This document shows positions 1 to 60,295 of a stretch of DNA of 60,295 bases, piece by piece. How positions within the stretch are numbered: position 1 is the first letter of the stretch; the number at the start of each line of letters is the position of its first letter. The notes under the pieces are model-generated. The model was not told where the DNA came from and made no database searches. It was given only the letters and a program-made list of their open reading frames with translations. The stretch is from Rhodoplanes sp. (GTDB lineage Bacteria > Pseudomonadota > Alphaproteobacteria > Rhizobiales > Xanthobacteraceae), in NCBI RefSeq assembly GCF_013377085.1, contig NZ_JACAAX010000042.1, forward strand, positions 1 through 60,295, written 5' to 3'. The translations under genes and the position numbers were made by a program.

Positions 1-154
1 CGCCCAGCACGGTCGCGATCAGGGCGAGGGGCGGCCACAGGCGCTCCCAGAACACCGCCCAGCGGGCCCGGGTCAGCGCCGGGCCGAGAACGGCCGCGGG
101 CGTGTCGGGAGCGGACGGGGCGGGCCGGTCGGGGGCAGGGGTCTGATCGCTCAA
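1..154 (-). CDS. DUF4175 / TIGR02302 family membrane protein, N-terminus only
   Basis: Only the first about 51 codons lie in the window; the gene runs off the left edge. I place the start at a TTG (152-154) because a GGAGAG Shine-Dalgarno lies just upstream. The N-terminus is Pro/Ala-rich, followed by an Arg/Trp-containing stretch (RARWAVFWERLWPPLALIA) leading into a hydrophobic segment. That is how the long DUF4175/TIGR02302 membrane proteins of Rhizobiales begin. Position supports the call: in this order the family is usually encoded directly downstream of lysA in the same orientation. Here a two-gene module (346-1228) separates them. Function is unknown. The family assignment rests on a short segment plus synteny. 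Confidence 0.6.
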   Translation of the reverse strand, partial: MSDQTPAPDRPAPSAPDTPAAVLGPALTRARWAVFWERLWPPLALIATVLG

Positions 155-345
155 ACAGCTCTCCGGGGGTGCGGCCTCTCGGGTGTCCGCTGCTGGGATA
201 TAATGGTCAGCCTCTCGGCTATAACACGCGTCGTTCCCTCCTGGCATGCGGCCGCGGCCGAATTGCGTCGGTTCACGCCATTGTCAGGACGCGCCCGAGG
301 GCTGGTCATGCAAGGGACGGGCCGGGGAGGAGCCGAAGGGGCTTC

Positions 346-954
346 TCATGCCGTCTCGGCAATGTATGCGGCGGAGAGCTGCGCCAAGTCGCCGAATGTG
401 AGCTCGTCCGTGGCCAGATCGCGCTGGCGACAGATGATGGGCAGCCGGTCGAGAAACCTGTCGAACTCACGCGCGATCGCATGACCGCCCGGCACCTTCG
501 GGTCGTTGCTCTGATCCCTCAGCCACGCGGCCAGGTCCTTGATCAACCGACGATGGTCGTCGCCGTGCGCGTGGACGTCCTGTCCGGCGATATCGGAGAT
601 GAACTTCTGGTATCTGTACGGCTCGGTGTCGAAAATCGTACAGCGCTTCGTTCCCTGGCCTCGTCCGAATTTCTTGGCGCCGATGAAGACGCCCAGCTCG
701 AACGGCATGTTGAATCGGGGGAGACGGCTTTTCCGATCCAGCTCCGTCCGCGAGATATCGTGAACGCCGTATCGGCACGCCGCGACGATCTTGCAAATCT
801 TTTCGAGGCGGGTCTCGGAGGCGTCGTCCACCTCGAGCGCGCAGCGGGGCTGAAACCCGGACCGCTTGACGGTATAGACGATCGCCCTGAAGAGAAGCTG
901 GTACTTCGAATCGAACGGGCAGTTGATGAAGACGTTCCGGTTGGTCGCGGCCAT
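346..954 (-). CDS. TIR/nucleoside-deoxyribosyltransferase-like protein, possible conflict-system effector
   Basis: A 202-residue protein starting at ATG 954; an in-frame GTG at 963 is an alternative start. The N-terminus has a beta-strand-like NVFINCPFDSKY motif, then a CRYGVHDISR motif and FNMPFELGVFIGAKKFG, and later YQKFISDIAGQDV. This pattern is typical of a widespread, mostly uncharacterised bacterial family. By eye it resembles TIR-like or nucleoside 2-deoxyribosyltransferase-like Rossmannoid folds: an early strand, an acidic/Glu helix (PFELG), and an Asp-Ile-Ser motif. No membrane segment or signal peptide is visible. It follows an 86-residue basic protein gene by 13 bases, so the two are probably co-transcribed. 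Base composition is visibly lower in G+C than neighbouring lysA, and the pair interrupts the usual lysA-DUF4175 order, suggesting acquisition. A nucleotide or NAD-related activity is inference only. Confidence 0.6.
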   Translation of the reverse strand: MAATNRNVFINCPFDSKYQLLFRAIVYTVKRSGFQPRCALEVDDASETRLEKICKIVAACRYGVHDISRTELDRKSRLPRFNMPFELGVFIGAKKFGRGQGTKRCTIFDTEPYRYQKFISDIAGQDVHAHGDDHRRLIKDLAAWLRDQSNDPKVPGGHAIAREFDRFLDRLPIICRQRDLATDELTFGDLAQLSAAYIAETA

Positions 955-967
955 CCGGCGCACCCGC

Positions 968-1228
968 CTATGCCTTTTTGAACAGCTCTCGGATGGTCGT
1001 GCGAATTTCGTCGGAGGTGAAGTGCGTCGGCTTCACGGCCGGGCCGAGAATGACGACTCCGTCCCGTGTCGTGCCGACGACTCCGTATTTTCGTGCCGCG
1101 CCTTTTTTGGCTGTCGGTTTTGCGGCGGCCTTCTTGGGGGCGGGCTTCTTCGCTGCCGTCGATTTCGTCGAACGCGATCGTGCCGCGGATGCGGTAGCCC
1201 GTCCGGTGGATGTCGAAGCGTCTTTCAT
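968..1228 (-). CDS. Small Lys/Ala-rich basic protein paired with the TIR-like gene
   Basis: An 86-residue protein. Residues 1-45 are low complexity, rich in Ala, Lys, Ser, Thr and Pro (for example AAKKPAPKKAAAKPTAKKG), like histone H1-type or other nucleic-acid-binding tails. The last about 40 residues look folded: KYGVVGTTRDGVVILGPAV, then a helix-like stretch ending RELFKKA. I chose ATG 1226-1228 because longer versions enter the lysA-proximal gap without a better ribosome site. The gene lies 62 bases downstream of lysA and 13 bases upstream of the TIR-like gene, all on one strand. I recognise no named family. It could be an inhibitor, a DNA-binding adaptor or a sensor for the neighbouring gene; none of this is shown. 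Confidence 0.6.
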   Translation of the reverse strand: MKDASTSTGRATASAARSRSTKSTAAKKPAPKKAAAKPTAKKGAARKYGVVGTTRDGVVILGPAVKPTHFTSDEIRTTIRELFKKA

Positions 1229-1290
1229 GGTCTCAATATCGGCGAGCCGACCCGACTCTGCAACCGCGATCGCGCCGATTGTACGTCGCC

Positions 1291-2556
1291 TCACAGCCAC
1301 TCCGGCAGCCTGTCGTGCGCGATGATGTCGGCGACCTCCAGCCGCGGGCGCACCACGGCCCATTTGTCGCCGTCGACCAGCACCTCGGGAACGAGCGGGC
1401 GGGTGTTGTAGGTGCCGGCCTGCACGGCGCCGTAGGCGCCCGCCGACATCACGGCGATCAGGTCGCCGGCCTTCGGCTCCGGCATGTCGCGGTCGAGCGC
1501 CAAAAAGTCGCCGGACTCGCAGACGGGGCCGACCACGTCGGCGACGAGGTGCGGCGTGCCGGCCACGGGTGCGACCACCGGGCGCAGCGCGTGAAAAGCG
1601 TCGTAGAGGGTCGGGCGCACCAGGTCGTTCATGGCGGCGTCGACGATCACGAAGGTCTTGGCCTCGCCGCGCTTCACGTAGAGGACGCGGGTCAGCAGAA
1701 TGCCGGCATTGCCGACCAGCAGGCGGCCCGGCTCGAACAGCAGCGTGCAGCCGAGGCCGCGCGTCGCCTGCTTGACCACCGCCGCATAGGCCCCGGGATG
1801 CGGCGGCTCCTCGTCCTCCTCGCGATACGGGATGCCGAGCCCGCCACCGAAGTCGATGTGCGAGATCGTGTGGCCGTCGGCGCGCAGCACCCGCACGAAG
1901 TCGGCGAGCAGCGCGAAGGCGTCGCGGAACGGATCGAGCGCCGTGATCTGGCTGCCGATATGCATGTCGACGCCGGCGACCTGCAGGCCCGGCATTTTCG
2001 CGGCGCGCGCATAGACGGCGCGGGCGCGCTCGATCGGGATGCCGAACTTGTTCTCCGCCTTGCCGGTCGCGATCTTGTGGTGCGTGCCGGCGTCGACGTC
2101 CGGATTGACGCGCAGCGAGATCGCCGCGTGGCGGCCCTTGGCGGCGGCGATCTCGGACAGCAGCGCGAGCTCCGGCTCGGACTCGACGTTGACGCTCAGG
2201 ATGCCGGTGTCGACCGCCAGCGCCAGCTCTTCGGCCGTCTTGCCGACGCCCGAGAACATGATCCGCTCGGGCGGGATGCCGGCCGCCAGTGCCCGGCGCA
2301 GCTCGCCCCCCGACACCACGTCGGCGCCGGCGCCGAGCCTGGCCAGTGTGCGGATCACGGCCTGGTTGGAGTTCGCCTTCATGGCGTAGCAGATCATCGC
2401 CGGAACATCGGCGAAGGCGTCGGCGAACACCCGGTAGTGTCGCACCAGGGTTGCGGTCGAGTAGCAGTAGAGCGGCGTCCCGACGACTTCAGCGACGTGG
2501 ACGAGGTCGACCGCCTCGGCGTGCAGCACGCCGTCGCGATACTCGAAATGGTTCAT
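1291..2556 (-). CDS. lysA: Diaminopimelate decarboxylase
   Basis: A 421-residue PLP enzyme that decarboxylates meso-diaminopimelate to L-lysine, the last step of lysine synthesis. The fold-type III barrel domain begins with TPLYCYSTATL and holds the PLP-lysine motif CYAMKANSN. Further on come the HIGSQI motif, the FGGGLGIPY glycine loop and FEPGRLLVGNAG. The C-terminal beta domain carries the ligand motif GPVCESGDFLA. Length matches the family. Start ATG 2554-2556 follows a GAGG site; upstream in-frame codons lack one. The order argH-lipoprotein-lysA on one strand is typical for alphaproteobacteria. Confidence 0.97.
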   Translation of the reverse strand: MNHFEYRDGVLHAEAVDLVHVAEVVGTPLYCYSTATLVRHYRVFADAFADVPAMICYAMKANSNQAVIRTLARLGAGADVVSGGELRRALAAGIPPERIMFSGVGKTAEELALAVDTGILSVNVESEPELALLSEIAAAKGRHAAISLRVNPDVDAGTHHKIATGKAENKFGIPIERARAVYARAAKMPGLQVAGVDMHIGSQITALDPFRDAFALLADFVRVLRADGHTISHIDFGGGLGIPYREEDEEPPHPGAYAAVVKQATRGLGCTLLFEPGRLLVGNAGILLTRVLYVKRGEAKTFVIVDAAMNDLVRPTLYDAFHALRPVVAPVAGTPHLVADVVGPVCESGDFLALDRDMPEPKAGDLIAVMSAGAYGAVQAGTYNTRPLVPEVLVDGDKWAVVRPRLEVADIIAHDRLPEWL

Positions 2557-2670
2557 GGGCGGCCTCGGACGGCGTTTTCGTGCAGCGTGTCGGTGGGAAC
2601 GGGTTTCGGTTTGGCGCGGCATGGGCGCACGTCGCGCCGCGCGCCCGCCGGAACCGGCTCACGGGCCAGC

Positions 2671-2720
2671 GTTTAGAGCATTTTCCGGCGGAACGGAAAC
2701 CGGTTTGCGCACGACAATGT
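2671..2720. repeat. Rhizobial-type intergenic repeat
   Basis: The gap between lysA and the lipoprotein gene contains TAGAGCATTTTCCGGCGGAA followed by an ACCGGTTTGCGC block. This arrangement resembles a very common dispersed intergenic sequence of Bradyrhizobium-like genomes. Copy number cannot be judged from this window alone. Confidence 0.4.
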
Positions 2721-2780
2721 GGCCCTGCCGATCGAGCGCGCGTCGCCAGCCCGAATAGGCGCGATCCCGGTCGCAGCGCC

Positions 2781-3062
2781 CTAATTGAGCAGCGGGTCGA
2801 GCAGGAAGCCGCGTTGCCGCGCCGGCGGCAGCGTCTGCTGGGACGGCTGGCTCTGGCCCGACAGCTCGGGCACGATTCCGGACGGCGAGCGCCAGCCGGG
2901 CTGCTGCTGCTGTTCGGCGGGCGTCGGCACGGCCTGGGCGGAGGGCGGCGCATCGAGCGCGCTCTTGCGGCCGCAGCCGGCGAGGCCCAGCGCCGCGGCG
3001 AGCGTCACCAGCGCCAGCACCCGAAGCATCCGGGTCCGACCCACGAGCCTGTCACGCCCCAT
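2781..3062 (-). CDS. Short lipoprotein of the LptM/YifL type
   Basis: A 93-residue protein starting at ATG 3060-3062 behind a GGGGGAG ribosome site. It has a basic n-region, a hydrophobic stretch (VLALVTLAAALGLAG) and a lipobox LAGC followed by GRKSALD, so it should be lipidated on that Cys and probably reach the outer membrane. The CGRKSALD-type sequence after the lipobox resembles LptM (YifL), the small lipoprotein that assists LPS translocon maturation in E. coli; there it is also encoded by lysine-pathway genes (next to dapF). The rest is Pro/Gln-rich and probably disordered. It sits between argH and lysA, the usual place in Rhizobiales. The LptM role is inferred from family and position. 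Confidence 0.75.
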   Translation of the reverse strand: MGRDRLVGRTRMLRVLALVTLAAALGLAGCGRKSALDAPPSAQAVPTPAEQQQQPGWRSPSGIVPELSGQSQPSQQTLPPARQRGFLLDPLLN

Positions 3063-3353
3063 CGCATCACTCCCCCGTGCGGGCCGGATCCCGGACTGTC
3101 CGCCGCCGGAGCGAGCGGAATCATCCAAGCCGGCCGACCGCCGGACACCGAACCGGACCCTACCGCATCGGCGAGCGGAAATCGGGCCATTTCGGGGAGA
3201 CTCGGCGTTTTTTGGCGCGACCGTGTGATCCTTGCATCATCGCGGCCCGGATTCCCCGCCCCGTGACCCGCCGCCGGACGCCGGGAAGGCTCCGTGCCGG
3301 CGCCGTCGCGGAAACCTCTGCTGAACCGGGAGGTCGGCCGAGGGCCGACCGGC

Positions 3354-4745
3354 TCAGACCGCCGGCCCGGCGAGGCGTTCCAGCCAGGCGGAGGCCTGCG
3401 CCCGGACATTCTTCGGCGCCGTGCCGCCATAGCTGGCGCGGCTGTCGACGGCGCTGTCGACGGTCAGCACCCCGAACACCGCCTCGGTGATCCGCGGCTC
3501 CACCTCCTGCATCGCGGCGAGCGGCAATTGGGCGAGGTCGACGCCACGCTTCTCGGCCGCCTGCACGATCTTGCCCGTCACATGGTGGGCTTCGCGGAAC
3601 GGCATGCCGAGCACCCGCACCAGCCAATCGGCGAGGTCTGTCGCCGTCGCGTAGCCGGCGCCGGCGGCGGCCCGCATGCGGTCCGTGTCGGGAGTCATGT
3701 CGCGGACCATGCCGGCCATGGCGACGAGCGACAGCTCCAACGCCGAGAGCGCGTCCATGGCGCCCTCCTTGTCCTCCTGCATGTCCTTCTGATAGGCGAG
3801 CGGCAGCCCCTTCATCACCATCAGGAGCGCGGTCAGCGAGCCGCAGATGCGGCCCGTCTTGGCCCGCACCAGCTCGGCCGCGTCGGGATTGCGCTTTTGG
3901 GGCATGATCGACGAGCCGGTCGTGAACGCGTCGGTGAGCTTCAGGAAGCCGACCAGCGGCGACGTCCAGATCACGATCTCCTCGGCGAAGCGCGACAGAT
4001 GCACCGAGGCGATCGCCGCCGCCGACAGTGTCTCCAGGACAAAATCGCGGTCCGACACGGCGTCGAGCGAGTTCGCGGTCGGCCGCGAAAAGCCGAGCGC
4101 CGCCGCGGTGTGGTGGCGGTCGAGCGGGAACGAGGTGCCGGCCAGCGCCGCCGAGCCGAGCGGACATTCGTTGAGCCGCGCCCGCGCGTCGGCGAAGCGG
4201 CCGCGGTCGCGCCCGGCCATCTCCACATAGGCGAGCAGGTGATGGCCGAACGTCACGGGCTGGGCGGTCTGCAGATGGGTGAAGCCCGGCATCACGGTGC
4301 CGGCATGGGCCAGCGCCTTCTCGGCGAGCGCGCGCTGGTAGTCGGCCAGGAGCGCGTCGATGCCGTCTATGGCGTCCCGCACGAACAGCTTGAAGTCGGT
4401 CGCCACCTGGTCGTTGCGCGAGCGTGCCGTGTGCAGCCGGCCGGCGGCCGGCCCGATCAGGGTCGCGAGGCGCGACTCGACGTTCATGTGGATGTCTTCG
4501 AGCGCGCGGCTGAACTGGAACGTCCCGGCCTCGATCTCGCCCAGCACGGCGTCGAGCCCCCGGGCGATCTCGGCGGCGTCGGCGGTCGAAATGATGCCCT
4601 GTTCGGCGAGCATGCCGGCGTGCGCCTTGCTCGCCGCGATGTCCTGCCGGAAGAGGCGCCGGTCGAAGTCGATCGAGGCGTTGATCTCGGCCATGATCGC
4701 GGCGGGCTCGCTTTCGAACCGTCCGCCCCACATCTTGTTGCTCAT
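3354..4745 (-). CDS. argH: Argininosuccinate lyase
   Basis: A 463-residue enzyme that cleaves argininosuccinate to arginine and fumarate. The N-terminus KMWGGRFES is diagnostic for ArgH. The superfamily signature [12 protein letters not shown], with the catalytic Ser loop, is intact, as are [11 protein letters not shown] and [11 protein letters not shown]. Length equals the family norm. The start at 4745 faces tlpA with only 24 bases between the two start codons, so their promoters must overlap. A 291-base gap with no recognised feature separates it from the downstream lipoprotein gene. Confidence 0.97.
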
Positions 4746-4769
4746 CGCGCGTTCCTGCAGTGTCGGCCC

Positions 4770-5489
4770 ATGACCGAGAATCTTGAAACTCCGATCCCAG
4801 AGACCGGCTCTTCGGCGAGTGACGGTTCAACCGGCGCACCGTCGGCCGCCGGAGACACCCCCGCCCGTGCGCCGCGCAAGATGTTGCTCGCCGGGCTCGC
4901 GCTCGGCGTCGCCGTCGCGGTGGGCGCCGGGGCGGTATACGGCCTGACGGGTTTCGGGCGCAATCCGCCGCAGACTGCGGCCTGCGGCCCCGCCCTGAGC
5001 CTGGCGCGAAAGATCGCGCCCCTGTCGCGCGGCGAGGTGGCGGCCGTGGCGGCGGCCGACACGCCGCGGTCCTTGCGCGAGCTCGCCTTTTCGGACGGCG
5101 CCGGGGCGCCAAAAACGCTCGCCGACTGGCAGGGGCGGACCGTTCTGCTCAACCTGTGGGCGACCTGGTGCGTGCCGTGCCGCAAGGAGATGCCGGCCCT
5201 CGACGCGCTCCAGCGCAGCCTCGGCGGACCCGGCTTCGAGGTGGTCGCCGTCAATGTCGACACCCGCAACCCGGACAAGCCGCGCGCCTGGCTCAAGGAG
5301 GTCGGGATCGAGGGACTGGCCTATTACGCCGACCCGAGCGGCAAGCTGATGCGCGAGCTCGGGGTGTTCGGCCTGCCGACCACGGTTCTGGTCGACCCCT
5401 CGGGCTGCACCGTGGCGACGCTCGCCGGCCCGGCCGAGTGGGCGAGCCCCGACGCGCTGGCGCTGGTCCGGGCCGCGCTGGCGCGGTAA
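4770..5489 (+). CDS. tlpA: Membrane-anchored TlpA-family thiol:disulfide oxidoreductase
   Basis: A 239-residue protein. Residues 1-35 are a cytoplasmic Pro/Ser-rich tail, then one transmembrane segment ([20 protein letters not shown]) and a periplasmic thioredoxin domain. The active site is WCVPC in [15 protein letters not shown], and the cis-proline loop is GLPTT. Two extra Cys occur in the periplasmic part (TAACGPA and PSGCTV), as in TlpA of Bradyrhizobium, which reduces proteins of cytochrome oxidase assembly. The start ATG 4770 is the first in frame after the argH divergence point. A role in copper/cytochrome c oxidase maturation is by analogy. Confidence 0.85.
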
Positions 5490-5506
5490 CGCGTTCCGAC
5501 TGTTGC

Positions 5507-5707
5507 CTAGACCGAAATATCCATCGCCGTGCCGATGCCGTGCGCCACGTTGGCGAGGCGCTGGCCGTTGTCGGCGGCGGCCTCGACCATCTTGGCGATG
5601 TCGGCGTCCTGCTGGGCGCCCATCTTCACCATCTTGGCGGCGGCGGCCATCTGGACCTGGCTGGTCTGGGCGCTGATTGCTGCCGCTGCGAGTGCTGACG
5701 TATCCAT
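5507..5707 (-). CDS. YjfB-like putative motility protein
   Basis: A 66-residue acidic/Ala-rich helical protein (MDTSALAAAAISAQTSQVQM...). It matches the short YjfB_motility-type family often encoded near flagellar genes: an N-terminal helix containing a Gln/Ser-Gln pattern, then an AKMVKMGAQQDADIAKMVE-like amphipathic helix. No signal peptide or membrane segment. It ends 17 bases from the convergent tlpA stop and is followed upstream by another small protein gene, 65 bases away on the same strand. Its biochemical role is unknown. Confidence 0.65.
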   Translation of the reverse strand: MDTSALAAAAISAQTSQVQMAAAAKMVKMGAQQDADIAKMVEAAADNGQRLANVAHGIGTAMDISV

Positions 5708-5772
5708 GACTCTGCCTGCCTGTTCGTCGTTGTTTGCGGCATGACAGCGTCGAGGCCGTCACGCCGAAGTCG

Positions 5773-6030
5773 TCACACGGACGTGTCGAGCTGAGCCTTG
5801 GCGACCTTCGCCTGGGCCTCGGCTTGCACCCGTGCGGCCGCGCGTTTCGCCGCGATTTCGGCCAACCCGCCGCTGAGGTTGTGGGACGAGCTCGAGAACA
5901 CGTCGCTGACCGTCGCCAGGTTCGTCTCGGCCTGGGTGTTGTAGGCCCGCTGCCGGGTGCGCCAGTTGGTCACCTGGTCGTAGCTCGACCGCGTCGAGAC
6001 CCAGTTGAACTGCGACGAGACGATTCCCAT
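5773..6030 (-). CDS. Conserved small hypothetical protein, possibly motility-associated
   Basis: An 85-residue protein with a strong GAGGAG ribosome site seven bases before ATG 6030. The N-terminus MGIVSSQFNWVSTRSSYDQ is polar/aromatic; the rest is helical with many Ala and Gln (AEIAAKRAAARVQAEAQAK). This is reminiscent of coiled-coil axial or filament-associated proteins. No secretion signal is evident. It is probably in one operon with the YjfB-like gene downstream. I do not recognise a named family; motility is inferred only from the neighbour. Confidence 0.6.
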   Translation of the reverse strand: MGIVSSQFNWVSTRSSYDQVTNWRTRQRAYNTQAETNLATVSDVFSSSSHNLSGGLAEIAAKRAAARVQAEAQAKVAKAQLDTSV

Positions 6031-6176
6031 GGCTCGCTCCTCGGCGGCAGCGTAGGCGTCGTCCCGTTAATGAAGCGTCACCAGGCGCGCAAAGATCGCG
6101 GGGCGGCCATGCGCCATACGATGGGCACATGCGCGATCCGGCGCGGCGGCGGCGCGGTCGGTCGGTGATGGGGGCG

Positions 6177-6776
6177 CTATTTCACCACGCCGGAGACGCA
6201 GCAGGGCCGCTGACGCGGCGGCACGATGCGGTCCTTGAGATAGCAGCGCGGCGCCGGGCCGATATAGCCGGCGCGCAGGAACGTCCAGGCCCGGCAGCGG
6301 CTCTCGCCCTCGCAACTGGCCTTGCAGGTCTGCCAGGTCGCGTCGGCGGCGAGGTCGAGGGTCTGGAAGTCGCCGCCGGCACGATCGATGCCGATCTCGG
6401 CGCGCCCGTCCTGCGGCTCGATGACGCCGGCGCCCTTGACGCCGGAGACGCAGCAGCCGTCGGCATTGCGCGGCGGCACCTGTGCCTTCAGCCGGCAGGC
6501 GGCGCCGCGCTCGGCGGTCGGATAGATGAAGCTCCAGGCACGGCAGCGCACGTCGCGCTCGCAGCGCGCCGCGCAGACGGCCGGGTCGGCGCTGCGCACC
6601 GCGAAGGTCGAGTAGTCGCTGCCCGGGCGGTCGAAGCCGACCTGGGCGGAGACAGGCGCGAGACTCGTGACGACGAGGAGGCAGAGCGAGACGACGCAGA
6701 GCGGGAGCAGACGGAACGGGACGAGATGGAGCGGGTTTTTCAGGCGGGCGCAGAACGACACTGTGGCTCGCGTCAT
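6177..6776 (-). CDS. Secreted protein with two PAN/apple-like domains
   Basis: A 199-residue protein starting at ATG 6774-6776 behind GGAG. It has a signal peptide (hydrophobic LPLCVVSLCLLVVTSLAPVSAQ) and then two homologous segments. Each opens with a GxDRPGSDY/GIDRAGGDF strand, followed by Cys pairs (CAARCERDVRCRAWSF and CKASCEGESRCRAWTF) and closes with CCVSGV. This spacing fits PAN/apple domains, disulfide-stabilised modules that bind proteins or carbohydrates outside the cytoplasm. The duplication is clear by eye. The partner is unknown, and no operon partner is obvious: ybaK lies upstream with a 151-base gap. Confidence 0.8.
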   Translation of the reverse strand: MTRATVSFCARLKNPLHLVPFRLLPLCVVSLCLLVVTSLAPVSAQVGFDRPGSDYSTFAVRSADPAVCAARCERDVRCRAWSFIYPTAERGAACRLKAQVPPRNADGCCVSGVKGAGVIEPQDGRAEIGIDRAGGDFQTLDLAADATWQTCKASCEGESRCRAWTFLRAGYIGPAPRCYLKDRIVPPRQRPCCVSGVVK

Positions 6777-6927
6777 CGTCGGCTCCGCCTCGCTCGTGCG
6801 CGGTGGTTGTACGTCGGGTGTGTCGGCCGAGATGTAGCGCAAAAGCCGGCGGCCGAACAGCGCGGGAGGCCAAGGCGCCGGCATGCCATCGCCCCGCTTT
6901 GTCGCTCGGGACGGCCAGGCCCGTCGG

Positions 6928-7398
6928 TCAGCCGAGCGACACCACGGTGGCGCCGAGCAGGCCGACGAGATCGCCGGGCTTCATCTCCACCTGCAGGCCG
7001 CGGCGGCCGCCGTTGAGCACCACGGTCGGATGCTTCAGCGCGTCCTGCTCGACGAACACCCGCACGCGCTTCTTCTGGCCGAACGGCGAGATGCCGCCGA
7101 CATGATAGCCGGTGATGCGCTCGGCCTCGGCGGGCGGCAGCATCTCGGCGTGCTTGGCGCCGGCCGCGGCGGCGAGCTTTTTCAGACTTACCTCGCGGTC
7201 GGACGGCAGGATGACGCAGACGGCCTCGCGGTCGGCCCGCGCCATCAGGGTCTTCAGCACGCGGCCGGGGTCGAAGCCGAGCGCCTCGGCGGCCTGCAGG
7301 CCGATGCGGGGCGCGTCGGGGTCATAATCGTATTCGTGCAACGTGAAGGCGACACCGGCCTTCTGCAGGGCCTGGGTGGCCGGCGTTCCTTTCGCCAT
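6928..7398 (-). CDS. ybaK: Cys-tRNA(Pro)/Cys-tRNA(Cys) deacylase YbaK
   Basis: A 156-residue trans-editing enzyme of the YbaK/ProX family that hydrolyses mischarged Cys-tRNAPro. Visible family features are the N-terminal ATQALQKAGVAFTLHEYDYD, the lysine motif GRVLKTLMA, CVILPSDREVSLKKLA, and the glycine-rich loop TGYHVGGISPFGQKKR. Length is typical. It lies 27 bases downstream of gshA on the same strand, so co-transcription is likely. Confidence 0.93.
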   Translation of the reverse strand: MAKGTPATQALQKAGVAFTLHEYDYDPDAPRIGLQAAEALGFDPGRVLKTLMARADREAVCVILPSDREVSLKKLAAAAGAKHAEMLPPAEAERITGYHVGGISPFGQKKRVRVFVEQDALKHPTVVLNGGRRGLQVEMKPGDLVGLLGATVVSLG

Positions 7399-7425
7399 GG
7401 CAGGTCCCCGGCGGTGGTGGGTCGA

Positions 7426-8796
7426 TCAGTAGGCGGATTCGTTGAACACCGGGTCGACCGAGCCGCCCCAGGCGCCGTGATACTTGGCCAGCAAGGTCTC
7501 GGCCGGCGTCTCGCCGCGCGCGGCGATGTCGTCGAGCGGCGCCAGGAAGCGCGTCTCGTCGCGGCCCATCCAGTCCTGGCGGGCGCGGCGAACGAGGCCG
7601 GCGCGGGCGATGGCCAGGCAGTCGCGGGCGAGATCCAGGATGGTGCGGCCCGCGATGGTCGCCTTGAAGCCGAGCCGCGGCACCTGGTCGCGCAGCGACT
7701 GGCGCTCCTCGGCGGTCCAGTGCTTGGCCAGATCCCAGGCTGCGTCGAGGCCGGCGTCGTCGTAGAGGAGGCCGACCCAGAAGGCCGGCAGCGACGGCAG
7801 GCTGCGCCACGGCACCGCGTCGGAGCCACGCATCTCCAGATAGCGCTTGAGCCGCACCTCCGGGAAGATGGTGGAGACGTGGTTGGCCCAGTCCGACAGG
7901 GTGGCGCGCTCGCCCGGCAGCACGGCGAGCGTGCCGGCCATCAGGTCGCGGAACGATTGTCCGGCGACGTCGATATAGGTGTCGCCGCGCTTGACGAAAT
8001 ACATCGGCACGTCGAGCGCGTAGTCGACCCAGCGCTCGTAGCCCATGCCGGGCTCGAACGCCCACGGGATCATGCCGGAGCGGTCGGCGTCGGTGTCGCG
8101 CCAGATCTCTGAGCGGAACGAGAGGAAACCGTTCGGCCGCCCTTCGGTGAACGGCGAGTTGGCGAACAGGGCGGTGGCGACGGGCTGCAGCGCCACCGAG
8201 ACGCGCAGCTTCTTGACCATGTCGGCTTCCGACGAGAAGTCGAGATTGGTCTGCACCGTGCAGGTCCGGTACATCATGTCGAGGCCGAGCTTGCCGACCT
8301 TCGGCATGTAGTTGGTCATGATCCGGTAGCGGCCCTTCGGCATCACCGGCATCTCGGTGCGGGTCCAGGTCGGCGCCATGCCGAGCCCGAGAAAGCCGAT
8401 GCCGAGCGGCCCCGCCACCTCGCGGAGCTGGGCCAGATGCGCCTGCAGCTCCGAGCAGGTCTGGTGGATGGTCTCGACCGGCGCGCCCGAGAGCTCGAAC
8501 TGGCCGCCCGGCTCCAGCGAGATGGCGCCGCCGCCCGTCACGTCGGCCATGCCGATGATGCGGTCCGCCTCCAGGATGGGCTCCCAGCCGAGGATCATCT
8601 GCATGCCGTCGAGCAGGGTGCGGATGCCGCGCGGGCCTTCGTAGGGCACCGGCTCGTGGCGGGCGAGCGTGAAGGCGAACTTCTCGTGCTCGGTGCCGAT
8701 CCGGAACCGCTCCTTCGGCTTCTCGCCCGCGGCGAACCACGCGACGAGGTCGTCGCGCGACTGGAGCGGCGTCATATCGATCACGTCACGAGCCAT
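7426..8796 (-). CDS. gshA: Glutamate-cysteine ligase, plant/alphaproteobacterial type
   Basis: A 456-residue enzyme making gamma-glutamylcysteine, the first step of glutathione synthesis. It belongs to the plant-like GCS2 class found in Rhizobiales: the N-terminus RDDLVAWFAAGEKPKERFRIGTEHEKFAF, then GGAISLEPGGQFELSGAP, and the GLGMAPTW and MMYRTCTVQTNLDF motifs. Start ATG 8794-8796 gives the usual N-terminus; longer in-frame readings are Arg-rich and implausible. A chaC-type cyclotransferase elsewhere in the window (31.9 kb) acts on the same pathway. Confidence 0.94.
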   Translation of the reverse strand: MARDVIDMTPLQSRDDLVAWFAAGEKPKERFRIGTEHEKFAFTLARHEPVPYEGPRGIRTLLDGMQMILGWEPILEADRIIGMADVTGGGAISLEPGGQFELSGAPVETIHQTCSELQAHLAQLREVAGPLGIGFLGLGMAPTWTRTEMPVMPKGRYRIMTNYMPKVGKLGLDMMYRTCTVQTNLDFSSEADMVKKLRVSVALQPVATALFANSPFTEGRPNGFLSFRSEIWRDTDADRSGMIPWAFEPGMGYERWVDYALDVPMYFVKRGDTYIDVAGQSFRDLMAGTLAVLPGERATLSDWANHVSTIFPEVRLKRYLEMRGSDAVPWRSLPSLPAFWVGLLYDDAGLDAAWDLAKHWTAEERQSLRDQVPRLGFKATIAGRTILDLARDCLAIARAGLVRRARQDWMGRDETRFLAPLDDIAARGETPAETLLAKYHGAWGGSVDPVFNESAY

Positions 8797-9043
8797 GGAA
8801 CGTCCCGGTGGGCGAAAGCGCGGCGACCTTACACGGCCGCGACGAAAGAGCAACGTGGTGCACCGGCGTCCTTTTTCGGGCTGGCGGCGCGGGCCCTCGC
8901 GGGAGCTGCGGCGACCGCGCCGGCCGCCGCGAGGTAACCGCAATCACGGGTAAATTTTTTCGCCTGGAGACTTTGTGCTAGAGCAGGGCCCCTCAGGCCG
9001 GAACGGCAATGGACCGGAGCCGCGTTTGGACGTGAAGCGTGCG
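8797..9043. other. Divergent intergenic region of gshA and a lipoprotein gene
   Basis: A 247-base gap. The right half has the string GTAAATTTTTTCGCCTGGAG, poorer in G+C than the flanks, so it is a plausible promoter zone. An in-frame GTG at 8975 with a GGAG in front is an alternative start for the next gene. I see no RNA gene here. Confidence 0.4.
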
Positions 9044-9472
9044 ATGACAGCCCGGCACAGGACCGGCCAAGCGAGGACCGGCCAAGCGAGCGCAGGCCGG
9101 TGGGCCGTGCGTCTCCTGGTGGTGCTCGCCCCGTTCCTCGGAGGCTGCGCCCAGAATCTCGACCTCGGCATCCTCTATGCGGCGCCGGGCAAGTACGACT
9201 ATCTGCGATGCCAGGACCTGCCGCCGCGCCTCGCGGGGGCGGTCGCCCGCGAGAAGCAGCTCGACGACCTGATCAGCCGCGCCAATCAGGAGCCGGCCGG
9301 CGCCGTGGTGAGCAGCGCCGCCTATTCGGCCGACCTCGCCCAGGTGCGGGCCGAGCAGAAGATCCTCCGCCAGGCTGCGGTCGACAAGAATTGCGGCTCG
9401 ATCGAGCCAGGCGCCGCACCGCCTGCTGCGCCGCCCGGCACTCCCCCGCCAGCGCCGCCCGCCAGGCGGTGA
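9044..9472 (+). CDS. Putative lipoprotein
   Basis: A 142-residue protein from ATG 9044. The n-region is basic and contains a tandem RTGQA RTGQA duplication, then a hydrophobic stretch (VRLLVVLAPFLGG) and a lipobox-like LGGC. The mature part begins AQNLDLGILYAAPGKYDY and has YLRCQDLP, a short helical region, and a Pro/Ala-rich tail (PPAAPPGTPPPAPPARR). An earlier GTG at 8975 has a good ribosome site but would give a very long leader before the lipobox, so I prefer 9044. The function is unknown; it looks like small conserved Rhizobiales lipoproteins. Confidence 0.7.
   Translation: MTARHRTGQARTGQASAGRWAVRLLVVLAPFLGGCAQNLDLGILYAAPGKYDYLRCQDLPPRLAGAVAREKQLDDLISRANQEPAGAVVSSAAYSADLAQVRAEQKILRQAAVDKNCGSIEPGAAPPAAPPGTPPPAPPARR
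9061..9090. repeat. Two 15-bp tandem copies in the lipoprotein signal region
   Basis: GACCGGCCAAGCGAG occurs at 9061-9075 and again, identically, at 9076-9090. It duplicates five residues in the n-region of the lipoprotein signal peptide without disturbing the frame. Replication slippage is the simplest origin. Confidence 0.9.
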
Positions 9473-9541
9473 GCAGCGGCGTTTCGGCGCTCTGCGACAA
9501 CTCGCCTTCATCGTGAATATGGCCGGGCTCGACCGGCGAGA

Positions 9542-9808
9542 TCACCGCGGCCCCTGTTGCAGGGCGCGTTCGAGCGCCATGCGGATGAACCGCTGATAGG
9601 GCACGCCGACGCGCTTCGCCTGCTGCTGCACGGCCTTCAGGAGCGCCTCGGGCAGGCGGAGATTGACCGACTTGTCCTTGGGCTTCATCTCGAAGCGCAT
9701 CGGGACCATGTCGGATAGGTCGTAGTCGGTCAGGTCCGCTCCGGCCACGAACGCCTCTGCCTCGGCGTCAGTCTTCAGTGTCGGCAGCTTTTGCAGCTTC
9801 TTTTTCAT
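9542..9808 (-). CDS. brnA: BrnA-type antitoxin (ribbon-helix-helix)
   Basis: An 88-residue antitoxin. The N-terminal half (KLPTLKTDAEAEAFVAGADLTDYDLSDM) is acidic and should wrap the toxin; the C-terminal half carries a ribbon-helix-helix (DKSVNLRLPEALLKAVQQQA, then a second helix ending LERALQQGPR) for DNA binding and autoregulation. An AAGGAGGT ribosome site lies eight bases before ATG 9806-9808. The gene follows and slightly overlaps a BrnT-like toxin gene. Its toxin partner is frameshifted, so it may be an orphan antitoxin now. Confidence 0.8.
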   Translation of the reverse strand: MKKKLQKLPTLKTDAEAEAFVAGADLTDYDLSDMVPMRFEMKPKDKSVNLRLPEALLKAVQQQAKRVGVPYQRFIRMALERALQQGPR

Positions 9809-10080
9809 AATGCTGCACCTCCTTGCGGTGCATGTAGCGGGCGCTCACGGGCCGGATGAGCGTGTCGTCGCCGCGCCGTCTCAGCGTGGGCGACGAACAC
9901 GTGCCGCCCTGCGTCAGTCGTCCCGACTGCCTTGAGCCGTTCTTCCTGGGCCGAGTGGTGAGGATCGGGCGCCACCATTATGGGTCGTCGGAACAGGCTC
10001 TCGATCTCCGCGACGGACACACCGTGCTTCTGGCATTTCGTTCGGTTGCCCCGGTCCCAATCGAAGCCGGCGACGTCCAT
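9805..10080 (-). pseudogene. brnT: BrnT-type toxin with frameshifted C-terminus
   Basis: The first about 70 residues match BrnT ribonuclease toxins (FDWDRGNRTKCQKHGVSVAE, then PDPHHSAQEERLKAVG and GRHVFVAHAE). From about 9885-9865 the reading frame changes. The current frame ends in an atypical HAHPARERPLHAPQGG tail. The adjacent frame encodes LIRPVSARYMHRKEVQHYE, the conserved BrnT C-terminus, and would stop at 9768, overlapping brnA as intact pairs usually do. A single-base indel therefore separates the catalytic body from its last helix. This could be a real inactivating mutation or a sequence error. It uses ATG 10078-10080 with no clear Shine-Dalgarno. Confidence 0.75.
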
Positions 10081-10095
10081 TGCATCTGGCTCGCA

Positions 10096-10127
10096 ATTAT
10101 ATAGGCATTTGTATAGGCATTTGTAAA
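10096..10127 (-). promoter_or_regulatory. brnTA promoter with tandem operator-like repeats
   Basis: The AT-rich segment upstream of the toxin start contains TATAAT on the minus strand (10096-10101) and a TTTACA box (10122-10127; spacing 20, longer than ideal). Overlapping these are two perfect 12-bp direct repeats, TATAGGCATTTG at 10100-10111 and 10112-10123 (plus-strand reading). BrnA proteins repress their own operon, so the repeats are good operator candidates. This assignment is inferred from position and repeat structure. Confidence 0.55.
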
Positions 10128-10262
10128 TGCACGAGCCGTCGTCCAGGGCTGCTCCGGAGCCCGTCGTCGGCTGCGAGCACTATGAAACGACGTCGAGATT
10201 TCTGTTTCAAGCCGTCGCGGAGCGGTGTCCGCCGTGCCTTTACCGACCGAGCGTGCCGCCCC

Positions 10263-10925
10263 TCACCCCGGCTTGCGGCTGAGCACGAACACGGCCTGCT
10301 CGCCGAACAGGTTCCAGAACCACCAGGGGGCGTCGATCTTCAGCGCCGTGCCCCACGGGTCGAGCGCCACCGCCTTCTCCATGCGGGCGCCGGTGAGCGC
10401 GCACATCTCGTTGAAGTCCTTGATGGTGCAGAAGTGGATGTTGGGCGTGTCGTACCAAGTCTCGGGCAGGTTGGCGGTGCGCGGCATGCGGCCGTAGAAC
10501 AGGAGCTGCAGGCGGATGCGCCAGTGGCCGAAATTGGGGAACGACACGATAGCATGGCGGCCGATGCGCAGCATGTGCTCGATCACGTCGCGCGGCCGCC
10601 GCGTCGCCTGCAGGGTCTGCGACAGGATCACATAGTCGAAGGCGTCGTCCGGATAGCTGGCGAGATCGGTGTCGGCGTCGCCCTGAACCACGGCGAGGCC
10701 CTTGGCGACGCATTCGTTGACGCCCTCGCGCGACAGCTCGATGCCGCGCCCGTCGACGCCGCGCGCCTCCAGCAGGCGCAACAGCTCGCCGTCGCCGCAG
10801 CCGACGTCGAGCACGCGTGAGCCCGGCTCGACCATCTCGGAGACGAGCAGCAGGTCGACGCGGGCACCGCCGGGACCGCGGACGGTCTCGGCCATGGTGA
10901 GATCACGCGGCGCGCGGGCGAGCAT
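10263..10925 (-). CDS. metW: MetW, methionine biosynthesis methyltransferase-like protein
   Basis: A 220-residue SAM-dependent methyltransferase-fold protein. Motif I is SRVLDVGCGDGELLRLLEAR, followed by RGIELS, the motif IV-like FDYVILSQTLQ, and the conserved SFPNFGHWRIRLQLL and ETWYDTPNIHFCTI regions typical of MetW. In alphaproteobacteria MetW works with MetX in homoserine acylation. It lies 28 bases downstream of metX on the same strand. I use ATG 10923-10925; a GTG three bases upstream and ATG 10895 are alternatives. Confidence 0.93.
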   Translation of the reverse strand: MLARAPRDLTMAETVRGPGGARVDLLLVSEMVEPGSRVLDVGCGDGELLRLLEARGVDGRGIELSREGVNECVAKGLAVVQGDADTDLASYPDDAFDYVILSQTLQATRRPRDVIEHMLRIGRHAIVSFPNFGHWRIRLQLLFYGRMPRTANLPETWYDTPNIHFCTIKDFNEMCALTGARMEKAVALDPWGTALKIDAPWWFWNLFGEQAVFVLSRKPG

Positions 10926-10953
10926 CACGATGCGATCCTCTCGATGACGATCC

Positions 10954-12141
10954 TCACGTTACGAGCCCCCTGGCCCGGCCGGCCGAATCGAGGAAGCCGC
11001 GCACGATGCCGAGCAACTCCGGCTCGTCGAGCAGGAAGGCATCGTGGCCCTTGTCGGTCTCGATCTCGGCGAAGGAGACGCGCGCTCCGCCGGCATTCAG
11101 CGCATGCACCACGGCGCGCGATTCCGGCGTCGGAAACAGCCAGTCGCTGGTGAACGAGATCACGCAAAAGCGCGTGCGGGTGCCCTTGAACGCCTTGGCC
11201 AGCACGCCGTCGTGATCGGCGGCGAGGTCGAAGTAATCCATCGCCCGGGTGAGGTACAGATAGCTGTTGGCGTCGAAGCGTTCGACGAAGGTCGAGCCCT
11301 GGTGGCGCAGATAGCTCTCGACCTCGAAGTCGGCATCGAACGAGAAGGTCGGGTTGTCGCGGTCCTGGAATCTCCGGCCGAACTTCCGGTGCAGGGCCGT
11401 GTCCGACAGATAGGTGATGTGTGCGCCCATGCGGGCGACCGACAGGCCGCGGCGCGGGCTGGTGCCCTCGACGAAATAGCGGCCGTTGCGCCACTCCGGA
11501 TCGGCCATCACGGCCTGGCGGCCGACCTCGTGGAAGGCGATGTTCTGGGCCGAGTGGCGGGTCGCGGTGGCGATCGGCAGGGCCGAGAACACCCGCCGGG
11601 GGTAGCTGGCGCACCACTCCAGGACCTGCATGCCGCCCATCGAGCCGCCGGCGACCGCGAACAGCGTCTCGATGCCGAGGTGGTCGAGCAGCATGGTCTG
11701 GGCCCGCACCATGTCCTTGATGGTGATGACCGGGAAGTCGAGTCCGTAGGGTGCGCCGGTGGCCGGGTCGGTGGAGGAGGGCCCCGAGGTGCCCATGCAG
11801 CCGCCGACCACGTTCGAGCAGATGACGAAGTAGCGGTCGGTGTCGATCGGCCGGCCGGGGCCGATCATGATGTCCCACCAGCCGCCCTTGCCGGTCACCG
11901 GATGGACGTTGGCGACATGCTGGTCGCCCGTGAGGGCATGGCAGATCAGCACGGCGTTGCTCTTGGTCTCGTCGAGCGTGCCGTAGGTCTGGTAGGCGAC
12001 CTGGAACGGCGCCAGCGCCACGCCACAGTCGAGCTGCAGCGGCTTGTCCCGCCCGAACTCGGCCAGCTTCGAGCGCGGCCGGTCGGCCTCGCGCACCAGC
12101 ACGGGCAGCTTCGTCTCGGCCTTGGCGGGGGTCGTGCTCAT
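10954..12141 (-). CDS. metX: Homoserine O-acetyltransferase
   Basis: A 395-residue alpha/beta-hydrolase enzyme that acylates homoserine in methionine synthesis. The nucleophile Ser is in AGGSMGGMQ; the Asp lies in FTSDWLFP and the His in [12 protein letters not shown]. The N-terminal [20 protein letters not shown] and CHALTGDQH motifs are diagnostic. Start ATG 12139-12141 gives the normal length; a longer frame is Arg/Pro-rich and unlikely. A TTGACA/TATGTA promoter is about 120 bases upstream, leaving a G+C-rich leader in which I did not find a SAM-II riboswitch core. Confidence 0.95.
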
Positions 12142-12266
12142 TGCGGTCGGGCGGGCCTCCCGGTGTGTCGCCCGTCGGCGGGCCCCCCATGGTCGGGGCA
12201 AACCGGCCTTCGGGCAAGCCATCTCGGCCGCCGCGGAAGCGACGGTGGGCCGACACGGGTCGGGCT

Positions 12267-12294
12267 TACATAGGGCGGGCCGGCGCCCTGTCAA
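12267..12294 (-). promoter_or_regulatory. Sigma70-type promoter for metX-metW
   Basis: On the minus strand TTGACA (12289-12294) and TATGTA (12267-12272) are separated by 16 bases, a near-consensus housekeeping promoter. Transcription would start near 12260, giving a leader of roughly 120 nucleotides before metX. Confidence 0.6.
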
Positions 12295-12302
12295 TGTTTT
12301 CT

Positions 12303-12331
12303 TTGCCTTCGCACGAGCAGCAAATTATCAA
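12303..12331 (+). promoter_or_regulatory. Possible promoter for the chorismate mutase operon
   Basis: TTGCCT (12303-12308) and TATCAA (12326-12331) are 17 bases apart on the plus strand, nearly back to back with the metX promoter. Weaker match than the metX promoter; the ribosome site AGGAGT and ATG 12414 follow downstream. Confidence 0.4.
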
Positions 12332-12413
12332 CCACATCCGTGAGATGGGCAGCACGCCACGGTCGTGGTCGCAGCCCCGCCGCCCGTCCTGCCCGCCGCC
12401 AGGAGTGCTTGCC

Positions 12414-13268
12414 ATGGCCCCCCCCGATCCCTCGCTCGCCGGCCTGCGCGCCGAGATCGACCGCATCGACGAGGCGATGCACCGCCTGCTCATGCAGCGC
12501 GGCGACATCATCGCCCGGCTGATCGAGGTGAAGCGCACGGCCGAGACCGGCTCGGCGTTCCGCCCCGCCCGCGAGGCCGACATGATGCGCCGGCTGGTCG
12601 AGCGGCACCGGGGCATTCTGCCGCTCGACACGGCCGAGAGCATTCTCCGGGTCATCATCGCCACCTTCACCTATGTCCAGGCGCCCTACCGGGTGCATGC
12701 CGACCTGTCGACCGGCGAGGCGGCGATGCGCGACAGCGCCCGCTTCCATTTCGGCTTCACGGTGCCGTTCGAGGGGCATCTCGGCGCTGCCGGAGTGATC
12801 AAGGCCCTCGACGGCGCCCACGGCGACCTCGGCCTGGTGCCGGCCGCCACCAGCGCAGGCGGTGCCTGGTGGACCGCCCTCGAAGGCCCCGACGCGCCGA
12901 AAATCATCGCCCGGCTGCCGTTCGTCGAGCGGGCCGATCACCCGGCCGGCCTGCCGGTGTTCGCCATCGCGAGGCCGCATCCGGACGCGCTGGTGACCGA
13001 GGTGCGGCTCTACAGCGTGCGGGTCTCGGGCTGGAGCCTGAAGGCTGCGCAGGCCGTCGGCATGCTCGCCGAGGTTGTCGCGGTGCCGGACGGCGCCTTC
13101 GACGGGGCAGCCCTGCTGGTGTCGGTGCCGGCCGGGCGGACCATCGAGGAGGTCATCGCGGCCCTGGTCGGAGCGGGGGCCTCGGTGCGTTCGCAGACCC
13201 TCGTCGGCGGCCACGCGACCCGCTATACCGTCTCGGCGGAAGGCGCCCTGGTCCCGACCGGGCACTGA
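12414..13268 (+). CDS. Chorismate mutase (AroQ class) with C-terminal prephenate dehydratase-like domain
   Basis: A 284-residue protein. Residues 1-90 are an AroQ chorismate mutase domain: LRAEIDRIDEAMHRLLMQR, then IIARLIEVKR and an ESILRVIIATF helix. Residues about 95-284 resemble a periplasmic-binding-fold/PDT-like region (GFTVPFEGHLGAAGVIKAL, GDLGLVPAATSAGGAWW) of unclear catalytic state; I do not see the TRF motif of active prephenate dehydratase. It lies first in a plus-strand run with hisC, tyrA and purC, consistent with aromatic amino acid synthesis. Start ATG 12414 follows AGGAGT at a spacing of seven. Confidence 0.85.
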   Translation: MAPPDPSLAGLRAEIDRIDEAMHRLLMQRGDIIARLIEVKRTAETGSAFRPAREADMMRRLVERHRGILPLDTAESILRVIIATFTYVQAPYRVHADLSTGEAAMRDSARFHFGFTVPFEGHLGAAGVIKALDGAHGDLGLVPAATSAGGAWWTALEGPDAPKIIARLPFVERADHPAGLPVFAIARPHPDALVTEVRLYSVRVSGWSLKAAQAVGMLAEVVAVPDGAFDGAALLVSVPAGRTIEEVIAALVGAGASVRSQTLVGGHATRYTVSAEGALVPTGH

Positions 13269-13409
13269 CCGCCCAGAATTCTGACTCGTCGTGCCGGCCT
13301 GGGGCCGGGGATCCGCGGTGTGGCCTCAGGCTACGCAACGACGTGGATGGTCGGGACACGCCCGGCCATGACCGAGGACAGAACGGCCGATACCGCTGAA
13401 GGTTTTGTC

Positions 13410-14507
13410 ATGTCCAGTTCCCGCCCGCAGCCGCGCCCCGGCGTCCTGTCGATTTCCGCTTACGTGCCCGGCAAGAGCGGCGCCCCCGGCGCCGCCAAGG
13501 TGTTCAAGCTGTCCTCGAACGAGTCGCCGCTCGGCCCCAGCCCGCATGCCATCGCGGCCTACCAGGCGGTCGGCCAGCATCTGGAGGACTATCCGGACGG
13601 CGCCGCGACCCGGCTGCGCGAGGCGATCGCCGGCGTCTACGGGCTCGATCCCGCCCGCATCATCTGCGGCGCCGGCTCGGACGACCTCCTCAACCTGATC
13701 GCGCGGGCCTATCTGGCCGACGGCGACGAGGCGATCCACTCGCAATACGGCTTCCTGGTCTATCCGATCGCCACCATGGGCACGGGCGCCAAGCCCGTGG
13801 TGGCGCCCGAGAAGGATCTCACCACCGACGTCGATGCCATCCTGGCCGCCGTGACGCCGCGCACGAAAGTCGTGTTCCTGGCGAACCCGAACAACCCGAC
13901 CGGCACCTACATCCCGTTCGACGAGGTGAAGCGGCTGCATCGCGGCCTGCGGCCCGACATCCTGCTGGTGCTCGACGCGGCTTACGCCGAGTACGTCAGC
14001 CGCAACGATTATTCGACCGGCCTCGAGCTCGTGGCCGAGAGCGAGAATGTCGTGATGTGCCGGACCTTCTCGAAGATCCACGCGCTCGCGGCGCTGCGGC
14101 TCGGCTGGATGGTCGGCCCGGCTCATGTGGTCGACGCGGTCAACCGCGTGCGCGGACCGTTCAACGTCAATGCGCCGGCGATCGACGCCGGCATCGCGGC
14201 TGTCGAGGACGCCGGGCACATCGAGCTCTCGCGCGCCCACAACGACCGCTGGCTTCCGTGGCTGTCGGAGGAAATCGGCAAGCTCGGCCTCACCGTGACG
14301 CCGAGCGTCGCCAACTTCCTGCTGATCCATTTCCCGGGCACGAACGGCCACACCGCGCAGGCCGCCGACGCCTTCCTCACCGCGCGCGGCCTGGTGCTGC
14401 GCTCGGTGGCGAGCTACGGGCTTCCCGCCGCGCTGCGCATGAGCGTCGGCACCGAGGAGGCCAATCGACTGGTGGTGGCGTCGCTCGCCGAGTTCATGGC
14501 GGCGTGA
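13410..14507 (+). CDS. hisC: Histidinol-phosphate / aromatic aminotransferase
   Basis: A 365-residue fold-type I PLP aminotransferase. The PLP lysine is K222 in [26 protein letters not shown] and DAAYAEYV are the usual cofactor-binding motifs; [13 protein letters not shown] and [14 protein letters not shown] match HisC. Its place between chorismate mutase and prephenate dehydrogenase suggests dual use in histidine and phenylalanine/tyrosine synthesis, as in other alphaproteobacteria; that dual role is inference. I chose ATG 13410 because of the GAAGG site; ATG 13368 is possible. Confidence 0.93.
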
Positions 14508-14547
14508 TCACGACCGTACAGGACGAGTCTGCTGCTCGCGGCACGGC

Positions 14548-14672
14548 GCCGGTTCTCCCTCTCCCCGCACGCGGGGAGAGGGTCGGGGTGAGGGGGCGCC
14601 TCCGTATCCTCGAAATGCCCCCTCACCCGGATCGCTTCGCGATCCGACCTCTCTCCGCACGGCGAGGAGAGG
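14548..14672. repeat. Palindromic intergenic repeat, CCCTCTCCCCGC family
   Basis: The gap between hisC and tyrA contains GGGGAGAGGGTCGGGGTGAGG and, about 50 bases later, its inverted partner CCCCTCACCC...CCTCTCTCCGC. The two arms can fold into a long stem with a small internal palindrome (GGATCGCTTCGCGATCC). A second element of similar style lies at 47033-47191. Confidence 0.7.
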
Positions 14673-14745
14673 TGGAACGTGCGCCACGGCGCATATTTCG
14701 GAGCAGATCGCGCCGCGGCGATCGTTCCACAAAGACGGCTCGGAC

Positions 14746-15705
14746 ATGACCACACCCCTGTTCAATCGGATGGCGCTGATCGGCGTCGGGCTGATCGGCT
14801 CCTCGATCGCGCGGGCGGCGCGCGAGCAGGGGGTCGTGCGCAGCATCGTGGCGACGGCGCGCTCGGGCGCGACCCGGGCCCGCGTCGCCGAGCTCGGCAT
14901 CGCCGACCGGGTGGTCGACACCAACGCGGCCGCCGTCGAGGGTGCCGATCTCGTCATCCTCTGTATCCCGGTCGGCCAATGCGGGCCGGTGGCGGAAGAG
15001 ATCGCGTCGCGGCTTGCGCCCGGCGCCATCATTTCGGACGTCGGCTCCGTGAAGGCGTCGGTCGTCAAGGACGTCGCGCCGCACCTGCCGGCCGGCGTCC
15101 ACTTCGTGCCGGCCCATCCGGTCGCCGGCACCGAGAACTCCGGCCCGGACGCCGGCTTCGCCGAGCTGTTCATCAACCGCTGGTGCATCCTGACGCCGCC
15201 GGACGGCACCGATCCGGGCGCCACCGACAAGCTCGCGACCTTCTGGAGTGCGCTCGGCGCCAATGTCGAGACCATGTCGCCCGAGCATCACGACCTGGTG
15301 CTCGCCATCACCAGCCATCTGCCGCACCTGATCGCCTACACGATCGTCGGCACGGCCGACGAGCTCGGCCGGGTGACGCGCTCCGAGGTGCTGAAATTCT
15401 CGGCCGGCGGGTTTCGCGACTTCACCCGCATCGCCGCCTCCGATCCGACCATGTGGCGCGACGTCTTTCTCGCCAATCGCGACGCCGTGCTGGAGATGCT
15501 CGGCACCTTCAGCGAGGATCTCGCCAAGCTCACCCGCGCGATCCGCCGCGGCGACGGCGACACGCTGTTCGAGCTGTTCACACGGACGCGTGCCATCCGC
15601 CGCGGCATCGTCTCGATCGGCCAGGACTCCGACACGCCGGATTTCGGCCGCCCGCACGAAAAGCTGCCGCCGCTGCCGCGCCCCTACATGGCGGACGGGG
15701 AGTAG
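14746..15705 (+). CDS. tyrA: Prephenate/arogenate dehydrogenase
   Basis: A 319-residue NAD(P)-dependent dehydrogenase of tyrosine synthesis. The Rossmann motif is GVGLIGSSIARAAR near the N-terminus; SDVGSVKASVV and the catalytic-His motif PAHPVAGTENSG follow, then HDLVLAITSHLPHLIAYT. Length fits the TyrA/TyrC class lacking a chorismate mutase domain, which here is encoded separately upstream. It is separated from hisC by a repeat and from purC by 14 bases. Confidence 0.94.
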   Translation: MTTPLFNRMALIGVGLIGSSIARAAREQGVVRSIVATARSGATRARVAELGIADRVVDTNAAAVEGADLVILCIPVGQCGPVAEEIASRLAPGAIISDVGSVKASVVKDVAPHLPAGVHFVPAHPVAGTENSGPDAGFAELFINRWCILTPPDGTDPGATDKLATFWSALGANVETMSPEHHDLVLAITSHLPHLIAYTIVGTADELGRVTRSEVLKFSAGGFRDFTRIAASDPTMWRDVFLANRDAVLEMLGTFSEDLAKLTRAIRRGDGDTLFELFTRTRAIRRGIVSIGQDSDTPDFGRPHEKLPPLPRPYMADGE

Positions 15706-15719
15706 GGGAGATCTCTATC

Positions 15720-16694
15720 ATGACCAACGACAACGCACCGCCCGACATCGCGAACCTGGAAACCCTCCGCCGCACCGATTTCCGGACTCTCGGCGAGCGC
15801 ATCGAGGGCAAGGTGCGCGACATCTACGTGCAGCCGGAGCGGCTGGTGCTCGTCACCACGGATCGCCATTCCTCGTTCGACCGCATCGTCGCCCACATCC
15901 CGGGCAAGGGCGAGATCCTGAACCGCACCAGCGCGTTCTGGTTCGACGCGACGCGCGACATCGTGCGAAACCACGTGATCGCGCTGCCCGACCCCAACGT
16001 CACGGTGGCGCGGCGCTGCACGCCCTTGAAGATCGAGATCGTGATGCGCGGGTACCTCACCGGCGTCACCTCGACGTCGATCTGGACGCACTACCAGGCC
16101 GGCCGGCGCGACTTCGGCTCGATCGTGCTGCCGGACGGCATGCGCAAGAACCAGCCGCTGCCGGCGCCGGCGTTCACGCCCTCCACCAAGGAGGCGACGC
16201 ACGACGAGACCATCACGCCGGCGCAGGTCTTGGAACGCGGCCTGCTGCCCGCCGACTTGCTGGAGCAGGTCGATGACACGGCGCAAAAGCTGTTCCGCCG
16301 CGGCCAGGAGATCGCGCTCTCCCGCGGCCTCATCCTGGTGGATACCAAGTACGAGATGGGGCTCGACGCCGACGGCGAGCTGACGCTGATCGACGAGATC
16401 CACACGCCCGACTCCTCGCGCTGGTGGATGGCCGACACCTACGAGGCGCGTGTCGCGGCCGGGCAGGAGCCCGACTATTTCGACAAGGAGTTTTTGCGGC
16501 ACTGGTTCGTCGAGCACTGCGACCCGTACAAGGACGCCGTGATCCCGGAGGCGCCTCAGGCGCTCGTCGCCGAGCTGGCCGTTCGTTATCAGCAGATTTT
16601 TTCGCGACTCACCGGCCGGTCGCTGACGCCGCGCGAAAAAGGTCAGCCGATCCTGGAGCGCATCCGCGACAACGTCGCGGCTTATGCGATCTGA
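15720..16694 (+). CDS. purC: Phosphoribosylaminoimidazole-succinocarboxamide synthase
   Basis: A 324-residue SAICAR synthetase, the larger alphaproteobacterial/eukaryote-like version rather than the about 240-residue form. Motifs seen: GKVRDIYVQPERLVLVTTDR, RCTPLKIEIVMRGYLTG, STKEATHDETIT, and LVDTKYEMGLD followed by IDEIHTPDSSRWW. It belongs to de novo purine synthesis. ATG 15720 sits 14 bases past the tyrA stop behind GGGGAG. A second, shorter purC elsewhere is usual in Rhizobiales, so this may be one of two. Confidence 0.95.
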   Translation: MTNDNAPPDIANLETLRRTDFRTLGERIEGKVRDIYVQPERLVLVTTDRHSSFDRIVAHIPGKGEILNRTSAFWFDATRDIVRNHVIALPDPNVTVARRCTPLKIEIVMRGYLTGVTSTSIWTHYQAGRRDFGSIVLPDGMRKNQPLPAPAFTPSTKEATHDETITPAQVLERGLLPADLLEQVDDTAQKLFRRGQEIALSRGLILVDTKYEMGLDADGELTLIDEIHTPDSSRWWMADTYEARVAAGQEPDYFDKEFLRHWFVEHCDPYKDAVIPEAPQALVAELAVRYQQIFSRLTGRSLTPREKGQPILERIRDNVAAYAI

Positions 16695-16726
16695 CGTCAG
16701 GAGCAGCAGACACCGACCCGTCGGTC

Positions 16727-16800
16727 GTCACCGCCGGGCTTGATCCGGCGGTCCATCTCTTCGATCCGAATCGTTTTTCAGGAGGAATTCGCGGGTCGCG
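16727..16800. repeat. Intergenic palindromic repeat, GGCTTGATCCGGCGGTCC family
   Basis: Two outward arms (CCGGGCTTGATCCGGCGGTCC and a GAATTCGCGGGTCGCGTC partner) flank a short A/T-rich loop with CGAATCGTTTTTCAGGAGG. The same architecture recurs at 43223, 44964, 49837 and 57082. In translation these elements give a misleading RxDPRI.../WTAGSSPA-type peptide. Confidence 0.65.
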
Positions 16801-16916
16801 TCCGCGAACGGCGGAGCGAGAATGTCGTGCCGTCGGTACGCTTCTCCGTTCCCCGTCGCAGCCCGCAGTGGGCTGCGCTCCGGGCGGGCTGCGGTCCGCG
16901 CTGTCTGTTCCGACAA

Positions 16917-16931
16917 TTAACCTCCCGTTAA
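16917..16931. promoter_or_regulatory. CtrA-type site TTAA-N7-TTAA
   Basis: TTAACCTCCCGTTAA followed by CC matches the alphaproteobacterial cell-cycle regulator consensus TTAA-N7-TTAAC exactly, 51 bases before the start of the next gene. The flanking sequence is locally AT-rich, unlike the coding DNA around it. Binding is predicted, not shown. Confidence 0.65.
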
Positions 16932-16982
16932 CCATGATTTCCTAAATGTTACGGCACGTTTCGAAAGGTGCCGAGGCTCGAC

Positions 16983-18128
16983 ATGTCCACTGTCATCGGG
17001 GCGAGCACGTCGTCGCTGCTGGGCTATGCGACCGGGGCCTACGGGCAGAAAACGACCGGCGTGCAGACCGCGATCTCGCCGCTCGTCACCGGCGACACGA
17101 CCACCTCGACCAATACGTCCGCGACCTCGCTGACCTTGTCGGAGGAGGCCAAGGCCTATCTGGCGGCGATGTCGAAGACGGCCGACAACCCGCCGTCCGG
17201 CTCGGCGCAGGCGCGCGCACAGGCGGCGCGCGCCTGGCTCGATCAGCAATACCAGACGCTCGGCATCTCCTCGGCGCTGGTCGACGGACAGACGGCCGTC
17301 GATTTTTCGGGCCAGAGCCGCTCGACTCTGGCGGTGATCGCCGCCGACACCGGCGATCTGTTCACGGCGGACGAGACAAAGGCGGCCGCGACGGCGCTGC
17401 ACGCTCGCTTCGACGACGCCATGGCGCCGCATGCCGTGATTGCCCGCCACACCGGCGACTATGCGAGCCTCTATGCGGCGGCGGCCGATTATCTCGACGC
17501 GGCCGGCCCGGAGGAACGCGGGACCACGGCCTGGACGAAACAGCGCAAGGCGGTCGCCGACGGGCTCGCGGTCGCGCAGGCGAGCTTCGGCAAGGCGCCC
17601 AAGACCGGCAATGCCGACGATCCGGTGCGGACGATGCTCGACGCCAGCGCGACGGCGTCGCAGACGCCCAGCAAGACCCAGGACGCCGCGACGATCGCCG
17701 CGAAGGCGCGCGGCGCGCTCGACGCACAAGCCAATGCGGCCAAAGACGCCGGCACCGACTTGGTGTTCAACGCGTCGCAATCCGGGCAGAAGGTCGATTT
17801 CCAGAAGTTCGACAACCGCACGCTCGCGACCGTTGCCCAGAACAAGGACGGCCAGTTCTCGGCCGAGGAGACGCGAGCGGCCAAGAAGGAGCTCGACCAG
17901 CGCACCCGCACCACCATGCTGTCCGCCTTCACCGGGTCGGGCGGCGATGCGGCGACCCGCAGCGCGGCGCTGATCAAGCAATACACCTCGATGAGCGCCG
18001 AGGAGCGGGCCGTGCTCGGCTTCGGCGACGACTTCACCGACAAGATCCTGAAGAACTACAAGACGGTGTCGAGCATCCAGAGCATGCTGGACGGCGGCAG
18101 CTCGTCCACCAGCGGCTCGTATTTCTGA
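16983..18128 (+). CDS. Hypothetical protein with two EF-hand-like loops, likely CtrA-regulated
   Basis: A 381-residue Ala/Thr/Ser-rich protein from ATG 16983 (GAGG site; a longer start at 16968 is possible). The N-terminal about 60 residues are low complexity (STVIGASTSSLLGYATGAYG, then Thr/Ser runs) with no classical signal peptide. Two related segments follow: AVIAADTGDLFTADETKAA, and near the C-terminus ATVAQNKDGQFSAEETRAAK. Both read as Asp/Asn-x-Asp-Gly-x-Phe-x-x-x-Glu calcium-loop-like motifs before a helix, an internal repeat. The composition resembles secreted or flagellum-associated proteins. The CtrA site upstream fits motility or polar function. No named family recognised. Confidence 0.6.
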   Translation: MSTVIGASTSSLLGYATGAYGQKTTGVQTAISPLVTGDTTTSTNTSATSLTLSEEAKAYLAAMSKTADNPPSGSAQARAQAARAWLDQQYQTLGISSALVDGQTAVDFSGQSRSTLAVIAADTGDLFTADETKAAATALHARFDDAMAPHAVIARHTGDYASLYAAAADYLDAAGPEERGTTAWTKQRKAVADGLAVAQASFGKAPKTGNADDPVRTMLDASATASQTPSKTQDAATIAAKARGALDAQANAAKDAGTDLVFNASQSGQKVDFQKFDNRTLATVAQNKDGQFSAEETRAAKKELDQRTRTTMLSAFTGSGGDAATRSAALIKQYTSMSAEERAVLGFGDDFTDKILKNYKTVSSIQSMLDGGSSSTSGSYF

Positions 18129-18167
18129 GACCGGGACATGCGACGTCCAGGCAGATTGCCTGGTGGT

Positions 18168-18267
18168 CATTCCGGGACGGCGAAACGCGCCGGACCCGGA
18201 ATCCAGCCGAGATCTGAGCGTTTGTGGCTGGATTCCGGGTTCGCACCTGCGGTGCGCCCCGGAATGA
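18168..18267. repeat. Intergenic palindromic repeat, CATTCCGGG...GGAATG family
   Basis: Begins CATTCCGGGACGGCGAA and ends GCGCCCCGGAATG, with inner CCCGGAATCCAGCC and GGCTGGATTCCGGG arms: a nested inverted repeat of about 100 bases between two convergent genes. Related copies are at 33895, 48102, 51430 and 59225. Confidence 0.85.
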
Positions 18268-18296
18268 CGGCGTGAATTTCGCCGTATCGGTCGCCT

Positions 18297-19604
18297 TCAG
18301 GCCGGGTTCTCCAAACTGAAGGTCTGCTTCTGATCGTCGTAGGCGAAGGCTTCGCCGTAGCGGGCCCAGCTCGTGACGGCGCGCAGCGTCTGCTCGGCGG
18401 CGTCCGGCGTCATGTGGTCCTCGAGCTCGTCGAGAAAGCGGCCCTTCGGCGCGGTGTGGTGGGTGCGCTCGTCGAGGATGCGGCGGATGTGGCCGGCGAG
18501 CGGGACATGCAGCAGCAGGTTGCGGCCGAAGAGCTGTTTGCGCAGGTCGGTTTCGGCATCGGCGAACTCGGTGCCGGCCTCGGTCAGCTTGATGTCGCCG
18601 CCCTCGATCTCGACGAAGCGCAGCATCTGCAGGGTTTCGGCCACCGGGAACAGGTCGTCGACCTCCATGTGCAGCGCCGAGGCGATCACGGGCAGGTCGG
18701 CGCTGCCGTTGTAGGGCGCTCCGGCGAGCCGCTCCAGCAGGCCCGACAGCAGATTGGTCGACACCTCCGACAGGATCGTGTCGATGCCGATGCCCGGCAG
18801 CCGGTCCAGCCGGGCGAGATGGCGCTGTGCCTCCTCCTGGCGCGCCGTCATGGCGATGTAGATGCGGTCGACCAGCGCCCGGAAGCTCGGGTCGAGCCGG
18901 TCGCGCGGCTGCGGCAGGTCGACCGCGATCTCGCCGATGATGCGGCCCGGATTGGTGGAGAACAGCAGGATGCGGTCGCACATCTGCACCGCCTCCTCGA
19001 TGTTGTGGGTGACCAGCACGACGCCTTTGATGGGCAGCTTGCCGTCCGACCAGAGATCGAGGAAATCGGTGCGCACGGTCTCGGCCGTCAGCACGTCGAG
19101 GGCCGAGAACGGCTCGTCCATCAGCAGAATGTTCGGGTGGACGACGAGTGCGCGGGCGAAGCCGACGCGCTGGCGCATGCCGCCGGACAATTCGCGCGGA
19201 TAGGCGGATTCGAAGCCGTCGAGGCCGATCAGGTCGATCGCCTCCAGGGCGCGGCGGCGGGTCTCCGGCTGCGGCAGGCCGAGCGCCTCGAGGCCGATCT
19301 CGACGTTCTCCAGCACGGTGAGCCACGGAAACAGCGCGAAGCTCTGGAACACGATGGCGATGCCGGGCGGCGGCCCGTCCACCACGGTCCCGAGATACGA
19401 CACGCGGCCGCCGGCCGGGCGCGACAGGCCGGCGATCAGGCGCAGGAGCGTCGACTTGCCGGAGCCGGAGCGGCCGAGAAGGCCGACGATCTCGCCGTCG
19501 GCGATGCGCAGGTTGACGTCGTCGAGCACCAGCAGCTCGCCTCCGTCCGGCCGCGGGAAGGTCTTGCGCACGCCCTGCACGTCCAAGAGCACCGCGTTGT
19601 CCAT
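18297..19604 (-). CDS. NitT/TauT-type ABC transporter ATPase with C-terminal AAA-associated domain
   Basis: A 435-residue protein. Residues 1-250 form the ATPase: Walker A GRSGSGKST, Q-loop VFQSFALFPW, signature LSGGMRQRVG, Walker B ILLMDEPFSALD, and the switch His in VTHN. The C-terminal about 170 residues resemble the AAA-associated ABC domain (PF09821-like): IDTILSEVSTNLLSGLLERL, DLPVIASALHMEVDDLFP, then GRFLDELEDHMTPDAAEQTL. That domain is of unknown function. It lies 32 bases downstream of the permease gene on the same strand. The substrate is not evident: the neighbourhood has no binding-protein gene. Confidence 0.85.
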   Translation of the reverse strand: MDNAVLLDVQGVRKTFPRPDGGELLVLDDVNLRIADGEIVGLLGRSGSGKSTLLRLIAGLSRPAGGRVSYLGTVVDGPPPGIAIVFQSFALFPWLTVLENVEIGLEALGLPQPETRRRALEAIDLIGLDGFESAYPRELSGGMRQRVGFARALVVHPNILLMDEPFSALDVLTAETVRTDFLDLWSDGKLPIKGVVLVTHNIEEAVQMCDRILLFSTNPGRIIGEIAVDLPQPRDRLDPSFRALVDRIYIAMTARQEEAQRHLARLDRLPGIGIDTILSEVSTNLLSGLLERLAGAPYNGSADLPVIASALHMEVDDLFPVAETLQMLRFVEIEGGDIKLTEAGTEFADAETDLRKQLFGRNLLLHVPLAGHIRRILDERTHHTAPKGRFLDELEDHMTPDAAEQTLRAVTSWARYGEAFAYDDQKQTFSLENPA

Positions 19605-19636
19605 GGGCACGATCCTTCCTGCCGGTCGACCTGCGT

Positions 19637-21373
19637 TCAGCCGAGCCGGAACTTTCGTTCCGCGTACAGATAGAGCGGCCGCCAGAAGGTCCGGTTGATG
19701 ACGACCACGAAGGCGCTCATCACGGCGATGCCGAGCACGACGCGATGATAGTCGCCGGCCTCGGTCGCCTTGGCGATGTAGGAGCCCAGCCCCGCCGCCT
19801 CCAGCCGGTTCTGGCCCCAGCTCGCCACCTCGGCGACGATGCTGGCGTTCCATGATCCGCCCGACGCCGTGATGGCGCCGGTGACGTAGAACGGGAACAC
19901 GGCCGGTAGCGCCACCTTGCGCCACCACAGCCAGCCGCGCACCTTCAAGTTGGCGGCGACGTCGCGCAGCTCGCTCGGGATCGTCGTGGCGCCGGCGATC
20001 ACGTTGAACAGGATGTACCACTGGGTGCCGAGGATCATCAGCGGGCTCAGCCAGATGTTCGGGTCGAGCCGGAACGCGACGATGCCCGAGACGGCGATCG
20101 GGAACAGCAGATTGGCCGGGAACGCCGCGAGAAATTGCGCGATCGGCTGGACGATGCGGGCGAGCCGCGGGTTCAGGCCGATCCGGATCCCGATCGGCAC
20201 CCAGACCAGGCTGGCGATGGCGATCAGCACGAAGACGCGCGTCATGGTGGCGAGGCCGAGCACGACCGTGGTGGCGACCTCGGAAAGCGGCACGCCGGAG
20301 AGGACGTAGAGGGCGATCTGCCACACCGCGACGGCGACGACGAACAGCACGGTCGCGGCCCAGGCGCGGTCGGCCCAGACAGAGCCGGCGCTCGAGCGCG
20401 ACTTGCCGTGTCCCGCGGCGCGGCCCTTCGGCGCGATCCGGTAGCTCCAGCGCATCGCCGCTGCGACCGGCGCCGCCGTCATCCGGACCAGCCGCGAGCC
20501 GCGCACCATGGTGACGAACCACGAGGTCGGCGGCGGCACGCCGGTCTCCTGCTCGAACCGGAACTTGTCGGCCCAGGCGACCAGCGGGCGGAACAGGAGC
20601 TGGTCGAAGATGGTGATCACCACCAGCATGGCGCCGATCGCCCAGGCGATGGCGACGAGATCGCGCTGCGCGATCGCCAGCGCGATGTAGGAGCCGATGC
20701 CGGGCAGCGTCACGGTGGTGTCGCCGACCGTGATGGCCTCCGAGGCGACGACGAAGAACCAGCCGCCCGACATCGACATCATCATGTTCCAGATCAGCGC
20801 CGGCATCGCGAACGGCACGTCGAGCCGCCAGAACCGCATCCAGGCGCCGAACCGGAAGCAGCGCGACGCCTCGACCAGGTCGTCCGGCACGGTGCGCAGC
20901 GACTGGTAGAAGCTGAACGCCATGTTCCACGCCTGGCTGGTGAAGATTGCGAACACGGCGGCGAGCTCGGCGCCCAGCACCCGGCCGGGCGCGAGCGACA
21001 TGAAGAACACGATGGTGACCGAGATGAAGCCGAGGATCGGCACCGACTGGAGGATGTCGAGGAGCGGCACCAGCACCAGCTCGGCGCGGCGGCTGCGCGC
21101 CGCCAGCGTCGCATAGGTGAAGGTGAAGACCAGCGAGAGCAGCAGTGCCGTGAGCATGCGCAGCGCGGTGCGGGCGGCGTATCCGGGCAGGTTGCCCGGG
21201 TCGAGCCCGATCGGCGTCGTGTCCAGCGTGTCGATGGGCATGGCGAGCCCGCGCCCGGCCTCGGCGAGGACGACCAGCACGCCGAGCACCAGGACGACGG
21301 CGACGACGTCCCAGACGCTGAACGGCGGCCGGCGCGATTGCACCGAGATCGGAGTGCTCGCCCGGCCCTTCAC
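19637..21373 (-). CDS. Double-length ABC transporter permease, NitT/TauT-like
   Basis: A 578-residue membrane protein with two tandem permease halves (about residues 20-270 and 310-575), each with five or six hydrophobic helices and a BPD-type EAA loop (EASRCFRFGAWMRFWRLDVP and AANLKVRGWLWWRKVALP). A long linker joins them. A single gene would thus form the whole membrane channel. It pairs with the ATPase downstream. I chose GTG 21371-21373; the AGGAG lies somewhat far (12 bases), so the exact start is uncertain. Similar pairs without a binding protein occur in Rhizobiales; the substrate is unknown. Confidence 0.82.
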   Translation of the reverse strand: MKGRASTPISVQSRRPPFSVWDVVAVVLVLGVLVVLAEAGRGLAMPIDTLDTTPIGLDPGNLPGYAARTALRMLTALLLSLVFTFTYATLAARSRRAELVLVPLLDILQSVPILGFISVTIVFFMSLAPGRVLGAELAAVFAIFTSQAWNMAFSFYQSLRTVPDDLVEASRCFRFGAWMRFWRLDVPFAMPALIWNMMMSMSGGWFFVVASEAITVGDTTVTLPGIGSYIALAIAQRDLVAIAWAIGAMLVVITIFDQLLFRPLVAWADKFRFEQETGVPPPTSWFVTMVRGSRLVRMTAAPVAAAMRWSYRIAPKGRAAGHGKSRSSAGSVWADRAWAATVLFVVAVAVWQIALYVLSGVPLSEVATTVVLGLATMTRVFVLIAIASLVWVPIGIRIGLNPRLARIVQPIAQFLAAFPANLLFPIAVSGIVAFRLDPNIWLSPLMILGTQWYILFNVIAGATTIPSELRDVAANLKVRGWLWWRKVALPAVFPFYVTGAITASGGSWNASIVAEVASWGQNRLEAAGLGSYIAKATEAGDYHRVVLGIAVMSAFVVVINRTFWRPLYLYAERKFRLG

Positions 21374-21854
21374 GATGCTGTGCCGCTCCTGTCGTATTCG
21401 CGGGGTGCGTCGTCCCGGCCTCGGCCCCGGCGGGCCGGGGCCCGTCGCCGCAACGTCCCGGCCGGGACACACGGCCGTTGTAGACAACGAGCGGGCGGCC
21501 CTTGGCAAGGATCGTGTCGGCTCGTCGCGCCGGCCCTACAGACGGCTCGTGACGTCAAGGTGACGCAGCCGGTTTGCCGGGCCGACACGAGCCCGAGGCG
21601 GCCGCGCCGGAGCGCTGGCCCGGCCGGTCGGCCTTCTGAATAGTCTCTGCACGTTGCGCGTGCAGGACGTCGGCTTGCGTGACCGTGCCGGCGACGCTAG
21701 AAGCGCGATGCGTCGCACCATGACATCGCAGAATGCGCGGTGCGTCACTGCCACGGGGGCCGACCCAGACCATGCCGTGACTGCATTTCCGTAAGGCCGC
21801 CGGCGCCCAAGCCCGGACCCCCGACCTGCCCCTCCCCGAACCGCAAGAGTCCCG
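21374..21854. other. 481-base divergent intergenic region
   Basis: Between the permease and the Cache-channel operon. It stays G+C-rich throughout; I see no ORF with a ribosome site, RNA gene or repeat family here. A weak promoter candidate toward the right is TTGCGT (near 21675) with TAGAAG about 17 bases on. It presumably contains the promoters of both flanking operons. Confidence 0.4.
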
Positions 21855-22940
21855 ATGTCCACCGAAACCCTGACTCCGCCCTCCGCGGCGGACGCCGGCG
21901 CGTCGACGCGTATCGCCGCGGCCTGGCGCCGCGCTGCGTCGCGCCGCGGCGCGTCCTGGATCGTCGCGCTGGTGCTCGGTGCCGTTCTGGCCGCGATGGT
22001 GTGGCTGCAGATGCACAGCCAGGACGAGGCGGACAGCCGCGACCGCGACACCCGCCTGCGGCTGGTCGCCGGCACGCTCAACGGCGCCTTCGACAATGCC
22101 GGCAAGTTCGCGCTGTCGCTCGCCGAGGCGACGGCCCGGCGTCCGGACGTGGTCGAGGCGCTGGCCGCCGGCGATCGCGGCCGCCTGCAGGTGCTCTCGC
22201 AGGGACCTTACGATTATCTCAGCCGGCAGGCGGGCGTGCAGATCTACGGCTACCACACCATGGATCTGCGCTATCTGCTGCGCATGCACCGGCTCGACGC
22301 GTTCGGCGACGACATCTCGGGCTTCCGCCCGATGATCGTCGCGGCGAACCGCGGCCGCCGCGCCCAGACCGGCTTCGAGATCGGCATCGCCGGCCTCGGC
22401 ATCCGCGGGGTTGCGCTGGTCGACCGCGGCGGCGCGTCGGCCGCTCCGGGCGGCGGGTCGGGTAATTCCGACCGGCAGCCGGTCGGCACCATGGAGGTCG
22501 GCCTCGACGTCCGGCCGATCCTCGACCTGGTCAAGGCCTCGACCAACACCGACATCGCCGTGGTGATCGCGCCCTCGATGGTCGGCGTCGCGCTCGATCC
22601 CAAGCTGCCGCGCTTCGGCGATCTGGTGCTGGCGCTGTCCACCGACGACGACCTGTTCGCCGCGATGCTGAAGACGACACGGCCGCGCGCCCTGCGCGAC
22701 GTCGAGGTCGACACGCGGGAGATCGAGGGGCGGCGCTTCAGCATGCTGTCGCAGCCGCTGGTCGACTTCTCGGGCCGGCAGGTCGGCATGACGATCGCCC
22801 TGGAGGAGATGGCGAACACGCGCGGGCGGCTGCGCACCGAGCTGATCGTCACGGCCTTGTGCGGCGGCATCCTCGCCTGGGTCGTCTTCGCCGTGCTGTT
22901 CCGCCACGCGCTCGCGGTCGTGCATCGGAGCCGGCGGTGA
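21855..22940 (+). CDS. Periplasmic double-Cache sensor protein without an output domain
   Basis: A 361-residue protein. Residues about 34-52 are a transmembrane helix (WIVALVLGAVLAAMVWLQM). A roughly 270-residue periplasmic region follows, resembling a dCache sensor: LRLVAGTLNGAFDNAGKFA helix, a QIYGYHTMDLRYLLRMHR loop, later FSMLSQPLVDFSGRQVGM. A second helix (LCGGILAWVVFAVLFRHAL) lies at the very C-terminus. After it only seven residues remain: there is no HAMP, methyl-accepting, kinase, cyclase or other signalling module. The gene overlaps the next by four bases, so translational coupling to the ion-channel gene is expected. Its role is probably ligand sensing for that channel; that is inference. 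Confidence 0.75.
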   Translation: MSTETLTPPSAADAGASTRIAAAWRRAASRRGASWIVALVLGAVLAAMVWLQMHSQDEADSRDRDTRLRLVAGTLNGAFDNAGKFALSLAEATARRPDVVEALAAGDRGRLQVLSQGPYDYLSRQAGVQIYGYHTMDLRYLLRMHRLDAFGDDISGFRPMIVAANRGRRAQTGFEIGIAGLGIRGVALVDRGGASAAPGGGSGNSDRQPVGTMEVGLDVRPILDLVKASTNTDIAVVIAPSMVGVALDPKLPRFGDLVLALSTDDDLFAAMLKTTRPRALRDVEVDTREIEGRRFSMLSQPLVDFSGRQVGMTIALEEMANTRGRLRTELIVTALCGGILAWVVFAVLFRHALAVVHRSRR

Positions 22941-24043
22941 GGCGGCACCTTCTCGCCGTCGCGCTGCTTTGCGTCTCGATCGGCGGTGGCTTCGCCGGAG
23001 AGCGCGCGGCCGGGCCCGCTACGCCCGGATTTGCCGCGCCCGCGCTGCCGGCGACCAGCCTGCCCGATTCGGTCGAGCTGCCGGTGCGGGTGCGGCTGGC
23101 GCTGCGGGTCCTCAACGTGCTCGACGTCAAGGAGACGGCCGGGCAGGGCCGCTTCCATGTCGAGATCACCCAGCGCTGGACCGATCCGCGGCTCACCTTC
23201 GACGCCGTCGCGGTCGGCTCCGGCCGCATCGATCGCATCGCCGGCGAGGCCGACGCGTATCTGGCCGGCATCTGGACGCCCGGGCTGGTCATCGACAATC
23301 AGATCGGCGGCAAGGAGTCGCGCACCGTCGCGGTCGCGACCTATGCCAATGGCGACGTCGTGCTGATCGAGCGGTTCGAGAGCGACTTCCGCTTCCGCAT
23401 GAACATGGACGCCTTTCCGTTCGACCGCCAGGAGCTGACGCTGTCGCTGTCGCTGCCGCGCTACGCCAAGCAGGAGGCGATCCTGATCGCCACCGAGACC
23501 GACCGGCAGCTCTCCGGCATCGAGGAGGCGCCCTCGATGGTCTACTGGCAGCCGATGCGGCTGCGCTTCGCCAACCAGGAGAGCATGGGCTGGAACGCCC
23601 GCAGCTATTCGCGGCTGGCCGTGACGGCCGTGCTGGCGCGCCACTCCGACCGCTACATCCTGCGCATCTTCGTGCCGCTGTTCGCCGTGCTCTCGGTGTC
23701 GCTGTTCGTGCTGTGGTCGCCGGCGCTGCGCGGGCAGGAGAAGGACAAGGGGACGATGATCTTCTCCTCGCTGCTGGCGCTCGCCGCGATCAGCTTCACG
23801 TTCGAGTCGAGCTTCCCGGGCTCGATCTCGCTCAACACGCCGGTCGCCCAGATGATCTCGCTCGGCTATCTGTATTTGGTGCTGGTGCTGATGATCGAGG
23901 TCGGCCTCACGGCGGCCTGCGCCGACCCCACCGCCCGCTTCCACGCCGGCTGCGTCGCCCTGCAGCGCCAGATCAAATGGGCGCTCCCTGTCATGATGCT
24001 GATCGTCTGCGCCGGCATCGCGGTGCGGGCCCTGCCGGGGTGA
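22937..24043 (+). CDS. Prokaryotic pentameric ligand-gated ion channel (Cys-loop receptor relative)
   Basis: A 368-residue protein from GTG 22937 (GGAG seven bases upstream; GTGA overlap with the sensor stop). Residues 1-20 are a signal peptide. Residues about 45-235 form a beta-rich ligand domain with the family hallmark FPFDRQ (160-165) in the position of the animal Cys-loop; the flanking Cys residues are absent, as in bacterial members. Four membrane segments follow: M1 about 240-260 with the conserved Pro (RIFVPLFAVLSVSLF), M2 about 272-292 (KGTMIFSSLLALAAISFTFE), M3 about 301-326 and M4 about 349-366. Length and order match bacterial channels such as GLIC. Ligand and ion selectivity are not readable from the sequence. 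Residues before M2 are mixed charge (EKDKG). Confidence 0.85.
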   Translation: MRRHLLAVALLCVSIGGGFAGERAAGPATPGFAAPALPATSLPDSVELPVRVRLALRVLNVLDVKETAGQGRFHVEITQRWTDPRLTFDAVAVGSGRIDRIAGEADAYLAGIWTPGLVIDNQIGGKESRTVAVATYANGDVVLIERFESDFRFRMNMDAFPFDRQELTLSLSLPRYAKQEAILIATETDRQLSGIEEAPSMVYWQPMRLRFANQESMGWNARSYSRLAVTAVLARHSDRYILRIFVPLFAVLSVSLFVLWSPALRGQEKDKGTMIFSSLLALAAISFTFESSFPGSISLNTPVAQMISLGYLYLVLVLMIEVGLTAACADPTARFHAGCVALQRQIKWALPVMMLIVCAGIAVRALPG

Positions 24044-24150
24044 CGGCGCCGGTCGGCGCGGCGCGCGGTCGCACGCCCGTGACCACCGGCGAGGGAACGC
24101 CCGCCGCTACGGCGCTGTTGAGGTACCGGGAACCAACAGTGGAGAGCGTC

Positions 24151-24225
24151 ATGCCGGTCATTCTGTGGTGGTTGGGTGTGCCGTTGAGCGTCGTCCTGGT
24201 CCTCTGGCTCGTCGGCGTCGTCTAG
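24151..24225 (+). CDS. Very small single-helix membrane protein (24 aa)
   Basis: ATG 24151 behind GGAGAG encodes a 24-residue, almost wholly hydrophobic peptide (MPVILWWLGVPLSVVLVLWL plus four residues). It is long enough for one transmembrane helix. Similar tiny hydrophobic peptides occur in other Rhizobiales genomes. It lies 107 bases past the channel gene on the same strand and may be a later part of that transcript. Small size limits confidence. Confidence 0.5.
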   Translation: MPVILWWLGVPLSVVLVLWLVGVV

Positions 24226-24237
24226 CCGCACAACGTG

Positions 24238-24322
24238 TAGGGCGCAATGAGCGTAGCGAATTGCGCCGAAAAAGCCTTCAAAAGCCGTCGCTGCGCAATT
24301 CGCTGCGCTCATTGCGCCCTAC
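24238..24322. repeat. Palindromic element GTAGGGCGCAATGAGCG...ATTGCGCCCTAC, left copy
   Basis: An 85-base element with terminal inverted repeats of roughly 35 bases (GTAGGGCGCAATGAGCGTAG against its complement at the right end) around a short AAAAGCC-containing centre. A second copy at 26410-26489 lies on the other side of the ygiQ gene. The size and termini resemble a MITE or palindromic unit; no transposase is nearby. Confidence 0.85.
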
Positions 24323-24377
24323 TAGGACCACGAAGACTTGGTTGAACTGACGGGCTGGGGGCTTTAAGCCTTCTGCC

Positions 24378-26405
<2,028 letters not shown>

Positions 26406-26409
26406 CGCC

Positions 26410-26489
26410 GTAGGGCGCAATGAGCGCAGCGAATTGCGCCGAGAAGAACGCTTCTACCGGCGCAATTCGCTGCGCTCATTGCGCCCTAC
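26410..26489. repeat. Palindromic element GTAGGGCGCAATGAGCG...GCGCCCTAC, right copy
   Basis: Same family as 24238-24322 with a slightly shorter, different centre (GAGAAGAACGCTTCTACCGG). It begins four bases after the ygiQ stop and ends just before the stop of the convergent gene; its stem could serve as a bidirectional terminator. Confidence 0.85.
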
Positions 26490-26497
26490 GAGGCTGG

Positions 26498-26980
26498 TTA
26501 TTTGGCCGTCGCCGGGGCCGGCGGCGTGACATTGGCGGTGAGCAGGCGGATCTTCCAGGCCTCGCCGTCGCGGGCGAACATCATGCTCCAGCGACCGGCG
26601 CGCGACAGCGCCCCGCTCGGTCCCTGGCCGGCGAGCGTGTACTCGCCATAGGCCAGCGCCGCGGTGCCGACCGGCTGCGCCTGGTCGAGCTTGACCACCT
26701 CGTGGTTCCAGCCCTGCTTGAAGAAGCCGTCGTAGAAGGTCTTGATCGCCGCGCGGTCGGCCAAAACGCCGGCCGGCGTCACGAAGGTCCCGTCGGCCGT
26801 GAACAGCGCCGCCACCGCCTCCGAATCCTGCTTGGCGACGGCGTCCTCCCACGCTCGGCAGATCGTCTCGACCGACTGGCGCAACGCCGCGGTCGTGGGG
26901 TCGATGTTCTGGGCCGAAGCGTTTTGTGCAAAGGCCGGCCCGGCCAGCAGCACGAGGGCGACGAGCAGTGCGCGCAGCAT
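26498..26980 (-). CDS. Secreted SnoaL/NTF2-like protein (DUF4440-like)
   Basis: A 160-residue protein with a signal peptide (MLRALLVALVLLAGPAFAQN) and an NTF2-like cone fold: helix ICRAWEDAVAKQDSEAVAAL, then FTADGTFVTPAG, a second helix with FYDGFFKQGW, and strands ending WSMMFARDGEAWKIRLLTA. The same fold holds SnoaL cyclases, DUF4440 and ketosteroid isomerase; no catalytic residues can be assigned confidently. Function unknown. It is transcribed away from ygiQ. Confidence 0.85.
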   Translation of the reverse strand: MLRALLVALVLLAGPAFAQNASAQNIDPTTAALRQSVETICRAWEDAVAKQDSEAVAALFTADGTFVTPAGVLADRAAIKTFYDGFFKQGWNHEVVKLDQAQPVGTAALAYGEYTLAGQGPSGALSRAGRWSMMFARDGEAWKIRLLTANVTPPAPATAK

Positions 26981-27082
26981 GGTGTCCTCCCGGATCGAAG
27001 AATGCCGGCAGGGTAGGGCGGCGGCGCTCTTCGCGCCAGCCCGGAGTGGACGAGGCGGGAGTGCGAGGTGCGGCGGCGCCGC

Positions 27083-27460
27083 TCAGCTCTTGCCGTGCGA
27101 GGTCAGCGCCTCGTCGACCGCGACCCGGAGCTCGGCCAGCGTGAACGGCTTGGTGATCACGTCGTGGATCAGCGATTCGAGGCCGAAGGCCCGCTCGCGC
27201 TGGTCCGCATAGGCGGTCATCAGCAGGATCACCAGGTCCGGATAGTCGCGCGCCGCCGAGAGGGCGAGCGCGATGCCGTCCATCAGCGGCATGCGGATGT
27301 CGGTGAGCAGCAGGTCGAAGCGGCCCTGCTCGCGGCCGAGCACGTCGAGCGCCTCGGCGCCGTCGGCGGCCGCCGTCACGGCGTGGCCGTCCTGGGTCAG
27401 GCCGCGCACGATCAGGTCGCGCAGCGTGTCCTCGTCTTCGGCGATCAGGATGCGGGCCAC
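27083..27460 (-). CDS. Single-domain response regulator (CpdR-like)
   Basis: A 125-residue receiver domain with no output domain. The phospho-acceptor Asp is in DLLLTDIRMP, the acidic pair is AEDED near the N-terminus, the Thr is in LLMTAYA and the Lys in ITKPFTLAEL. Length and form match the CpdR-type receivers of alphaproteobacteria, which control ClpXP proteolysis of CtrA in the cell cycle. That identity is not certain: other single receivers share these features. I chose GTG 27460 (GAGG site) over the TTG at 27475. The next gene upstream ends 27 bases away on the same strand. Confidence 0.85.
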   Translation of the reverse strand: MARILIAEDEDTLRDLIVRGLTQDGHAVTAAADGAEALDVLGREQGRFDLLLTDIRMPLMDGIALALSAARDYPDLVILLMTAYADQRERAFGLESLIHDVITKPFTLAELRVAVDEALTSHGKS

Positions 27461-27487
27461 CGGGTCCTCGTCCAAAACAGTCGTCGA

Positions 27488-28423
27488 TCAGCGATCGCGG
27501 CGCGTGAAGAACCGCACCTGGATGTCGCGGCTCTCGGCCGGCGGCGAGGCCAGGCGGGTGCGGAACGGTTGCGCCTCGCCGGGGGCGAGCGCCGCCTTCT
27601 GGGGCAGCGCCGTCCAGGTATAGATCTCCGCGCCGCTCGCGTCGCGCGTCGAAAAGCGCAGCCGCGGCACCTCGATACGGACCTTGGCGACGTTGACGAC
27701 GACACCCTCGACGACCACGACGGCGACGTTGTCGGCCGTGTCCATCTCGATCTTGACGCCCTCGATGGCGAGCCCGCGCAGATTGACGGGCAGGCCGAGC
27801 TTGGCGAACAGCGAGGCGGTCTGGGGCATCGCCCGCACCACGTCGGCCCGCCAGGCCAGCACGACGCCGATCACCACCATCAGGGACAGGACGACCGTGA
27901 TCAAGCTCGGGCGCGGCAGCGTCCACTGCCGCTTGGGCTTCGGCTTGGCCTGCTCGCGGGCGAGCCGGCGTGTTTCGGCGGCCTCGAACTCGGCGTCCCA
28001 GTCGCGCGGCGGGGCATCGGGTTCGGCGAAGGGATCGTGCTCGGGCACGACCGAGGGGGCATCCTCGACGGTGCCGCGGTCGCCGGCCTCCTCGTCGAGG
28101 TCGACGGCGGCGTTTTCGCGCGGCGGCGGCGACAGGTCGTCCGGCCAGCCGTCTGCGTCAGTGCCGATACCCGTGTCGGGGCTGGTGTCGTCGGCCTGGG
28201 CGGTCGCGAAGGCGCCGGCGGGTGCAGCCGCAGCCGCAGCCGCAGCCGCAGCCGCGGCCTCGTTCGCCCGGCGGGTGGCGGCCCGGCCGGCCGCCTCCAG
28301 GGCGGCGGCGTCGGCGGCGCTGGCGCTCCACAGGGTCCGGCACGCCGCGCAGCGCACCTTGCGGCCGCTGGACGCGTCCGGAACCTCGTACCAAGCCTCG
28401 CACTGTGGACAGACGATCTTCAT
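27488..28423 (-). CDS. Zinc-ribbon (MJ0042-type) and DUF3426-like membrane protein
   Basis: A 311-residue protein. Residues 1-35 form a zinc ribbon (CPQC and CAAC pairs in MKIVCPQCEAWYEVPD and VRCAACRTLW). A low-complexity region follows with a 13-Ala tract coded by a GCAGCC hexamer repeat, and an acidic/Pro stretch. About residue 170-190 is a transmembrane helix (LITVVLSLMVVIGVVLAW). The C-terminal part resembles DUF3426 (LAIEGVKIEMDTADNVAVVV, then VRIEVPRLRF). The arrangement zinc ribbon then ftsE divergent is usual in Rhizobiales. Role unknown, possibly envelope-related. Confidence 0.85.
   Translation of the reverse strand: MKIVCPQCEAWYEVPDASSGRKVRCAACRTLWSASAADAAALEAAGRAATRRANEAAAAAAAAAAAAPAGAFATAQADDTSPDTGIGTDADGWPDDLSPPPRENAAVDLDEEAGDRGTVEDAPSVVPEHDPFAEPDAPPRDWDAEFEAAETRRLAREQAKPKPKRQWTLPRPSLITVVLSLMVVIGVVLAWRADVVRAMPQTASLFAKLGLPVNLRGLAIEGVKIEMDTADNVAVVVVEGVVVNVAKVRIEVPRLRFSTRDASGAEIYTWTALPQKAALAPGEAQPFRTRLASPPAESRDIQVRFFTRRDR
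28224..28258. repeat. GCAGCC hexamer microsatellite in the zinc-ribbon gene
   Basis: Five to six tandem GCAGCC-type units encode an alanine run. Copy-number change would alter the tract length in steps of two residues without frameshift. Confidence 0.85.
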
Positions 28424-28666
28424 GACACCGAACGCACCGCCTTCCCCAACTGCCCCATTCTAGCCCCGGCTTCGTTAATGATCCGGAAACCAAGTTGATG
28501 GCGCTCTGGTGGAGCGGCAGTGCTGCGATCCGAAGGCTTCGCCGGTGCCGACGTGCCGGCGGCCCCGGGTTCTAGTAAAAGGGAGCGAATCGCGCCGCGG
28601 GGGCACCCCAGGCGCGACGCGACGGGCGCGGAGGTCCCCATACGGCAGGGGGAAGCGGAGAACGGC

Positions 28667-29326
28667 TTGGTTCGGTTCGAGAATGTGGGATTGCGGTACG
28701 GGCTGGGTCCGGAGGTCCTTCGCGACCTGACCTTCCGCATCGAGCCGCATTCGTTCCAGTTTCTCACCGGGCCTTCGGGGGCCGGCAAGACCTCGCTCCT
28801 GCGTCTGTTGTTCCTGTCGCTCAAGCCGACCCGCGGCCTGATCACGCTGTTCGATCACGACGTCGCAACGCTCGACAAGGATTCGCTCGCCGTGCTGCGG
28901 CGGCGCATCGGCATCGTGTTCCAGGACTTCCGCCTGCTCGACCACATGACCACCTACGAGAACGTGGCGCTGCCGCTGCGTGTCCTCGGCCGCGACGAGG
29001 AGAGCTACCGGCACGAGGTCGAGGAGCTGCTGCACTGGGTCGGGCTCGGCGAGCGCATGGCGGCGCTGCCGCCGATCCTGTCCGGCGGCGAGAAGCAGCG
29101 CGCCGCCATCGCCCGCGCCGTCATCGCCCGGCCGCAGCTCCTGCTCGCCGACGAGCCGACCGGCAATGTCGATCCCAATCTCGCCAAGCGGCTGCTGCGG
29201 CTGTTCATCGAGCTCAACAAGTCGGGGACGTCGGTGGTGATCGCCACCCACGACATCGGCCTGATGGACCAGTACGACGCGCGCCGTCTGGTGCTGCACG
29301 AAGGGCGGATCCACGTCTATGACTGA
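28667..29326 (+). CDS. ftsE: Cell division ATP-binding protein FtsE
   Basis: A 219-residue ABC ATPase that with FtsX activates septal peptidoglycan hydrolases. Walker A is GPSGAGKTS, Q-loop VFQDFRLLDHMTTYENVALP, signature LSGGEKQRAAIARA, Walker B LLLADEPTGNVD and the His in IATHD. I place the start at TTG 28667 because GGAG lies six bases before it and the resulting N-terminus VRFENVGLRYG is the family start; longer readings are Arg/Pro-rich. A half CtrA-like TTAA occurs upstream (28474) but no full site. It overlaps ftsX by eight bases. Confidence 0.92.
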   Translation: MVRFENVGLRYGLGPEVLRDLTFRIEPHSFQFLTGPSGAGKTSLLRLLFLSLKPTRGLITLFDHDVATLDKDSLAVLRRRIGIVFQDFRLLDHMTTYENVALPLRVLGRDEESYRHEVEELLHWVGLGERMAALPPILSGGEKQRAAIARAVIARPQLLLADEPTGNVDPNLAKRLLRLFIELNKSGTSVVIATHDIGLMDQYDARRLVLHEGRIHVYD

Positions 29327-30290
29327 CCGGAACGCAGAAAGTCCGCGCCCCTCCGTCCGCCTGGCGTCCCTGGCGGGCCTGATGGCGCTGCTGCGGCGAC
29401 ACCCGCGCGAGACCCCGATCGTGCCGCGGGCCTCCATCGCGGGCAGTGCGCTGATCGCCGTCGTCGCCATCATGACGTTCCTCGCCTCGCTGACCACCGG
29501 GGCCGTCGTCGTGGTGCTGGGCGCCGCGGCGGAATGGCAATCCGACGTCGCCCGCGAGGTCACGGTTCAGGTCCGCCCGATGGCCGGCCGCGACATCGAG
29601 GCGGACGTGCTGCGCGCCGTCGACATCACCCGCAGCGCGGCCGGCGTCACGGCCGTGCGGGCGCAGGACAAGGCCGAGTCGGCGCGACTGCTCGAGCCGT
29701 GGCTCGGCTCCGGCCTGTCGCTCGACAGCCTGCCGGTGCCCCGCCTGATCGTCGTCCAGGTGACGCCGGGCCGCCCGCCCGACTTCGCCGCCCTCAAGGC
29801 GCGGCTCGCCGCCGAGATCCCGAGCGCCAGCTTCGACGATCATCGCGGCTTCTCCCGCAGGCTGCGCGCCATGGCCGACACGATGGTCGCCTGCGGGCTC
29901 GCGATCCTGGCGCTGGTGATGGCCGCGACCGTGCTGTCGGTCGCCTTCGCCACCCGCGGCGCCATGGCGACCAACCGGCCTACCGTCGAGGTGCTGCACT
30001 TCATCGGCGCCAAGGACGCCTATGTGGCCGGCCAGTTCATGCGGCATTTCCTGCTGCTCGGCCTGCAGGGCGGGGGGATCGGCGGCGGCGCCGCCGTGCT
30101 GCTCTTCCTGCTGCTCGGGCTGATCAGCGGACGACTGGTCGGCGGGTCCGATGCGGGCGCCCTGTTCGGTGGCGCCTCGCTCGGCTTCGGCGGCTATCTG
30201 GTGCTGCTCGCCCAGGTCGCCCTGGTCGCCGTGGTGACGGCGCTGACCTCGCGGCGCATCGTCCGGACGACCCTGAAGGCGGTGAGCTGA
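29319..30290 (+). CDS. ftsX: Cell division protein FtsX
   Basis: A 323-residue membrane partner of FtsE. An N-terminal cytoplasmic tail precedes TM1 (ASIAGSALIAVVAIMTFLASL). A periplasmic domain of about 110 residues (VTVQVRPMAGRDIEADVLRA onward) follows, then three more helices from about residue 190 (ADTMVACGLAILALVMAATV). NRPTVEVLHFIGAKDAYV in the cytoplasmic loop is a permease-type feature of the family. It forms an operon with ftsE and probably continues into the YdcF-plsC genes. Confidence 0.93.
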   Translation: MTDRNAESPRPSVRLASLAGLMALLRRHPRETPIVPRASIAGSALIAVVAIMTFLASLTTGAVVVVLGAAAEWQSDVAREVTVQVRPMAGRDIEADVLRAVDITRSAAGVTAVRAQDKAESARLLEPWLGSGLSLDSLPVPRLIVVQVTPGRPPDFAALKARLAAEIPSASFDDHRGFSRRLRAMADTMVACGLAILALVMAATVLSVAFATRGAMATNRPTVEVLHFIGAKDAYVAGQFMRHFLLLGLQGGGIGGGAAVLLFLLLGLISGRLVGGSDAGALFGGASLGFGGYLVLLAQVALVAVVTALTSRRIVRTTLKAVS

Positions 30291-30407
30291 GGCTCGCGCC
30301 GGCCGAAAGACAGGCGGTCGGCGGGCCGGTGGGAGGGCCGACCGGACCCGGATACGCCTTTCCACCGCCGAATTTGGCGATATTCTCGACCGCGGGACGT
30401 GACGAGT

Positions 30408-31166
30408 ATGGCGATCGAGGACGGACGACCGGCGCGAGAGGTCGCGGGCGACGCCCCGCGTGAGCCTCCGTCTGCGCGGCCGACAGGATCCCGTGGTCCG
30501 GTGCGTCACCACCCGTTGCGGCGCCTGGCGCTCGTCCTGCTCGGGCTCGGCGTCGCCGGCGTCGCCACCTTCCTGATCGGCTTCCTGTGGTTCGCCTGGC
30601 GGGTGCCGCGCGAGGAGGTGGCCCTCACCGTCACGGCCGACGGCATCGTCGCGCTGACCGGCGGCGCCTCGCGGGTCGTCGACGCGGTCGAGCTGCTCGC
30701 CTCCGGCCGCGGCCGCCGCCTGCTGATCACCGGGGTCCACCGCACCACCAATTCGAGCGAGCTCGCCCGCGGCGTGCCCGACTTCGAGCGCCTGTTCGCC
30801 TGCTGCATCGACCTCGACCACGAGGCCCGCAACACCATCGGCAACGCCATCGAGACGCGCCGCTGGACGCTCGGCCGCGGCTTCCGCTCGCTCGTCGTGG
30901 TGACCTCGAGCTATCACATGCCCCGCGCCATGGCCGAGCTCGGCCACCGGCTGCCCGGCGTCGCCCTGATCCCGTATCCGGTGGTGACCCAGGCGCGCGC
31001 CGAGCCGTGGTGGTCGAGCGCCGCCAACGCCAAGCTTCTCATGACCGAATACGTGAAGTACATCGTCGCGCTGGCGCGGATGCGGATCGAGCCGGTGGTC
31101 GATCTCGCCGAAGCCGAACAGCGCCGGCGCCCGGGACCGGCCGCGCAGCACGGACCCGCATCGTGA
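30408..31166 (+). CDS. YdcF-like DUF218 membrane protein
   Basis: A 252-residue protein with a basic N-terminal cytoplasmic tail, one TM helix (LALVLLGLGVAGVATFLIGFL) and a periplasmic/extracytoplasmic DUF218 domain. Conserved pieces are DGIVALTGGASRVVDAVELL, RRLLITGV, and VVTSSYHMPRAMAEL. Such proteins (ElyC/SanA/YdcF) are linked to envelope polysaccharide handling, but no reaction is established for this member. It starts 118 bases past ftsX and overlaps plsC by four bases. ATG 30408 chosen; GTG 30399 is an alternative. Confidence 0.85.
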   Translation: MAIEDGRPAREVAGDAPREPPSARPTGSRGPVRHHPLRRLALVLLGLGVAGVATFLIGFLWFAWRVPREEVALTVTADGIVALTGGASRVVDAVELLASGRGRRLLITGVHRTTNSSELARGVPDFERLFACCIDLDHEARNTIGNAIETRRWTLGRGFRSLVVVTSSYHMPRAMAELGHRLPGVALIPYPVVTQARAEPWWSSAANAKLLMTEYVKYIVALARMRIEPVVDLAEAEQRRRPGPAAQHGPAS

Positions 31167-31945
31167 TCGTCGTCCGCTCCGTCCTGTTCAACGTCGCCTT
31201 CTACGTCACCCTCGCGCTGTACCTGATCGCCGCGCTGCCGCTGCTGGTGTTGCCCAGGCGGGCCATCGTCGGCATGGCCAAGCTGTGGGGCCGCACCAGC
31301 GTGTGGCTCCTTCGGGTCATCTGCGGCGTCGGGGTCGAGTGGCGCGGGCTCGACCGCATCCCCCCCGGCGGCCTCCTGGTCGCATCCAAGCACCAGTCGA
31401 TGTGGGAGACCTTCGCGCTGCTGTCGCTGTTCGACAATCCGAGCTTCATCCTCAAGCGCGAGCTGACCTGGCTGCCGCTCTTCGGCTGGTACACCCGCAA
31501 GGCCGGCATGATCCCGGTCGACCGTACAGCCGGCCGCGGCGCGCTCCTGGGGATGGCGCGTGCCGCCCGCGTGCTGCTCGACCATGGCCGCCAGATCATC
31601 ATCTTCCCCGAAGGCACCCGCCGCGCCCCCGGCGCCGCGCCCGATTACAAGCCCGGCATCGCGCTGCTCTACGGCGAGCTCGGCGTGCCCTGCCTGCCGA
31701 TCGCGCTGAACACCGGCCTGTACTGGCCCCGCCGTCGCTTCCTGCGACCGCCCGGAAAAATCCTGGTCGAGGTCCTCGATCCGATTCCGCCCGGCCTGGC
31801 CCGGCGGGCGTTCCTGAAGCGCCTGCAGGAGACGATCGAGCCCGCCACGGAACGCCTCGTCGCCGAGGGCGAGGCGGCGCTCGCCGCCGCAGGGTACGAG
31901 CGCAGGCTCGCTCAGGTCGACGGCGTGTCGGCCGGGCGGTCGTGA
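31163..31945 (+). CDS. plsC: 1-acyl-sn-glycerol-3-phosphate acyltransferase
   Basis: A 260-residue membrane acyltransferase of phosphatidic acid synthesis. Hydrophobic N-terminus (LFNVAFYVTLALYLIAALPLL). Motif I is SKHQSMWETF, that is H-x4-E where most families have H-x4-D; this is common in alphaproteobacterial members. Motif III is FPEGTRR; KAGMIPVDR is motif II. GTG 31163 overlaps the YdcF stop (GTGA), indicating coupled translation. The 3' end overlaps the convergent chaC by 34 bases. Confidence 0.92.
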   Translation: MIVVRSVLFNVAFYVTLALYLIAALPLLVLPRRAIVGMAKLWGRTSVWLLRVICGVGVEWRGLDRIPPGGLLVASKHQSMWETFALLSLFDNPSFILKRELTWLPLFGWYTRKAGMIPVDRTAGRGALLGMARAARVLLDHGRQIIIFPEGTRRAPGAAPDYKPGIALLYGELGVPCLPIALNTGLYWPRRRFLRPPGKILVEVLDPIPPGLARRAFLKRLQETIEPATERLVAEGEAALAAAGYERRLAQVDGVSAGRS

Positions 31946-32553
31946 GGCGGCCGGGCCTCCGCCGCCGCGAGGCGGCGCGCGATGGCGTGGAGCTGCGTGT
32001 CGCGGCAGCCCTGCTGGTCCAGCTCCCGCACGGTCGCCAGCACATAGTCGCGGTTCGGCCCCGACTGGCCGTGGCCCTGGCGGACCAGATGGAGCTGGGC
32101 CGCGAGATCGAGCCGGCCGGCATATTGGGGATGGCCGCGGTCGACCGCATAGACCAGCGCCCGCACGCGTCGCGCGGCCTCGGCGTGCCCGCCTGCCGCC
32201 GGGGTGGGCGGGGGAGCGAGCAGGGTCACGGGCCGCAGGGTCTCGAGATAGACATGGGTCACCTGCTCGCGGGCCCGCAGATAGGCCAGCGTTTCGGCCC
32301 GGAGCGCCTTGTCGACCCGGAAGGCGATGCCCCGGCAGGTGCCGCCACGGTCGAGTCCGAGCACCAGCCCTGGCTTTTCGGGGGTGCCGCGGTGCACGAA
32401 CGAAAATACGCAGAGCGCGCGGTGCAGCCCGACCAGCCGGGCCGGGACGCGCTCGACGAAGGGGAAGCCCGGCCGCCACATCAGCGAACCGTACCCGAAT
32501 ACCCAAAGATCCTCGTCGGCGTGGTCGATTTCGGCGGTCTTCGTCACGGTCAT
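31912..32553 (-). CDS. chaC: ChaC-like gamma-glutamylcyclotransferase
   Basis: A 213-residue enzyme of the ChaC class that cleaves glutathione into 5-oxoproline and Cys-Gly. The signature YGSLMWRPGF is near the N-terminus (WVFGYGSLMWRP), with the catalytic-type acid expected downstream (LRAREQVTHVYLE). Start ATG 32551-32553 is chosen: the longer in-frame reading adds a 53-residue basic extension. Convergent with plsC, with 34 bases of tail overlap. It links to gshA at 7.4 kb through glutathione turnover. Confidence 0.9.
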   Translation of the reverse strand: MTVTKTAEIDHADEDLWVFGYGSLMWRPGFPFVERVPARLVGLHRALCVFSFVHRGTPEKPGLVLGLDRGGTCRGIAFRVDKALRAETLAYLRAREQVTHVYLETLRPVTLLAPPPTPAAGGHAEAARRVRALVYAVDRGHPQYAGRLDLAAQLHLVRQGHGQSGPNRDYVLATVRELDQQGCRDTQLHAIARRLAAAEARPPHDRPADTPST

Positions 32554-32729
32554 GGTCCGGGTGGCGCCGGCCTCGGGGCGCTCGGATTGCCGAAAACCGC
32601 GCCCGACGATCCCGGACCGGTTGACACCAGACTGCCACAAGGCTCGCCTAACAGCCGGTCCGGCCCGGGACAAGTCCGTCCCGGCGAGGTGCCGGGCGAA
32701 AATGCCGGCCAACCGCGAAAGGACCAGCC

Positions 32730-33884
32730 GTGAGGTCGATCGGAGACGAGCCCCTGCCGGTTCGCCGCAAGCGGCGGCCGTGGCTGATCGCCCTGCCGCT
32801 CGTCCTGGTGGTGGCGATCGGGCTCGGCTGGACGGTCTTCTGGTTCCAGGCCGCCTCGGTCAGCCGCTCCGTGCTGGCCGGCTGGCAGGCGAACGAGGCG
32901 GCGCTCGGGCGCACCTACAAGTGCGCCGAGCAGGACGTCGGCGGCTTCCCGTTCCGCTTCGAGCTGCGTTGCAGCCAGCCGACCGCCGAGCTGCGCTCGA
33001 CCACCCCGCCGGCTGCGCTCGCCGCCAAGAGCACCGTGGTGGTTGCCCAGGTCTGGCAGCCGACCCTGGTGATCGGCGAAGCGACTGGACCGCTCCTGAT
33101 CGGCGAGGTCGGCGCTGCGCCCGTGCTGTCGATCAACTGGTCGCTCGCCCAGGCGAGCCTGCGCGGCCTGCCGACCGACCCGGAGCGCCTTTCGGTGGTG
33201 CTCGACCGGCCGCTGGCGACTTCGCTGGACGGCTCGGCAGCCGGGCTGATCGGCCAGGCCAACCGGGCCGAGTTTCACGCCCGCATCGCCGGCGGCTCGG
33301 CTCGCCGCGACCCGGTGCTCGACCTCGCCCTGACGCTCGACCAGGCGTTGGCGCCGATGCTCGGCCGCGCTGCCGCATTGCCGCTCGACCTCGACATGGT
33401 GGGTGTGCTGCGCGGCCTGCCGTCGCTGTCGCCGCGCTCCCTGAAGGACACGCTGCGGACCCTGCAGGCGGCGAACGGCCGCCTCGAGATCTCCCGCGCC
33501 CGGGTCCAGCAGGGCGACATCGTCGCCATCGGCACCGGCACGCTCGGCCTGTCGCCGCGCGGCGCGCTGGACGGCGAGCTGCAGCTCACCGTCGTCAATG
33601 CCGACAAGCTCCTGCCGCTGCTCGGGGTCGATCGGCTGGTCACCCAGCTTCTGCCGCAGGCGACCCGCGACAAGCTCGCCCCCGGCCTCGACAAGCTCAT
33701 GCCCGGCCTCGGCAACGTTCTTCGCGGCGCGCCTGCGCCGGGCGGCGGGGCTGCCGGCGCGGAGGCGCTCGGGCCGTCGGTCGAGCTCGAAGGCCAGCGC
33801 GCCGTCAAGCTGCCGCTGCGCTTTTCCGACGGTGCCGTGCTGCTCGGGCCGTTCAAGGTCGGCCAGGTCGCGCCGTTTTATTGA
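32730..33884 (+). CDS. DUF2125 family protein
   Basis: A 384-residue protein with an N-terminal TM helix (PWLIALPLVLVVAIGLGWTVF) and a large extracytoplasmic domain of DUF2125. Recognisable parts: CAEQDVGGFPFRFELRCSQP near residue 65-85, AELRSTTPPAALAAKS, and the C-terminal LPLRFSDGAVLLGPFKVGQV. Two Cys in that stretch may pair. Start GTG 32730 follows AAAGGA with a spacing of seven. In other alphaproteobacteria the family often sits near chaC and tyrA/hisC; here only chaC is adjacent. Function unknown. Confidence 0.88.
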   Translation: MRSIGDEPLPVRRKRRPWLIALPLVLVVAIGLGWTVFWFQAASVSRSVLAGWQANEAALGRTYKCAEQDVGGFPFRFELRCSQPTAELRSTTPPAALAAKSTVVVAQVWQPTLVIGEATGPLLIGEVGAAPVLSINWSLAQASLRGLPTDPERLSVVLDRPLATSLDGSAAGLIGQANRAEFHARIAGGSARRDPVLDLALTLDQALAPMLGRAAALPLDLDMVGVLRGLPSLSPRSLKDTLRTLQAANGRLEISRARVQQGDIVAIGTGTLGLSPRGALDGELQLTVVNADKLLPLLGVDRLVTQLLPQATRDKLAPGLDKLMPGLGNVLRGAPAPGGGAAGAEALGPSVELEGQRAVKLPLRFSDGAVLLGPFKVGQVAPFY

Positions 33885-33894
33885 AATACCCCGT

Positions 33895-33998
33895 CATTCC
33901 GGGGCGCACCGAAGGTGCGAACCCGGAATCCAGCGGCAAGCAGCGAGCATGTGGGTGGATTCCGGGCTCGCGGACCTACGGTCCACGCCCCGGAATGA
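33895..33998. repeat. Intergenic palindromic repeat, CATTCCGGGG family
   Basis: About 104 bases, CATTCCGGGGCGCACCGAAG at the left and CACGCCCCGGAATG at the right with inner CGGAATCCA/TGGATTCCG arms, between convergent DUF2125 and murU genes. May terminate both. Confidence 0.88.
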
Positions 33999-34022
33999 CC
34001 GAGGATGGAGTTCCAGGATCGC

Positions 34023-34757
34023 TCACGCCGCGCTCGCCAGGATGGCCTTCTCGGCCGCCGCGATGGCCTCCGGGGTGCCGACATGCATCCACAGGCCTTC
34101 GAGCCGCAGGCCGAAGAGGCGGCCGGCCGCCTCGGCGCGGTCGAACAGGCGGGTCAGCGCGAAGGCTCCGTCGGGCGCGTCGGCGAACAGGGCCGGCGAC
34201 AGCAGCGCCACCCCCGAATAGACGAACGGCACCACCTCGCGCTCGGCGCGGCGCTGCAGGCGCCCGTCCGGCGTCATGCCGAAATCGCCGCGGCCGGAGT
34301 AGCCGATGCTGGCCGAGGTGGCGGCGAGCAGCAGCAGGGCGTCCATGGCGGCGGAGTCGAACATCTGGGCGAGCCGGTCCAGATTCGTCTTCACGCCGTC
34401 GATCCACAGCGTATCGGCATTGACCAGGAAAAACGGTCCATTGTCGAGCTGCGGCAGCGCCTTGACGACGCCACCGCCGGTGCCGAGCAGGGCCGGGCGC
34501 TCGTCCGAGATGACGATCCGGGGGCGGTGGCGACCGGCGAGGTGGCGCTCGATCTGGTCGGCGAAGAAATGAACGTTGACCACCGTGGTTTCGACTCCGC
34601 TGGCGACCAGCCGGTCGAGGACGTGGTCGAGCAAGGGCTTGCCGCCGACCGGCACCAGCGGTTTCGGCAGCGTGTCGGTCAAAGGCCGCATGCGGGTGCC
34701 GAGACCGGCGGCGAGGACCATGGCGTTTCGGGGGCGAGCAACGGCGGGCGACAGCAT
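34023..34757 (-). CDS. murU: MurU-like nucleotidyltransferase
   Basis: A 244-residue NTP transferase. The nucleotide-binding signature is LAAGLGTRMRPLTDTLPKPL, followed by VPVGGKPLLDHVLDRL, VNVHFFADQI and GTGGGVVKAL. The family makes UDP-MurNAc from MurNAc-1-phosphate in the peptidoglycan recycling route that starts with AmgK, whose homologous domain is fused in the gene at 36967. ATG 34755-34757 (AAGAGG) is the right start. Normally next to the tsaE/phosphotransferase gene; here PilZ and chemoreceptor genes lie between. The substrate is inferred from family and context. Confidence 0.85.
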   Translation of the reverse strand: MLSPAVARPRNAMVLAAGLGTRMRPLTDTLPKPLVPVGGKPLLDHVLDRLVASGVETTVVNVHFFADQIERHLAGRHRPRIVISDERPALLGTGGGVVKALPQLDNGPFFLVNADTLWIDGVKTNLDRLAQMFDSAAMDALLLLAATSASIGYSGRGDFGMTPDGRLQRRAEREVVPFVYSGVALLSPALFADAPDGAFALTRLFDRAEAAGRLFGLRLEGLWMHVGTPEAIAAAEKAILASAA

Positions 34758-34889
34758 CGGCGACCTCTTCGAGGGGCCCTTGTTGCACACGATTCTGTCG
34801 CGCGGCTCAACAGCAACCGAATCGGTGCGACCATGCGGACCGTGGCGGCTGGGGATGACGCGGCAATGACCCGGGACAGGAGCGCGTTC

Positions 34890-34985
34890 AGCAAAGGCGA
34901 ATTCCGGTTTGGCGTCCGAACGCACTCCAGATTTTAGAGTTGGAGCGTATTCTTCCCGCGAAACGCGAGCCACTTCGCTGGAAAC
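34890..34985. repeat. Hairpin-containing intergenic repeat
   Basis: CACTCCAGATTTTAGAGTTGGAG forms a short stem (CTCCA/TGGAG), flanked by a GAATTCCGGTTTGGCGTCCG block and a GGAAACGCT end. Composition and pattern are like a common Bradyrhizobium-type dispersed element. Copy number within the window: one. Confidence 0.4.
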
Positions 34986-35018
34986 GCTCGCGTGAGAGTC
35001 CCCGGCCAGCTCGCAGGT

Positions 35019-35336
35019 TCACATCTCGAATTTCGGGCGCTTGCGTTCGCGGCGGGGCTTCTGCTGCACGTTCTTGAGGAACCGCACGCCGATCTGGTCG
35101 CCATTCAGCCACACCCGCTCGCAGCGTCGGTGGGCATGGCCCCAGTTGGAGAGGACGAGGAAGAACTCGTCGAGGTTGATATCCTCGGTCGAGCCGAACA
35201 CCGTCAGTTTCGCCTCGCTGTCGGAAACGTCCTCGAGCAGCACCTCACGTTGCCAGGTTCCGTCGATGCTCATGATGCGCGCGGCATAGCCGTGCTCGAA
35301 CTCGACCCGATCCCCCGCTCGTCGTTCCGTGTTCAT
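35019..35336 (-). CDS. PilZ domain protein
   Basis: A 105-residue small PilZ domain. The arginine motif is R6-A-G-D-R10 (ERRAGDRVEF). The second c-di-GMP motif (D/N-x-S-x-x-G) reads DVSDSE, so the last Gly is replaced by Glu; cyclic-di-GMP binding may be weak or lost. The C-terminal tail is very basic (QQKPRRERKRPKFEM). It is divergent from a chemoreceptor gene over a 224-base AT-rich region with a CtrA-type site. A motility or adhesion regulator is the natural expectation. Confidence 0.85.
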   Translation of the reverse strand: MNTERRAGDRVEFEHGYAARIMSIDGTWQREVLLEDVSDSEAKLTVFGSTEDINLDEFFLVLSNWGHAHRRCERVWLNGDQIGVRFLKNVQQKPRRERKRPKFEM

Positions 35337-35434
35337 GACCGGCAGTCCCGATGCCCGCTGCGCTCGCTCGTTTTTACACGGCCAACCTTGAACAACGCCT
35401 TACCGTCGCGGCCGAGGGCATTTCGCAAATCCGA

Positions 35435-35449
35435 TTAAAGCCTTCTTAA
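35435..35449. promoter_or_regulatory. CtrA-type site TTAA-N7-TTAA
   Basis: TTAAAGCCTTCTTAA matches TTAA-N7-TTAA exactly, 99 bases from the PilZ start and 112 bases from the chemoreceptor start. It could control either or both divergent genes. Flanking sequence is AT-richer than the genome average seen here. Confidence 0.6.
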
Positions 35450-35485
35450 GCACCCGACGGCAATATTCGTTGAGCGCAAGACTGG

Positions 35486-35514
35486 CGAGAGCTAATACAA
35501 TTGAATTACTCTCG
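35486..35514. promoter_or_regulatory. Imperfect AT-rich palindrome upstream of the chemoreceptor
   Basis: CGAGAG(C)TAATA-CAATTG-AATTACTCTCG: six-base ends CGAGAG/CTCTCG are perfect complements and the centre CAATTG is self-complementary, with a one-base bulge. Placed 46 bases before the chemoreceptor start, it may be an operator or an early transcript hairpin; I cannot tell which. Confidence 0.5.
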
Positions 35515-35560
35515 TCTAATATGCTATTTTGTCAAAGTATAGCTGCGGGAAACACCTCAG

Positions 35561-36904
35561 ATGTCAAAGACGTCTCTGCCGACTCGTCTGGCATTCATTC
35601 GCATCGACGATGAGGTCCGAAGCTGCCTGCGCGAACTACAGCCGCTGGTGGCGCGCGTGCTGCCGGGGTTGCTCGACGACTTCTACGCACATGTGGACCA
35701 GTTCCCCGACATGGCGCGGATGTTCCGCGACAAGGCGCACCAGACGCACGCCCGCGACAAGCAGATCAAGCACTGGGCCATGATCACCGAGGGAAAGTTC
35801 GACCAGAGCTACGTCGACTCGGTGACCCGGATCGGCAAGGCGCACCATCGGCTCGGCCTCGACCCGCAATGGTACATCGCCTCCTACAGCATCGTCATGG
35901 GCGGGCTGCAGCGGGCGATCGAGACGGAGATCGACAGCGGCCTGTTCGGCAAGAAGGCGCGGGAGAAGCGGGCCCACAAGGCGAGGCTGCTGGCCGCCAT
36001 CACGACGGCGGCGCTGCTCGACATGGACTTCTCGATCTCGGTCTATCTGGAATCGGGCCTGACGGCGAAGCAGGAGCTGATCGACAATCTGAGCAGCGCG
36101 TTCAAGAACGTCATCGACACCGTGTCGGCCGCCTCGACCGAGCTGCAGGCGACGGCCGGCTCGTTGAGCGAGACCGCGCGGGCGACCACCGGCCTCACCG
36201 CGGAGGCGGCGGGAGCCTCCGAGGAGGCCTCCGGCAATGTCCAGGCCGTGGCGGCCGCGACCGAGGAGCTCAGCGGCTCGGTGCACGAGATCGCCCGCCA
36301 GGTGCAGGATTCCAACCGCATCGCCAGCGAGGCCGTGGCCCAGGCGCAGAAGACGGACAGCCGGATGGGCGAGCTGTCGCAGGCGGCCAACCGCATCGGC
36401 GACGTGGTGAAGCTCATCACGGCGATCGCCGAGCAGACCAATCTGCTGGCGCTGAACGCCACCATCGAGGCGGCGCGGGCCGGCGAGGCCGGCAAGGGCT
36501 TCGCTGTCGTCGCCTCGGAGGTGAAGGCGCTGGCTGCCCAGACCGCCAAGGCGACCGGCGACATCGGCGGCCAGATCGCCGCCATGCAGGCCGTGACCCA
36601 GGACTCGGTCTCGGCCATCAAGGAGATCGGCACGACCATCGGCCACATTTCCGAGATCAGCGCCGCCATCGCGGCGGCCGTCGAGCAGCAGGGCGCGGCC
36701 ACCAAGGAGATCGCCGGCAACGTCCACCGCGCCTCCGAGGGGACCCGGCAGGTCGCCTGCACCATCGCCAACGTCAACAGTGGCGCGTCCGAGACCGGCG
36801 CGGCGGCCGAGCAGGTGCTGATGTCGGCGCGGTCGCTCGCCCAGGAGAGCACGCGCCTCAACGATGCGCTGAAGCAGTTCGTCTCCTCGGTGCGGGCGGC
36901 CTGA
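35561..36904 (+). CDS. Globin-coupled methyl-accepting chemotaxis protein (HemAT-like)
   Basis: A 447-residue soluble chemoreceptor: no transmembrane segment. Residues about 10-170 are a globin-coupled sensor domain; H95 in [14 protein letters not shown] aligns with the proximal heme His of HemAT. The MCP signalling domain fills about 190-447: a central hairpin tip around [21 protein letters not shown] and the adaptor-binding [15 protein letters not shown]. It senses oxygen or another gas and signals via CheA/CheW; no che genes are in the window. It lacks a C-terminal CheR-tether pentapeptide. Strong candidate for CtrA control. Confidence 0.92.
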
Positions 36905-36966
36905 CGGCCGCCCATGCGGGCACGCGCGTTCCGGCCTCGGCCCTCTCCGCCTCAGCCCCCGCCGGC

Positions 36967-38514
36967 TCAGGCCGGCGGGGCCGGCGGCGGCGGCACGTAG
37001 GCGGTGTACCAGGCCTTGAGCGGAGCGAGCGACGGGTGCGCCAGCGCCCGCTGCAGATAGGTCGCCACCCGCGGCATGTGGCGCAGATACTGGGGCTTGC
37101 CGTCGCGCTGGGCGAGCCTGGCGAAGATACCGAGGATCTTGGTGGCGCGCTGCGCCGCCACGGTGGCGTAGATCTGGGCGAACAGGCCGACGTCGAAGCC
37201 AGGCTCGTTGGCGCGCCGCGCCCGCGCATAACGTCCGAGCAGCTCGATCTCCAGGTCCTCCGACACGGTGACGCGGGCGTCCTGCAGCAGCGAGGCGAGG
37301 TCGTAGGCGGCCGGGCCCATCACGGCGTCCTGGAAGTCGATCACGCCGACCCGCTCGATGCCGCGCCGCTCCGGCAGCCAGATCAGGTTGGGCGAGTGGA
37401 AGTCGCGCAGCACCCAGGTCGGGGTCTGCGCCAGCACCGGCTTGAGGGCGTCGCGCCAGAACGACAGGAAGGCGCTGCGGGCCGGCGTCGTCGGCACGGC
37501 CGCGAGGCGCGGCAGGTACCATTCGAGCAGCAGCTCGATCTCGATCAGGAAGGCGTCGAGATCGTAGTCGGGCAGCCGGTAGGTGAGCTGCTGGGTCACC
37601 GGCAGCTCGCTCGGCAGCAGCATGTGGCCGTGCAGGGCGACCAGCAGGTCGACGGCGGCCCGGTAGCGCTCCGGGACGGGGGCGGGCGGATTGCCTTCGA
37701 CCACCCCTTCGTTGCCCAGGTCCTCGACCAGCACGAAGCCGTCGGCGAGGTCGGCGGCATGGATGGCGGGGGCCGAGAAGCCGAGCGTGCGCAGCGCCTC
37801 GGCGACGGCGACGAAGGCCTTCACGTCCTCGGAGAGATGCGCGATGGCGCTGTAGCTGCGGCCGTAGCGGATCGGCGGGCCGTCGGGGCGGCGCGGCGCG
37901 TTCATCAGCAGCAGCGGCTTGTGCGGCAGCAGGAGTCGCTCGTAGGAGCGCGCCGAGGCGTCGCCGGCGAGCCGCTCGCGCCGCACCTCGCCGAGCCCGT
38001 TTCGGTCGAGGAACTCCCGCAGCCGCAGCATCCGCTCGGCCCGGCCGGCGAGGCTGCCGTGGCCGGTGAGTCGCACCACGCGGGCGTCCGGACCGGTGTC
38101 CGGGTCGAGCCTGATCTCGATCTCCAGCCGGTCCGGCGGGGCGAGGTCGGGGGCCCGGTCCGGCCACTCGATCAGCACCACGGCACCGGCCGGGATGTCG
38201 TCGAGGCCGAGCTCGGTCAGCTCCTCCGACCCGGACAGGCGGTAGAAGTCGGCATGCATCAGGGTGAAGCGGGGAAGGTCGTAGCTCTGCACCAGCGTGA
38301 AGGTCGGGCTCGGCACGTCGAGCTCCGGGTCGTCCGCGAGATGGCGGATCATGGCGCGGGCGAGTGTCGTCTTGCCGGCCCCGAGGTCGCCGGACAGCAT
38401 CACCGCGTCGCCGGGATCGACCGCCGAGGCGAGGTCGACGGCGAGCTGCTGCATCGCCTGCTCGTCCGGTAGCGTCAGCGTGATGGGCGTGGCGCCGGTC
38501 CGGGACGGTTCCAT
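36967..38514 (-). CDS. TsaE ATPase fused to an AmgK-like phosphotransferase
   Basis: A 515-residue fusion. Residues 1-160 are TsaE: Walker A GDLGAGKTTLAR, then PSPTFTLVQSYD and HADFYRLSGSEELTELGL, part of the t6A37 tRNA-modification machine. Residues about 175-515 are an aminoglycoside-phosphotransferase-fold kinase: catalytic Asp in VLRDFHSPNLIW (D-x4-N) and the metal Asp in VIDFQDAVMGP. It resembles AmgK, which phosphorylates MurNAc at the anomeric position for peptidoglycan recycling. Such TsaE/phosphotransferase fusions are common in Rhizobiales. It lies 28 bases after the divL-like gene on the same strand. Confidence 0.93.
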   Translation of the reverse strand: MEPSRTGATPITLTLPDEQAMQQLAVDLASAVDPGDAVMLSGDLGAGKTTLARAMIRHLADDPELDVPSPTFTLVQSYDLPRFTLMHADFYRLSGSEELTELGLDDIPAGAVVLIEWPDRAPDLAPPDRLEIEIRLDPDTGPDARVVRLTGHGSLAGRAERMLRLREFLDRNGLGEVRRERLAGDASARSYERLLLPHKPLLLMNAPRRPDGPPIRYGRSYSAIAHLSEDVKAFVAVAEALRTLGFSAPAIHAADLADGFVLVEDLGNEGVVEGNPPAPVPERYRAAVDLLVALHGHMLLPSELPVTQQLTYRLPDYDLDAFLIEIELLLEWYLPRLAAVPTTPARSAFLSFWRDALKPVLAQTPTWVLRDFHSPNLIWLPERRGIERVGVIDFQDAVMGPAAYDLASLLQDARVTVSEDLEIELLGRYARARRANEPGFDVGLFAQIYATVAAQRATKILGIFARLAQRDGKPQYLRHMPRVATYLQRALAHPSLAPLKAWYTAYVPPPPAPPA

Positions 38515-38542
38515 GGGGAAGGGGCGATCTCTCGGGCGGCGT

Positions 38543-41113
38543 TCACTCGGCGGCGGTGCGGGCCACCGCCGTCGTCACCAGCGGGAAAATACACACCACC
38601 GTGGTGCCCTGTCCAATCGCCGTGTCGATCCGCACCGTGCCGCCGTGCAGCTCGACGAAGGACCGCACGATCGACAGGCCGAGGCCGGCGCCGCGATGGC
38701 CCGAGCCGCGCGGATCGCTCTCGAACCAGTCGAACACCTTGTCGGTCAGCTCGGGCGGGATGCCGGGGCCCTGGTCGCTGACCGTGAACACCACGGCGTC
38801 GGCGGTGCGCTCGGCCGCCAGCGTCACCCGCCCGCCGGGCGGCGAGAAGCCGATCGCGTTGGCCAGCAGGTTGAACAGGATCTGGCGGATGCGCCGGCCG
38901 TCCGCCGTGAAGCCGCCGATCGTCGGGTCGGCCCGCAGATCGAGCACGAGGTCGTTCTGCACCACCCGATCCTGCACGCCCTCGGCAGCGGCCTCCATGG
39001 TGGCGCGGATGTCGACCGAGCCGACATTGAGCGTCATCGCCCCGGCATCGATCGTCGCGAGGTCGAGGATGTTGTTGATGATGGCGAGCAGCGCGTTGGT
39101 CGAGACCGTGATGTAGCCGAGATATTCGGTCTGCTTGTCGTTGAGCGGGCCGGTCGTCTGGTCGCCGAGGAAGTGGGCGAAGCCGATGATGTTGGTCAGC
39201 GGCGAGCGCAGCTCGTAGGAGACGTGGTGGACGAAGTCGAGCTTCAGCTCGTCGGCGGCGATCAGCGCCTCGTTGCGCTCGAGCAGCGCCCGCTCGACAT
39301 TCACCGAATCCGTCACGTCGTGGAACGTGACGAGCGTCGCGCCGTCCGGCAGCGGCACGGTGGCGAAGTCCATCACGCAGCCGTCGCCACGCTCGATCCG
39401 GCCGGCACGCGGGTCGCGATTGTCGAGCGCCGTCACGGCGGCGCGCAGCGCCTGCCAGGTGGTTTCGTCGCGGTAGAGCGGCCGGCACAGATCGATCACC
39501 TGCTCGATGTGCGGCCGCAGCGACAGGACGTCGGGCGTGAGCTTCCAGCTCGTGGCGAAGGCCGGGTTGAACAGCCGCAGCCGGCCGTCGCTGCCGAACA
39601 CCGAGACGGCCTCGGCGAGATTGTCGAGCGTCTCGCCCTGCACCCGGGTCAGCGCGTCGGCGCGGCGCTCGAGCTCGAGCCGCTCGGTGATGTCGGTGAA
39701 CAGATAGGTGACGCCGCCTTCGGGATTCGGCGTGGTGACCACCCGCAGGGTGCGGCGGTCGGGCAGGTGCCATTCGGAGGTCTCGCTCGCGGTCGAGTGA
39801 TACGCCTTGTGCAGGTTGAGCTTCCACTGGCGGAAGTCCTGCTGCTCCGGCAGCCGGCGGGCGGCGCGCAGGCGGTCGAGCACCTGGGAGTCGCTCGGGC
39901 CGTCGGCGAGGAACTCGGCGTCGAGATCCCACAGGGTCCGGTAGGCGGTGTTGTAGAAGTCGAGACGGCGATCGGCTCCGAACACGGCGACGCCGGTGGC
40001 GAGATGGTCGAGGGTGCGGCGGTGGTCTGCCTGGATGTGGTCGAGCTCGGCGTGCAGCCGCTCGGCCTCGGTGGCGTCGATGGCGATGCCGACGCGGCCC
40101 TGTGCCACCGGCAGCTCCAGCACGTCCATGCTGCGTCTCGCGCCGGCCATGATGGCGGGCAGCCGGCCCGCGAAGGCGCTGCCGGTGTCGAGCGTGCGGG
40201 TGATCGCCTCGCGCTCGGCGCGGCCGAGCAGCTCGGTGTGCTGCGCCACCGCAGCGACCGGACCGGTGGCGTCGACGGCGCGGGCATAGGCGGCGTTCAC
40301 CAGCGTGAGCTGGCCGGCGCCGTCGCGCATCCATACCGGCGTCGGCAGCATCTCGACCAGGCTGCGCAGCGCGTCGGCCTCGTTCTGCAGCTTCTGGGCG
40401 CGCACGCTCGACTCGGCGAGGTCGCGCTTGATGCCGGTGACGTTGCGCAGCTTCATCACGGCGAAGCCGCCGATCGGGCGCCCCTCCGCCTCGACATGGC
40501 GGCCCAGCAGGGTGGTGAGGAGAAGCGCGAAGGCTTCGCCCTTGACGCGCAGCCGGTCGATCGCGTCGCCGAGCGCGCCGGCGAGCTCCGGGCTGAGCCA
40601 TTGGCCGTAGGCGAGGATGTCGTGCGGGGCGAGCGCGGGCGCGATGAACGACACCTCGCCGATCACCTCCGGCTCGCCGAGGCCGGCCGTCCACACGACC
40701 AGCACCTGCGGCTCCGACATCAGCAGTGCAGCGAGACGGTCGACGTCGGAATGCAGCGAGGCGATCTCGGCGCGCGAGCTCTGTTGCTCGGTGGCGGCGC
40801 GGTTGCGGGTGCGCACCAGCGCGATCGCCGTGACCACGGCGAAGGCGGTGACGCCGATCACCAGGACCAGCGTCGTCAGCGCCTGGGTGCCGAGCCGCGA
40901 GACGGCGTCGAGATACGGTGTTCCGAACGAGACCTCGGCGGTCGCCGTCCGGGCGGAGCCGAAGGTGGCCACAGCGAGGGCGAGGAAGATGCGGCCGGAC
41001 GTGAAGAACGGTGTCTGGAGGCGTCGTGGGGCGAGCGAGCGAATCTCGAGATGTCTCCCGAGGTGTCGTGGCGGCGGACGAACCCCGCTTGCCGTCGCGC
41101 CCGCGTCCCGCAT
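38543..41113 (-). CDS. divL: DivL-type PAS kinase with Tyr at the H-box
   Basis: An 856-residue sensor kinase. N-terminal hydrophobic stretches (IFLALAVATFGSARTATA and TTLVLVIGVTAFAVVTAIAL) suggest one or two membrane segments, followed by several PAS-like repeats and a HisKA/HATPase core. The H-box reads HVSYELRSPLTNIIGF: position 633 is Tyr where histidine kinases have His (SHELR). The ATP site is complete: QILFNLLANAIGFS, DQGPGIPPE and GAGLGLSIVRSF. This substitution is the hallmark of Caulobacter DivL, which regulates CckA and hence CtrA. The neighbour tsaE fusion gene fits divL synteny. Start ATG 41113 follows GGGTGAG. Confidence 0.85.
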   Translation of the reverse strand: MRDAGATASGVRPPPRHLGRHLEIRSLAPRRLQTPFFTSGRIFLALAVATFGSARTATAEVSFGTPYLDAVSRLGTQALTTLVLVIGVTAFAVVTAIALVRTRNRAATEQQSSRAEIASLHSDVDRLAALLMSEPQVLVVWTAGLGEPEVIGEVSFIAPALAPHDILAYGQWLSPELAGALGDAIDRLRVKGEAFALLLTTLLGRHVEAEGRPIGGFAVMKLRNVTGIKRDLAESSVRAQKLQNEADALRSLVEMLPTPVWMRDGAGQLTLVNAAYARAVDATGPVAAVAQHTELLGRAEREAITRTLDTGSAFAGRLPAIMAGARRSMDVLELPVAQGRVGIAIDATEAERLHAELDHIQADHRRTLDHLATGVAVFGADRRLDFYNTAYRTLWDLDAEFLADGPSDSQVLDRLRAARRLPEQQDFRQWKLNLHKAYHSTASETSEWHLPDRRTLRVVTTPNPEGGVTYLFTDITERLELERRADALTRVQGETLDNLAEAVSVFGSDGRLRLFNPAFATSWKLTPDVLSLRPHIEQVIDLCRPLYRDETTWQALRAAVTALDNRDPRAGRIERGDGCVMDFATVPLPDGATLVTFHDVTDSVNVERALLERNEALIAADELKLDFVHHVSYELRSPLTNIIGFAHFLGDQTTGPLNDKQTEYLGYITVSTNALLAIINNILDLATIDAGAMTLNVGSVDIRATMEAAAEGVQDRVVQNDLVLDLRADPTIGGFTADGRRIRQILFNLLANAIGFSPPGGRVTLAAERTADAVVFTVSDQGPGIPPELTDKVFDWFESDPRGSGHRGAGLGLSIVRSFVELHGGTVRIDTAIGQGTTVVCIFPLVTTAVARTAAE

Positions 41114-41493
41114 CGTGTGCTCACCCCTGCCGGTCCCGGTCCGGTTTGATCCGGGCCGGCCCGATCGAACTCGTATATGCGCTCTCGCTCGCCGGAACGG
41201 GCGCCACTGCTCGGTCGGATACAGACGCTGGAACTTCACCCCACGGCGATCAGCGCAACGCGCCGCCGCCGTCCCCACGATCGCCTCCCGTGGGGCGCTC
41301 GCGAATCGCCCGTCAATCTACCCTCAACCGGACTCGCGCCGGAAGAGTCCAGACGGTGAACGTCGACATCGTTCTCGAAATTCCGTCATGCCGATGCGGC
41401 GGGGCCGCGCGCGAACGGCGAATCCGCCTGCGCCATCGGATGATGTGGGCTAGCCGCTGGTGTCGACGAGCGGACGTTCGGCGCTCTTTCGGA
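41114..41493. other. 380-base region between divL and dut, no gene recognised
   Basis: Contains only short, Arg-rich open frames without ribosome sites, and no repeat family. In many relatives ahcY lies here, upstream of the kinase; it is missing. Probably carries the divL promoter and the 3' end signals of the dut operon. Confidence 0.4.
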
Positions 41494-41961
41494 TCAGCGC
41501 GTCTCGTGCAGTCCGGTGGATCCGAAGCCGCCGGCACCGCGTGCCGTCTCGTCGAGAGTCCCGGTCTCGCTGATCATGACATGCAGCACCGGCGCGACCA
41601 CGAGCTGGGCGATGCGGGCGCCGCGCGCGACCTGGAACGGGGCGTCGCCGAAGTTCGCCAGCACCACCTGCACCTCGCCGCGATAATCGGCGTCGATCGT
41701 GCCGGGCGTATTGAGGACCGTAACACCGTGCCGTGCCGCGAGGCCGGAGCGCGGCCGCACCTGGCCCTCGGTGCCGGGCGGCAGCGCGATGGCGAGCCCG
41801 GTCGGGATGGTGGCGCGGGCGCCCGGCGCGATCGTCACAGGTGCGTCGGCCGGAACGGCGGCGACGAGGTCGAGCCCGGCGGCGGCTGCGCTCTGGTAGG
41901 CGGGCAGCGGCAGGTCGGCGCCGTGCGGCAGGCGCAGGATACGCAGATCCACGTGGTTCAT
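41494..41961 (-). CDS. dut: Deoxyuridine 5'-triphosphate nucleotidohydrolase
   Basis: A 155-residue trimeric dUTPase. Motif 1 is AAGLDLVAA, motif 2 [11 protein letters not shown], motif 3 [13 protein letters not shown] and motif 5 [10 protein letters not shown]; all are present. ATG 41961 overlaps the coaBC stop (ATGA), so translation is probably coupled. It removes dUTP and supplies dUMP for thymidylate synthesis. Confidence 0.96.
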
Positions 41962-43181
41962 ACGGATTCCTCGAGGGTCTCGGCCATGCGGGCGACGAGC
42001 GCCTGCGCGACCTCTTCCTTCGACTGGATCGGCCAGGAGTCGACACCCGCTGCCGTCACCACGTGCACGGTGTTGCGGTCGCCGCCCATCACGCCGCTCG
42101 CCGCCGAGACATCGTTGGCGACGATCCAGTCGCAGCCTTTTCGCGCCAACTTGTCGCGGGCATTGGCGACGACGTTCTCGGTCTCGGCCGCGAAGCCGAC
42201 GACGAGACGCGGCCGCTCGCTCGTCCGGCGGGCGATGGTCGCCAGGATGTCCGGGTTCTCGACCAGCGCGAGCTGCGGCGTGCCGGCCTGGCCCTTCTTC
42301 AGCTTGTGGGTTCCGGCGGTGGCGACCCGCCAATCGGCGACCGCCGCCGCGAACACCGCGACATCGACCGGCAGCGCCGCCTCGACGGCGGCCAGCATCT
42401 CGCGGGCGCTCTCGACCCGCACCACGGTGACGCCCGGCGGGTCGGCGAGCGTCACCGGTCCGGAGATCAGCGTGACGGCGGCGCCGGCCGCGGCGGCGGC
42501 GCGGGCGATGGCGTGGCCCTGCTTGCCGGACGAGCGGTTGGCGATGTAGCGCACCGGATCGATCGGCTCGTGGGTCGGCCCCGAGGTGATCAACATTTTC
42601 CGGCCGGCGAGGGGACGTGCCGCCGGATCGCGGGTCGCGAGCAGCGCCTCGGCGGCGGCGACGATCTCCAGCGGCTCGGCCATGCGGCCGACGCCCGCCT
42701 CGCCGCTCTCCGCCATCTCGCCGGCGTTCGGGCCGACCATCGTGATGCCGTCGGTGGCGAGTTGGGCGACGTTGCGGCGCGTCGCCTTGTGGGCCCACAT
42801 CACCGGGTTCATGGCGGGCGCGATCAGTATCGGCCTGTCGGTCGCCAGCAGCACCGTCGAGGCGAGATCGTCGGCGTGCCCGCCGGCCATCTTGGCCATC
42901 AGGTTGGCGGTCGCCGGCGCCACCACCACCAGGTCGGTCTCGCGGGCGAGCCGGATATGGCCGATGTCGAACTCGGTCTTGCTGTCGAACAGATCCGTAT
43001 AGGCGGGCTCGCCGGCGAGCGCGCCGGCCGACAGCGGCGTGACGAATTCCTGCGCCGAGCGCGTCATCACCACCCGCACCGAGGCGCCGCGCTCGCGAAA
43101 CCGCCGGATCAAGTCGAGCGCCTTGTAGGCCGCGATGCCGCCGCTGATGACGAGGAGGATTTTTGTCGAGGAGAGGGTCAT
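41958..43181 (-). CDS. coaBC: Phosphopantothenoylcysteine synthase/decarboxylase
   Basis: A 407-residue bifunctional coenzyme A enzyme. The N-terminal CoaC flavoprotein part has [14 protein letters not shown], the PAMNPVMW motif and an [17 protein letters not shown] region. The C-terminal CoaB part has [20 protein letters not shown] and [23 protein letters not shown] 43179-43181 gives the typical N-terminus; the longer reading comes from a repeat element. It overlaps dut by four bases. Confidence 0.96.
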
Positions 43182-43222
43182 GGGGCTCGGGTGTTCGCCC
43201 GTTGAGGGATGTTCACCTCGGT

Positions 43223-43305
43223 CATGGCCGGGCTTGTCCCGGCCATCCACTTGTTTCGCGGCCTTCGGCCGCGCCGTGGATGCCCGCGACGAGCGCGGGC
43301 ATGAC
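43223..43305. repeat. Intergenic palindromic repeat, CATGGCCGGGCTTGTC family
   Basis: CATGGCCGGGCTTGTCCCGG plus GGATGCCCGCGACGAGCGCG ending GGGCATGAC: terminal stems around a palindromic GCGGCCTTCGGCCGCGCC centre, upstream of the coaBC start. Same style as the elements at 44964, 49837 and 57082. Confidence 0.8.
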
Positions 43306-43366
43306 GGTGCAGAATGCGCGGCGAATACATATCACCGCATGCGGCAGGCTCAAAACCGGCGAACCC

Positions 43367-44932
43367 TCACCGCCACAGGTGCAAAAACAGCAGCAACGCG
43401 ATCACCCACAGGGCGATCGTGGTGCCGTGGCCGCGGCGGGCCTCCGCCTCGCCGATGCCGGCGACCGTCTCGGGGGCGAGCACGATGCCGTCGCGGGTGG
43501 CGCGGTCGAGCTGCGCGGCGATCCGCGCGCCGTGCGCCAGCAGCTCCGGCACGCCGCCGAGGAAGCGGCCGACCTCGCCGGCGCCCTCCACCGCACCTTC
43601 GACCCGGCCGGCCGGGCCGAGATTGCGCTCGATCCAGGCCCGCATCACCGGCTCGGCGGTGCGCCACATGTCGAGCTTGGGATCGAGCATGCGGCCGACC
43701 CCTTCGACCACCACCATGGTCTTCTGCAGCAGCAGCAGCTCGGGCCTTGTCCGCATGTCGAACAGCCCCGTCACCTCGAACAGCAAGGTGAGCAGCTTGG
43801 CCATCGAGATGTCCTCGGCGCTGCGGTTGTGAATCGGCTCGCCGATGGCGCGGATCGCCTGCATGAAGGCTTCGACCGAATGATAGGGTGGCACGTAGCC
43901 GGCCTCGAAATGCACCTCGGCGGTCCGCCGGTAGTTGCGGCTGATGAAGCCGTAGAGGATTTCCGCGAGGAAGCGCCGCTCCTTCTCGTTGAGCCGGCCC
44001 ATGATGCCGAAATCGACCGCCACCAGCCGGCCGGCATCGTCGACGAACAGGTTGCCGGGATGCATGTCGGCGTGGAAGAAGCCGTCCCGCACCGCGTGGC
44101 GCAGGAAGCTCTGGATCACCGAGCGGCCGAGCTTCGGCAGGTCGAGGCCGCGCCGTTCCAGAGCTCCGCGGTCGGACAGCGGCGTGCCGTCGATCCACTC
44201 GGTGGTGAGCACGTTGTGGGCGGTCAGGTCCCACTCGACGGTCGGGACGCGGAAATCGTCGTCGTCCTTGACGTTGTCGGCCATTTCCGAGGCGGCTGCC
44301 GCCTCCAGCCGGAGATCCATCTCGACCGTGACGGAGCGGGCCAGCGTCGCCACCACCTCGGTCAGCCGCAGGCGCCGCGCCTCGGCCGAGAACCTCTCGG
44401 CCATCCGGGCGGCGAAGAAGAAGGCCTGGATGTCGGCGCGCAGGTTCTGCTCGATGCCGGGCCGCAGCACCTTGACGGCCACCTGCTTGCGGCCCGTGTC
44501 GGTGACGATCTCGGCGCGGTGCACCTGGGCGACCGAGGCGGCCGCGATCGGCGGGCCGAAGGATGCGAAGGCGACGTGCAGGGGGCGGCCGAGCGCGCGC
44601 TCGATCGCCGCCTCCGCCTGGTCCTGCGGAAAGGGCGGCATCCTGTCCTGCAGGCTCTCAAGGTCGGTGGCGATGGCGATGCCGACCACGTCCGGGCGCG
44701 TCGCCAGGAACTGGCCGAGCTTGACGTAGCTGGAGCCGAGCCGGCCCAGCGCCGCCGACAGCCGGCCCGCGCCGGTTGCCGCGGTCGGGCGTTCCAGCAG
44801 GCGCGCGAGCTTCAGGCCGAGCTGCGCGGCGCCGGGCAGCGGCGTCGGATCGACAAGGGCGAAGACGCCCTCGCGGGCCAAAACGAAGCCGGCGCGGGTC
44901 AGGCGGATCAGGTGGGAGAAGGGAGGGATCAT
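43367..44932 (-). CDS. ubiB: UbiB, ubiquinone biosynthesis atypical kinase-like protein
   Basis: A 521-residue ABC1/UbiB family membrane protein needed for ubiquinone synthesis. The KxGQ extension motif is KLGQFLATRPD. Other pieces: SVAQVHRAEI, FFHADMHPGNLFVD (catalytic loop) and AVDFGIMGRL (DFG). A C-terminal hydrophobic segment (TTIALWVIALLLFLHLW) anchors it. Start ATG 44932 gives the normal MIPPFSHLIRL N-terminus. It follows ubiE on the same strand with a 135-base gap filled by a repeat. Confidence 0.94.
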   Translation of the reverse strand: MIPPFSHLIRLTRAGFVLAREGVFALVDPTPLPGAAQLGLKLARLLERPTAATGAGRLSAALGRLGSSYVKLGQFLATRPDVVGIAIATDLESLQDRMPPFPQDQAEAAIERALGRPLHVAFASFGPPIAAASVAQVHRAEIVTDTGRKQVAVKVLRPGIEQNLRADIQAFFFAARMAERFSAEARRLRLTEVVATLARSVTVEMDLRLEAAAASEMADNVKDDDDFRVPTVEWDLTAHNVLTTEWIDGTPLSDRGALERRGLDLPKLGRSVIQSFLRHAVRDGFFHADMHPGNLFVDDAGRLVAVDFGIMGRLNEKERRFLAEILYGFISRNYRRTAEVHFEAGYVPPYHSVEAFMQAIRAIGEPIHNRSAEDISMAKLLTLLFEVTGLFDMRTRPELLLLQKTMVVVEGVGRMLDPKLDMWRTAEPVMRAWIERNLGPAGRVEGAVEGAGEVGRFLGGVPELLAHGARIAAQLDRATRDGIVLAPETVAGIGEAEARRGHGTTIALWVIALLLFLHLWR

Positions 44933-44963
44933 CGGGAACCGTTGGATCGAGTCGGCCACGGGG

Positions 44964-45048
44964 TCATTGCCGGGCTCGACCCGGCAATCCATCGTGTCGA
45001 AACGAATCCTTTTCGAGGATGGATGCGCGGGTCGAGCCCGCGCATGAC
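44964..45048. repeat. Intergenic palindromic repeat, CATTGCCGGGCTCGACC family
   Basis: CATTGCCGGGCTCGACCCGG...CGGGTCGAGCCCGCGCATGAC with a GAAACGAATCCTTTTCGAGG loop, between ubiE and ubiB on their common strand. Related to 49837 and 57082. Confidence 0.88.
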
Positions 45049-45067
45049 GCTATTCGGCGGATGTCCC

Positions 45068-45832
45068 TCACAGCCGCCAGCCGGAATGCAGGGCGACGAT
45101 GCCGCCGGTCATCATGCGCACGTCGACCCGGCGGAATCCGGCGGCGGCGATCATCCGGGCGAAGGCCTGGGGCTTCGGGAACTTACGGATCGATTCGACG
45201 AGATACCGGTAGGCCTCGGCGTCGCCCGCCACCATGCTGCCGATCCGCGGGATCACGTTGAACGAGTAGAGGTCGTAGAGCTTCTCCAGCCCCGGCACGT
45301 CGACGGTCGAGAACTCCAGGCACAGGAACCGGCTGCCCGGGCGCAGCACCCGATAGGCTTCCGCGAGCGCCGCCTCGATGCGCGGCACGTTGCGGATGCC
45401 GAAGGCGATCGTGTAGGCGTCGAAGGCTTGGTCCGGGAACGGCAGGTTTTCCGCGTTGCCCTCGACGAACGTCACCACGTCGTCGACGCCGCGGGAAAAG
45501 GCGCGCTCGCGGCCGACCTCCAGCATGTCGGTATTGATGTCGCAGACGGTCGAGCGGGTGCCGGCGCCGCCGGCCTCGATGGTGCGGAACGAGATATCGC
45601 CGGTGCCGCCGGCGACGTCGAGCAGGCTGAACGGCCGGTCGCTCTTGGGCGGATTGACGGCGGTGACCAGCACGTCCTTCCAGGCCCGGTGCAGGCCGGC
45701 GGACATCAGGTCGTTCATCAGGTCGTAGCGGCGTGCCACCGTGTGGAAAACGTCGTCCACCAGGGCCTGCTTCTCGGCGAGCGGCACGGTGCGGAAGCCG
45801 AAATGGGTTTCTGTGGAATGATCTGTCGGCAT
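45068..45832 (-). CDS. ubiE: Demethylmenaquinone/2-polyprenyl-methoxybenzoquinol methyltransferase
   Basis: A 254-residue SAM methyltransferase of ubiquinone synthesis. Motif [13 protein letters not shown], then [20 protein letters not shown] and [21 protein letters not shown] (both UbiE signatures), and [22 protein letters not shown] 45830-45832 is preceded by no strong ribosome site but gives the usual length. Heads a ubiE-ubiB-coaBC-dut run. Confidence 0.96.
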
Positions 45833-45975
45833 GGGATGTCTGTGACGGGCTCGTGCTTTTGCGCGGCGGACCATAGCGCGGGCGATGCGGTGGCGCTATC
45901 TCTGAGGTGCCATGGCCCCTCGCTCTCCGTCCGCCACCCGAAACCGCCGAGACGCCAAGCCGATGCCTCTCGATC

Positions 45976-46053
45976 CGCTCGTCCCCGCGAAGGCGGGGAC
46001 CCAGGGGCCACACGGTCCGAGGCTCTGGATCCCCGCTTTCGCGGGGATGAGCG
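45976..46053. repeat. Palindromic repeat CCGCTCGTCCCCGCGAAGG...GGGATGAGCGG
   Basis: Two near-perfect complementary arms with an inner CGGGGACCC/GGATCCCCG pair, in the divergent gap between ubiE and mutM. A degenerate half copy is at 57022-57036. Confidence 0.85.
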
Positions 46054-46080
46054 GAATTTTGGGCGCAGCGGTCGCGAACC

Positions 46081-46965
46081 ATGCCTGAGCTCCCGGAGGT
46101 CGAGACCGTCCGGCGGGGCCTGGCGCCCGCCATGGAGGGCGCCAAAATCCTCGTCGCGACGCTGCGCCGGCCCGATCTGCGCCGGCCGTTTCCCAACGAT
46201 TTCCGCCAGCGGCTGGAGGGAGCGACCGTCACGGCTCTGCGCCGGCGGGCCAAGTACCTCCTCGCCGATCTCTCCACCGGCGACGTGCTGGTGATGCATC
46301 TCGGCATGTCGGGATCGTTCCGGGTCGAGCTGGCGGACGGCGCCACCCTGACGCCCGGCGCCTACTACCACGCCCGCTCCGAGGTTTTGGCGCACGACCA
46401 TGTGGTGCTCGAGATGTCGTCGGGCGCCCGGGTGGTGTTCAACGATCCGCGCCGCTTCGGCCTGATGCTGGTGGTGCCGGCGGCCGAGCTTTTCGAGCAC
46501 CCGCTGATGCGCGAGGTCGGGCCGGAGCCGCTCGACCCGGCTTTTGACGCGGCACGTCTCGCTTTAGCCCTCGCCGGCAAGGCGGCGCCCCTCAAGGCGG
46601 CGCTGCTCGACCAGACCGTGGTGGCCGGACTCGGCAACATCTATGTGTGCGAGGCGCTGCACCGCTCGAAGCTGTCGCCGCGTCGGGCGGCCGGCACCGT
46701 GGTCGGCCGCGGCGGGGTGCCGACCCCGAAGGCCGTGGCGCTCACCGACGCCATCAAGGCCGTGCTGGCCGACGCTATTCGTGCCGGCGGCTCGTCGCTG
46801 CGCGACCACCGCCAGACCGACGGCACGCTCGGCCTGTTCCAGCATCGCTTCCGGGTCTACGACCGCGAGAGCGAGGCCTGCGTCACCCCTGGTTGCAAGG
46901 GGACGATCCGGCGGATCGTCCAGTCCGGGCGCTCGACCTTCTTCTGCCCGGCGTGCCAGAAGTGA
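46081..46965 (+). CDS. mutM: Formamidopyrimidine-DNA glycosylase
   Basis: A 294-residue base-excision repair enzyme for 8-oxoguanine. [14 protein letters not shown] gives the catalytic Pro2/Glu3; [10 protein letters not shown] holds the beta-elimination-type Lys. The H2TH region is [19 protein letters not shown]. The C-terminal zinc finger has four Cys ([10 protein letters not shown] ... FFCPACQ). Divergent from ubiE; in Alphaproteobacteria this divergent pair commonly lies near the origin, but no dnaA or rpsT is seen here. Confidence 0.97.
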
Positions 46966-47032
46966 GGAGTGGCGCGGGCGTGTCTTCGGGCAGGCTTGTT
47001 TCGCCTCATCTCCGCCGGTCCGGCTCACTCCT

Positions 47033-47191
47033 TTCACCTCCCCCTGGAGGGGGGAGGTCGCCGAGCGAAGCTCGGCGGGAGGGGGTGATCGGCGAAGCCG
47101 GCGTTCTGGGCTTCACCCCACCCCGGTCGTGCGCTGACGCGCACGCCCGACCCTCCCGCCGCGGCGAAGCCGCGGAACCCAGGGGAGGGTG
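47033..47191. repeat. Palindromic region CCTCCCCCTGGAGGGGGGAGG
   Basis: A complex set of inverted arms: CACCTCCCCCTGGAGGGGGG, GCCGAGCGAAGCTCGGC, and AGGGGAGGGTGAAA at the right, between mutM and an EamA-family gene. Related in style to 14548-14672. Confidence 0.65.
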
Positions 47192-47207
47192 AAACCAGCG
47201 AGGTTCC

Positions 47208-48083
47208 GTGAACTCCCGTTCGGACATCGGCCGCAAGCTCCACGACTACGGCCCCGGCCTCGCCGGGGCGGTCGCGTTCGCGGGCGCCGACCTGTTCACC
47301 AAGGTGGCGCTGGCGACCGGCACCGACGTGATCACCATGGCGACGGCGCGCTCGGTGCTCGGCATCGGCCTGACTGGGCTGTGGATCGGGCTCGGCCGCA
47401 CTCCGGTGCCGCTGACCCGCACCGAGCGCCGCGTCGCCCTGGCGGTCGGGGTGCTCTACGCCGGCATCATCTTCTGCGTCTTCAAGGCCATCGAGCTTTT
47501 GACTGTGCCGATGGCGATCCTCACTTATTTCATCTATCCGCTGGTCACCGGTCTCCTCGGCGCCCTGATGGGCATCGAGACGCTCGGCTGGCGCGGGTTT
47601 CTGGCGGCGCTGGCGGCCTTCGTCGGCCTCGCCGTGATGATCGGGGCCTCCCCGAGCGATCTCAGCGTGCTCGGGATTGTCTACGCGCTCGCCGGCGCCG
47701 CCTGCCGGATCGCCGTGCTGCTGATCAGCCGCAAGCTGCTGATGCGCGCCGACGCGCGGCTGAGCACCTGGTATTCGGGGCTGGCCACGGCAGTTTTGTT
47801 CGGCGTCGGCTCGCTCGCCACGCTGCACTTCGTCCCGCCCGTGGTGGCGATCGGCTGGCTGTGGATCGTGCTGCTCGCCGTGACGACCACGACCGGCGTC
47901 GCCGTGCTGTTCATGTCGACCACGCGAATCGGCCCGTTCCGCACCGCCCTGACCATGAACCTCGAGCCGCTGCTCGCCACCATCCTCAGCGCGATTTTCC
48001 TGGGCGAGGTTTTTGCGCCCGTGCAGGCGGTCGGCGCCGCCGTGATGATCGCGGCGCTGTTCGCGTTCCAGCTCAGACGGTGA
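47208..48083 (+). CDS. EamA/DMT-family transporter
   Basis: A 291-residue inner-membrane protein with about ten hydrophobic helices in two EamA repeats (GPGLAGAVAFAGADLFTKVA onward, and SDLSVLGIVYALAGAACRIAV onward). The conserved EPLLATILSAIFLGE near the end of the second repeat is typical of drug/metabolite transporters. Start GTG 47208 follows GAGG. The substrate is not predictable. Confidence 0.9.
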   Translation: MNSRSDIGRKLHDYGPGLAGAVAFAGADLFTKVALATGTDVITMATARSVLGIGLTGLWIGLGRTPVPLTRTERRVALAVGVLYAGIIFCVFKAIELLTVPMAILTYFIYPLVTGLLGALMGIETLGWRGFLAALAAFVGLAVMIGASPSDLSVLGIVYALAGAACRIAVLLISRKLLMRADARLSTWYSGLATAVLFGVGSLATLHFVPPVVAIGWLWIVLLAVTTTTGVAVLFMSTTRIGPFRTALTMNLEPLLATILSAIFLGEVFAPVQAVGAAVMIAALFAFQLRR

Positions 48084-48101
48084 CAGACGGCGCTGCCTCG
48101 T

Positions 48102-48198
48102 CATCCCGGGGCGTCGCGAAGCGGCGAGCCCGGGACCCATAACCCCGGACTGTGTTTATGGATTCCGGGCTCGCGCCTGCGGCGCGCCCCGGAATGAC
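48102..48198. repeat. Intergenic palindromic repeat, CATCCCGGGG family
   Basis: CATCCCGGGGCGTCGCGAAG...GGCGCGCCCCGGAATGAC with inner CCATAACCCCGG/TTATGGATTCCGG arms, between convergent eamA-type and hisS genes. Same family as 18168, 33895, 51430 and 59225. Confidence 0.88.
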
Positions 48199-48207
48199 GG
48201 AGTTCCT

Positions 48208-49773
48208 TCAGCCCCACCGTACGTCGTGGCGGTCCAAGACCTTGCGGACCGCGGCGACGAGATCGTCCTGCGGGACCAGCAACTGCGCGTCCGCCTGCCG
48301 CTGCAGATAGTCCTCGCGGTCCTTGTCGAGCTTTGCCAGTTCGGCGCCGAGCAGCAGATCCTTGACGATCACGTGCGGCACGCCGCTCGCGTGATCTTTC
48401 TCGTCCGATCCCTGGATGATGACGCACGGGCTCCTGCGCCGGTCCGCGTATTTGAGCTGGTTGCCCATGTTTTTGGGATTGCCGAGAAATAGCTCGGCCC
48501 GGATTTTTGCCGCGCGCAGCGTCGCCACCATCTTCTGATAGTCGGCGAGACGGGCGCGGTCGAACACCGTCACCACCACCGGGCCGGGCGCCGGCGTGGT
48601 GTCGATCTTTCCCAGAAGCTGCAGCGCCGCCTGCAGGCGCGACACGCCGATGGAAAAACCCGTCGCCGGCACCGGCTCGCCGCGGAAGCGCGATACCAAC
48701 CCGTCATACCGCCCGCCGCCGCCGACCGAGCCGAACCGCACGGGCCGCCCCTTCTCGTCCTTGGTGTCGAGCAGTAGCTCCACCTCGTAGACGGGGCCGG
48801 TGTAGTACTCCAGGCCGCGAACTACGGTTTCGTCGATGCGGATACGAGTCTCGTCGTATCCTGACGCCGAAACCAGCTCGGCAATGGCTCGAAGCTCCTC
48901 GACGCCGTTATCAATTAAGGCATTCGAGTCGCTCAGAGACCCAAACTGCTGCAATTTCGTAACGTTTGTTCGAACGTCGGATAGAGTTCGTTGTTGTCCA
49001 TCGAGATCGGTCTCGGTCCAGCCTTGAGACCACCCAAAAAGTAGCAGCACCCGGTCTCGCTGCCAGTCTTCCAGTCCAGCGCCTTTGGTAAAATCCCCGC
49101 TCTCGTCCTTGCGGCCTTCGCCCAGAAGCTGACGTACGCCTTCGATGCCGAGCCGATCCAACTTGTCGATCGCCCGTAGCACCGTGAGCCGGCGGCCGGC
49201 ATTCGCGTCGCCGCCCAGGCCGATGGCTTCCAGCACGCCGTCCAAAACCTTCCTGTTGTTCACCTTCACCACATACGAGCCGCGTGGAATTCCCAGCGCC
49301 TCCATGGTGTCCGCCGCCATCATGCAGATTTCGGCGTCCGCCGCCGGCGAGGCACTGCCCACCGTGTCGGCGTCGAACTGCATGAACTGGCGGAAGCGGC
49401 CCGGGCCGGGCTTCTCGTTCCTGAAAACCCAGCCGAAGCGATACGAGCGATAGGGCAGGGCGACGTTCTGAAAATTCTCGGCGACGTGGCGGGCGAGCGG
49501 CGCGGTGAGGTCGTAGCGGAGCGACAGCCACTGCTCGTCGTCGTCCTGGAACGAGAAGACGCCCTCGTTCGGCCGGTCCTGGTCGGGCAAGAACTTGCCC
49601 AGCGCGTCCGTGTACTCGATCGCGGGGGTTTCCACCGGCTCGAAACCGTACAGCTCGTAGACGGCGCGGATCTTGTCGATCATCGCTTGCGTCGCGGCGA
49701 TCTCGCCCGGGCCGCGGTCGGCGAGGCCGCGCGGCAGCCGCGCCTTGAGCTTGCTCTTCTTGTCGGTGGCCAT
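48208..49773 (-). CDS. hisS: Histidyl-tRNA synthetase
   Basis: A 521-residue class II aminoacyl-tRNA synthetase. Motif 2 is [26 protein letters not shown]; the histidine-A loop is [22 protein letters not shown] and GFSIGVSRL (motif 3) follow. The anticodon-binding domain ends [13 protein letters not shown]. Start ATG 49773 gives [17 protein letters not shown]. An internal stretch (about 48840-49100, residues about 225-310) is visibly lower in G+C with different codon use, although the frame is open and the motifs are kept; this may be a recombination patch. Confidence 0.95.
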
Positions 49774-49836
49774 GATCTGCGTGACTCTTTCCGTATCGCG
49801 TCGTCGCGCACGCGCGCTCGTCCACACTCTGCGCGT

Positions 49837-49922
49837 CATACGCGGGCTCGACCCGCGTATCCATCTTCGAAAAAGACATTCTTTTCAGAAGGATGGACTG
49901 CCGGGTCAAGCCCGGCAATGAC
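49837..49922. repeat. Intergenic palindromic repeat, CATACGCGGGCTCGACCC family
   Basis: CATACGCGGGCTCGACCCGC...GCCGGGTCAAGCCCGGCAATGAC around GAAAAAGACATTCTTTTC. Lies between divergent hisS and the aminotransferase gene; related to 44964 and 57082. Confidence 0.88.
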
Positions 49923-50062
49923 GGAGGGGAAACGCGTGCCCGCGCGGCCGGCTGCCGTCGATAACTCACCCCATCCGGCCCGGCAAGCCGTTCCGCTGGC
50001 GGAAAAATCCGGGTAGGGTCCGGCCGCCGGGCGGCGGGCGCCGTCCGTAGGAGCCTGCAAAG

Positions 50063-51415
50063 ATGTCGATCGCCGCCAAGGCCGCCGCCCAGACCCCCGC
50101 CGGGGTGCCCAACGATCTCGAGCCCTACTGGATGCCGTTCACGGCCAACCGCGCTTTCAAGAAGGCACCGCGGCTGGTGGTGCGGGCCAAGGACATGCGC
50201 GTCTACACGGCGGACGGGCGGGCCCTGATCGATGCCATCGCGGGGATGTGGTGCTGCAATGCCGGCCACAACCGCGACCCGATCGTTGCCGCGATCCAGC
50301 GCCAGGCGGCCGAGCTCGACTATGTCACGGCCTTCCAGCACGCCCATCCGGCCGCCTTCGAGCTGGCGGGCCGCATCGCCCAGCTCGCGCCGGGCGATCT
50401 CGACCACGTCTTCTTCTGCAACTCGGGCTCGGAGGCGGTCGACACCGCGCTCAAGATCGCGCTGGCGTACCAGAACATTTCCGGGCAGGGCGCCCGCACG
50501 CGGCTGATCGGCCGCGAGCGCGGCTATCACGGCGTCGGCTTCGGCGGCATCTCGGTCGGCGGCATCGTGCCCAACCGAAAGCTGTTCGGCACGCTTTTGG
50601 CCGGCGTCGACCATCTGCCGACCACGTACAATCGCGAGCAGCAGGCCTTCACCAAGGGCGAGCCGGAGTGGGGCGCCCATCTCGCCGATGAGCTGGAGCG
50701 CATCGTCGGCCTGCACGACGCCTCCACGATCGCGGCCGTCATTGTAGAGCCGATGGCGGGCTCGACCGGCGTGCTGCCGGCGCCCAAGGGCTATCTGAAG
50801 CGGCTCCGCGAAATCTGCGACAAATACGGCCTCTTGTTGATCTTCGACGAGGTGATCACCGGGTTCGGCCGGCTCGGCCCGTGCTTTGCGGCGGAACGCT
50901 ACGGCGTCGAGCCCGACATGATCACGTTCGCGAAAGGCGTCACGTCCGGCACCGTGCCGATGGGCGGCGTGCTGGTCCGCAAGGGCATCTACGACACATT
51001 CATGCGCGGGCCCGAGCATGTGGCCGAGCTTTTTCACGGCTACACCTACTCGGCCCACCCGCTCGCCTGCGCGGCCGGCTTGGCGACGCTCGACCTCTAT
51101 CGCGACGAGAAGCTGTTCGAGCGCAGCGCCGCGCTGGAGCAGAAATTCGCCGATGCCGTGATGAGCCTGAAGGGCCTGCCCAACGTGCTCGACATCCGCA
51201 CCGTCGGCCTCGCGGCCGGCATCGACCTGGCGCCGAGCCCGGACGGGCCGGGCAAGCGCGGCTACGCCGCCATGGACGAGGGCTTCTTCCGACAGGACGC
51301 CATCGTCCGAATCTCGGGCGACACCATCGCGCTGTCGCCGTCGCTGATCGTCACCGAGACCGAGATCGGCGAGATCGTCGACAAGACGGCGCGCATCATC
51401 AAGGCGGTGGCATGA
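50063..51415 (+). CDS. Class III (omega) aminotransferase
   Basis: A 450-residue PLP aminotransferase of the omega-amino-acid:pyruvate type. The PLP lysine is in ITFAKGVTSGTVPMGGV. Other motifs: NSGSEAVDTALKIALAY, RERGYHGVGFGG, and LIFDEVITGFGRLG. The N-terminal YWMPFTANRAF fits the beta-alanine-pyruvate branch. The amino donor cannot be assigned. ATG 50063 has GGAG upstream. Confidence 0.9.
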   Translation: MSIAAKAAAQTPAGVPNDLEPYWMPFTANRAFKKAPRLVVRAKDMRVYTADGRALIDAIAGMWCCNAGHNRDPIVAAIQRQAAELDYVTAFQHAHPAAFELAGRIAQLAPGDLDHVFFCNSGSEAVDTALKIALAYQNISGQGARTRLIGRERGYHGVGFGGISVGGIVPNRKLFGTLLAGVDHLPTTYNREQQAFTKGEPEWGAHLADELERIVGLHDASTIAAVIVEPMAGSTGVLPAPKGYLKRLREICDKYGLLLIFDEVITGFGRLGPCFAAERYGVEPDMITFAKGVTSGTVPMGGVLVRKGIYDTFMRGPEHVAELFHGYTYSAHPLACAAGLATLDLYRDEKLFERSAALEQKFADAVMSLKGLPNVLDIRTVGLAAGIDLAPSPDGPGKRGYAAMDEGFFRQDAIVRISGDTIALSPSLIVTETEIGEIVDKTARIIKAVA

Positions 51416-51429
51416 GGCTCCTTTTCCGT

Positions 51430-51528
51430 CATTCCGGAAGCCGAGCGAAGCTCGGCTGTCCGGAATCCATAACCCCTGTCTGTGAGTATGGATTCCGGGC
51501 TCGCGCCTGCGGCGCGCCCCGGAATGAC
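51430..51528. repeat. Intergenic palindromic repeat, CATTCCGGAAGCC family
   Basis: CATTCCGGAAGCCGAGCGAA at the left, GCGCGCCCCGGAATGAC at the right, inner CCGGAATCCATAACCCC/TATGGATTCCGGG arms; between the aminotransferase and the glycosyltransferase genes. Confidence 0.88.
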
Positions 51529-51563
51529 GGGAAAGCGATGCGTAGCTCGTCGCGGAGCCTCCC

Positions 51564-53186
51564 ATGACCTCGCGCCGTTTCGGCCTGGTGCCGCTCGTCG
51601 ACTTCGCCCGGCGCGAGCCGTTCGACGTGCTGATCATCGTGCTGGTCGTGCATGTCTTCGTCTGGACCATGATGCCGGCTCTGCTCAACGCCAACCTGCA
51701 GCTCGACCTCGCCGAGGATCTGGCGCTCGGCAAGGAGTGGCAGCTCGTCTATTGGAAGCATCCGCCGCTGCCGTGGTGGATCGCCGCCGGCCTCTATCAG
51801 CTCACCGGCGACGTGCGGATCGTCTATCTGCTCGGGCCGCTGTCGGCGGCCGTGGCGATGTGGGCCGTCTGGCGGCTCGGCAAGGACATCGTCGGCGGAT
51901 TTCCCGCCTTGCTCGCGGTGCTCGCCCTCGAAGGGCTGCACTTCTTCAATTTCTCGGTCGTCAAGTTCGCGCACGACCAGTGCCAGCTTCCATTCTGGGC
52001 GCTGACCGCGTTGTTCTTCCACCGCGCGCTGACCCGCGAGCAGGCTCGCCTGCGCGTGCTCGACTGGGCGCTGGCCGGCGCGTTTCTGGCGCTGTCCTTC
52101 TGGTCCAAATACGCCGCCTTCGCGCTCGCCGCGACGCTCGGCCTCTTTCTTCTCGTCGACCGCGACGCGCGAAAAGCGTGGCGCACGCCGGGGCCCTACG
52201 TGATGGCGATCGCTTTTGTCCTCGTCATCGCGCCCAATGCCTGGGCGCTGGTGCAGAGCGACTTCTTGCCGTTCCGCTATGTCGACGCGCGCGCCAAGAC
52301 GGCCGTGCACTGGTGGCAGTACGTCTGGTTTCCGCTGCAATGGAGCTTTGGGCAGCTCTTCTTCCTGCTGCCGACGCTCGGCCTCGTGGCACTGCTCTAT
52401 CCGGCGCCGTGGCGGATCACGACGGCGCCGCTGACGATCGGCGAGGTCGAGCCCAACGTGATCCGCTCCGGGGCGTTCGACCGGCGCTATCTCGCCTGGC
52501 TGGCGATCGGGCCGTTCCTGGTGACGACCCTGGTGGCGCTGCCGCTCGGCCGGCTGCCGGTCGCCATGTGGGGCTATCCCTTGTGGAGCGTGCTGCCGCT
52601 CGCCATCGTGGCGTGGCGCGACCAGCCGTTCGAGCCGGTGCGGCTGTGGCGCTTCGCCGCCGCCGTCATCGCCGTCATGGTGATCATGCCGCTCGCCTAT
52701 GTGGCGGTCGAGGAGGTCGAGCCGATGCTGCGCGACCGGCCCAAGGCGACCCAGTTCCCCGGCCGCCGCCTCGCCGACATCGTCTCACGTGATTTCTTCG
52801 AGAAGACCGGGCGGCCGCTCACCTATGTGGCCGGCACCGAGTTTGCCGCCAACAATGTCGCCGTCTATGGACCGACGCGTCCGCACGTCATCGTCCACGG
52901 CGACCCCAGGCTCAGCCCGTGGATCGACATGGACGACGTGACGAAGCGCGGCGTGCTGATCGTCTGGGAGGAGCAGGGCGCGGCGCTGGCCGAGGAGTGG
53001 ATGAAGACGTTCCCGGGCGCGACGGTGCGGGGCCGCGTGATGCTGCCGCGCCAGGCCGGCGGCAAGGTCGCGCCGGTGCGCCTGCAATACGCCATCGTGC
53101 CGCCCGCCGGGGCGCCGCTGATCATCCTGCCGCCTGTGGCGGTGCCGCCTGCGGCGGTGCCGCCTGCGGCGGTGCCGCCGTCGTGA
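51564..53186 (+). CDS. GT39/ArnT-like membrane glycosyltransferase
   Basis: A 540-residue PMT_2-type glycosyltransferase with about ten TM helices (for example FDVLIIVLVVHVFVWTMMP and RLWRFAAAVIAVMVIMPLAY). LLNANLQLDLAEDLALGKEW with its early acidic residue and WKHPPLPWW are the usual N-terminal loop motifs of this class, which use polyprenyl-phosphate-linked sugars on the periplasmic side. The C-terminus ends in a Pro/Val/Ala tail coded by 15-bp tandem repeats. ATG 51564 follows GGAG. The target is unknown; the neighbours suggest surface polysaccharide or lipid work. Confidence 0.88.
   Translation: MTSRRFGLVPLVDFARREPFDVLIIVLVVHVFVWTMMPALLNANLQLDLAEDLALGKEWQLVYWKHPPLPWWIAAGLYQLTGDVRIVYLLGPLSAAVAMWAVWRLGKDIVGGFPALLAVLALEGLHFFNFSVVKFAHDQCQLPFWALTALFFHRALTREQARLRVLDWALAGAFLALSFWSKYAAFALAATLGLFLLVDRDARKAWRTPGPYVMAIAFVLVIAPNAWALVQSDFLPFRYVDARAKTAVHWWQYVWFPLQWSFGQLFFLLPTLGLVALLYPAPWRITTAPLTIGEVEPNVIRSGAFDRRYLAWLAIGPFLVTTLVALPLGRLPVAMWGYPLWSVLPLAIVAWRDQPFEPVRLWRFAAAVIAVMVIMPLAYVAVEEVEPMLRDRPKATQFPGRRLADIVSRDFFEKTGRPLTYVAGTEFAANNVAVYGPTRPHVIVHGDPRLSPWIDMDDVTKRGVLIVWEEQGAALAEEWMKTFPGATVRGRVMLPRQAGGKVAPVRLQYAIVPPAGAPLIILPPVAVPPAAVPPAAVPPS
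53128..53172. repeat. Three 15-bp tandem repeats at the GT39 C-terminus
   Basis: Units of TGCCGCCTGTGGCGG, then twice TGCCGCCTGCGGCGG, from 53128 to 53172, encode the PPVAVPPAAVPPAAVPPS tail. Units differ by one base. Confidence 0.85.
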
Positions 53187-53314
53187 CGCAGGACGTCGGA
53201 CCGGCGCGCTATGATGCGCCGGTTCGGGCTTCTGTCTGTTTCGGTCGGCCCGAAGGCATGCCATAAGCGTCGGCCGGTCCGGTGTTCGGATCGCGACCGA
53301 GGGCCCCCCGATCC

Positions 53315-54706
53315 ATGCCGAAGCGCGTGCTCGTCGACACGTTCTGTACAGCGAGCCCCGAAGGCACCGGGATCGCGTCGTTTGCGCGGGTCCTCACCCG
53401 GACCGTCCACGCGCTGGACCACACCGTGACGCTGCTCACCGGCGGGCGGCAGCGGCGTCGGCATGGCGGCTCGGCCAAGAAGCCCATGCCGCCCCGCGCC
53501 GTGCTCGCCTTCGATCATCCGGGCAGTGAGAAATCGAGCGTCGGCACCATGACCCGCGAAGGCGTGCCGTGGTGGGTCAGGAACCCGATCTTCTCGGCCC
53601 GTACCCTGGCGATGAAGCTCGGCTACTCGGTCGGCGGCACGACCCCGGTCAAGATCGACGACACCGACGTGGTCGAGATGAAGGTCATGCGCGACCGACT
53701 CGGGCATTTCGACGAGCTCGTCAACGTCAACGACGTGTTCCGCGCGTCGATGCGCTACTTCGACGCCACCGGCCGGATGCTGGAGGTGACGCCGCCGGAG
53801 CCGGTCGCGGTCGCGCATTTCACCTGGAACCTGCCGATCCGGGTCCGCGGGGCGAAGAACATCTACACGATCCACGACCTCATCCCGCTGCGGCTGCCCT
53901 ACTACACGCTGGAGAACAAGGATCTGTACTTCCGGCTGGTGAAGCATTGCGTCGACACGGCCGACGTGATCGCCACCGACTCGGAATCGTCGCGCCGCGA
54001 CATCGTGACCATCCTGGGCGCCGACGAGTCGCGCGTCGTCAACACCGGGCTCGCCACCGACATTCCGGACGCCGTGCTGGCCCGTCCGCCGGCGACGACC
54101 GAGGCGCTGCTGCAGACCTTCCTCGGTCTAGGCCTGCGCGGCTATTTCCTGATGGTCGGCTCGATCGAGCCGCGCAAGAACACGGCTCGGGCCATCGAAG
54201 CGCACATCGCCAGCGCCAGCCCGTATCCGCTGGTGATCTGCGGGCCGCGCGGCGCACTGTCCGCCGAGGAGCTGCGGCACGGCCACGTCCTTCATCACAT
54301 CGGCAACCCGGTGCCGGACGGGCGGGCCAATCTGCAGCCGCGGGTCATGGTTCTCGACTACGTGCCGCGCGACATGCTGCTGACCCTGATCCAGGGGGCG
54401 CGGGCCCTGGTCTTCCCGTCGCTGTACGAGGGCTTCGGGCTTCCGGCCCTGGAGGCGATGGCGCTCGGCACGCCGGTCATCGCCTCGCAGACCAGCGCCT
54501 TGCCCGAGGTGTGCGGGGATGCCGCCGTCTATATCGACCCGTACGATGGCGCATCGCTGTGCGAGGCCGTCCGCACGGTCTCGCGCTGGCGCGAGGACGA
54601 GATCGCGGCCGCCGGCCATGCGGGCCGGGCGCAGGCCGAGCGGTTTTCAGCCGCGCGTTATCGGGCCAAGGTTGCGGCGCTGTACGGGAGCCTCGGCTGC
54701 GCCTGA
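53315..54706 (+). CDS. GT4-type glycosyltransferase
   Basis: A 463-residue soluble glycosyltransferase. The donor-binding region shows [20 protein letters not shown] (the E-x7-E motif) and [20 protein letters not shown]. Earlier come [16 protein letters not shown] and the acceptor-side N-terminal domain ([22 protein letters not shown]). ATG 53315 is used although the GAGG upstream is 12 bases away; GTG 53282 is an alternative. Likely cooperates with the GT39 gene upstream and the methyltransferase downstream. Confidence 0.88.
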
Positions 54707-54782
54707 GGCGCCGGGTTTCTGTCGCGGGAGACGATGCGGGCCGGCGCCTCGCTGTCGCACCGACGAGGTGAGGTCGAACGTC

Positions 54783-55955
54783 ATGTCGTTCCCGCATCAT
54801 GACCCATACTGGTCGGAGACGGCGGCCTTCGTCGGCGCGCATGCGCGACCCGGCGAGCGCATCCTGGCGCCGGATATCTTCTGGTGGCAGTTCGACCGGA
54901 TCTACCGGTATGCCGACACGCGCCTGCACCCCGACGCGCGCTACGACTGGGCGGTCGTCCACAAGGGCGAGCTCGCGCAGATCGCCCCGGCCGTGCTGGC
55001 TCGCATCACCCACGAGTCCATCCCGCTGTTCGCCAACGCCGTGTTCGTCGTGTTCGGACCGGCCGGGCGGACGGCCGCGCTCGACCGGGAGTCCGTGCAT
55101 CTGCGGGCGCTCGCCGAGCGCCTCGCCGCGCTCGACGCCGCGCCGCCGGCGGCCGATCCGCTGCCGTCCGAGAGCGGCCAGATCGTCAAGTTCGAGACCC
55201 TCGACGACGTGCAGTTCCGCGACGCCATGAACGCGTTCTGGCGCGCCGGGGGCTACCGCTACGACACGCGGCGCGACAAGGCCTATTACGAGGAGATCGA
55301 CGAGCTGATCGCCACCCGGGTCGGCGACGGGGCGGGCGACACCGTGCTCGACGTCGCCTGCGGGTCCGGCCGGCTCGCCGGCATCCTGACGGCGGCCGAG
55401 CGGGTGGTCGGCGTCGACGTCTCCGACGCCGCCGTCGAGATCGCGCGCGAGCGGCATCGCGACCAGCCGCGGTTCACGTTCGCCGCCATGGACGCGCATC
55501 GCCTCGATTTTCCGGACGGGGCCTTCGACACCGTGTTGTTCGTCGACGCCATCGAGCATGTGCGCGATGCGGCCCACGTCCTCGCCGAGATCGGCCGGGT
55601 GACCCGGCCGGGCGGCCGGTTGTTCCTCACCGTCGCCAACACCGGCAGCCTCAATCAGGTGATGGCCCGCAAGCTCGGCTATCCGGAGTTCAAGACCAAC
55701 TACCAGCACATCGCCGAGTTCTCGCTGCCGCAGACGACGGCGCTCCTGAGCGCCGCCGGCTTCGAGCCGGAGCACGCCGACGGCATCCTGCTGTTTCCCT
55801 ACTGGGGTCTTCCCGGCATCGACGAGCACGTGCGCACGATCACGGACGAGGATCCGGAGGTGGTCGAGATTCTGCGCGTGCTTGGTCGGCGCGCCGGTCC
55901 CGAATATGCTTATGCGTTCGCCATGCTGGCGCGAAAGGTCGATTCGCCGCGGTGA
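54783..55955 (+). CDS. SAM-dependent methyltransferase with an N-terminal extension
   Basis: A 390-residue protein. Residues about 1-150 are a domain I do not recognise (SFPHHDPYWSETAAFVGAHA ... DWAVVHKGELAQIAP). Residues about 170-390 hold a class I methyltransferase: motif I TVLDVACGSGRLAGIL, acidic loop VVGVDVSDAAVEIA, FDTVLFVDAIEHVRDA and RVTRPGGRLFLTV. The acceptor is unknown; context suggests sugar or lipid modification. Start ATG 54783. Confidence 0.85.
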   Translation: MSFPHHDPYWSETAAFVGAHARPGERILAPDIFWWQFDRIYRYADTRLHPDARYDWAVVHKGELAQIAPAVLARITHESIPLFANAVFVVFGPAGRTAALDRESVHLRALAERLAALDAAPPAADPLPSESGQIVKFETLDDVQFRDAMNAFWRAGGYRYDTRRDKAYYEEIDELIATRVGDGAGDTVLDVACGSGRLAGILTAAERVVGVDVSDAAVEIARERHRDQPRFTFAAMDAHRLDFPDGAFDTVLFVDAIEHVRDAAHVLAEIGRVTRPGGRLFLTVANTGSLNQVMARKLGYPEFKTNYQHIAEFSLPQTTALLSAAGFEPEHADGILLFPYWGLPGIDEHVRTITDEDPEVVEILRVLGRRAGPEYAYAFAMLARKVDSPR

Positions 55956-56003
55956 CGTCGGCTCCGGCGCGGCGTCGCGCCGCCGCTGTCCGATGAGGGG
56001 CCG

Positions 56004-57011
56004 ATGCTGCGCCGTGCTGTCGTGATCCTGCTGCTCGGTCTCGCCGTCGGCGCGGCGTGGTGGTTCCTCTACGGCCGCGGTCGCGACGTGACCGTGGTGA
56101 ATCCGGCGCGCGGCACCGCGGCCGAGATCGTCTACGCGACCGGGGCCGTGGAGCCGGTGCGCTGGTCGAAGGTGACCAGCCTGATCCGCGGCCGGATCAT
56201 CGAGCTGTGCCGGTGCGAGGGCAAGACGGTCGCCAAGGGTGACGTGCTGGTTCGGCTCGACGACCGCGAGCTGCGCGCCCAGCTCGACGAGCTGAAGGCG
56301 CGCGAGGATTTTCTCCGCCGCGAGATGTCGCGCGTCACCGAGCTGGTCGGCCGCGGCATCGCCTCGACCCAGGCCTACGAGCGCGCCTCCTCGGATCACC
56401 GCCAGATCCAGGCCCTGATCGCGGTGCAGTCGGAGAAGCTCGCCAACTACGCCATCGCGGCGCCGATGGACGGCGTCGTGCTGCGGCGCGACGGCGAGAT
56501 CGGCGAGATCGCCGAGGCCGGCACGGTGCTGTTCCGGGTCGGCGTGCCGAAGCCGCTGTGGGTGGTCGCCGAGGTCAACGAGGAGGATATCCCGCGGGTC
56601 GCGGTCGGCCAGCTCGTGCTGTTCCGCACCGACGCGTTTCCGCGTCAGCGGCTCGAGGGCAAGGTCGACGAGATCACGCCGATGGGCGACCCGGTGGCAA
56701 AGACCTACCGCATCCGCGTCGCCCTGCCGGACGACACGCCGCTCAAGCCCGGCATGAGCGTCGAGGCCAACGTGGTGGTGCGCGAGAAGCCAGGCGCCCT
56801 GCTGGTGCCGGCCGACGCCGTGCTGGACAGCGCCGTGTTCCTGGTCGACGGCGATCGGGTCCGCCGGCAGGCCATCGAGACCGGCATCCGCGGCACCCGC
56901 GGCGTCGAGATCCTGTCCGGGGTCGGGGAGGGGCAGGCCGTGGTGTCGCCGCTGCCGTCCGATCCGCTGCACGACGGCGACCGGGTGCGGCCGACGCCGC
57001 GCAAGCCATGA
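56004..57011 (+). CDS. HlyD/RND-type membrane-fusion (MacA-like) adaptor
   Basis: A 335-residue periplasmic adaptor: signal/anchor segment (AVVILLLGLAVGAAWWFL), then a biotinyl-lipoyl fold (LIRGRIIELCRCEGKTVAKG, with an unusual Cys pair), a helical hairpin (LDELKAREDFLRREMSRVTE) and the beta-barrel (PLWVVAEVNEEDIPRVAVGQ). It would bridge the downstream ABC permease/ATPase to an outer-membrane channel. A 241-base gap with two repeat remnants separates it from the permease. Confidence 0.9.
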   Translation: MLRRAVVILLLGLAVGAAWWFLYGRGRDVTVVNPARGTAAEIVYATGAVEPVRWSKVTSLIRGRIIELCRCEGKTVAKGDVLVRLDDRELRAQLDELKAREDFLRREMSRVTELVGRGIASTQAYERASSDHRQIQALIAVQSEKLANYAIAAPMDGVVLRRDGEIGEIAEAGTVLFRVGVPKPLWVVAEVNEEDIPRVAVGQLVLFRTDAFPRQRLEGKVDEITPMGDPVAKTYRIRVALPDDTPLKPGMSVEANVVVREKPGALLVPADAVLDSAVFLVDGDRVRRQAIETGIRGTRGVEILSGVGEGQAVVSPLPSDPLHDGDRVRPTPRKP

Positions 57012-57021
57012 ATATCTTTTC

Positions 57022-57036
57022 CGCTCGTCCCCGCGA
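57022..57036. repeat. Partial copy of the CCGCTCGTCCCCGCG repeat
   Basis: CCGCTCGTCCCCGCG matches the left arm of the element at 45976-46053; the right arm is absent, so it is a decayed fragment. Confidence 0.65.
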
Positions 57037-57081
57037 AAGCGCTACGGCATGCACGGATCTCGCCCCATGCACAGAACCCGT

Positions 57082-57172
57082 CATGCGCTGGCTTGACCCG
57101 CGCATCCATCCAGAACGCAAAAAAGTGTTTGTTCGTAGAATGTTGGATCGCCGGGTCAAGCCCGGCGATGAC
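57082..57172. repeat. Intergenic palindromic repeat, CATGCGCTGGCTTGACC family
   Basis: CATGCGCTGGCTTGACCCGC...GCCGGGTCAAGCCCGGCGATGAC with a CAAAAAAGTGTTTGTTCG centre, between adaptor and permease genes. Related to 44964 and 49837. Confidence 0.85.
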
Positions 57173-57252
57173 GCCGATGACGATGAGATTCGCCGCGCGT
57201 CACGACTGGGCCTGTTCGGTACAGCAATGGGCATCGGCCGGGGAGTCGACGT

Positions 57253-58488
57253 ATGAGTCTCGTGCTCGATGTCGCGCTCACCCATGTGCGGGCGCGAGCC
57301 CGCCAGACCCTGGTGGCGGTCGCCGGCGTCGCCACCGGGGTCGGCTTCTCGATCATGATGGCGGCGCTGCTGCAGGGCTCGCAGCAGGACTTCGTCCGCC
57401 AGCTCGTCAACGCCATGCCGCATGTCGCGGTCTCCGACGAGCGCCGCGCCCCGCCGCCGCAGCCGGCCGAGCAGTTCTACGACGCCGCCCGCATCGACGG
57501 GCTCAAGCCGGAGGCGCGCCGGCGCGGCATCAAGAACCCGCTGGCCACGATGGCGTCCATCGAGTCGTGGGCGCCGGGGGCGATCGCGCCCTCGGTCAAG
57601 GTCCAGGGCATCCTGCGCTACAGCTCGCGCGACGTCGCCACGTCCATCGTCGGCATCGAGCCGCGGCGCGAGGCGGCGGTCTCCGAATTGCCCAAGCAGA
57701 TCCGCCAGGGCTCGCTCGCGGCGCTCTACAGCACCACCAACGCCATCATCCTGGGCGACCGGCTGGCCGAGAAGATCGGCGCCCGGCCCGGCTCCAAGAT
57801 CACGGTGCAGACCAGCGACGGCATCCGCCTCACCGCCCAGGTGGTCGGCCTGTTCCATGCCGGCGTCCGCTCGGTCGACGAAACGACCGCCTATGTGCTG
57901 GTCAAGACCGGGCAGATCCTCGCCGGCCAGACGGGCCTCGTGAACGAGCTGCGGCTGCGGCTCGCCGATGCGCTGGCGGCGCCCGGCACGGCGGCCCGCA
58001 TCGAGCGCGAGACCGGCTACAAGTCGGTCGCCTGGCAGGAGGCGAGCGAGGATCTGCTCAACGCCTTCGTCATCCGCAACATCATCATGTACACGGTGGT
58101 CGGCGCCATCCTGCTGGTGGCGAGCTTCGGCACCTACAACATCATCTCGACCATCACGCACGAGAAGGCGCGCGACATCGCCATCATGAAGTCGCTCGGC
58201 CTGCCGGAGCGCACGGTGCGTCGCATCTTCGTGCTGGAGGCCGGCATCATCGGGTGCTTCGGCGCAGTGCTCGGCTTCGCGCTCGGCTTCGGCCTGTGCG
58301 TTGCGCTCGGCTCCGTCGAGATCCGGAATCCGTTCACCGACGTCACCCACATTCCGATCGCCTGGTCGCCGCTGCACTACGCCATGGCGGCCGGTGTCGC
58401 CGTGGTGTCCTCGCTGGTCGCCGGCTTCCTGCCGGCGCGGCGCGCCGCGCGGCTGCATCCGGTCGAGATCATCCGGGGGGCGACATGA
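57253..58488 (+). CDS. MacB/LolC-type ABC transporter permease
   Basis: A 411-residue permease with the FtsX-like fold. TM1 near the N-terminus (TLVAVAGVATGVGFSIMMAAL), a large periplasmic domain to about residue 275, and three C-terminal helices (IMYTVVGAILLVASFGTYNI onward). FLPARRAARLHPVEIIRG near the C-terminus is a hallmark of this class. The stop overlaps the ATPase start (ATGA). With the adaptor upstream it should form a MacAB-like exporter. ATG 57253 follows GGGGAG. Confidence 0.9.
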   Translation: MSLVLDVALTHVRARARQTLVAVAGVATGVGFSIMMAALLQGSQQDFVRQLVNAMPHVAVSDERRAPPPQPAEQFYDAARIDGLKPEARRRGIKNPLATMASIESWAPGAIAPSVKVQGILRYSSRDVATSIVGIEPRREAAVSELPKQIRQGSLAALYSTTNAIILGDRLAEKIGARPGSKITVQTSDGIRLTAQVVGLFHAGVRSVDETTAYVLVKTGQILAGQTGLVNELRLRLADALAAPGTAARIERETGYKSVAWQEASEDLLNAFVIRNIIMYTVVGAILLVASFGTYNIISTITHEKARDIAIMKSLGLPERTVRRIFVLEAGIIGCFGAVLGFALGFGLCVALGSVEIRNPFTDVTHIPIAWSPLHYAMAAGVAVVSSLVAGFLPARRAARLHPVEIIRGAT

Positions 58489-59273
58489 GCGCGACCGACG
58501 GCGCCCCGTCGACCGGAACGCCCCTGATCGCGGCGCGCGGCGTCACCCGCATCCTGCCCGGCATCGTGCCGACCACACTGGTGCACGACGTCGATCTCGC
58601 GATCGGCGAGAACGAGCTGGTCGCCATCACGGGCCCGTCGGGCTCGGGAAAATCGTCGCTGCTCTATCTGCTAGGCCTGCTCGATCTGCCGACCGCCGGC
58701 GAGGTCTTGATTCGCGGCCGTGCCACGGCCGGCATGAGCGAGGAGGAGCGGGCGCATACGCGGCTCGCAACGCTCGGCTTCGTCTTCCAGTTCCACTTTT
58801 TGCTGCCCGAGTTCACGGTGCTCGACAACGTCACCTTGCCGATGCGGGCGCTCGATGCGCTCTCGCCGAAGGCGATGCGCGAGCGCGGCCTCGATCTGCT
58901 CGGCTCCCTCGGCCTCGGCGATCACACGGCCAAGCGGCCCGACCAGCTCTCCGGCGGCCAGCGCCAGCGCGTCGCCGTCGCCCGCGCGCTCGCCAACGAT
59001 CCGCCGCTGGTGCTCGCCGACGAGCCGACCGGCTCGCTCGATTCGCAGGCGAGCGAGCAGGTGTTCGAGATTCTCCGCGATCTGGTCCGCACCGGCGGCA
59101 AGACCGTGGTCGCGGTCACCCACGACCTCGACATCGCGCGACGGATGGACCGCCGCATCGCCCTGATGGACGGCGCCGTGGTCGGTGACGAGCGGGTGGT
59201 GGTCGCCCCGCGTCGGAACATGATCATTCCGGGGCGCACCGAAGGTGCGAACCCGGAATCCAGTCCCGGATGA
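58485..59273 (+). CDS. MacB/LolD-type ABC transporter ATPase
   Basis: A 262-residue ATPase: Walker A GPSGSGKSS, Q-loop VFQFHFLLPEFTVLDNV, signature LSGGQRQRVAVARALA, Walker B LVLADEPTGSLD, and His in VTHD. Length and motifs match the LolD/MacB class. The final 15 or so residues (IIPGRTEGANPESSPG) are coded by the left part of a palindromic repeat (59225-59328), and the stop codon comes from it; the ancestral C-terminus was probably nearby. Overlaps the permease by four bases. Confidence 0.92.
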   Translation: MSATDGAPSTGTPLIAARGVTRILPGIVPTTLVHDVDLAIGENELVAITGPSGSGKSSLLYLLGLLDLPTAGEVLIRGRATAGMSEEERAHTRLATLGFVFQFHFLLPEFTVLDNVTLPMRALDALSPKAMRERGLDLLGSLGLGDHTAKRPDQLSGGQRQRVAVARALANDPPLVLADEPTGSLDSQASEQVFEILRDLVRTGGKTVVAVTHDLDIARRMDRRIALMDGAVVGDERVVVAPRRNMIIPGRTEGANPESSPG

Positions 59274-59328
59274 GGAGCGTGCGGCTGGATTCCGGGTCCG
59301 CGCGCTGAGGCGCGCGTCCCGGAATGAC
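59225..59328. repeat. Palindromic repeat, CATTCCGGGGCG family, overlapping the ATPase 3' end
   Basis: Begins CATTCCGGGGCGCACCGAAG, ends GCGTCCCGGAATGAC with inner CCCGGAATCCAG/CTGGATTCCGGG. The left arm supplies the last codons and stop of the upstream gene. Same family as 18168, 33895, 48102 and 51430. Confidence 0.9.
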
Positions 59329-59347
59329 CGTGGAGAGCTTCTATTTC

Positions 59348-59545
59348 TTACGCCGCCTTGGCGCCGAAGCCGGCCGCCTCGATGGCTTCGACCAGCGCGG
59401 CCGGGGTGGCCGAGGTGGTGGCGTCGACCCGGCCGCTGCCGAGGTCGATCGTGACATTGGCCTGCGGGTCCTGCGCCTTGATGATGCGCTCGACCGCCTT
59501 GACGCAGCCGTCGCAGGTCATGCCCGTGACATTCAGTGTGACCAT
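59348..59545 (-). CDS. Heavy-metal-binding HMA protein (CopZ-like)
   Basis: A 65-residue ferredoxin-like HMA domain. The metal site is MTCDGC (GMTCDGCVKAVERIIKA); the strands LNVTGM and VTIDLGSGRVD and the final LVEAIEAAGFG are typical of copper chaperones such as CopZ. ATG 59545 is preceded by GGAAAGG. Likely copper or another soft metal; no cognate copper ATPase is in view. Confidence 0.93.
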   Translation of the reverse strand: MVTLNVTGMTCDGCVKAVERIIKAQDPQANVTIDLGSGRVDATTSATPAALVEAIEAAGFGAKAA

Positions 59546-59747
59546 GGTGGTGTCGGCCTTTCCGCTTCGAGACGTACCGGTTAGCTGGGCCCCGGGGGCC
59601 GGATCGGCAAGGCGCCGAAGGCGCATGACGGATTTCCACCGCCCTGGCCGCGCGGCGCTTGCACCCCCTGCCGGGGTTGTCGACAGTGGGGGGCGGAACG
59701 GCGAATCACCTTGATATCCCGCAACCTCGCCGTTCCCGGAGCTGCGC

Positions 59748-60295
59748 ATGGCCCGCCTCGGTGCGATCTTCGTCGGCCTCTGCATGGCGCTGATCGCCGG
59801 CTCCGTCGGCGCGTTGATGTACCTCTACCTCGGCACCAGCGGCGCCGAGTCGGCCGTGGTCGCCCTGGTCGCCTTCACGGGGCTCGCCGTCTACAACGCC
59901 GCCTCCTTGCGCCAGCGCGAGCGGACCGATGCGAGCGGCCCGATCGCCGACCTGTCCCGCGGCACCGCCGATCTCGCCCGCCAGGTGATCGATCTCGGCC
60001 GCCGGGTGGCCACCATGGAGAGCCGGCTGGACGGCGTGCTCGACCGGGTGGGCGAGGCGGCCAAGCCGCTGTCCGACGAGATCAGCGAGCTCGGAACCCT
60101 GCTGACCCATCTGGCCGAGACGGTCACGACCCACGACACGCTGCTGCGCTCGGGCGCCCCGGGCAGTCCCTATACGGCCCCGCGCCAGGGGGATTCGCCC
60201 GCGGCTGCACCGGTCACGGCGTCGCCGGCCGTCGCCCCGACGGTTCCGGCCGCTGTCCCGGCTCCGGTCGCGTCGTCTGTCGCCGCGGCGCCGGC
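59748..60295 (+). CDS. Membrane/coiled-coil protein, N-terminus only (EAL-type candidate)
   Basis: The gene runs off the right edge; 182 codons are visible. Two hydrophobic segments (FVGLCMALIAGSVGALMYLY and SAVVALVAFTGLAVYNA) are followed by a coiled-coil-like stretch (LSRGTADLARQVIDLGRRVA, then LDGVLDRVGEAAKPLSDE) and a Pro/Ala-rich linker. Several Rhizobiales EAL-domain phosphodiesterases start like this, so a downstream c-di-GMP enzyme domain is possible, but no catalytic part is in the window. ATG 59748 follows GGAG. Confidence 0.55.
   Translation, partial: MARLGAIFVGLCMALIAGSVGALMYLYLGTSGAESAVVALVAFTGLAVYNAASLRQRERTDASGPIADLSRGTADLARQVIDLGRRVATMESRLDGVLDRVGEAAKPLSDEISELGTLLTHLAETVTTHDTLLRSGAPGSPYTAPRQGDSPAAAPVTASPAVAPTVPAAVPAPVASSVAAAP

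Follow-up and report, generated by a model that had tools for sequence, protein, structure and literature searches.

The window that we analysed (60,295 nucleotides of Rhodoplanes sp. DNA, the whole of contig G000:C37 of a 6.48 Mb genome) contains two overlapping genes on the forward strand, a dCache_3 sensor gene and directly behind it a gene for a pLGIC subunit (Table 1). A preliminary description of this DNA had read the first product as a periplasmic Cache protein held between two transmembrane (TM) helices and devoid of an output domain. Our results agree on each point: two PAS-like lobes lie between two TM helices, PF14827 is matched above its cut-off, and Pfam gave no match to HAMP, MCPsignal or any other output domain in the window's sensor, which ends 13 residues after TM2. 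The predicted fold (pLDDT 87) matched Cache sensors in structure searches, with the distal lobe being CitA-like. When the sensor was used as a sequence query against the PDB, no Cache structure was returned; the link to Cache structures runs through the predicted fold only.

Table 1. Features of the sensor-channel locus (window positions)
Feature	Position	Strand	Basis
dCache_3 sensor gene, no output domain	21855..22940	+	361 aa; PF14827 42.1 bits (cut-off 25.7); AF2 pLDDT 87.0, pTM 0.76
Sensor TM1, residues 33-51 (about)	21951..22007	+	hydropathy; inside model helix 14-94
Membrane-distal Cache lobe, about residues 73-228, CitA-like fold	22071..22538	+	
R143-x-H145 codons; R143 aligned with DcuS R107	22281..22289	+	R143 in 42/42, H145 in 38/42; DcuS alignment
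R184 codon, aligned with DcuS R147	22404..22406	+	R in 37/42 sensors, including all 32 of the window's subgroup
Membrane-proximal Cache lobe, about residues 233-318	22551..22808	+	AF2 secondary structure; DctB match spans 57-320
Sensor TM2, residues 330-348 (about), then 13 residues to the end	22842..22898	+	hydropathy
GTGA overlap of sensor stop and channel start	22937..22940	+	40/42 distinct pairs allow a spacing of -4 or -1
pLGIC subunit gene	22937..24043	+	368 aa, GTG start; PF02931 64.8 bits (cut-off 26)
Channel ligand-binding domain	23072..23644	+	PF02931 match
FPFDRQ, residues 160-165	23414..23431	+	channel sequence and alignment
Loop-C region GWNARSYSR, residues 218-226, subfamily-specific	23588..23614	+	W219 in 42/42; loop C is a reading of the alignment
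M1, contains P247	23657..23713	+	hydropathy, AF2 secondary structure, alignment
M2 pore helix; acidic -1' is residue 270	23744..23812	+	register via GLIC alignment
M3	23840..23908	+	hydropathy, AF2 secondary structure
M4	23972..24031	+	hydropathy, AF2 secondary structure

The second gene had been described as a Cys-loop-type ligand-gated ion channel. The features named in its favour are all present, namely a signal-peptide-like start, the FPFDRQ motif, the M1 proline and four TM helices, as judged by sequence, hydropathy and the AF2 model. F160, P161, D163 and P247 are each conserved in 42/42 distinct pairs, and F162 in 41. The AF2 model has the family fold, a beta-strand-rich domain and four TM helices, at a middling pLDDT of 68.8 (residues 17-47 and 182-202 fall below 50; the other four models scored 48-52). 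In a Foldseek search with this model the best match was DeCLIC (E 2.1e-17), and all 50 of the matches listed were pLGICs; GLIC and ELIC are among the PDB relatives found by sequence. Membership of the pLGIC family, confirmed by the PF02931 match above its cut-off, therefore stands, but the Cys-loop label does not: there are no cysteines flanking FPFD or anywhere else in the ligand-binding domain, which makes 'pLGIC' the more exact term. Bacterial pLGICs are not known to carry the Cys-loop cysteines of animal members, so the missing disulfide does not exclude family membership. This channel is the only PF02931 match in its own genome, and a plasmid search with the channel as query gave no match.

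The -1' position, which we take to be the ion-selectivity site of the pLGIC family, is aspartate or glutamate in 38 of the 42 channels. By this family rule an acidic residue ahead of the pore points to cation selectivity, and the channel is probably cation-selective. A legend in Tasneem et al. (PMC549065) assigns glutamate to cation channels and arginine to anion channels. GLIC-type proton gating was also considered; at the one proton site compared, GLIC His235 aligns with a leucine of the channel. The motif around W219 (W219 itself in 42/42), in what we read as loop C, is specific to the subfamily and unconserved in the 20 other pLGICs compared; it could be the channel's own ligand site or a contact with the sensor. 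Because this motif is kept, the channel may have a ligand of its own as well.

The four-base overlap reported earlier is the GTGA shared by the sensor stop and the channel start, and GGAG lies six bases before the channel GTG. A start codon allowing a 4- or 1-base overlap exists in 40 of 42 pairs (21/21, 9/10 and 10/11), the exceptions being L036, whose channel frame is offset from the ATG, and L124, with a spacing of +1. This arrangement suggests that the channel is probably translationally coupled to the sensor gene ahead of it. A scan of 21450-24350 found neither a sigma-70-type promoter nor a terminator.

Downstream of the channel lies a hydrophobic ORF of 24 residues (MPVILWWLGVPLSVVLVLWLVGVV, window 24151-24225), followed by two REP-like palindromes (24237-24322 and 26409-26490; arms of 30-33 nt, 97-100% complementary) that flank a 675-codon ORF at 24378-26405. 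A PF00015 chemoreceptor signalling domain is found at 36299-36793, about 12 kb downstream of the pair.

Distribution of the sensor-channel pair

A search with the channel alone returned 18 loci from Rhodoplanes, Chelatococcus, Bosea, Pseudolabrys, Bradyrhizobium and other genera. Together with the first relatives these make 23 loci, 21 of them distinct, and in all of them a sensor homologue lies directly upstream. In a survey of the order (397 genomes) we found 27 PF02931 matches in 24 genomes: 11 belong to this channel type and all have the sensor, and 16 are of another type, none having the sensor within 1.5 kb on either side. Surveys of the class (385 genomes) and the phylum (398) added one linked channel, L083, whose genome belongs to another class, and seven sensorless matches. 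A survey of the family (341 genomes) yielded 13 further linked loci, two of which repeat earlier ones, and one sensorless channel fragment; its genus g28 includes seven linked genomes.

In total, every one of the 42 distinct complete channels in this subfamily has the sensor paired directly with it, and this Cache gene stands beside 0/23 of the other PF02931 matches. The linkage that the preliminary description proposed to check in relatives is thus retained throughout. With the channel profile matched and a Cache fold predicted for the first protein, none of the three refuting outcomes named in that description was obtained. The count covers complete channels; the fragment L131 (26-27 profile positions, no Cache gene) falls outside it. 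Excluded as repeats are L114 (the same as L011) and L116 (the same as L020), and further repeats of counted loci are L001 and L115 (window), L002, L117 (L006), L003, L118 (L007), L122 (L004) and L132 (L130). One genome carries two divergent sensor-channel pairs, L035 and L047, on a single contig (G099:C1).

We compared the flanks of 18 loci between genera, using frames of at least 100 codons and an E-value of 1e-15, and saw no third conserved neighbour. The between-genus flank matches are of low identity (26-39% for the best among the matches listed for the 18 loci), and so no third gene was seen travelling with the pair. Chance adjacency was rejected, since 42/42 distinct pairs are linked while their flanks differ between genera.

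Phylogenetic analysis placed the channels of 31 pairs on one side of a branch from 20 other pLGICs with support of 100/99, and the sensors of the same number of pairs on one side of a branch from 20 chemoreceptor-type dCache proteins, likewise with 100/99. The channel tree used 20 of the 23 non-linked loci, omitting L045 (a split match) as well as L082 and L086 (no channel-profile match). The sensor tree used 20 chemoreceptor-type loci, with L076 omitted because it is cut by a contig end; of the order-survey matches lacking a locus, only the one from the window's own genome, L087, was included. Pairwise distances in the sensor and channel families correlate with r = 0.96 over the 31 pairs, a value that, like the agreement of the trees, is also expected from joint inheritance without contact. 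Taken together, the gene-order data indicate that the pair is a conserved and exclusive two-gene subfamily, present in several genera and at least two classes.

Origin and candidate ligand site of the sensor

Beyond the linked sensors and four short frames at contig ends, the sensor profile matched frames 583-808 codons long in the order survey; among the five candidates scored per genome, no complete bare Cache protein of this type was found away from a channel. The relative in the window's own genome, L087, is a dCache_3-HAMP-MCPsignal protein by Pfam. It is the only one of the 20 chemoreceptor-type rows on which Pfam was run, the other 19 being assigned by frame length and the aligned HAMP region. 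The same genome has 40 PF00015 matches, at least one of them with a dCache_3 domain, and a single PF17203 match, in a chemoreceptor-looking frame.

Ten early-branching sensors extend 53-77 residues past the profile match, and these tails carry a HAMP-like pattern. We scored the tails with a profile built from the 20 chemoreceptor-type rows against 2000 shuffles. For eight of the ten, only 0-5 of the 2000 shuffles reached the observed score; the other two, L005 (493 of 2000) and L047 (253 of 2000), were not distinct from shuffles, and neither were two negatives from the window's subgroup, L004 (801 of 2000) and L036 (158 of 2000). Pfam HAMP was hit in two of seven sensors scanned, L035 (E 0.0056) and L092 (E 0.031), both under the cut-off. 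In the window's subgroup 8-13 residues follow TM2 (20 sensors measured). The simplest reading of these tails is that the sensor arose by stepwise loss of an MCP-like output.

The Cache motif itself is well preserved. R143, D153, R158, G173, G180, G211 and G216 are each present in 42/42 pair sensors and in 20/20 chemoreceptor-type rows, and within the window's subgroup all 32 sensors have R143, H145, R158 and R184; R184 is replaced by phenylalanine in five early-branching sensors and in one of the 20 chemoreceptor-type rows. When the sensors are aligned with DcuS and DpiB of E. coli, R143 stands opposite DcuS R107 and R184 opposite R147, with H145 one position off H110, at low identity and with weak hhalign support (probability 4.9, E 0.008, sensors versus DcuS/DpiB). 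PMC12772337 lists the three DcuS residues, R107, H110 and R147, as key to the pocket for C4-dicarboxylates. With hhalign this weak, the organic-acid idea draws on the predicted fold and a low-identity alignment, and we propose an organic acid as the sensor's ligand tentatively, at somewhat less than even odds.

Function of the pair and comparison with known systems

At this locus, and as a rule across the subfamily, a predicted periplasmic dCache_3 receptor without an output is made just before a pLGIC subunit, from overlapping frames. We favour the reading that the two genes form a dedicated sensor-channel unit, in which the sensor would bind a small molecule and alter channel opening, with ion flux as the readout; we put its probability at roughly 0.5. 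In this scheme the sensor would descend from a HAMP-containing protein of the chemoreceptor type that lost its cytoplasmic output. It would bind a small molecule, perhaps an organic acid, in the membrane-distal lobe, associate within the membrane with the channel, a probably cation-selective pentamer, and change its opening so that ion flux becomes the readout. The HAMP-like relics and the lack of a third neighbour in 18 flanks lend further support to the channel as the sensor's output. A bolder version holds that a chemoreceptor lineage lost its tail and was re-wired onto a pLGIC, so that an organic-acid-binding Cache subunit would directly gate a cation channel, which would amount to a bacterial ionotropic receptor whose ligand-sensing subunit is a protein of its own; this we regard as conceivable, at about one chance in three.

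Four other explanations have to be weighed against the sensor-channel unit. The sensor might act as a collector that presents solute to the orthosteric site of the channel without lasting allosteric contact. The conserved, subfamily-specific loop C that the channel retains (W219 in 42/42) would suit such a hand-over, and preliminary concentration or sensing of ligand was proposed for operonic periplasmic binding proteins and Cache proteins in the portion of Tasneem et al. (PMC549065) available to us. The two-TM anchor and the HAMP-like tails of early-branching relatives, however, seem to fit a protein that signals across the membrane better than a free binding protein, and we consider a collector unlikely. 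The position of the sensor gene, first and probably translationally coupled, would also fit a subunit serving mainly assembly or trafficking of the channel, with ligand binding secondary or lost; there is a precedent in animal alpha2delta subunits, which affect channel trafficking according to the abstract consulted. A mere scaffold would not need Cache motif residues, and yet these are conserved as in chemoreceptor-type relatives, which leaves an assembly role quite improbable. Co-expression could by itself keep the operon together if sensor and channel acted separately within one regulon, but the linkage is exclusive although the flanks differ between genera, and the sensor has no other visible output; we judge this explanation to be very improbable. 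Signalling by the sensor to other receptors, for instance by pairing with chemoreceptors and with the channel as a parallel output, has partners at hand in the 40 PF00015 matches of the genome (at least one with dCache_3), but it is hardly credible given that the bare sensor was unseen away from the channel in the order survey (five candidates per genome), though chemoreceptor-type dCache_3 proteins are common there.

The preliminary description had suspected that the concept of a dedicated sensor-channel unit was not wholly new, and rightly so. Tasneem et al. (2004, PMC549065) described a predicted operon in Rhodopseudomonas that joins a stand-alone Cache gene to a pLGIC gene, and they proposed that the two products cooperate and have a part in chemotaxis. 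Their ART-LGIC and Cache genes form the same type of predicted operon as the window's pair, as compared by description; the available portion of that paper deals with one genome and gives no Cache subtype, HAMP relic or ligand site. The idea of a Cache-pLGIC pair is therefore already known, and what our analysis adds is the exclusive two-gene subfamily, the traceable origin and the candidate ligand class. Among the matches listed in the open-licence literature there was no experimental study of such a pair. In the domain counts available from Upadhyay et al. (PMC4822843), no dCache_3 was counted with ion-channel partner domains, the only such partners being VWA_N and VGCC_alpha2.

The window channel shares its fold and core motifs with GLIC and ELIC, at 15-21% identity among the structural matches listed. 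For the ELIC operon, the available portion of the ELIC paper mentions a gene annotated as glutamate decarboxylase and no Cache gene, whereas the window pair has one. DeCLIC, the best Foldseek match of the channel, resembles the pair in having an additional module, but there the N-terminal module is fused to the channel and here the sensor is a separate two-TM protein. The dCache_3-HAMP-MCPsignal chemoreceptors (e.g. L087, G000:C21) have the sensor's domain family and motif; unlike the window's sensor, which stops shortly after TM2, they carry HAMP and MCP signal domains. The calcium-channel alpha2delta protein is a Cache-bearing ion-channel subunit that binds amino acids, according to the part of the source available, and its layout resembles the window pair by analogy only: it contains dCache_1 rather than dCache_3, has a VWA domain and serves an unrelated voltage-gated channel.

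The natural ligands and roles of bacterial pLGICs are, to our knowledge, mostly unknown. A subfamily whose channel consistently comes with a Cache sensor of its own provides candidates for both a partner subunit and a ligand class, in a simple system of two genes. If the proposed mechanism is true, the pair would show how the output of a chemoreceptor could be swapped for an ion channel, and the degenerate HAMP-like tails would be traces of that exchange.

Two other gene arrangements around pLGICs were observed. In genus g100 of the same order, a different pLGIC lies in a four-gene cluster in 4/4 g100 genomes with a channel match (L100:2944-7950 in G182; L099 and L109 in G334, L107 in G348 and L108 in G375). 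The cluster encodes a glutamate decarboxylase (TIGR01788, 414 bits against a cut-off of 380, in G182, the one genome scanned), the pLGIC, a Cache sensor (PF22673, 29.5 bits against 27) whose C-terminal part has no domain assignment, and an MFS transporter. This is a second Cache-pLGIC association, beside a GABA-making enzyme, and it recalls the decarboxylase that the available portion of the ELIC paper places near ELIC. At L105:3-5513 (G815), the genes after a pLGIC gene encode a periplasmic binding protein of the phosphonate type (PF12974, 221 bits) and a protein resembling hybrid histidine kinases.
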